Shown here one piece after another: positions 1 through 25,025 of a stretch of DNA of 25,025 bases. Positions within the stretch are counted from its first letter, which is position 1, and each line of letters opens with the position of its first letter. The stretch comes from a virus. The stretch is taken from IMG/VR virus record IMGVR_UViG_3300030106_001208, positions 1 through 25,025 of that record, one strand, 5' to 3'. Below the pieces are notes generated by a model. The model was not told the DNA's origin. It saw nothing but the letters and a program-made list of their open reading frames with translations, and made no database searches. The translations under genes were made by a program, and so were the position numbers.

Positions 1-461
1 ATCTTAGAGTTAGGAAAGGTATCTTGTATCTTATCAAGATCATCCTGTAAAGTATCTTGAACTTTATCCTGTTGCTTGACAGCACTATACATTTCTTCTG
101 CTGATGCGTATTCACCGCCATGCAATCCTATACTTGATAAAGCTCTACCGATTGCAGAACTTTCACACACTTCTACAGCAGATGTTTTAGTAATATGTGT
201 TGCTGCTCTTACTTCTTCAGCAAGCCCTGAGCCTATCACTTTATTATTAGCATCAATGATCTTTGCTTGAACTCGTACAACATTCTCATCTATATGTAGA
301 ACAGTTGTATCTATACCAAGGTTGAGTCCATAATGCCTTCTAAATATTTCAACTCTATCTTTGACCATTAAATATTTCTTATTACCTTTTACTTTTACAC
401 CAGCAGTAGCAGTTACTTTATCTGCTTCAGCCATTACTTGTTTGTGATCTATATTAGTCAT
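1..461 (-). CDS. Probable single-strand annealing protein (Rad52/ERF-like), 3' end cut off by window
   Basis: Reads leftward from an ATG at 459-461, preceded by an AGGG ribosome site, and stays open to the window edge, giving about 153 residues. Residues 88-118 contain the run KTSAVEVCESSAIGRALSSI followed by GLHGGEYASAEEM. This closely resembles the signature TSA-E-CETSAIGRAL...G...SA-EE of phage single-strand DNA annealing/binding proteins that I associate with the Rad52/ERF group. Before it lies a YLMVKDRVEIFRRHYG segment typical of the same family. Such proteins coat and anneal ssDNA during phage recombination and usually pair with an exonuclease, and a PD-(D/E)XK nuclease is encoded just upstream in the same operon. 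The ATG overlaps the upstream gene by 8 nt. The family name is from memory of motifs; the C-terminus is outside the window. Confidence 0.55.
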   Translation of the reverse strand, partial: MTNIDHKQVMAEADKVTATAGVKVKGNKKYLMVKDRVEIFRRHYGLNLGIDTTVLHIDENVVRVQAKIIDANNKVIGSGLAEEVRAATHITKTSAVEVCESSAIGRALSSIGLHGGEYASAEEMYSAVKQQDKVQDTLQDDLDKIQDTFPNSK

Positions 462-630
462 ATAACCCTGCCCAATCTAGGTACACACAGCCCATCAGAT
501 AACCAAGCGTAAGTAACACACCTGCAAAGCAAAGCATTTTGATAACATAGTATGTACCTCTATGCTTGCGATGTATGGTTGTAATATTAATATGATCTCG
601 TATGAGATTATGATTTAATTTACGTTTCAT
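454..630 (-). CDS. Small single-pass membrane protein
   Basis: A 58-residue protein. A longer reading from an ATG at 642 exists, but only the ATG at 630 has a good ribosome site: GGAGGG at 635-640 lies just upstream of it, while nothing suitable precedes 642. The ATG at 630 also forms an ATGA overlap with the stop of the upstream exonuclease gene, which suggests translational coupling. The N-terminal half is basic and polar (many K, R, H, N). The second half holds one hydrophobic segment of about 20 residues (from YYVIKMLCFAG to YLMGCVYL), ending in a short acidic tail. No family is recognised. It sits between a nuclease and an annealing protein, so a holin role is not favoured by position, though size and topology alone would permit one. 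Confidence 0.6.
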   Translation of the reverse strand: MKRKLNHNLIRDHINITTIHRKHRGTYYVIKMLCFAGVLLTLGYLMGCVYLDWAGLYD

Positions 631-1571
631 TCTACCCTCCATATTTTTTTTGCATTAAGTAAAACTTCTGGGTTCATGTCATTCCAACCAAACAACCCAT
701 TCCATTGAGGATCGCACAAGCGTAAGACATCTTCTATGTTATCTGCTGCTTTGAGCAATCTCTCTCTTCTTTGACAACTCTCAAAAATTAGTTGTAAAGA
801 TTCTTGTAACTCATCCTCGGTAGGAGAAAATGTTTTATACCCACTTCTGTTTGCATACACAATGGTTGGCATTTTTTTTGTTAGATGATAATATCCTGCT
901 ATCTGTGTCATGTGTGCAGCTCTGATACTAGAGGGTAAACTATTTGATCTAGGAGCTTCATGCACGTTACTAGTCCATTGTGTTTTCAACTCTATACATT
1001 GACTATAATCAGGCTTGCCATTGTAAGGCAGCTCACACTTTGGTAAGTCTCCAAACAAATCTACTTCGCCTTCTAATCTATTAAGTCTATGTTGCTTTTG
1101 TGCATCAAGCAATCCTTCAATAGCATGATTGAATACAAGCTCTAACTCAGTATGTGTTCCTTGATCAGACTTTCTCCATTGCATCTCGCCTTTAATTTCT
1201 TTCTCAGCAAATTGACTTTCTAATTTATATTGTATTTCTATCTTTTCTTTTTCTTTATCTCGCCAACTAGGGCTTTCATATTCTTGCAATCTTTCTTTTG
1301 CATACTTCAAAGCATCAGCAAGAGATACATCTTCAAGTAAATGTTTATCGCAAGCTTCTTGAACTGTTGTGCCTGCGTGCATTTTAGTATTTACAATTTT
1401 GTATTTATCTATTGTTGCTAGTGCTAAATCTCTGTCTCCATCAGTCTCCCCTTTAACAATACCCCATGCTTTTTCTACTCTAGGTCTTATAATTAGTTTG
1501 TCATAAAATGTTTTTGCATCGCTTACAGCAGGATTGCTATGATGGTTGTAAGTTTTATTCCATTGACTCAT
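627..1571 (-). CDS. PD-(D/E)XK exonuclease (RecB/Cas4-like)
   Basis: A 314-residue protein with the motifs of the RecB/Cas4-type PD-(D/E)XK nuclease fold in the right order. A G-T-x-V motif I segment lies near residue 68 (HAGTTVQEACDKHLL). The catalytic core is at 186-197, with D188, E194 and K196 in GKPDY...IELKT. The QxxxY motif is at 223-227 (QIAGYY). Lambda-type and RecB-type phage exonucleases resect dsDNA ends so that an annealing protein can load, and the probable annealing protein is encoded downstream in the same operon. The start ATG (1569-1571) has no Shine-Dalgarno. With the proposed minus-strand -10 at 1581-1586 the mRNA would be nearly leaderless. The N-terminal about 60 residues are unassigned. 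Nuclease fold confident; exact substrate inferred from context. Confidence 0.75.
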   Translation of the reverse strand: MSQWNKTYNHHSNPAVSDAKTFYDKLIIRPRVEKAWGIVKGETDGDRDLALATIDKYKIVNTKMHAGTTVQEACDKHLLEDVSLADALKYAKERLQEYESPSWRDKEKEKIEIQYKLESQFAEKEIKGEMQWRKSDQGTHTELELVFNHAIEGLLDAQKQHRLNRLEGEVDLFGDLPKCELPYNGKPDYSQCIELKTQWTSNVHEAPRSNSLPSSIRAAHMTQIAGYYHLTKKMPTIVYANRSGYKTFSPTEDELQESLQLIFESCQRRERLLKAADNIEDVLRLCDPQWNGLFGWNDMNPEVLLNAKKIWRVE

Positions 1572-1624
1572 ACTGTTATATGTATAATATATCTAGTATA
1601 TGGTCAACAAGATATATACATGAT
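1572..1624. promoter_or_regulatory. Divergent promoter/operator region
   Basis: This is a 53-nt gap between the leftward exonuclease operon and the rightward Cro-like gene. On the minus strand a sigma70-like pair can be seen: TTGACC (plus-strand 1602-1607) and TATACA (1581-1586), 15 bp apart, slightly short. A plus-strand TATAAT lies at 1583-1588 but lacks a well-spaced -35 (TTGACT at 1563-1568 is only 14 bp away). A perfect 7-bp inverted repeat, ATATATC (1587-1593) and GATATAT (1611-1617), flanks the minus -35. This is the expected place for an operator bound by the neighbouring Cro-like protein. The assignment is by inspection only; the region is very AT-rich, so chance matches to -10 boxes are likely. 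Confidence 0.45.
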
Positions 1625-1831
1625 ATGAAACTAAACGATTACAGATTACAAAAGAATTGGTCTTATGGTCAACTTGCTATGATGACCGGAGCATCTCATG
1701 CAACTGTTGTAAGGCGTTGGTGTTTGCCACTTACACACAAAAATAGTATGATACCTGATAAGAAATTTATGTTACAAATAGTAAAACTTACAAATGGAGA
1801 GGTACAGCCTAACGATTTTTATTTTGAATGA
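1625..1831 (+). CDS. Cro/XRE-type helix-turn-helix regulator
   Basis: A 68-residue protein. The frame is open upstream to 1508, but the upstream part overlaps the exonuclease and does not look like protein; the ATG at 1625 gives a typical compact Cro-like length. Residues 1-30 form MKLNDYRLQKNWSYGQLAMM followed by TGASHATVVRRWC. This matches the usual L-x-x-Y-R......S..QLA...G.S..TV.RW helix-turn-helix of small phage XRE/Cro regulators. The C-terminus (IVKLTNGEVQPNDFYFE) matches the common ending ITGG-V-PNDF of that family. It lies directly beside the divergent control region and probably represses one or both promoters there. No clear Shine-Dalgarno is visible. The protein suggests an early-gene switch, but no integrase or CI partner is present in the window to show lysogeny. 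Confidence 0.7.
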   Translation: MKLNDYRLQKNWSYGQLAMMTGASHATVVRRWCLPLTHKNSMIPDKKFMLQIVKLTNGEVQPNDFYFE

Positions 1832-1864
1832 TGTTAGTTGTCTGAAAGTGTCAAAGGTGATTCG

Positions 1865-2116
1865 ATGAGCCAGTATCATATATTTAGAAAAAGCAACAAC
1901 TGGAATTTGATTGCTTTTAAAAGACCAAATGGCAAGCAATGGGTAGAGATAGAACAAGATATTATTATACAAGCAAGACAAGATTATGACAGAGGGCATA
2001 TAGATATGTCTCAAAAGAAAACTAGCGATGGATTTACGCACTTGTTAATTAAAAAAACGCAAGACATGATGAACAAACCAAAGAAGCGTAAACCTTACTT
2101 TGGAAAGGGGCAGTAA
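1865..2116 (+). CDS. Hypothetical protein, basic C-terminus
   Basis: An 83-residue protein of no recognised family. A TTG at 1838 could extend it by nine codons, but the ATG at 1865 is preceded by AAAGG at 1853-1857 with good spacing and is preferred. The sequence is polar, with a Trp-rich start (NNWNLIAFKRPNGKQW) that resembles a small beta-hairpin, and it ends in a lysine-rich tail (KPKKRKPYFGKG) that could contact nucleic acid. Its TAA stop overlaps the next ATG by one base (TAATG), so it is probably in one operon with the methyltransferase downstream. Function unknown. Confidence 0.6.
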   Translation: MSQYHIFRKSNNWNLIAFKRPNGKQWVEIEQDIIIQARQDYDRGHIDMSQKKTSDGFTHLLIKKTQDMMNKPKKRKPYFGKGQ

Positions 2117-2286
2117 TGAAGTATGAGATAGTTATAACCTTGCATTCAAACAGAAAGCCTACGCTATCAGAGTTAAACGACTTTCTCTTTTGCAAAATAC
2201 GAGACAAGGATCTTAGGTACACGATCAATACCAAAGCAGACCCTATGCAACTAACAAAGGAAAGCAATGACAAGAAGCCAACATGA
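2116..2286 (+). CDS. Small hypothetical protein
   Basis: A 56-residue reading frame starting at the ATG that overlaps the upstream stop by one base (TAATG). A purine-rich ribosome site (AAAGGGG, 2104-2110) lies just upstream. The first residues (MKYEIVITLHS) look like a beta-strand followed by a helix (PTLSELNDFL), then a basic, charged end. The frame fills exactly the space between two better-supported genes and overlaps the methyltransferase start by 20 nt, as expected for compact phage operons. No family is recognised; the evidence is position, start signals and frame continuity. Confidence 0.5.
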   Translation: MKYEIVITLHSNRKPTLSELNDFLFCKIRDKDLRYTINTKADPMQLTKESNDKKPT

Positions 2287-2797
2287 CTACTACCCTACGC
2301 CCTATAGTATCGTAGATACTGTTGTAAAGCTCATAGACGAGCATTGGGATGTCGATAGGATATGGGAACCCTGTGCAGGTGATATGCGTTTCAGCAACGC
2401 TCTAGGCAGGAATAATAGGCAAGTCATATCTACGGACATCAGAACCAACCAGAACTTCTACTGGTACAAGGAAGCCCTAGCCCCGGCACTAGTAACTAAC
2501 CCACCATTTAAAAGCATACGGGAGTTCATAGACCATGCCTTTGCTATCGGAGTGCAGAAGATGGCATTGGTATGCCCGGAGCGTCTATGGTCATGCGGTA
2601 GAGGGTATGCACAATGGCACAGGCACAGACCCTCGCAATGGATTAACTTGACGTGGAGAGAGGACTATCTCGGTAAGGGTGGCAAGCCGGATAGAGCGTT
2701 GGCTATTGCAGTATGGAACAGTCCGCATACAGAGCATTGCCAGTATCAGGTGTTGGATAAACTAACGAAGCAAGGAGATATTTATGAGACTCTCTAG
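2267..2797 (+). CDS. DNA adenine-type methyltransferase (orphan)
   Basis: A 176-residue class I SAM-dependent methyltransferase. After a DYYPTP start typical of phage DNA methylases comes motif I, EPCAGD (residues 34-39), for SAM binding. An acidic strand follows (VISTDI, 52-57), then catalytic motif IV, NPPF (78-81). NPPF/NPPY is the active-site signature of enzymes that methylate the exocyclic amino group of adenine (or N4 of cytosine). The protein is short and has no obvious target-recognition domain, so the recognised sequence cannot be predicted. A ribosome site AAAGGA (2256-2261) precedes the ATG. No restriction endonuclease lies nearby, so self-protection of phage DNA or regulation is likelier than a restriction-modification pair. 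Confidence 0.72.
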   Translation: MTRSQHDYYPTPYSIVDTVVKLIDEHWDVDRIWEPCAGDMRFSNALGRNNRQVISTDIRTNQNFYWYKEALAPALVTNPPFKSIREFIDHAFAIGVQKMALVCPERLWSCGRGYAQWHRHRPSQWINLTWREDYLGKGGKPDRALAIAVWNSPHTEHCQYQVLDKLTKQGDIYETL

Positions 2798-3287
2798 AGA
2801 GCTAACTAGAGTGGCTGCAAGGGTTAGCATACCACATACTTCTTTTTGTTTTAAAAGGGAAGCTACTAGAGTGTTACTCTCTAGTAAGCTCTCTAGAGAG
2901 TATGAACTTGAAAAAAGCTCTGTCAAGAGGGAAAATGCAAACCCTAGTAAAACTAGGCTCGGCAAGGATATAAAAACAATCGGTGTGAATGTGCAAAAGG
3001 AGAGAGATAATCAAAAGAGCGAATCACTTGAGGATAAAGCAACTGATGTTCAAAGATTGTTAGCTAAGACTAGCAAGCGTATGAATGCTAACTATAGGTA
3101 CGCAGTAAAGAAGCGATACCAGATGGATGATTTAGAGTGGAGATTGCAACGTATCTTTAAAAGATTGGAGCGACAATCTAGCAGGCAGACGTATCTTGAT
3201 ACAGTCAAGAGTGTTCGCAGATTGGATCGCAAGCATCAATTTATTTTTGTAAACAACTATGAGGAGTTATGGTCAATAAAAGGTTGA
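2784..3287 (+). CDS. Basic hypothetical protein
   Basis: A 167-residue protein rich in Arg, Lys and Ser, with no recognised family. The start is well supported: AAGGAG at 2772-2777, six bases before the ATG, overlapping the methyltransferase end by 14 nt. The first 45 residues are encoded by DNA full of CTAG palindromes, and the peptide repeats an LSRE motif (near residues 3-6 and again near 37-40). Residues 95-167 are strongly charged and probably helical (for example YRYAVKKRYQMDDLEWRLQR), consistent with nucleic-acid binding. The gene overlaps the DUF6362-like gene downstream. The reading is confident as a gene; the function is unknown. Confidence 0.6.
   Translation: MRLSRELTRVAARVSIPHTSFCFKREATRVLLSSKLSREYELEKSSVKRENANPSKTRLGKDIKTIGVNVQKERDNQKSESLEDKATDVQRLLAKTSKRMNANYRYAVKKRYQMDDLEWRLQRIFKRLERQSSRQTYLDTVKSVRRLDRKHQFIFVNNYEELWSIKG
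2789..2901. repeat. Cluster of CTCTCTAGAGAG palindromes within a coding region
   Basis: ACTCTCTAGAGAGC (2789-2802) and its exact reverse complement GCTCTCTAGAGAGT (2888-2901) bracket a 113-nt segment. Each arm is itself built on the 12-bp palindrome CTCTCTAGAGAG. Between them ACTAGAGTG occurs twice (2805-2813 and 2865-2873), and a further ACTAGAG...CTCTAGT inverted repeat covers 2865-2885. The arms could pair as a long hairpin or act as two separate palindromic protein-binding sites. They lie at the very start of an open reading frame, just behind its ribosome site, so either structure could affect its translation or transcription through the operon. Confidence 0.6.
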
Positions 3288-3694
3288 TGTCTATGAACTG
3301 GGATATGCCCAACATAGATCGTTTATTTAAAGAAGCAGCAGTAACGCTGTATCACTTACCACCTGTTGTTAAAAGAAGGCAGTATAATTCTACATGGCCT
3401 AACTATGCTTTGGCAAATGCTTGGAGCGGATATGGTTGGGAGAAGGAAGTAAAGATTACACCAACTACGGATGATATAACTCGGTTAGAGTTTGCTCTGG
3501 AGATAGGGTGGGAGCTAGAGAAGGATGATAGGCAGATTATATGGCATACTGTTATGAGTGCAGTCAACAGAGAGCGTGGCCCTCGATGGAAGTATCTATC
3601 CAAGCGGTTTCATTGTGATCCTAGAAGTGTAAAGGGTAAGTATGAGAAAGCCCTTATCAAAGCATACTATCTTATCAAAGGGCTTCAGAGTTAA
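3269..3694 (+). CDS. DUF6362-like phage helix-turn-helix protein
   Basis: A protein of up to 141 residues. The pattern (FKEAAVTLYHLPPVVKRRQY, then STWP, then AYGWE-like SGYGWEKE, then a C-terminal WKYLSKRFHCDPRSVKGKYEKAL) matches what I recall of the phage family DUF6362. That family has a conserved RLPPV...STWPE...WE...A.DRM....WL core and a sigma-region-4-like helix-turn-helix at the end. The DNA-binding end suggests a regulatory or packaging-linked role. Starts at 3269, 3287 (overlapping the previous TGA as TGATG) or 3293 are possible; GAGGAG sits only two bases before 3269, while AAAAGG (3278-3283) fits 3293 better. It ends two bases before the convergent gene's stop. Confidence 0.55.
   Translation: MVNKRLMSMNWDMPNIDRLFKEAAVTLYHLPPVVKRRQYNSTWPNYALANAWSGYGWEKEVKITPTTDDITRLEFALEIGWELEKDDRQIIWHTVMSAVNRERGPRWKYLSKRFHCDPRSVKGKYEKALIKAYYLIKGLQS
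3648..3685. repeat. Inverted repeat with internal direct repeat at the convergent gene end
   Basis: AAGCCCTT (3648-3655) and AAGGGCTT (3678-3685) are exact reverse complements separated by 22 nt. CTTATCAAAG occurs twice as a direct repeat (3653-3662 and 3671-3680). The element lies in the last codons of the plus-strand gene, next to the minus-strand gene's stop at 3697. It could act as a bidirectional transcription barrier, but no U-tract follows immediately; the first T run is at 3705-3711. Confidence 0.35.
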
Positions 3695-3696
3695 GT

Positions 3697-4032
3697 TTAA
3701 ATATCTTTTTTAATAAAGTTACCACATTCATCAAAACAATTATTCCAATCTTCTATATCAGTTAAATGTTTGAAATGTTTATTAATAGCTATAACTGTAT
3801 ACCTTGATGATGTATATCTTGATCCATCTGGATCGCCTATTGGCATAGCCCAATGTGGTTGCGACCAATACCATGCTTCATAATATAAAGACCTTAAAGC
3901 ATTGTTATAAACCTTCTCTACAAATATATTTTTTTTAGTTTCTTTAATTAAATTTGGAAAAGTTCTATTCTCTTCTCTTGATACATCAAGGTAATCAAAG
4001 TATAGAAGTTTAGGTAATTTTATTAATTGCAT
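3697..4032 (-). CDS. Hypothetical protein
   Basis: A 111-residue protein starting at the ATG at 4032, which overlaps the upstream stop as TGATG; a GTG at 4035 directly before it is an alternative. AAGGAG lies six to nine bases upstream on the minus strand, a good ribosome site for either. The sequence is rich in aromatic residues (YYEAWYWSQPHWAM) and has a PIGDPDGSRYTSSRYTVI stretch, which looks like a small globular soluble protein. No family is recognised. It is the last of three overlapping minus-strand genes and ends two bases from the convergent gene. Confidence 0.55.
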   Translation of the reverse strand: MQLIKLPKLLYFDYLDVSREENRTFPNLIKETKKNIFVEKVYNNALRSLYYEAWYWSQPHWAMPIGDPDGSRYTSSRYTVIAINKHFKHLTDIEDWNNCFDECGNFIKKDI

Positions 4033-4235
4033 CACGCAACTCTCCTTAATACTTTTATAGATAAACCATTGTTGACCATACCGCAGTATATGTCGTTAGC
4101 GTATCTACGCTCTGCTATATGATTATCTTTGCCATAGCTTTCAGCTACATGATAGTTCCACCAGTCAAGAGCTTGATTGCTCTTGAGATGGAATTTACAT
4201 AGCGAACCATAATCAGTTATTAGTACATCTATCAT
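4032..4235 (-). CDS. Small hypothetical protein
   Basis: A 67-residue protein with no recognised family. AGAGGTG upstream of the ATG at 4235 is a good ribosome site, and the ATG overlaps the upstream TAA by one base (TAATG). The middle (ALDWWNYHVAESYG, then NHIAERRYANDIYCGMV) is amphipathic and rich in aromatic residues. It is the middle gene of a three-gene minus-strand unit driven from about 4745. The tight overlaps on both sides support it as a true gene; the function is unknown. Confidence 0.55.
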   Translation of the reverse strand: MIDVLITDYGSLCKFHLKSNQALDWWNYHVAESYGKDNHIAERRYANDIYCGMVNNGLSIKVLRRVA

Positions 4236-4717
4236 TATGCACCTCTTTTCTTTTCAAGCTCTGCTATTCTTTCAGCAACGATAGCCATTTCTTTTGTTAC
4301 TAGATCCTTGTAAGCATCAAAGCCACCATCGAATATAACTTCATGTCTTTGTGTTTTCTCATCAAAGTTTGGTAACCATGCTTCTACTTCTATATTTACA
4401 TACCCAGCATCATTAAAAGATACTTCATAATGATACTCTCTATCAGAATGAGCAACAGGATCTTCTATCAATTCATAAACTGGTTCTTCTGAACGATATT
4501 GAGATGCTTCGTACTTATGGCTCATTATCATGTTAACAAACTTTTTAAAGTGTGGATGCTCTATTGATCTGGTAGCATTCTTGTTTGCATGGCTATAAGC
4601 TTCTGCTAAAGCTAGCTGTATAGTTTGTCCTGCTTCAGCTATGTAACCATCATAGTGTCTATAAAAGTGAATAACTGAATTATCTGTTCTTATTGTTAAT
4701 GTACTTCTTGTACTCAT
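4235..4717 (-). CDS. Phage protein of the 'STRS-x-h-YRHxDGY' type, function unknown
   Basis: A 160-residue protein. The frame is open to 4801, but the ATG at 4717 is chosen because GGAGGT precedes it and a promoter (-35 TTGACA, -10 TATTTA) lies inside the longer reading. The mature start, MSTRSTLTIRTDN then HFYRHYDGYIAEAG, resembles a widespread small phage/plasmid family that begins MgtRs...v...iYrHwDGYpe. Those proteins have no established biochemical role known to me. The C-terminal half is acidic and ends in a short helix (VTKEMAIVAERIAELEKKRG). It is the first gene of the minus-strand trio. Confidence 0.6.
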   Translation of the reverse strand: MSTRSTLTIRTDNSVIHFYRHYDGYIAEAGQTIQLALAEAYSHANKNATRSIEHPHFKKFVNMIMSHKYEASQYRSEEPVYELIEDPVAHSDREYHYEVSFNDAGYVNIEVEAWLPNFDEKTQRHEVIFDGGFDAYKDLVTKEMAIVAERIAELEKKRGA

Positions 4718-4748
4718 TGTATTTATACCTCCATTAGTTATACCTACA

Positions 4749-4776
4749 TAAATAGCACAATGACACTTACTGTCAA
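4749..4776 (-). promoter_or_regulatory. Sigma70-type promoter of the minus-strand trio
   Basis: On the minus strand TTGACA (plus-strand 4771-4776) is a consensus -35. TATTTA (4749-4754) lies 16 bp away and is preceded by TGC, giving an extended -10. Transcription would start about 25 nt before the ATG at 4717, leaving room for the GGAGGT ribosome site. An inverted repeat TGACA-N5-TGTCA (4761-4775) overlaps the -35, so a repressor could bind there. Confidence 0.6.
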
Positions 4777-4830
4777 GGTATTTATATTTAGTTGTTGCCA
4801 ATGTATCGAAAAGCCTTTATGAATAGGTAA

Positions 4831-4899
4831 AATAAGCAAAACTTTGCTTATTGGGGCAGGTGTACCTCTATTAATACTAATCAATTTATCCTGCCCTAA
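4831..4899. repeat. Nested inverted repeats in the divergent gap before terS
   Basis: AATAAGCAAA (4831-4840) and TTTGCTTATT (4843-4852) form a perfect 10-bp inverted repeat with a 2-nt centre, more like a protein-binding palindrome than an RNA hairpin. Next to it TTGGGGCAGG (4851-4860) pairs with CCTGCCCTAA (4890-4899) at nine of ten positions across a 29-nt loop. The whole lies 18 to 86 nt before the terS ATG and about 55 nt upstream of the leftward promoter. It is the natural control point between early and late genes. No convincing plus-strand promoter could be drawn here. Confidence 0.45.
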
Positions 4900-4916
4900 C
4901 TATGAAATGATTCGCT

Positions 4917-5330
4917 ATGAGTATTGTAACTAAAGAAGTAATGGAACAGATTGCTGATGAACTGGCTATGGGTAAGTCTCTTGTAAAGATCTGCAAGAGC
5001 AAGAAGATGCCAAGCTACAGGTCTATCACTAATGCTGTGCGTAAGGATGATGAGCTGTGGGAGATCTATCGTAGAGGTAGAGTGCAGCAGGCTGAGTTCT
5101 ATGGAGATCACATTATAGATCTTGCAACCTCTCAGTTGCCAATGAATATGGATCCACGCTTTATGAATGCAGAGGTGCAGCGTAGAAGGCTTGAGGTAGA
5201 TAGTCTGAAGTGGACACTAGGTAGAATACAGCCTTGGGGTTTGAAGGATAAGAAAGAGGAAGCAGGGAATACAGGAGCGATTACTCTGAGTTGGAGTAAT
5301 GGTAATGTCGAGGTGAAGGAGCAGGAATAG
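4917..5330 (+). CDS. terS: Terminase small subunit
   Basis: A 137-residue protein. Its first half has the usual DNA-binding layout of phage TerS: a helical start (VMEQIADELAMGKSLVKICK), then MPSYRSITNAVRKDDELWEI as the helix-turn-helix, and then RRGRVQQAEFYGDHIIDLA, a linker helix common in this family. A DSLKWTLGRIQP segment further on also recurs in TerS proteins. TerS recognises the packaging site and loads the large subunit. The gene opens the late plus-strand cassette. No Shine-Dalgarno precedes the ATG at 4917; an internal ATG at 4941 has a weak one (AAAGAAG). The identity is supported by motifs and by the terminase large subunit downstream. Confidence 0.8.
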   Translation: MSIVTKEVMEQIADELAMGKSLVKICKSKKMPSYRSITNAVRKDDELWEIYRRGRVQQAEFYGDHIIDLATSQLPMNMDPRFMNAEVQRRRLEVDSLKWTLGRIQPWGLKDKKEEAGNTGAITLSWSNGNVEVKEQE

Positions 5331-5572
5331 TGTGTGTGATAAAGGGGCTGTCATTGCCGAGCTACGCACGAGTCAACCCCAAGAAGCTTAGATTTCTGGG
5401 GCTTTGCTAGTGGTAACGGGTTTGTTACCCGTACAATAATGCTAGTTTTCTGTGGGTTTGCGTGTGCAGGGTGTACATATAGTGCTGCTGTTTTGCAAAA
5501 CTGTGACCCCCACGCCCCCCAAAAACGACTGGCCGCCTGCTATAGCGTATAATAGAGAGAGAGGAGAGTGTC
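5331..5572. other. Structured intergenic region between terS and terL (candidate packaging/control region)
   Basis: This 242-nt gap has no convincing gene. It holds a hairpin at 5377-5401 (CCCCA/TGGGG plus GAA/TTC with one bulged A). Two mutually exclusive stems overlap at 5412-5432: GGTAAC/GTTACC at 5412-5429 or ACGGGT/ACCCGT at 5416-5432. A 12-bp palindrome GTTTTGCAAAAC covers 5490-5501. A C-rich tract (CCCCCACGCCCCCC) covers 5507-5520, and a TATAAT box lies at 5548-5553. Such a long gap is unusual in this tightly packed cassette. Being between the terminase genes, it could hold a cos or pac site; that is inference. Confidence 0.4.
5525..5553 (+). promoter_or_regulatory. Possible promoter before terL
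   Basis: A perfect TATAAT (5548-5553) is followed eight bases later by the terL ribosome site GAGGAG (5561-5566). The hexamer 17 bp upstream (ACGACT, 5525-5530) shares only the central GAC with a -35 consensus. Initiation near 5560 would leave almost no leader, so this may be either a weak promoter or a chance match. Confidence 0.3.
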
Positions 5573-6865
5573 TTGCCCACACACATCGAAATACCCTATA
5601 CACCAAGACCACTACAAGCCAAGCTTCACCAAAGGCTAACAAAATACAGATGGGGCGTAATCGTGTGCCATAGAAGGTTTGGCAAAACAGTTATGGCTAT
5701 GAACCATCTACTAAGAGAAGCGATATTGTGTACGCAACCTTCTCCAAGGTTTTCATACCTTGCACCGACATATAGACAAGCGAAAGCGGTTGCTTGGGAT
5801 TACCTCAAGCAGTTTAGTGCCAAGATACCAGATGCACGCTTTCATGAGACAGAACTACGGGTAGACCTACCCAACGGAGCAAGGATTAATCTGCTTGGAG
5901 CAGAAAATCCTGATAGCCTTCGTGGGATATATCTAGATGGATGTATACTGGATGAGGTGGCAGATATGCCAGAGAGTGTGTTCCCAGAGATCATACGACC
6001 TGCGTTGTCAGATCGTAAAGGCTTTTGTTATTTTATAGGAACACCAAGAGGACACAATGCGTTCTTTGACCTGTATGAGCAGGCAAGCAATACGAAAGAC
6101 TGGTATCATGTAACATACAAGGCATCGCAGACAAAGATCGTAGAACAAGAAGAGTTGGATGCAGCTCGTTCCATGATGACAGAAGATCAGTACAATCAGG
6201 AATTTGAATGTAGCTGGGTGGCAAATGTACCCGGCTCAATATATGGCAAGTATCTAGAGGAAGCGATGGAAGAGGGGCGTATTACGAAAGTACCTTATGA
6301 CCCTTCCTTAAAAGTAGATACCTATTGGGATCTAGGTATTGGCGATAGCACAGCTATATGGTTTGCTCAGAATGATGGGCGTGCCATTAATGTAATTGAC
6401 TTTTATGAAAATAGAAATGAGGGGCTACCCCATTATGTAGATGTACTTCAAAGAAAGAAGTATTTATATGGAGACCATGTAGCACCACACGATATAGAAG
6501 TACGAGAGTTGGGATCAGGAAAGAGCAGAAGAGAGATTGCCTATGATCTAGGTCTGAACTTTCGAGTGGCACCGAAGCTGCCATTAGAGGATGGAATACA
6601 CGCAGCTCAGATGTTGATACCACGTTGTTGGTTTGATAGTGAGCGATGTAAGATAGGGCTGGATGCACTAAGGCATTACCATAGAGCTTATAATGAGAGA
6701 ACAAGAAGTTTTAGAAATAGTCCAGTTCATGATTTTAGCAGCCATGCAAGCGATGCTTACAGATACATGGCTGTAGGATTAAAAGAAAGAAATAGTTGGA
6801 GCCAACCCATGCAGAGGATGGCATCAAATAGTTATAACCCATTTACACATACAGGAGAGTTATGA
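5573..6865 (+). CDS. terL: Terminase large subunit (ATPase/nuclease)
   Basis: A 430-residue packaging motor. The ATPase half shows Walker A HRRFGKT (residues 33-39), Walker B CILDE (124-128) and the coupling motif IGTPRG (155-160). The RNase H-like nuclease half shows YWDLGIGDST with D253, IDFYEN with D276, and a closing HDFSSHASDAYRYMA with D394. It pumps DNA into the prohead through the portal and cuts concatemers. Initiation is at TTG (5573-5575): GAGGAG lies six bases before it, no ATG or GTG in frame is suitable, and residues from the TTG (PYTPRPLQ) match the normal TerL start. The end overlaps the next gene by four bases (ATGA). Confidence 0.92.
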   Translation: MPTHIEIPYTPRPLQAKLHQRLTKYRWGVIVCHRRFGKTVMAMNHLLREAILCTQPSPRFSYLAPTYRQAKAVAWDYLKQFSAKIPDARFHETELRVDLPNGARINLLGAENPDSLRGIYLDGCILDEVADMPESVFPEIIRPALSDRKGFCYFIGTPRGHNAFFDLYEQASNTKDWYHVTYKASQTKIVEQEELDAARSMMTEDQYNQEFECSWVANVPGSIYGKYLEEAMEEGRITKVPYDPSLKVDTYWDLGIGDSTAIWFAQNDGRAINVIDFYENRNEGLPHYVDVLQRKKYLYGDHVAPHDIEVRELGSGKSRREIAYDLGLNFRVAPKLPLEDGIHAAQMLIPRCWFDSERCKIGLDALRHYHRAYNERTRSFRNSPVHDFSSHASDAYRYMAVGLKERNSWSQPMQRMASNSYNPFTHTGEL

Positions 6866-7077
6866 GTTTTTTATCGCCCAAAATTCCGACACCGCCACCA
6901 CCCCCTCCGGCTCCTCCTCCACCTGCTATAAGACCAGTAGAGAGGGATGAGATAGATAAGGAAGAAACAAGATTAAAAAGAAGAAGGGGTGTAAGGGCTA
7001 CTATGCTGACAGGCCCGGCAGGTCTAACAGCAGAAGATAGCTCGAGCGTGTCACCAACTTTACTAGGAGGATATTGA
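6862..7077 (+). CDS. Proline-rich small virion-cluster protein, copy 1
   Basis: A 71-residue protein coupled to terL by an ATGA overlap and preceded by AGGAGAG. The N-terminus is a proline tract (KIPTPPPPPPAPPPPAIRP), followed by a basic linker (RLKRRRGVRA) and a C-terminal motif (TMLTGPAGLTAEDSSSVSPT then LLGG). It is clearly paralogous to the next gene, which has the same order of Pro tract, KRR, T-x-LTG-x-x-GLT, TLLGG. Small proteins with this ending are common between terL and portal in podoviruses. Their role is not established as far as I know; the TLLGG tail suggests docking to a partner in the head or connector. Confidence 0.7.
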   Translation: MSFLSPKIPTPPPPPPAPPPPAIRPVERDEIDKEETRLKRRRGVRATMLTGPAGLTAEDSSSVSPTLLGGY

Positions 7078-7078
7078 T

Positions 7079-7297
7079 ATGGGAGGATTTTTTTCTAGAC
7101 CTAGTCCACCACCACCGCCTGCACAACCTGCACCGCCAGTAGTACAGCCAAAGGCTGCTGTACGATCAGATGATGATAGTCCGCAGTATAGGAAAAGAAG
7201 AAAAGTGTCAGGAGAGCGAACTACGATATTAACGGGTACCCAAGGATTAACCGCTACAGGAGATAGCACTTCTGTAAAAACCTTGTTAGGAGGATAG
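7079..7297 (+). CDS. Proline-rich small virion-cluster protein, copy 2
   Basis: A 72-residue paralogue of the preceding gene, one base downstream of its stop, with AGGAGG (7063-7068) as ribosome site. It starts MGGFFSRPSPPPPPAQPAPP, continues with a basic YRKRRK segment and ends TTILTGTQGLTATGDSTSVK then TLLGG. The two copies differ in spacing and in most linker residues, so the duplication is not recent. The glycine at position 2 (MGG) is compatible with a flexible anchor. It is followed immediately by the portal gene. Likely a minor head or connector-associated component by position only. Confidence 0.7.
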   Translation: MGGFFSRPSPPPPPAQPAPPVVQPKAAVRSDDDSPQYRKRRKVSGERTTILTGTQGLTATGDSTSVKTLLGG

Positions 7298-8899
7298 ATG
7301 GCTGAAGATAAAAAAGCAGTTGCAATCATGCACCAGTTCAAAACTTTGGTAGATCAAAGAAGCAACTGGGAAAGTCATTGGCAGCAACTAGCAGATTTTA
7401 TATCACCAAGAAAAGCAGACATAACCAAGAAGCGTACCTCTGGTGATAAGCGTACAGAGTTAGTGTTTGATGGTACAGCTATACACGCAGCAGAAATGCT
7501 TGCAGCGAGTTTACATGGAATGTTGACCAATCCTAGTTCTGCATGGTTTAGTTTGCGTTTCAAGGATAGAGAGCTAGATGGAGATGACGAAGCTAAGGAG
7601 TGGCTAGAAGGGGTAACGGATGTCATGTACAATACCTTTAATCGTTCCAACTTTGCAGAAGCAGTCCATGAACTATATTCAGACTTAGTGGTGTTTGGCA
7701 CAGCAGTTATGAGTATTGAAAAGGATGATGTTACTGATGTACGATTTAGCACAAGGCATATAGCTGAATGCTATCTAGCCGAAGATGAAAAGGGTACAGT
7801 CGATACAGTATATCGTAAATTTAAGATGACCTGTATTGCTATGAGGAAAATGTTTGGGGAAGAGAACTTACCCCCAAGGTTACAGAACATGGCAAGGATG
7901 GAGCCATACAAGGAAGTAGAACTGTTGCACGCTGTGTTCCCAAGAGAAGCCTATGATATTACACAGTTAGATAGTTTGAATAAACCTTTTGCTAGTGTCT
8001 ATATAGATCCACACGATAAGATAACGATATCAGAAGGTGGGTATGATGAACTGCCTTATGTGTGTCCAAGATTTTTAAAGGCATCCTTTGAGTTAGGCTA
8101 TGGCAGATCTCCTGCAATGACTGCACTTGCCGATACTAAGATGCTCAATAAAATGTCAGAAGTCATTATACGATCTGCACAAAAACAGGTAGATCCACCT
8201 TTGATGCTTCCTGATGATGGATTTATGATGCCAATACGAACTGTACCGGGTGGACTAAATTATTACAGATCAGGTACCAGAGATAGAATAGAACCATTAA
8301 ATATAGGGGCAAATAATTCTCTAGGCTTAAATATGGAAGAGCAAAGAAGGAATGCAATCCGATCTGCATTTTATGTTGATCAGTTAATATTATCACAGGG
8401 GCCACAGATGACAGCTACCGAAGTGATCCAGAGAACAGAAGAGAAGATGCGATTACTTGGCCCGGTCTTAGGAAGATTGCAAGCGGAGATGCTACAGCCT
8501 TTGATAGAAAGAGTATACAATGTATTGAGCAGAGAAAGAAAGTTTGCAGCTCCACCAGAGTTCTTGGCAAACAATGATGTTGAGATAGAATATATTTCAC
8601 CACTAGCCAAAGCACAAAGATTAGGAGATGTACAATCTGCAATGCGATTGTTTGAGATGCTTGCTCCATTATCACAAGTCAATCCTGCGGTATTTGATTA
8701 TGTGGATATGGATGGACTGGCTAAGTATGTTATAAGAATATTAGGAGTGCCTGCATCAACGATCAAGAGCGATCAGCAAGTCGCACAAGAGCGAGAAGCA
8801 AGGCAGCAGATGCAACAACAAATGGCAGAGCAACAAGAAGCTCTACAAACAGCAGAAGCCGCTGGTAAGGCTGCACCTGCATTGAAAGCACTACAATGA
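7298..8899 (+). CDS. Portal / head-to-tail connecting protein (T7 gp8-like)
   Basis: A 533-residue protein that starts with a pattern typical of the podovirus head-tail connector family (Pfam Head-tail_con): RSNWESHWQQLADFISPRKA near residues 21-40, then VFDGTAIHAAEMLAASLHGMLTNP, then WFSLRF. Later segments also fit: LGYGRSPAMTALADTKMLN, TATEVIQRTEEKMRLLGPVLGRLQAE and LIERVY. The protein would form the dodecameric ring at one vertex through which DNA enters and leaves, and it is the docking site of terminase and tail. The last 40 residues are Gln/Ala-rich (QQMQQQMAEQQEALQ), probably a coiled or disordered tail. AGGAGG precedes the ATG directly. It overlaps the next gene by four bases. Confidence 0.9.
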   Translation: MAEDKKAVAIMHQFKTLVDQRSNWESHWQQLADFISPRKADITKKRTSGDKRTELVFDGTAIHAAEMLAASLHGMLTNPSSAWFSLRFKDRELDGDDEAKEWLEGVTDVMYNTFNRSNFAEAVHELYSDLVVFGTAVMSIEKDDVTDVRFSTRHIAECYLAEDEKGTVDTVYRKFKMTCIAMRKMFGEENLPPRLQNMARMEPYKEVELLHAVFPREAYDITQLDSLNKPFASVYIDPHDKITISEGGYDELPYVCPRFLKASFELGYGRSPAMTALADTKMLNKMSEVIIRSAQKQVDPPLMLPDDGFMMPIRTVPGGLNYYRSGTRDRIEPLNIGANNSLGLNMEEQRRNAIRSAFYVDQLILSQGPQMTATEVIQRTEEKMRLLGPVLGRLQAEMLQPLIERVYNVLSRERKFAAPPEFLANNDVEIEYISPLAKAQRLGDVQSAMRLFEMLAPLSQVNPAVFDYVDMDGLAKYVIRILGVPASTIKSDQQVAQEREARQQMQQQMAEQQEALQTAEAAGKAAPALKALQ

Positions 8900-9111
8900 T
8901 GACCAATGATGATTATAGATTAGTATTTACCTCCAAAGAAGGGGAGCGAGTATTACAGGATTTACGAGAGCGTTTCTATGATAGAGATACTTTTGTACGA
9001 GGAGAGACAGACACGACTGCATACAATCAGGGAGCAAGAAGTGTTCTGTTTTTTATATTTAGGCAACTAAATGATTTTCAACCACTAGATGAAAAAGCGA
9101 AAGGAGAGTAA
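8896..9111 (+). CDS. Bbp19-like phage protein
   Basis: A 71-residue protein beginning in an ATGATG that overlaps the portal stop. The pattern F-T-S-x-x-G-x-x-V-L-x-D-L (VFTSKEGERVLQDLRERFYD), then a gap, then TTAYNQGARSVLFFIFRQL, matches the Bbp19-like family. Those small proteins are usually encoded between portal and scaffold in podoviruses (motif ..S..G..VL.DL...F....TAfrEGqR.V...I). Its position here is exactly that. The role is undefined; by location it may assist head assembly. AAAGGAG near its end serves as ribosome site for the scaffold gene. Confidence 0.7.
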   Translation: MMTNDDYRLVFTSKEGERVLQDLRERFYDRDTFVRGETDTTAYNQGARSVLFFIFRQLNDFQPLDEKAKGE

Positions 9112-9114
9112 GAC

Positions 9115-9957
9115 ATGGCTGAAGAACAACAGGTAGCGGAAGCTCCGGTGGAAACTGGGCAGGCTCCGTCTGAAGATTGGAAAGCAAGTTTACCAGAAGA
9201 TATAAGAGACAATCAATTAATACACAATGCAAACAGTATTGAGTCCTTAGCAAAGACTGCAATCCATGCACAAAGCATGATAGGAGCAGACAAGCTAGCA
9301 ATACCCGGCAAGTGGGCAAACGATGATGACTGGAACAATGTTTATACAAAACTAGGTAAGCCTGAAGATGCACAAGGCTACAAGCTAGAATTGAAAGAAG
9401 GTACACAAGTCGATAAGGATATGGAGAGTTGGTATCGAGGGTTAGCTCACAAGGCAGGTTTAAACGATAGACAGGCCAATACTATCTTTCAAGAATACAT
9501 GGCTAAGGAAGCAGAACTCAAAGCAGCAAATGCTCCACCTTCTCCAGAAGATGTAGAGATCATCAAGGGCGAAGCAGAGATTGCTTTGAAGAAGGAATGG
9601 GGTAAAGCATTTGATACAAGAATGAATGAAGCCAAAGGAGTGCTGTCAGAGTTTGCACCCAAAGACTTTGATCAATTACTTACAAAGGATGGAGTGCCAT
9701 TAGGTAACGATCCTGTATTTATAAAAACACTAGCCAACATAGGAAACTATATCAACTCTAAACTAGGAGAAGATAAGATGGTTGGCAGCAAGCAACAGCC
9801 ACAGTATACACCGGCTGATGCAGAAAAAGAGATTGCAGCCTTGCGAGGAGACCCTCGTGATGGTGGCCCCTACTGGGATAAGAAGCATCCAGATCACATG
9901 AGAACTGTACAACAAGTGCAGGAACTTATGGAGTATATGCACCCAGAAGAGGAATAG
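9115..9957 (+). CDS. Scaffolding protein
   Basis: A 280-residue acidic protein immediately before the capsid gene. It has a poorly ordered Glu/Gln/Ala start, then WKASLPEDIRDNQLI, a SLAKTAIHAQSMIG segment and a KLGKPEDAQGYKL segment. These match podovirus scaffolds (LPEDLRD..., LAK.Y...Q..IG, LG.PE...Y). The middle is helical and the C-terminal quarter is charged (PQYTPADAEKEIAALRGDPR), with a DPRDGGPYWDKKHPDH tail that resembles the C-terminal ends of many phage scaffolds. Such proteins line the inside of the prohead, nucleate capsid assembly and leave during packaging. AAGGAGAG precedes the ATG. Confidence 0.82.
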   Translation: MAEEQQVAEAPVETGQAPSEDWKASLPEDIRDNQLIHNANSIESLAKTAIHAQSMIGADKLAIPGKWANDDDWNNVYTKLGKPEDAQGYKLELKEGTQVDKDMESWYRGLAHKAGLNDRQANTIFQEYMAKEAELKAANAPPSPEDVEIIKGEAEIALKKEWGKAFDTRMNEAKGVLSEFAPKDFDQLLTKDGVPLGNDPVFIKTLANIGNYINSKLGEDKMVGSKQQPQYTPADAEKEIAALRGDPRDGGPYWDKKHPDHMRTVQQVQELMEYMHPEEE

Positions 9958-10111
9958 AATTTACAGAAGAACGTAAAGTAAGATAAGCGAAAGCCCTTAC
10001 CGGTGGCACCGACAGCTAAAGGTGATTAACCTTAAATATAGAAGTGTCCTGCGAAAGCAGGGTAGCAATTTGTTTTCTTAATATTATTAACTTTTTTACA
10101 AGGAGAGCGTT
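9958..10111 (+). promoter_or_regulatory. Hairpin-rich leader of the capsid gene
   Basis: A 154-nt gap within an otherwise tight cassette. It contains a stem 10045-10052/10057-10064 (TGTCCTGC/GCAGGGTA with two G-T pairs) closed by a GAAA tetraloop. A smaller stem, AAGGT/ACCTT, occupies 10019-10033. A GC-GAAA-GC element lies near 9987-9994, with TAA/TTA able to extend it past a CC bulge, and CGGT/ACCG lies at 10001-10011. The last 45 nt are AT-rich and unpaired-looking, ending in AAGGAGAG (10100-10107) before the capsid ATG. The repeated GNRA-type loops suggest a folded RNA. It may stabilise or process the abundant capsid message. It matches no riboswitch or ribozyme consensus that I could recall. 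Confidence 0.45.
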
Positions 10112-10972
10112 ATGAGTACGCAAATTACTACAGCTTTTGTAAACCAGTTTAGCAGTAATATAACCATGTTAAGTCAACAAATGGGTTCTCTACTAAGAGA
10201 AGCAGTTGATGTGGAAACTGTTACTGGTGAGAAAGCTTTTTTCGATCAGGTAGGTTCTGCTGTAGCACAGGTAAGAACTTCCCGTCATGGTGATACTCCA
10301 TTGATGGAAACACCACACGCAAGAAGAATGGTTACAATGTCAACCTATGAGTATGCAGATTTAATTGATGATCCCGATAAAATCAGATTACTTGTAGATC
10401 CTACGAGTTCCTATGCTAGAGCAGCAGCGATGGCTATGGGAAGAAGTATGGATGACGTAATCATCTCAGCAGCTCTCGGTACTGCAAGTACAGGCAAGAC
10501 CGGAAGCACATCCACAGCATTACCATCCGGGCAAAAGATTGCTCATGGAAGTGCAGGATTAACTCAGGCTAAACTAGTGTCTGCTAAAAAGATACTAGAT
10601 CAAAATAGCGTAGACCCTTCAATCCAGAGATACATAGTTGTATCCCCTGAGCAGATTGAAGATTTATTAAATATCACCTCTGTTACTTCAGCAGACTTTA
10701 ATACAGTCAGAGCTTTGGTACAAGGTGAAGTAGATACATTTGTTGGTTTCAAGTTTATCGTAAGTAACAGACTGAACACAGATAGTGATGGTAACAGACA
10801 AGTTATCGCTTTTGCCGGAGATGGCATTAAGCTAGCTGTAGGTAAAGATGTTACTGGTCGTATAGATGAGAGATCAGACAAGTCGTATTCCACACAAATC
10901 TATTACTGTATGGACATCGGGGCAACTCGTATGGAAGAAGAAAAAGTAGTAGAGATAGCCTGCACAGAATAG
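10112..10972 (+). CDS. Major capsid protein
   Basis: A 286-residue protein that follows the scaffold and is preceded by a strong AAGGAGAG ribosome site. The start (MSTQITTAFVNQFSSNITML, then QQMGSLLREAV) and a conserved HGDTPLMETPHARRMVTMSTYE are as in a podovirus capsid family (Pfam Phage_capsid_2 as I recall it). The downstream YVVSPEQIEDLLN, EVDTFVGFKFIVSNRL and closing IDIGAT-like CMDIGATRMEEEKVVEI segments also fit. The order of helix-rich N-arm, P-loop-like strand and C-terminal VVEI strand fits an HK97-type fold. It forms the icosahedral shell. No protease gene or obvious maturation cleavage site is nearby. Confidence 0.85.
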   Translation: MSTQITTAFVNQFSSNITMLSQQMGSLLREAVDVETVTGEKAFFDQVGSAVAQVRTSRHGDTPLMETPHARRMVTMSTYEYADLIDDPDKIRLLVDPTSSYARAAAMAMGRSMDDVIISAALGTASTGKTGSTSTALPSGQKIAHGSAGLTQAKLVSAKKILDQNSVDPSIQRYIVVSPEQIEDLLNITSVTSADFNTVRALVQGEVDTFVGFKFIVSNRLNTDSDGNRQVIAFAGDGIKLAVGKDVTGRIDERSDKSYSTQIYYCMDIGATRMEEEKVVEIACTE

Positions 10973-10982
10973 GAGGTAAATT

Positions 10983-11489
10983 ATGGCTAATGTAAATCAA
11001 ACACTAGTTTCTAACTTTGAAGCTAGTCCTATTGTTAAAAGCCCTTCCTCTCAACTAGGCGGGGTTATGAGAATTGCTCAAGGTACTATTGCTTTAGCAG
11101 CAGGGGATTTAAGTGCAACTGACACAGTTATGCTTGCACCTATTCCTACTAATGCTTCAGTAGTAAGTATTAAGCTTTTCAATGACGATCTTGATTCAGG
11201 ATCAACCAATACTACCGATGTAGGATTGTATAATGCAGACTCAAGCACAGTTACGGCTGTCGATGATGATGCATATGCAAGTGCTATTACGGATCTAAGA
11301 GCTGCGGTTACTACAGGTACAGAGGTTGCTTTTGAAGCAAGAAATATTAACACTATGGGGCAAAAGGTTTGGCAAGATGCTGGCCAGTCATCAGATCCCG
11401 GCGGATATTATTATATCGGTCTAAAGTTTGATGCTGCTGGAGATACAGCAGGAGACCTATCTTTTGTTATCACATACGTTGTTGATTAA
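10983..11489 (+). CDS. Putative head decoration / minor virion protein
   Basis: A 168-residue protein, preceded by AGGAGG and placed ten bases after the capsid gene. It is low in Lys/Arg and rich in Ala, Thr, Ser, Asp and Val. Alternating hydrophobic residues point to an all-beta fold (MRIAQGTIALAAGDL, TVMLAPIPTNASVVSIKLF, TTDVGLYN, GGYYYIGLKF, LSFVITYVVD). Genes of this type after the capsid gene in podoviruses often encode capsid decoration proteins, but no specific family was recognised. The strong hairpin after the gene separates it from the tail genes, which fits its belonging with the head module. Confidence 0.5.
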   Translation: MANVNQTLVSNFEASPIVKSPSSQLGGVMRIAQGTIALAAGDLSATDTVMLAPIPTNASVVSIKLFNDDLDSGSTNTTDVGLYNADSSTVTAVDDDAYASAITDLRAAVTTGTEVAFEARNINTMGQKVWQDAGQSSDPGGYYYIGLKFDAAGDTAGDLSFVITYVVD

Positions 11490-11499
11490 TAGGTAACAT

Positions 11500-11530
11500 G
11501 AAAGGGGAGTTGCGTTAGCACTTCCCTTTC
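11500..11530 (+). terminator. Strong hairpin between head and tail genes (terminator or processing site)
   Basis: GAAAGGGGAGT (11500-11510) pairs with ACTTCCCTTTC (11520-11530) over 11 bp with one G-T pair. After a bulged T, GC/GC closes over a GTTA loop. It lies between the stop of the putative decoration gene (11489) and the ribosome site AAGGA (11536-11540) of tail tubular protein A. Only a weak pyrimidine tract follows, so it may be an attenuating terminator or an RNase III-type processing site that sets head versus tail expression. Confidence 0.5.
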
Positions 11531-11547
11531 CTTACAAGGAATTTATT

Positions 11548-12132
11548 ATGGCATCAGAAGTAGATATAGCAAACTCAGCACTTAACATGATAGGTGCATC
11601 TAACATCAACTCATTAACAGAGGATAGTGTTGCAGCAAGAATAGTAAACCAGCGATACACCTTTGTAAGAGATGCGGTGTTTCGTTCTCATCCTTGGAAT
11701 AGTTTGATAAGGAGAGCAACACTAGCAGAAAACTCTACAGCTCCAACATGGGGTTTTACCAAAGCTTACAATTTACCAACTGATCCTTTTTGTTTGCGTG
11801 TATTGCGTATAGAAAATTTAGATATAAACTTTCGAGTAGAAGGCAGAACAATTGTTACAGATGAGACTACTATGAAAATAAAATATGTAGCAAGAATAAC
11901 CGATCCTAATGAATACGATAGTCTGTTAATGGAATCTATTTCTGCAAGATTGGCAGCAGATATTTGTTACTCTGTAACCAACAGTAATTCTTTAGTGGCT
12001 AGTATGTATAATCTCTATGAAGCTAAGATTAAAGAAGCAAGATTTGCAGATGCTACAGAAGGTATGCCCGGAGAAAGTCGAGCAGATGTTGGTGTATATC
12101 CAGCAGATACTTTTGTCAATTCGAGGTTCTAA
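11548..12132 (+). CDS. Tail tubular protein A (T7 gp11-like)
   Basis: A 194-residue protein with the family start: VDIANSALNMIGASNINSLT, followed by a long helix containing RDAVFRSHPWNSLIRRATLA. The latter is the usual R.a.L..hPWnfa..ra.L segment of podovirus gatekeeper/adaptor proteins. W-GFTKAYNLPTDPFCLRVL continues the match, as does a late helix carrying LMESISARLAADICYSVT. The protein attaches as a ring under the portal and joins it to the nozzle. It overlaps tail tubular protein B by one base (TAATG), an arrangement conserved in T7-like phages. AAGGA ribosome site upstream. Confidence 0.85.
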   Translation: MASEVDIANSALNMIGASNINSLTEDSVAARIVNQRYTFVRDAVFRSHPWNSLIRRATLAENSTAPTWGFTKAYNLPTDPFCLRVLRIENLDINFRVEGRTIVTDETTMKIKYVARITDPNEYDSLLMESISARLAADICYSVTNSNSLVASMYNLYEAKIKEARFADATEGMPGESRADVGVYPADTFVNSRF

Positions 12133-14660
12133 TGACCTATACAAGTCCTAGATATACCAACTGGACTGCTGGTGAGCTTTCAGATAGATTAGATGGTAGA
12201 ACAGATCTTACAAGATATTTTAACGGAGCAAAGTCTTTAGAAAATTTTATAGTCTATCCTGCTGGTGGTGCAGCAAGGAGACCGGGTACAAAGTTTTTAC
12301 ATGAAGTAAAAGTAAGTGCGAATGCAGCACGACTAATACCTTTTGAATTTAACACTACGTCTGCAAATACCTATGTATTAGAATTTGGTAATAATTATTT
12401 TAGAGTGTATCAGGATGGTGGTATCGTAACTGAAACAGGTAAAACTATTTCCGGTGCAACCAAAGCTAACCCTGTTGTTATCACAGCAACCTCACATGGC
12501 TTTAGTAATGGGGATCATGTTATTATTGGCAGCGTTGCAGGTATGGTGGAACTCAATGGAGTAACAGGAATAGTTGCAAACAAAACGACAAACACTTTTG
12601 AACTTACAGATGTTGATGGTACAAATATTAACAGCACAGGGTTTACTACGTACACTTCCGGAGGTACAGCAAGTCGTATTGTAGAGATAACCACAACGTA
12701 TACTACTGCTCAAATATCTGAAATCAAAGTAACACAATCTGCGGATGTTATGTTTGTAACACACAACGACCATCCCGTTAGAAAGATACAAAGAACAAGC
12801 AATACGGACTGGACTATCTCCGATGTCTCTTTTATAAACGGCCCGTACCTAGATGAGAATGCTACTACAACTACTCTTACTCCAAATGGTCGAAGTGGTA
12901 GCATTACTCTTACTGCATCAGGAGATACATTTGTTTCTACTGATGTAGGAAGATTAGTAAAAATATATAATGGTTATGCAAAGATAACAGCATTTACTTC
13001 TGCAACTGTAGTTACTGCTACTGTGCAAACAGATGAGTTAGGAGTAGCAGAGATACTACCAACTTATGCTAGTAACACAATTAGTTTTGTAGAAGGTGAT
13101 CCTAGCAGTACAGGATCATCCCACAATGATTTTATACGAGATAGCAACAAACAGTTTGTCATAGAAGGTTTTACTGAAGGTATGACGATTACTGCAAGTG
13201 GTGCATCAAATAGTGCAAACAATAGAGATTATGAAATTGTAAAAGTAACAAGTGATGAAATAACTTTAGTGCCTGTAGATGATGTTGTAAATGAATCTGC
13301 AAGTAATACAATTACTCTTGTTGGAAAGCTAAATGCCACCGATGCTTTTTCTCTAGGAGCTTTTTCAGAGACTACAGGATTTCCAAGAGCCTGTGCTTTC
13401 TATGAGCAGCGTTTAGTGTTTGCAGGTACAACTAGTCAACCGCAATCTTTATTCTTTAGTGTTGCCGGTGATTTTGAAAACATGACAGAAAGCGATAGTG
13501 ATAGTTCTGCTATGAACTATACAATCGGTAGCAATCAGGTTAACAGAATATTGTACCTTGCATCATCAAGAAGTATGATCGTAGGAACAACTGGTGGTGA
13601 GTTTGTAGTCCGAGCATCAGGAACAGACGAGCCAATTACTCCTACAAATATACAAATTAAACAACAGGCAAGTTATGGTAGTGCTGATATACAACCAGTA
13701 CAAGCAGGAACCTATACTTTGTTTGTGCAAAGAGCAAAAAGAAAAATAAGAGAACTAGGTTATGTATTTGATACAGATTCTTTTCAAGCAGTAGATCTAA
13801 CTATTCTTGCAGATCATGTTACAGAAACAGGAGTGTTAGAGCTTGCGTATCAGCAAGAACCTTTCTCTATTGTCTGGGGTACAACAACCGATGGTAGATT
13901 GATTGGTCTTACCTATCGAAGAGAAGAACAGGTAGTGGCATGGCATCAACATAAATTAGGAGGTTCTTTTACGACAGGTGGCGTAACCACTAATCATGGT
14001 ATTGTAGAAAACATAGCTGTAATACCGGGAGAACTTAATCAAGATAATTTATACATGGTAGTAAAAAGAACTATCAATGGTGCAACGAGAAGATATGTAG
14101 AAATATTATCCGATATAGATTTTGGAACAAATATACAAGATGCTATCTTTGTGGATAGCAGTCTAACCTATTCAGGATCTAGTACATCAAGTCTATCAGG
14201 TCTTGACCATTTAGAAGGGCAAACTGTTTCTATTTTAGAAGAAGGAGCAGCTCATCCAGACAAGACAGTATCAAGCGGAAGTATTGCAACTGATAGAGCA
14301 ACAACAAAAGCTCAAGTAGGATTAGGTTATACATCTACTTTGAGAACTGTAAGGTTAGAATCAGGGAGTGCAAGTGGTACAGCTCAGGGCAAAATTAAAA
14401 AAATTCATAGTGTTATTGTTCGTTTTTTTCGTACTGTGGGTGCTTCTGTGGGAACTAGTACAGACAATGTCGATACCATCCCCTTCAGAGACAGTTCCGA
14501 TCCAACAGACACAGCAGTACCATTATTTACAGGAGACAAAACCATAGAAGCTCAACCCTCTTGGGATACAGAAGGTGCAATCGTAGTGCAGCAGACACAA
14601 GCATTACCTATGACGATTGTTGGTATCTATCCAAGAGTAGTAGTACAAGATTTTGATTGA
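12132..14660 (+). CDS. Tail tubular protein B / nozzle (T7 gp12-like) with FCCH-like insert
   Basis: An 842-residue protein. The start (NWTAGELSDRLDGRTDLTRY, then GAKSLENFIVYPAGGAARRP) is diagnostic for phage tail tubular protein B. It is confirmed by later PRACAFYEQRLVFAGTTSQP, SSRSMIVGTTGGEFVV and LELAYQQEPFSIVWGTTTDG segments. Residues about 109-181 (KANPVVITATSHGFSNGD, then ELNGVTGIVANKTTNTFEL, then YTSGGT) form a beta-rich insert of the type annotated in databases as a ubiquitin-activating enzyme FCCH domain. That name reflects similarity of fold, not function. The protein forms the tail nozzle that carries the fibres. The last residues (MTIVGIYPRVVVQDFD) fit the family. One-base overlap at both ends. 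Confidence 0.88.
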   Translation: MTYTSPRYTNWTAGELSDRLDGRTDLTRYFNGAKSLENFIVYPAGGAARRPGTKFLHEVKVSANAARLIPFEFNTTSANTYVLEFGNNYFRVYQDGGIVTETGKTISGATKANPVVITATSHGFSNGDHVIIGSVAGMVELNGVTGIVANKTTNTFELTDVDGTNINSTGFTTYTSGGTASRIVEITTTYTTAQISEIKVTQSADVMFVTHNDHPVRKIQRTSNTDWTISDVSFINGPYLDENATTTTLTPNGRSGSITLTASGDTFVSTDVGRLVKIYNGYAKITAFTSATVVTATVQTDELGVAEILPTYASNTISFVEGDPSSTGSSHNDFIRDSNKQFVIEGFTEGMTITASGASNSANNRDYEIVKVTSDEITLVPVDDVVNESASNTITLVGKLNATDAFSLGAFSETTGFPRACAFYEQRLVFAGTTSQPQSLFFSVAGDFENMTESDSDSSAMNYTIGSNQVNRILYLASSRSMIVGTTGGEFVVRASGTDEPITPTNIQIKQQASYGSADIQPVQAGTYTLFVQRAKRKIRELGYVFDTDSFQAVDLTILADHVTETGVLELAYQQEPFSIVWGTTTDGRLIGLTYRREEQVVAWHQHKLGGSFTTGGVTTNHGIVENIAVIPGELNQDNLYMVVKRTINGATRRYVEILSDIDFGTNIQDAIFVDSSLTYSGSSTSSLSGLDHLEGQTVSILEEGAAHPDKTVSSGSIATDRATTKAQVGLGYTSTLRTVRLESGSASGTAQGKIKKIHSVIVRFFRTVGASVGTSTDNVDTIPFRDSSDPTDTAVPLFTGDKTIEAQPSWDTEGAIVVQQTQALPMTIVGIYPRVVVQDFD

Positions 14661-15088
14661 TGAGAATAATAAAGTTTATACCAGAACACGCAAAAGAATT
14701 AGTAGTAGAAAATAAATTATCTTTTGGCACACAATCACCAGATCATGACTGGGAACACCACATGGAGCGAGCAGCTTTGCATGACGCTTGGACAGGTATA
14801 GAGAACGGACACATTATCGCAGCAGCAGGTTTCATTCCTATGTGGGATGGTGTTGCAGAATGTTGGTTTATAGGAAGCGATAGAATACAAACAAGAATTA
14901 AGTCTGTTGTAAAAACTACAAAAGATATTATGAGCAAGGCACCTTACGCAAGGATGCACGCAAATGTAAAAGCTGATTGGATGCAGGCAATACGCTTTGC
15001 AGAATTTTTAGGTTTTAAAAAAGAAGGTTTAATGAAAAAGTTTGGCCCAGAGGGTGCAGACTATATTGTAATGGGAAAGGTAAAATAA
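14660..15088 (+). CDS. Internal virion protein A-like (T7 gp13-like, GNAT-fold)
   Basis: A 142-residue protein. The ATG at 14660 overlaps the preceding TGA (TGATG); a TTG one codon earlier is also possible. The plan resembles T7 gp13, with an N-terminal IKFIPEHAKEL helix and a central AECWFIGSDRIQTRIKSVVK segment (compare WFVTSDQ... in gp13). A C-terminal AIRFAEFLGFKKEGLMKKFG segment follows, like the acetyltransferase-fold ending FLKTIGAVF. The canonical GNAT acetyl-CoA motif (Q/R-x-x-G-x-G/A) is absent, so enzymatic activity is unlikely. gp13 is needed for particle morphogenesis. Its place right after the nozzle gene and before a gp14-like gene supports the assignment. Confidence 0.6.
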   Translation: MRIIKFIPEHAKELVVENKLSFGTQSPDHDWEHHMERAALHDAWTGIENGHIIAAAGFIPMWDGVAECWFIGSDRIQTRIKSVVKTTKDIMSKAPYARMHANVKADWMQAIRFAEFLGFKKEGLMKKFGPEGADYIVMGKVK

Positions 15089-15089
15089 T

Positions 15090-15566
15090 ATGGCAAATGC
15101 TTTAATGATAGCAGGTACAGCAATAACTGTACAAGGACAACTAGCAGCAGGTAGGGCTGCTAAGAAAGCAGCAGATTATAATGCAAGTGTAAATGAAAGA
15201 AATGCACAAGCTGCTGAAATACAAGCAGAGAATATTGACAGATTAAATAAGATAAAAGAATTACAAGATAGAGAAAAATTTAGAAACCTAAATGACCGAA
15301 CACAAATGTTGTATAGAGGTCAGGGGTGGGCAGCAACGACTGGTACACCATTAAAAAAACTTTTACAAAATGCGTTGCGTTTTGAACAAGACATAGAAAT
15401 ACAAAATTACAATTCAAGAGTAAAACAGTTACAAGCAAAAGAAGTAGCAACCAACCAAAGACTAGAAGCAGAACTAACAAGAATGGAAGGAAGAGCTGCA
15501 AGAACAATATCAAGGTATCAAGCTGCTGGAACTTTATTAACTAGTGCAGGAGCTTTGTTAAAATAA
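15090..15566 (+). CDS. Internal virion protein B-like (T7 gp14-like)
   Basis: A 158-residue, highly helical protein. It begins with a hydrophobic stretch (ALMIAGTAITVQGQLAAGRA), continues as a long Ala/Gln/Glu/Asn helix (YNASVNERNAQAAEIQAENI) and has a glycine break (MLYRGQGWAATTGTP). Another long helix follows, then a hydrophobic end (TLLTSAGALL). This plan is seen in podovirus gp14-like ejection proteins, which insert into the host outer membrane at the start of DNA ejection. The ribosome site is AAAGG (15077-15081). The TAA overlaps the next ATG by one base. No enzyme motif is visible. Confidence 0.6.
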   Translation: MANALMIAGTAITVQGQLAAGRAAKKAADYNASVNERNAQAAEIQAENIDRLNKIKELQDREKFRNLNDRTQMLYRGQGWAATTGTPLKKLLQNALRFEQDIEIQNYNSRVKQLQAKEVATNQRLEAELTRMEGRAARTISRYQAAGTLLTSAGALLK

Positions 15567-17173
15567 TGAAAGTAAGATTATACGAAAGTCAATTAAATAG
15601 AACAGAGGAGACAGGAGCTAGACCTTTGACCGCTCAAATTAATCCTAGGACTTTTTCTGCTCTTGCTGGTGCAGCTACAGAAATAGGAGGTTCTTTATTT
15701 AAACTAGGAGCAGAGAAACTTAGATATGATCAAGCTAATGAAAGACTTGATGTAGAAAACAAAGCTACAGTTGCTTTGATATCATTTCAAGATCAAGCTC
15801 AAGATATAATTAGAAAAGCATCTAATGATGATCCTACTGTATCACATACTGCTGTGCCAGAAGCTATAAAAAAATTATACGATACAACTTTACTTTCTTT
15901 GAAAGATAACAAAAAAGTTCAAGAAAAATTTGGAGTAAATGGATTAAAAGTATTTAGTAATCTTAAACAAAAATTTTTATCAACAAACTTGCAAAAAAAA
16001 ATTGATTTAGGAAAATCAAATGTACAAACAAATATTGATTTAGATATAAAAATTGCAGGAGACTCTGGTGGTAATATAGTGGAAAGATTACAAGCAGCAG
16101 AAGATGCTGCTACTAAAATTTCTATTGCTCAGACAACTGGTGTTTATGATGCAATAACTGCAAATACAGAAACTAAAAACCTTAACTACAAACTAGTAGA
16201 AAGCAGTATCGCAAGTGCCATGAATGCAACAGACAACGCATTTGGTATAGCATTAGCTATTGAAGATGGAGAGTATAAGGAAGATGTAATATTCAATAAA
16301 TATTTTACAAAGCTCAGTTTAGATCAACAAGAAAAAATTATTAAGTACGCACAGGATAAAGCTAATAGCGTAGATAATTTATTAGAAGCAGAAGAAAAAA
16401 AAGAGAATGAAGAAGAAGAAAACAAAATAAAAGAACTAAAAAGATCTTTAGATAATATTGTGGATATAAAAGATGGACTACCAATATTCAATCAATTAAT
16501 AAGTATGCAAGCTTTGAGTTTAACAGAAAGACAAAAGTACGAAAAGTTTTTAAACATATCAAGGCAAGGAGCAGCAGGAAGTGCTGATGAAGATGATCCT
16601 ACTATTTTAAAAGAGATAGCTACTTTAAAAGTTAATAATCAATTAGACGAAGAATATTTATTACAAAATTATTCAAAACTAACTAATAGTACATTTACTT
16701 CTGAAAGAAAAGGATTGTTAACAGAATTAAATGCAGCGGAGAAAAAAGCAAAAGAAGAATTAAAAAACACTTTTAGAGTTTCTGAGGAAGCTTTGGAAGC
16801 TTTTTCAGGAGACCTGTTTCATAAAAAATTAATTCAAGGATATAATAGATATTACAATGAACTAATAGATTTTACGCAAGCAGAAAATAGAAGTGTAGAA
16901 GAGATAGAAAATAAAGTAGAAAAATTAAAGAAAAAGTTTGCTGATACAGAACTAGGTTATTACAGGGAAGATTTAAAAGGATATATAGTTAGAGCTAACA
17001 AACAATTAGCTCTAGGAGATTTTGGTCAAATTACACAAGATACACCTTTACAAGATATTTATGATTTAATTAAAAAACATTACAATGATAATCCTAATCA
17101 AGAATTACCTCAAGCTTTGAAAAATGTTAGAGACAATTTAAATGATTACAAATATATGTTAGATATACAATGA
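15566..17173 (+). CDS. Internal virion protein C-like (gp15-type), coiled-coil rich
   Basis: A 535-residue protein, strongly charged and mostly helical. A long Glu/Lys-rich coiled-coil lies at about 276-300 (AEEKKENEEEENKIKELKRS). The N-terminus (NPRTFSALAGAATEIGGSLF) resembles the start of large virion proteins such as gp15-like ones, in which a short segment precedes GA.....GA..L..LG. The rest shows no enzyme motif. It sits between the gp14-like and the giant proteins, as gp15 does in T7. The DNA here is visibly richer in A+T than the head genes. Overlaps with neighbours at both ends (TAATG; ATGA) suggest translational coupling. Family assignment is by position and composition. Confidence 0.5.
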   Translation: MKVRLYESQLNRTEETGARPLTAQINPRTFSALAGAATEIGGSLFKLGAEKLRYDQANERLDVENKATVALISFQDQAQDIIRKASNDDPTVSHTAVPEAIKKLYDTTLLSLKDNKKVQEKFGVNGLKVFSNLKQKFLSTNLQKKIDLGKSNVQTNIDLDIKIAGDSGGNIVERLQAAEDAATKISIAQTTGVYDAITANTETKNLNYKLVESSIASAMNATDNAFGIALAIEDGEYKEDVIFNKYFTKLSLDQQEKIIKYAQDKANSVDNLLEAEEKKENEEEENKIKELKRSLDNIVDIKDGLPIFNQLISMQALSLTERQKYEKFLNISRQGAAGSADEDDPTILKEIATLKVNNQLDEEYLLQNYSKLTNSTFTSERKGLLTELNAAEKKAKEELKNTFRVSEEALEAFSGDLFHKKLIQGYNRYYNELIDFTQAENRSVEEIENKVEKLKKKFADTELGYYREDLKGYIVRANKQLALGDFGQITQDTPLQDIYDLIKKHYNDNPNQELPQALKNVRDNLNDYKYMLDIQ

Positions 17174-19365
17174 CAGATGTAATACAAAGATTACAAACAG
17201 CTTATGAAGATTTTGAAGTTTTGTCTGAAGCAAATGCTTTTGAAGGGCAAAACACTAGTGAAGTAACAGATAGAACTCTTACTAACAAAATTGCTGATTT
17301 TGGTATAGATACAGGACAAGCTATTGTTTCAGGTATAGAAGATGCTGGAGTAAACTTCAATCAGTTTTTAGCAGAAGTAGTAGCAGCTCCAGATACACTT
17401 GCAGATTTTATTGGACAAAAAATTACTGATAATCCTAATTTTAATTATCCGGGTTTGAATAAGGAAACTGCAACCAAAAATATTCAAGATGGATTGTCTT
17501 GGATGGATGAAAACTTAGTACCAAAATTTTTAAGAGGTTCTACAAAAAACATAGAGAGAAAATATACCAATCAAACTTATGGTAATATAATACAAGGTGT
17601 TTCACAATTTGCAACAGGAGCAATTCCAGCAGCAAAGATTGTAGGTCTAACAAAAGCATTACCGGGAATGATAGCTCCTAGTTCAGCAGCAAGAGGTCTT
17701 ACTTGGGGAATGATTGCTGATGCAACAGTAATAGATCCCAATGCGGAAGAACTTATAGCCCCTGTATTTAGAACCTTTATAACAAATTCTACCAAAGATG
17801 AAATAGATACACTTGAAGATACAGTTTTATCTATATTGGAAAAATACGATCAAGATAATGATGTTATCAAAAGAATAAAAACAGCTAATGAAGGTGCTTT
17901 GATTGGAGCTTTAGTGGAAGGTATTATTGCAGGTGCTAAAGCGTTGCCTTGGAAGACTCTAACAAAAGCATTAGGTGTAGCTGGTGCAGCATCAATAGCA
18001 GCAGGTAAAAAAGTAGTAGATACTGCAAAGCGAGTTGAGATAGATGATAGTGCAACTTTAGGATCTACTAATATACCTTTAAAGTTAAAACCAGAGGACA
18101 GTAAAAAAAAAACTTTAAATAACAATAATCTTTCTTTTTTAAATGAAAAATATTCTGATGTTGATATATCTATATCCGAAAAAGATAAAGGAATAACATT
18201 ATCAGAATTAGTAGTTCCTGAAGGTAAAAGAAATCAAGGTATAGGAACGCAAGTTATGCAAGATATTATAAACTACGCAGACAATAATAATAAAACTATA
18301 GCTTTAACTCCAGATACTACTTTTGGTGCTAGTAAAACAAGATTGAAAGAATTTTACAAAAATTTAGGTTTTGTTGAAAACAAAGGAAGAAACAAAGATT
18401 TTCGTTTTACAGAAACTCTTATAAGAAAACCATTATCAGTTGATGACTTTAATATTAATCCTAACAAGATTAAAGCACCAACAGAGAATGAAACAGGAAT
18501 ACTTGCTTTCCATGGAAGTGCTGCTGATTTTGATGAGTTTAAATTAGATAAGATTGGTACAGGAGAGGGCAATCAAGCATTTGGATATGGTTTGTATTTT
18601 TCAGATAGCGAAGATATAGCAAAATTTTATACTTCAGCTTTAAGAAAAAGAGAACCAGTATTATTTAAAGGAGAGCCTATTAAGTATATATCTGATACAG
18701 CAGAAGGTGATTTGGTTAGTAATGATATTATAAACTTAAATAGAGTTAGAGATAGAATAGCTGATAAAGGAATGTCTTTACAAGAAGCTAAAGATTCAGC
18801 AATAGATGAACTACAACAAACTATAAGTAACTTTCAAAAAAATGATGAGAATAAAAAAGTTATAAATGAATTAAACAAAGACATAAATTTTATTAATAAT
18901 TTACAAGATAAAGATTTTTCTTATAACACAGGAAAAACATACAAAGTTGATATAAAAGCTTTTAGAGATAATTTACTTGATCACGATAAACCAGTATCTA
19001 AACAAAATAAAATTATAAAAGATATTATACAAAAAATATATCTTGAAAATAATTTAAAACCTTTGAGAAAAACTACTACTGGAGAAGATGTTATTGATGA
19101 ATTAGCAGTTAAGTTTAGTAAGTTAGAAAATAATAAATTAATATATGATAATAAAAAAGTAAGCGAAATATTAAATGCTGCTGGCATCAAAGGTATTAAA
19201 TACAAATCAGGTCAACTATCTGGAATGGAAAGCGAATCTAATAATTTTGTAATATTTGATGATAAAATTATAAAAGTATTAGCTAAGTATGGAATAGTAG
19301 CACCAGTAGCAGTAAGTGCTATCAAAGGTAATAAAGAACAACAAACACAAGACAACTCAATATAA
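17170..19365 (+). CDS. Polyvalent virion protein with GNAT and ADP-ribosyltransferase (ART-PolyVal) domains
   Basis: A 731-residue protein within the ejection-protein block, coupled to the preceding gene by ATGA. Residues 1-240 are helical and of unknown function; 242-280 is hydrophobic and may touch membrane. Residues 331-418 look like a GNAT acetyltransferase: the acetyl-CoA motif KRNQGIGTQV (353-362), then RLKEFYKNLGFVE (391-403). Residues 445-700 match ART-PolyVal: FHGS (447-450), KIGTGEG...FGYGLYFSDS (461-480), YKVDI...NLLDHDKPVSKQ (591-612), then AAGIKGIKYKSGQ and NNFVIFDD (691-698). H448 and Y476 are the likely NAD-contacting residues. If ejected with the DNA, it could modify host proteins early, as T4 Alt does. 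Domain identities are strong; delivery and targets are inferred. Confidence 0.75.
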   Translation: MTDVIQRLQTAYEDFEVLSEANAFEGQNTSEVTDRTLTNKIADFGIDTGQAIVSGIEDAGVNFNQFLAEVVAAPDTLADFIGQKITDNPNFNYPGLNKETATKNIQDGLSWMDENLVPKFLRGSTKNIERKYTNQTYGNIIQGVSQFATGAIPAAKIVGLTKALPGMIAPSSAARGLTWGMIADATVIDPNAEELIAPVFRTFITNSTKDEIDTLEDTVLSILEKYDQDNDVIKRIKTANEGALIGALVEGIIAGAKALPWKTLTKALGVAGAASIAAGKKVVDTAKRVEIDDSATLGSTNIPLKLKPEDSKKKTLNNNNLSFLNEKYSDVDISISEKDKGITLSELVVPEGKRNQGIGTQVMQDIINYADNNNKTIALTPDTTFGASKTRLKEFYKNLGFVENKGRNKDFRFTETLIRKPLSVDDFNINPNKIKAPTENETGILAFHGSAADFDEFKLDKIGTGEGNQAFGYGLYFSDSEDIAKFYTSALRKREPVLFKGEPIKYISDTAEGDLVSNDIINLNRVRDRIADKGMSLQEAKDSAIDELQQTISNFQKNDENKKVINELNKDINFINNLQDKDFSYNTGKTYKVDIKAFRDNLLDHDKPVSKQNKIIKDIIQKIYLENNLKPLRKTTTGEDVIDELAVKFSKLENNKLIYDNKKVSEILNAAGIKGIKYKSGQLSGMESESNNFVIFDDKIIKVLAKYGIVAPVAVSAIKGNKEQQTQDNSI

Positions 19366-19377
19366 ACTAGGTTAACA

Positions 19378-22300
19378 ATGGCTAGACAAACAGATCTTTT
19401 TCCCCAAGATAATAAACAAGAAAGTTTATTGTCAAAACAAAATGTAGATCAACAAGTATTAGATGCTTCTGCTACAGGTGGAGTTACAAAACAAGCAGAA
19501 GATCCTACACAAGACAGAATACAGTTAGCAGGTGGTGGAGGAATAAGTAGTTCGTTTTTAGAACTTCTCAAAGCTGCAAATATTATGGGTGGTGCAAGAG
19601 AAGGTGTAGAGCAGGCACCAGAGGAAGTTATGGGAAGAGTTCCTACTCCTATAGAACAAAGATTAGGCAAAGGTAAAGACATACAAGCTACTAAAGATTA
19701 TTATGCTAGACAATTATTAAGTCCAGAAAGATATGAGTCATTTAAGAGCAGAGGATTTTCAGCAGCAGATGCTAATGAGGAACAAGTTTTAAAAAAAGCA
19801 AGAGAAGCATTAGAAACAGATCTTTCTATGGAGGGTGTTCCTTTATCTCAAGATATGTTAAGAATGACTACTGGTGAAGATGCTATAACAGTTAGAAAAA
19901 ATCCAAAAACAAAAAAAGGTAAAGTAATTATAGGAGGGGATTTAGATTTTAACTTTGAAAAAATAAATACTTCTGATGACATAAAAAAAGTCATACAAGC
20001 AACTAGTAAAATATATAGAAAACAAACTGATGCCGCTGTAGGGGGTAAGGTAACATTAGATCAAACTAAAGAGGAAGCAAGTCAACTACTAGCTAATGAA
20101 CTTGGCATAACAAAAAAAGCTTTACAAAAAAACAGAGGTTTATTAGATGCAGCAGAGTCAACTGCACTTAGATCTTTATTGGTAAACTCTGCAAGTAAGA
20201 TAGACGAACTTACAAAAAAAATTAATGGTATAGGCCCTAATGGAGAAGAGATAGCTAAAGATAGAAGCACAGAGACTATGTTTGCTTTTCGCAGACAGAT
20301 GGCCTTGCACGCTGGTTTGCAAATTGCAGCCAAAAAACAACAAGCAGATTTGGCAAGGGCATTAAGTTCTTACAGAATTGATGTTGGATCAAGTTTACAG
20401 TTTCAAGATAAATTAATGGATGATGTTATTAAATCCGGAGGTGGTTATGAAGAAACTGAAAAACTTGCTAAAGGTGTACAAAAAGCATTGCAAGAAGGTG
20501 GAGGTGCAGGGTTAAATACTTTTGTTGATAAGGCTACTGCTTATGGAAATGCAGCATACGAGATATACATAAATGGTTTATTGTCTGGGCCAAAAACTTT
20601 TTTTAAAAATGCTTTAGGAACACCTTTGTTTATGACATATCTTCTTGCTGAAGATACTATTGCTGCAACTTATGGTGCTATTGAAAGAGGAGGTAAAAAA
20701 CTTTTTAACAAACAGCTTACACCTAATGATGCAGAGGGTATATATTTAAGTCAGATTGCAGCTAGAGTATATGGGTATATTCACGCTTTTAGGGATGCAG
20801 CTTCTAATAGTGTAGAAACTCTTAAAACCGAAGCATCTGCATCAGCAGTAGGAAGAGTTGATAGTGCAAGATTTAGAGCTATTGATTCACAAACTTTAGG
20901 ATTGTCTGGTTACTTTGGTGCTGCTGTAGATTTTTTTGGAAGGATAACTAGAATACCCGGTTTAGCTTTGCAGTCTACAGATGATTTTTGGAAGGGTATT
21001 GCCCAAAGAGCAGCATTATATGAGGAAGCAGTTAACAGAGCTTCAAAGGCAAAATATCTTGGCAAGTCAAATGAAGAAGCTGCACAAGATGGCATAGAGG
21101 TATTATTAGATCCACAGTCAATAGCCAAAGACTTAGATCACGCAGCAAACTATGCAACTCTAACAAGTGATACAGGAGCTTTAGGAAAAATAGCAAGAAC
21201 TATACAAAACTACCCAGAGAAGTTTCCTATAGGTAGATTGCTTATGCCTTTTGCAACAGTACCAACAAATGTGATTGCTAGAACAGTTGAAAGAAGTTTA
21301 TTCAATGTACCTGCAATAAAAAAAATATTTACAGGTACACCTAAAGAAAGATCAAAGTCTATAGCAAAATTAGGTTTAGCTAGTTCGATGTTTTTATATG
21401 TAAGTCATTTGTCAACACAAGGAAGAATAACAGGAGCATTACCAAGAGACAAAAAAGAAAGAGAGATGTTACCGCCGGGATGGCAACCTTTTAGTTTAGT
21501 TTTTAGAGGTGAGGATTTTCCAGAAGATAAACCTATGTATGATAATTTTGGTAACCCTAACGGAAACTTACTATATGTTAGTTACGCAGGGTTAGAGCCT
21601 GTAGGTTTAATATTTGCTTTAGGGGCAAACTATGTAGAAGGTGCAAGAAGAAGTAGAGATATAAATATGCACCAAAATAAAGCAGCAAGATATGCTGTTG
21701 CAATGTTTGATTACATAGAAGAAATGCCTATGATAAATACTTTTGGAACAATATCAAAAGCTTTTCAAGAGGGAGATCCTAGTATATTGTACAACTCTCC
21801 TGTAGCAAACTTTTTAGGCCCTATACCAAAACCATTTAGTTCTTTAATAAGAAATGTAAAAAAATTAGAAGATACAGAAATCAAAAAAAAGACAGAGGAG
21901 TTTGAAAGATTTACAGCAGAAGATGTATATGAGGATGCAAGAAAAAATAATAGATATGGTGCAGATGGTCAACCTTTCTTTGAAAATATTGGAACTCCTA
22001 AAAATGCTTTTAACTTTAGAGAGGTATACCATAGAATAGTAACAGCTCAAGTAGGAGATGAAGAGAGAGAAGCACAGCAATATGATGTATTTGGTATTCC
22101 TAAAACAAGAGGTGTAAAATTTTCTATTAATCCTGTTGTAGCAATGTGGAATATGATTACTCCATTTAGTATAAGCTATGGACAAAAGTTTACTCCTCTG
22201 CAAGAAGAGATAGTTCGATTGAGAGTACCTCTTAGTATTGAAAGAAACACTTACAAAAATTTAAAACTATCAAAGTTACAAAGTAGTAAATGGACTGAGT

Positions 22301-22527
22301 ATGCAAAAAACAAACAAGTGTTGAGAAAACTTACATTTAGAGAAGCAATAGAAAAACTATTTTATTCAAGAGCTTATAGTAGGTTTAATGACAAACAAAA
22401 ACAATCAGCATATAGAAAGATAGAGCAACAATATTATAATGCAGCAGCAGAAGAATTTTTATTAATACAATATCCTGATTTATCAGAAGCAATAGAATCT
22501 AGAAAATTTTTATTAGGAGGAAACTGA
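19378..22527 (+). CDS. Giant internal/ejection virion protein (gp16-position)
   Basis: A 1049-residue protein and the largest gene here, in the place of T7 gp16. The N-terminal 300 residues are polar and charged. Residues 385-435 include AYEIYINGLLSGPKTFFKNA and FMTYLLAEDTIAATYGAI, like an S-x-x-L-S-G-P-K-T-x-x-x-N segment found in giant phage proteins. FPIGRLLMPFATVPTNVIAR (616-635), ITGALPRDKKERE (684-696) and GWQPFS (701-706) recur in the same large family (PF-x-R/V-x-PTN and GWQPYS). VSYAGLEPVGLIFALGANYV (734-753) closes that block. No lytic transglycosylase motif was seen in its N-terminus, unlike T7 gp16. It probably spans the host membrane during ejection. No clear Shine-Dalgarno precedes the ATG. 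Confidence 0.65.
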   Translation: MARQTDLFPQDNKQESLLSKQNVDQQVLDASATGGVTKQAEDPTQDRIQLAGGGGISSSFLELLKAANIMGGAREGVEQAPEEVMGRVPTPIEQRLGKGKDIQATKDYYARQLLSPERYESFKSRGFSAADANEEQVLKKAREALETDLSMEGVPLSQDMLRMTTGEDAITVRKNPKTKKGKVIIGGDLDFNFEKINTSDDIKKVIQATSKIYRKQTDAAVGGKVTLDQTKEEASQLLANELGITKKALQKNRGLLDAAESTALRSLLVNSASKIDELTKKINGIGPNGEEIAKDRSTETMFAFRRQMALHAGLQIAAKKQQADLARALSSYRIDVGSSLQFQDKLMDDVIKSGGGYEETEKLAKGVQKALQEGGGAGLNTFVDKATAYGNAAYEIYINGLLSGPKTFFKNALGTPLFMTYLLAEDTIAATYGAIERGGKKLFNKQLTPNDAEGIYLSQIAARVYGYIHAFRDAASNSVETLKTEASASAVGRVDSARFRAIDSQTLGLSGYFGAAVDFFGRITRIPGLALQSTDDFWKGIAQRAALYEEAVNRASKAKYLGKSNEEAAQDGIEVLLDPQSIAKDLDHAANYATLTSDTGALGKIARTIQNYPEKFPIGRLLMPFATVPTNVIARTVERSLFNVPAIKKIFTGTPKERSKSIAKLGLASSMFLYVSHLSTQGRITGALPRDKKEREMLPPGWQPFSLVFRGEDFPEDKPMYDNFGNPNGNLLYVSYAGLEPVGLIFALGANYVEGARRSRDINMHQNKAARYAVAMFDYIEEMPMINTFGTISKAFQEGDPSILYNSPVANFLGPIPKPFSSLIRNVKKLEDTEIKKKTEEFERFTAEDVYEDARKNNRYGADGQPFFENIGTPKNAFNFREVYHRIVTAQVGDEEREAQQYDVFGIPKTRGVKFSINPVVAMWNMITPFSISYGQKFTPLQEEIVRLRVPLSIERNTYKNLKLSKLQSSKWTEYAKNKQVLRKLTFREAIEKLFYSRAYSRFNDKQKQSAYRKIEQQYYNAAAEEFLLIQYPDLSEAIESRKFLLGGN

Positions 22528-22528
22528 G

Positions 22529-24529
22529 ATGACAGTATCATCAACCACAACTAAAGTAAGCTATGCAGGTAATGGCAGCACTACTGCCTTCGCATACACA
22601 TTCAAGATATTTGCAGCAGCAGAAATAACTGTAATTATCAGAAGCTCTACAGGAACAGAGACAGTTAAGACTTTGACCACAGACTATACTCTGTCAAACA
22701 TAGGTGTAGATGGTGGCGGTAATGTTACCTTTGGATCTGCCCCTGCTAGTGGTGAAACAGTTGTGCTTATTAGAAATACTCCAAACACTCAAACACTAGA
22801 CCTAGTGGAAAACGATCCGTTTCTCTCAAGCTCCTTCGAAGATACACTAGATAAGATTACACATCAGCTTATAGAGCAACAAGAAGAGATAGACAGAAGT
22901 ATCAAAGTATCTCGTACTAACAGCATTACTAGTTCAGAGTTTACTACCAACGCATCGGATAGAGCTAGTAAAGTGTTAGGCTTTGATAGTTCTGGAGAGT
23001 TGTCGGTTACAACAGAGTTAGGAACATTTAAGGGTGACTGGGCTGCATCTACATCGTATGTCATTAGAGACTTAGTCAAAGATACATCTACAGGAAATAT
23101 CTTTTTCGTAAACACAGCTCATACTTCTAGCGGTAGTGAGCCATTAACAAGTAACGCAAACTCTGCAAAATACTCACTTATCGTAGATGCTTCTTCTGCT
23201 ACTACCCAAGCCACTAATGCTGCCGCAAGTGCCACAGCTAGTGCGAGTTCTGCCGCTTCAAGTGCGAGTTCGGCCAGTACAGCCACGACCCAAGCCGGAA
23301 ATGCCTCGACTTCTGCAAGTACCGCAGCTACACAAGCAACCAATGCAGCTAACTCTGCTACTGCTGCCGCTGCAAGTGCTACTGCCGCTGCTGCTAGTGC
23401 AGACAACTTTGATGATGTTTACTTAGGAGCAAAGTCAAGCGATCCTTCTACAGACAATGACGGAGATGCTTTGGCTGCTGGTATGTTGTATTTCAATACA
23501 ACTACCGATGCTTTGAAAGTTTACAATGGTTCATCTTTTCAAACAGTAACAGCAGGGTCTATTTTAAGTTCTGTTGCAGGTGATACTACTCCGCAGCTTG
23601 GCGGCAACTTAGATACTAACTCTCATAACATACTAATAGATGATGCACATTATATAGGAGATGAAAACAATAAAGAGCAGATTATATTTCAAACTACCAC
23701 AGATGCAGTAAACCAGTTTGATGTAACAAATGCAGCAACAAGCAATGCACCAAAGCTATCTGCAACAGGTGATGATAGCAACATAGATTTAGATTTAGAA
23801 GCAAAAGGTACAGGTCATGTTACTGTACGAGGAAATACCAATCCCGGAGCGATACAGTTTAACTGCGAGAGTAATTCACATGGACAAATCGTTAAATCAC
23901 AACCGCATTCTGCTTCAGTTACAAACGTACTGACACTACCACCGGGAAGCGATCAAGAGATAGTAGGGGCAAGTGCTACACAGACTTTGACAAACAAAAC
24001 TATAGATGCTTCTCAGTTATCAGGCACAGTTGCTAATGCAAGACTAGATGCACAGTTACAGGATGTAGCAGGGCTTGCTGTAACGAATGGTAATTTTATT
24101 GTAGGAGATGGCAGCAACTTTGTAGCAGAAAGTGGATCTACAGCAAGAGCAAGTTTAGGATTAGCAATAGGATCTGATGTACAAGCTTTTGATAGTGATA
24201 CAGCAAAGACCGATGTAACACAAAGTTTTACAGCACCGCAAAGAAATGCTTTGACTGTAGATAACGATGGTAGCTTTGACATGAATGCTAATAATAATTT
24301 TAAGTGTACTCCTAGTGGTAACTTTACATTAACATTCACTAACTTTGCAGATGGACAGAGCGGTTACATCTTGTTAATAAATAGTGGTGGGCATACTGTA
24401 TCTTTACACAGTAACAGTAAAGGAGATGCAAGTATTGCAGCAACAGTATCTAGTGCAGGCACCTATCTTATATCGTATTTATCAGATGGTACAAATGCGT
24501 ATCTAACAAACTCAGCGGTGTTTGCATAA
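22529..24529 (+). CDS. Tail fibre protein
   Basis: A 666-residue protein, with GGAGG before the ATG. The N-terminal ~130 residues (SYAGNGSTTAFAYTFKIFAA, then LIRNTPNTQTLDLVENDPF, then FEDTLDKITHQLIEQQEEID) are the T7-type fibre attachment domain that docks on the nozzle. Residues ~218-292 are an Ala/Ser/Thr-rich shaft of imperfect repeats (ATTQATNAAASATASASSAA and similar). A DVYLGAKSSDPSTDNDGDAL, then YFNTTTDALKVYNGSSF collar-like repeat follows. The C-terminal domain (FTLTFTNFADGQSGYILLIN, then GTYLISYLSDGTNAYL) is beta-rich, as in trimeric fibre tips. It recognises the host surface. The base composition returns to that of the head genes. Confidence 0.88.
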   Translation: MTVSSTTTKVSYAGNGSTTAFAYTFKIFAAAEITVIIRSSTGTETVKTLTTDYTLSNIGVDGGGNVTFGSAPASGETVVLIRNTPNTQTLDLVENDPFLSSSFEDTLDKITHQLIEQQEEIDRSIKVSRTNSITSSEFTTNASDRASKVLGFDSSGELSVTTELGTFKGDWAASTSYVIRDLVKDTSTGNIFFVNTAHTSSGSEPLTSNANSAKYSLIVDASSATTQATNAAASATASASSAASSASSASTATTQAGNASTSASTAATQATNAANSATAAAASATAAAASADNFDDVYLGAKSSDPSTDNDGDALAAGMLYFNTTTDALKVYNGSSFQTVTAGSILSSVAGDTTPQLGGNLDTNSHNILIDDAHYIGDENNKEQIIFQTTTDAVNQFDVTNAATSNAPKLSATGDDSNIDLDLEAKGTGHVTVRGNTNPGAIQFNCESNSHGQIVKSQPHSASVTNVLTLPPGSDQEIVGASATQTLTNKTIDASQLSGTVANARLDAQLQDVAGLAVTNGNFIVGDGSNFVAESGSTARASLGLAIGSDVQAFDSDTAKTDVTQSFTAPQRNALTVDNDGSFDMNANNNFKCTPSGNFTLTFTNFADGQSGYILLINSGGHTVSLHSNSKGDASIAATVSSAGTYLISYLSDGTNAYLTNSAVFA

Positions 24530-25025
24530 TGGGTATACTCCAAAATGAAAATGCAATACCTAGTGCAGCAGGTGCATCTGGATTTTATTCACATCAGATA
24601 GAACAAAGTGTAAGGCTACCTAGAAGCACTACAAGTAATAATGGAACAAATGGAGGTGGATTTTATAGAAATCCTGCTGGTTTTCCCACACCTACAGATA
24701 GTAAAAAATTTACATTTAGTACTTGGGTCAAAAAAGCTAGTGCAAATTTAAACTTGCGTCAAACTTTAATTTCTAATATGGTAGGTGGCTCTGAAAAAGT
24801 CATATACTTAGATTTTGATAACAGTTCATATTATGATAAAGTAATGAGTGAACAGTTTGGTTCTGGACAATATTCGTATGATGCAGTTTTAAGAGATGTT
24901 TCAGGTTGGTATCATTTGGTATTTATATGGGATACTACTCAAAGTTCAGCAGTAGACAGACAAAAGTTTTATATAAATGGCACACAGCAAGACGTAGGGT
25001 CAACAAGAAGCAATTGGAGTTTAAA
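24529..25025 (+). CDS. Tail-associated LamG/concanavalin A-like protein, cut by window
   Basis: The ATG at 24529 overlaps the fibre stop by one base (TAATG); 165 codons are seen before the window ends. The start (MGILQNENAIPSAAGASGFY) is followed by a Gly/Asn-rich linker. A LamG-type beta-sandwich begins at about residue 64 (KKFTFSTWVKKASANLNLRQ), with WYHLVFIWDTTQ and QKFYINGTQQ as the usual W-x-H-x-x-x-x-x-D and FYVNG strands. Such domains bind glycans and occur in many phage tail proteins after the fibre gene. It probably assists receptor binding. The remaining C-terminus cannot be described. Confidence 0.75.
   Translation, partial: MGILQNENAIPSAAGASGFYSHQIEQSVRLPRSTTSNNGTNGGGFYRNPAGFPTPTDSKKFTFSTWVKKASANLNLRQTLISNMVGGSEKVIYLDFDNSSYYDKVMSEQFGSGQYSYDAVLRDVSGWYHLVFIWDTTQSSAVDRQKFYINGTQQDVGSTRSNWSL

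What the first reader, a model, noticed from the sequence alone, without database searches (positions are those of the whole stretch)
17170..19365. Probable virion-delivered GNAT + ADP-ribosyltransferase fusion
The gene lies inside the internal/ejection protein cluster, yet its C-terminal two thirds are two modification domains in a row: GNAT-like (acetyl-CoA motif near residues 353-362) and ART-PolyVal (FHGS, GYGLYF, LLDHDKP, NNFVIFDD). T4 Alt is the known precedent for an injected ADP-ribosyltransferase. A single ejected protein with two post-translational modification domains in a short-tailed phage would be a take-over device that acts before any phage gene is expressed. Seen: motifs and gene order. 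Known: the domain families. Inferred: packaging into the virion, ejection, activity.
Basis: partly seen in the sequence, partly recalled or inferred. Interest (0 to 1): 0.78.

Follow-up and report, generated by a model that had tools for sequence, protein, structure and literature searches.

The report
Swappable payload on phage ejection protein
A marine short-tailed virus of bacteria carries, among the proteins it probably shoots into the cell with its DNA, one with a fixed front half and an exchangeable back half; here the back half is two protein-modifying enzyme domains, while near-identical sister viruses carry quite different payloads at the same spot.

Summary
The gene (17170-19365, 731 aa) and both domains are real. 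The GNAT domain (res 319-425) passes Pfam's cut-off. The ART-PolyVal domain (res 439-731) is weak by Pfam, but 71 of 72 relatives match, it folds at pLDDT 89.7 and it matches phage ART-PolyVal structures (E to 4.5e-17). H448, Y476 and N692 are invariant in 86 homologues. The gene lies between gp15-like and gp16-like ejection genes, as do ART genes in many other podoviruses. In cyanopodophage A4 the protein encoded at this position is a chain of the solved pre-ejectosome and is the best PDB match to our ART model.

The GNAT+ART pair is not new: polyvalent proteins with this pairing were described in 2017. The new result is that sister phages, 87-99% identical over most of the flanks, keep residues 1-308 (one has a 77%-identical version) and replace everything after, ending at or just past the stop codon. 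Two other payloads sit there in this clade. Five other clades show the same exchange, and some ~320-aa slot proteins have no payload.

Best reading: a constant ejection domain with an interchangeable effector, resembling polymorphic (MuF) toxins but without MuF or an evident immunity gene. Packaging, ejection and catalysis are inferred.

The parts
17170..19365 (+). slot gene, 731 aa: constant N-terminal domain plus GNAT plus ART
17170..18093 (+). constant N-terminal ejection-type domain, res 1-308
   Evidence: 93-95% aa identity in L002, L003, L004; family found in 53 of 63 surveyed slot proteins; related regions inside fused internal virion proteins
18094..19368 (+). exchangeable cassette: no similarity here to the closest relatives, both flanks 87-99% identical for the most part; 26% GC against 34% in the N-terminal part and gp16
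18124..18444 (+). GNAT domain, res ~319-425; acetyl-CoA motif RNQGIG (res 354-359)
   Evidence: Pfam; alignment
18484..19362 (+). ART-PolyVal-type domain, res 439-731
18511..18513 (+). H448, invariant in 86 homologues
18595..18597 (+). Y476, invariant in 86 homologues
19243..19245 (+). N692, invariant in 86 homologues; candidate third active-site residue (D697 at 19258-19260 is D in 73 of 86)
14657..15088 (+). gp13-like protein, GNAT-like, hits phrog_308 internal virion protein
15090..15566 (+). gp14-like internal virion protein (phrog_418)
15566..17173 (+). gp15-position protein, 535 aa, no library match; assigned by gene order
19378..22527 (+). gp16-like internal virion protein, 1049 aa (phrog_6651; pelagiphage internal virion protein D)
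22529..24529 (+). tail fibre

Best explanation
The gene encodes a fourth ejection-cluster protein of a T7-like marine podovirus. Its constant N-terminal ~308 residues probably dock it in the internal core (pre-ejectosome) and carry it into the cell. The C-terminal part is an exchangeable effector cassette. In this phage the cassette is a short GNAT acetyltransferase followed by an H-Y-type ART-PolyVal ADP-ribosyltransferase, which most likely modify host (possibly defence) proteins in the first minutes of infection. Recombination in the linker after residue 308 and in the short gap before gp16 swaps the cassette between otherwise near-identical phages. Shown: the domains, the gene position, recurrence of the slot, and cassette exchange. 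Inferred: packaging and ejection (supported by the A4 pre-ejectosome), enzymatic activity, and host targets.
For: Domains. Slot: ART-bearing genes sit between gp14/gp15-like and gp16-like genes in L032, L033, L035, L037, L045, L047, L049, L053 and others, and are fused to gp16 in L055, L062, L090. Same GNAT+ART fusion in the same slot of distant phage L115/L268. Virion link: best PDB match of the ART model is 9k3a_B, a chain of the cyanopodophage A4 pre-ejectosome; it is A-4L ORF27, encoded between the internal protein ORF28 and ORF26, which is another chain of the same structure. L002/L004 N-termini and the gp16-like protein hit the same internal-virion family phrog_6651, 1375 aa, at its two ends, and single fused proteins hold both parts in CRP-361 and L012/L013. 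Exchange: identity with L002/L003/L004/L008 runs to 18092-18093, vanishes, and resumes at 19369 (19451 for L004). The same pattern occurs in L277/L278, L229/L272, L285/L286, L225/L223 and L281/L275. Slot proteins of 321-326 aa lack any payload (L217, L219, L233, L244).
Against: No virion proteomics or activity for this phage or its close kin. The A4 match is moderate (E 5.5e-3, probability 1.00, TM 0.35), its place in the chain is not reported, and profile comparison with A-4L ORF27 finds no significant sequence similarity. The GNAT is short and lacks the usual first helices by sequence; no model was made. The third active-site residue is N or D, not the classical Glu. The slot N-terminus of the window protein itself did not hit phrog_6651, although 93-95%-identical N-termini did.
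Confidence: 0.68

Rival explanations
1. The C-terminal domains act inside the producing cell late in infection, and the N-terminal region only links them to assembly; nothing is ejected.
For: No direct proof of packaging here. T4 ModA and ModB are phage ARTs that are not injected.
Against: Position in the ejection operon across many divergent phages; slot protein of A4 is in the solved pre-ejectosome; fused versions place the ART inside the gp16-like ejection protein itself.
Confidence: 0.12
2. The C-terminal part is mainly structural or a relic: enzyme folds reused as spacers of the internal core, with no activity needed.
For: Payload-free 320-aa versions exist; the classical catalytic Glu is replaced by N/D; the GNAT is short.
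Against: H448, Y476 and N692 unchanged in 86 homologues at about 30% identity; intact acetyl-CoA motif; unrelated payloads replace each other, which fits effectors better than a structural part.
Confidence: 0.1
3. A fixed two-enzyme take-over protein: GNAT and ART are a functional unit selected together.
For: The same fusion in the same slot of a distant phage (L115/L268); adjacent pairs elsewhere, also in the other order (L076, L166, L185); pairing noted in 2017.
Against: Most surveyed slot proteins lack one or both domains, and the closest relatives have other payloads. It can hold for the pair itself without contradicting the cassette model.
Confidence: 0.1

Closest known systems
Phage polyvalent proteins with ART (Tox-ART-HYD2/ART-PolyVal) and GNAT domains (Iyer et al. 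2017, PMC5512222)
   Same: Same two domain families, often neighbours in one polypeptide; encoded among virion genes; predicted to be injected.
   Different: Here a short three-part protein (731 aa) split from the gp16-like protein, and the payload is exchanged as a cassette behind a constant ejection domain; no LPD domain detected by Pfam.
MuF polymorphic toxins of temperate phages (Jamet et al. 2017, PMC5576092)
   Same: Constant virion-type N-terminus, variable C-terminal effector including ARTs, short forms without extension.
   Different: No MuF domain; no small immunity ORF (12 nt to the next gene); phages related to HTVC010P-type pelagiphages, temperate life not shown.
Cyanopodophage A4 pre-ejectosome protein (A-4L ORF27; PDB 9k3a chain B)
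   Same: Encoded between the internal protein ORF28 and the ORF26 protein; part of the virion pre-ejectosome; best PDB structural match to our ART model.
   Different: 1717 aa, no detectable sequence homology; match moderate.
T4 Alt
   Same: Virion-packaged, injected ADP-ribosyltransferase.
   Different: R-S-E active-site clade, contractile-tail phage, not in an ejection-protein operon; resemblance in role only.
T7 gp14-gp15-gp16 ejection proteins
   Same: Same gene order and neighbours; functional domains are known to move between ejection proteins (lysozyme, PMC8954989).
   Different: T7 has no fourth protein between gp15 and gp16 and no ART or GNAT payload.

Membership tests
ART-PolyVal (PF18760) / Tox-ART-HYD2 | Sequence match to the family model | tested here: inconclusive
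   Window protein 19 bits, below the 31.2 cut-off; 71 of 72 relatives match at E<=0.01, best 2e-9
ART-PolyVal (PF18760) / Tox-ART-HYD2 | H in strand 1 and Y in strand 2 | tested here: met
   H448 and Y476 invariant in 86 and inside predicted strands
ART-PolyVal (PF18760) / Tox-ART-HYD2 | D in strand 5 | tested here: met
   D697 present, D in 73 of 86; N692 of the same segment is invariant
ART-PolyVal (PF18760) / Tox-ART-HYD2 | ART fold | tested here: met
   AF2 pLDDT 89.7; ART-PolyVal structures in BFVD at E down to 4.5e-17; no solved ART was matched in the PDB list
GNAT | Match to a GNAT model and R/QxxGxG motif | tested here: met
   Acetyltransf_10 26.1 bits above the cut-off of 23.6; RNQGIG
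Polyvalent proteins | Two or more effector domains in one polypeptide encoded with virion genes | tested here: met
Polyvalent proteins | Large-polyvalent-associated (LPD) domains | tested here: not met
   none in P0001 or the gp16-like protein; present in related giant proteins. Common in the class, not obligatory
MuF polymorphic toxins | MuF domain at the N-terminus | tested here: not met
   no MuF match in Pfam
MuF polymorphic toxins | Small immunity ORF directly downstream | tested here: not met
   12 nt to the gp16 gene here; in other loci no ATG ORF above 77 aa in gaps of at most 226 nt (gaps over 250 nt were not examined)
T4 Alt | R-S-E active site | tested here: not met
   H-Y-N/D motifs instead
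Ejection (internal virion) proteins | Gene in the gp14-gp15-gp16 cluster | tested here: met
Ejection (internal virion) proteins | Presence in the virion and delivery to the cell | not testable with these tools
   only indirect, through cyanopodophage A4 9k3a

The most novel reading that the evidence does not exclude
Marine short-tailed phages keep a dedicated payload slot in their DNA-ejection machine: a constant ejection domain whose C-terminal effector is exchanged between near-identical phages, like polymorphic toxins but aimed at the cell being infected and without immunity genes. This would account for the unexplained under-recruiting islands at internal virion protein genes in marine phage metagenomes (Mizuno et al. 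2014, PMC3909814).
Probability: 0.5. Interest if true: 0.76.

Novelty: new variant of a known kind. Interest (0 to 1): 0.63.

Why it matters
If the slot delivers its payload, marine podoviruses of this group change their injected weapon by swapping a cassette while the machine stays the same. This makes a standing puzzle testable: why internal virion protein genes repeatedly fall in hypervariable islands of marine phages. Mizuno et al. called the reasons obscure (PMC3909814), and a 5.3-kb island of HTVC010P-type phages has an internal virion protein at its 3' end (PMC6487183). It also supplies a search recipe, the C-terminus of the ORF before the gp16-like gene, for early-acting, probably anti-defence, effectors.

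Tried and rejected
Direct PDB sequence search with the protein or the ART profile: nothing meaningful. The L002/L003/L008 payload was modelled poorly (pLDDT 67) and has no PDB match; a profile comparison with the ART alignment is negative, so I did not call it an ART although YRAxP and a late WGYFP motif look suggestive. The L004 payload has no Pfam, PHROG or NCBIfam assignment. Counting payload families by single-linkage clustering merged almost everything because payloads are themselves mosaics, so I relied on pairwise breakpoints. I considered T4 Alt-like, MuF toxin and assembly-chimera readings and rejected or down-weighted them for the reasons given. Sequence homology of A-4L ORF27 to the ART family could not be shown; HG and GEWGSGTYF motifs are seen only by eye.

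Full report
What is there. The window is a 25,025-bp IMG/VR virus record with the late region of a short-tailed phage: small and large terminase, portal (Head-tail_con, E 8e-151), scaffold/protease, major capsid, tail tubular A and B, a gp13-like GNAT-like protein, gp14-like, gp15-like, the gene in question, gp16-like, fibre. The nearest cultured relatives by tail tubular B are HTVC010P-type pelagiphages at about 51-54% identity, with the same order. The host is not known.

Domains. Residues 319-425 are a short GNAT with the acetyl-CoA motif RNQGIG. Residues 439-731 are an ART-PolyVal-type domain. The window sequence alone stays below Pfam's cut-off, but 71 of 72 relatives match the family, the model is confident (pLDDT 89.7, pTM 0.81) and BFVD returns ART-PolyVal proteins with E down to 4.5e-17. 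In 86 homologues H448, Y476 and N692 never change and D697 is D in 73. The search patterns used GTGEG and GLY stretches, so invariance there is biased; H448 and N692 were not in the patterns. Iyer et al. name His, Tyr and an Asp of strand 5 as active site; N692, at the start of that strand, is the more conserved and a candidate for the third position.

The pairing is known. Iyer et al. 2017 state that one polyvalent-protein GNAT family typically has the ART as neighbour in the same polypeptide. I find the pair, in either order, in L115, L076, L166, L127, L153 and L185 as well.

The slot. ART-bearing genes lie between gp14/gp15-like and gp16-like genes in a dozen divergent podoviruses and are fused into the gp16-like protein in L055, L062 and L090. 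A survey that selected loci only by their gp16-like protein found 63 complete slot genes. An N-terminal family seeded from the window covers 53 of them. Payloads differ: none (321-326 aa proteins L217, L219, L233, L244), ART (L218, L281), GNAT+ART (window, L268 = same contig as L115), the L003 module (L002, L003, L008), that module's relative plus GNAT (L278), the L004 module (L004, L213, L231, L277), and long unassigned regions. ART is a minority payload, so the ART-rich list reflects how those loci were found.

Exchange. Against L003, window DNA is 96.7% identical up to 18093 and 96.0% from 19369; against L002 89.9% and 95.9%; against L004 96.7-97.9% up to 18092 and 99.0% from 19451; against L008 87.5% upstream, 77% in the N-terminal half and 95.9% downstream. 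Nothing aligns between. The left break is in the linker after residue 308, the right one four bases after the stop codon (inside the gp16 start region for L004). The cassette is 26% GC, N-terminus and gp16 34%. Five other clades show the same break: L277/L278, L229/L272, L285/L286, L225/L223, L281/L275. L266/L269 shows the reverse, with the C-terminus kept and the N-terminal part exchanged. Three contigs from different metagenomes share one payload and junction, which argues against chimeras.

Virion link. The best PDB match of the ART model is 9k3a chain B, from the cyanopodophage A4 pre-ejectosome (E 5.5e-3, probability 1.00, TM 0.35). By sequence it is A-4L ORF27, encoded between ORF28 (internal protein, solved as 9k2v) and ORF26 (1114 aa, chain A of 9k3a): the same slot by gene order. 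Phormidium phage Pf-WMP3 protein 26 is a second cyanophage match. Profile methods do not connect ORF27 to our ART, so this is good positional and moderate structural support. Independently, phrog_6651 'internal virion protein' matches the N-terminus of L002/L004 slot proteins at its start and the gp16-like protein near its end, and in CRP-361 and L012/L013 both regions are one protein. The window's two genes therefore look like a split ejection protein with a payload at the split.

Mechanism. Most likely the N-terminal domain is packed with gp14-, gp15- and gp16-like proteins, leaves with them, and puts the C-terminal enzymes into the cell, where they modify host proteins early. The 2017 paper places this ART clade with protein-modifying ARTs and its GNATs with RimI-like enzymes. 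Exchange at high rate against a constant carrier is what one expects if targets differ between host strains, for instance defence systems. No immunity gene fits in the 12-nt gap, as expected for a weapon used by a phage on the cell it kills. Delivery, catalysis and target are inferred.

Relation to known kinds. It works like a MuF polymorphic toxin (constant virion-type N-terminus, variable C-terminus, short and long forms) but is not one: no MuF, no immunity gene. By domain content it belongs with polyvalent proteins. The new element is the dedicated exchange slot in the ejection cluster. It gives a concrete candidate reason for internal virion proteins in metaviromic islands, which Mizuno et al. 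found obscure. I did not map those islands, and the Skadi hypervariable region reported later lies by coordinates at the tail fibre, not at the slot.

Noticed in passing
window 14657-15088: The gp13-like protein is itself GNAT-like and hits phrog_308 internal virion protein; pelagiphage annotations call it acetyltransferase. The phage thus has two GNAT-type proteins in one ejection cluster.
   Followed up: partly
L002 5289-5906, L003 10925-11542, L005 9323-9988: An unassigned ~205-aa payload module (PRDESSGH...PAQ.GPPAH...ITMYRA...DVRWDGN...RWGYFP) also sits in giant polyvalent proteins of 2000-3300 aa, in L005 directly before the GNAT module.
   Followed up: partly
L004 3793-4770; L213, L231, L277: A second unassigned ~326-aa payload recurs directly or nearly directly behind the N-terminal region; no Pfam, NCBIfam or PHROG assignment for that part of the L004 protein.
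   Followed up: partly
L266 and L269; L008 6001-7632: Reverse exchange: slot C-terminus identical, N-terminal middle part different. L008 also has a diverged N-terminal middle with the L003 payload.
   Followed up: partly
L055, L062, L090: ART, N-terminal core and gp16-like region fused in one protein, with the ART in front of the core instead of behind it.
   Followed up: no
window 2267-3287: First of two overlapping ORFs matches only positions 209-373 of a DNA methyltransferase family (phrog_799); possibly a truncated or split gene.
   Followed up: no
window 627-1571 (-): Weak match to phrog_1706, labelled CRISPR/Cas system associated (E 0.0015).
   Followed up: no
window 24529-25023: ORF after the fibre has a Laminin_G_3/ConA-like lectin domain; similarity to the close relatives L002 and L003 ends just inside it (window 24605-24612).
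   Followed up: no
L284, L285, L286: Different payloads behind a related N-terminal region that the window-seeded N-terminal model does not detect: probably a second carrier family for the same slot.
   Followed up: no
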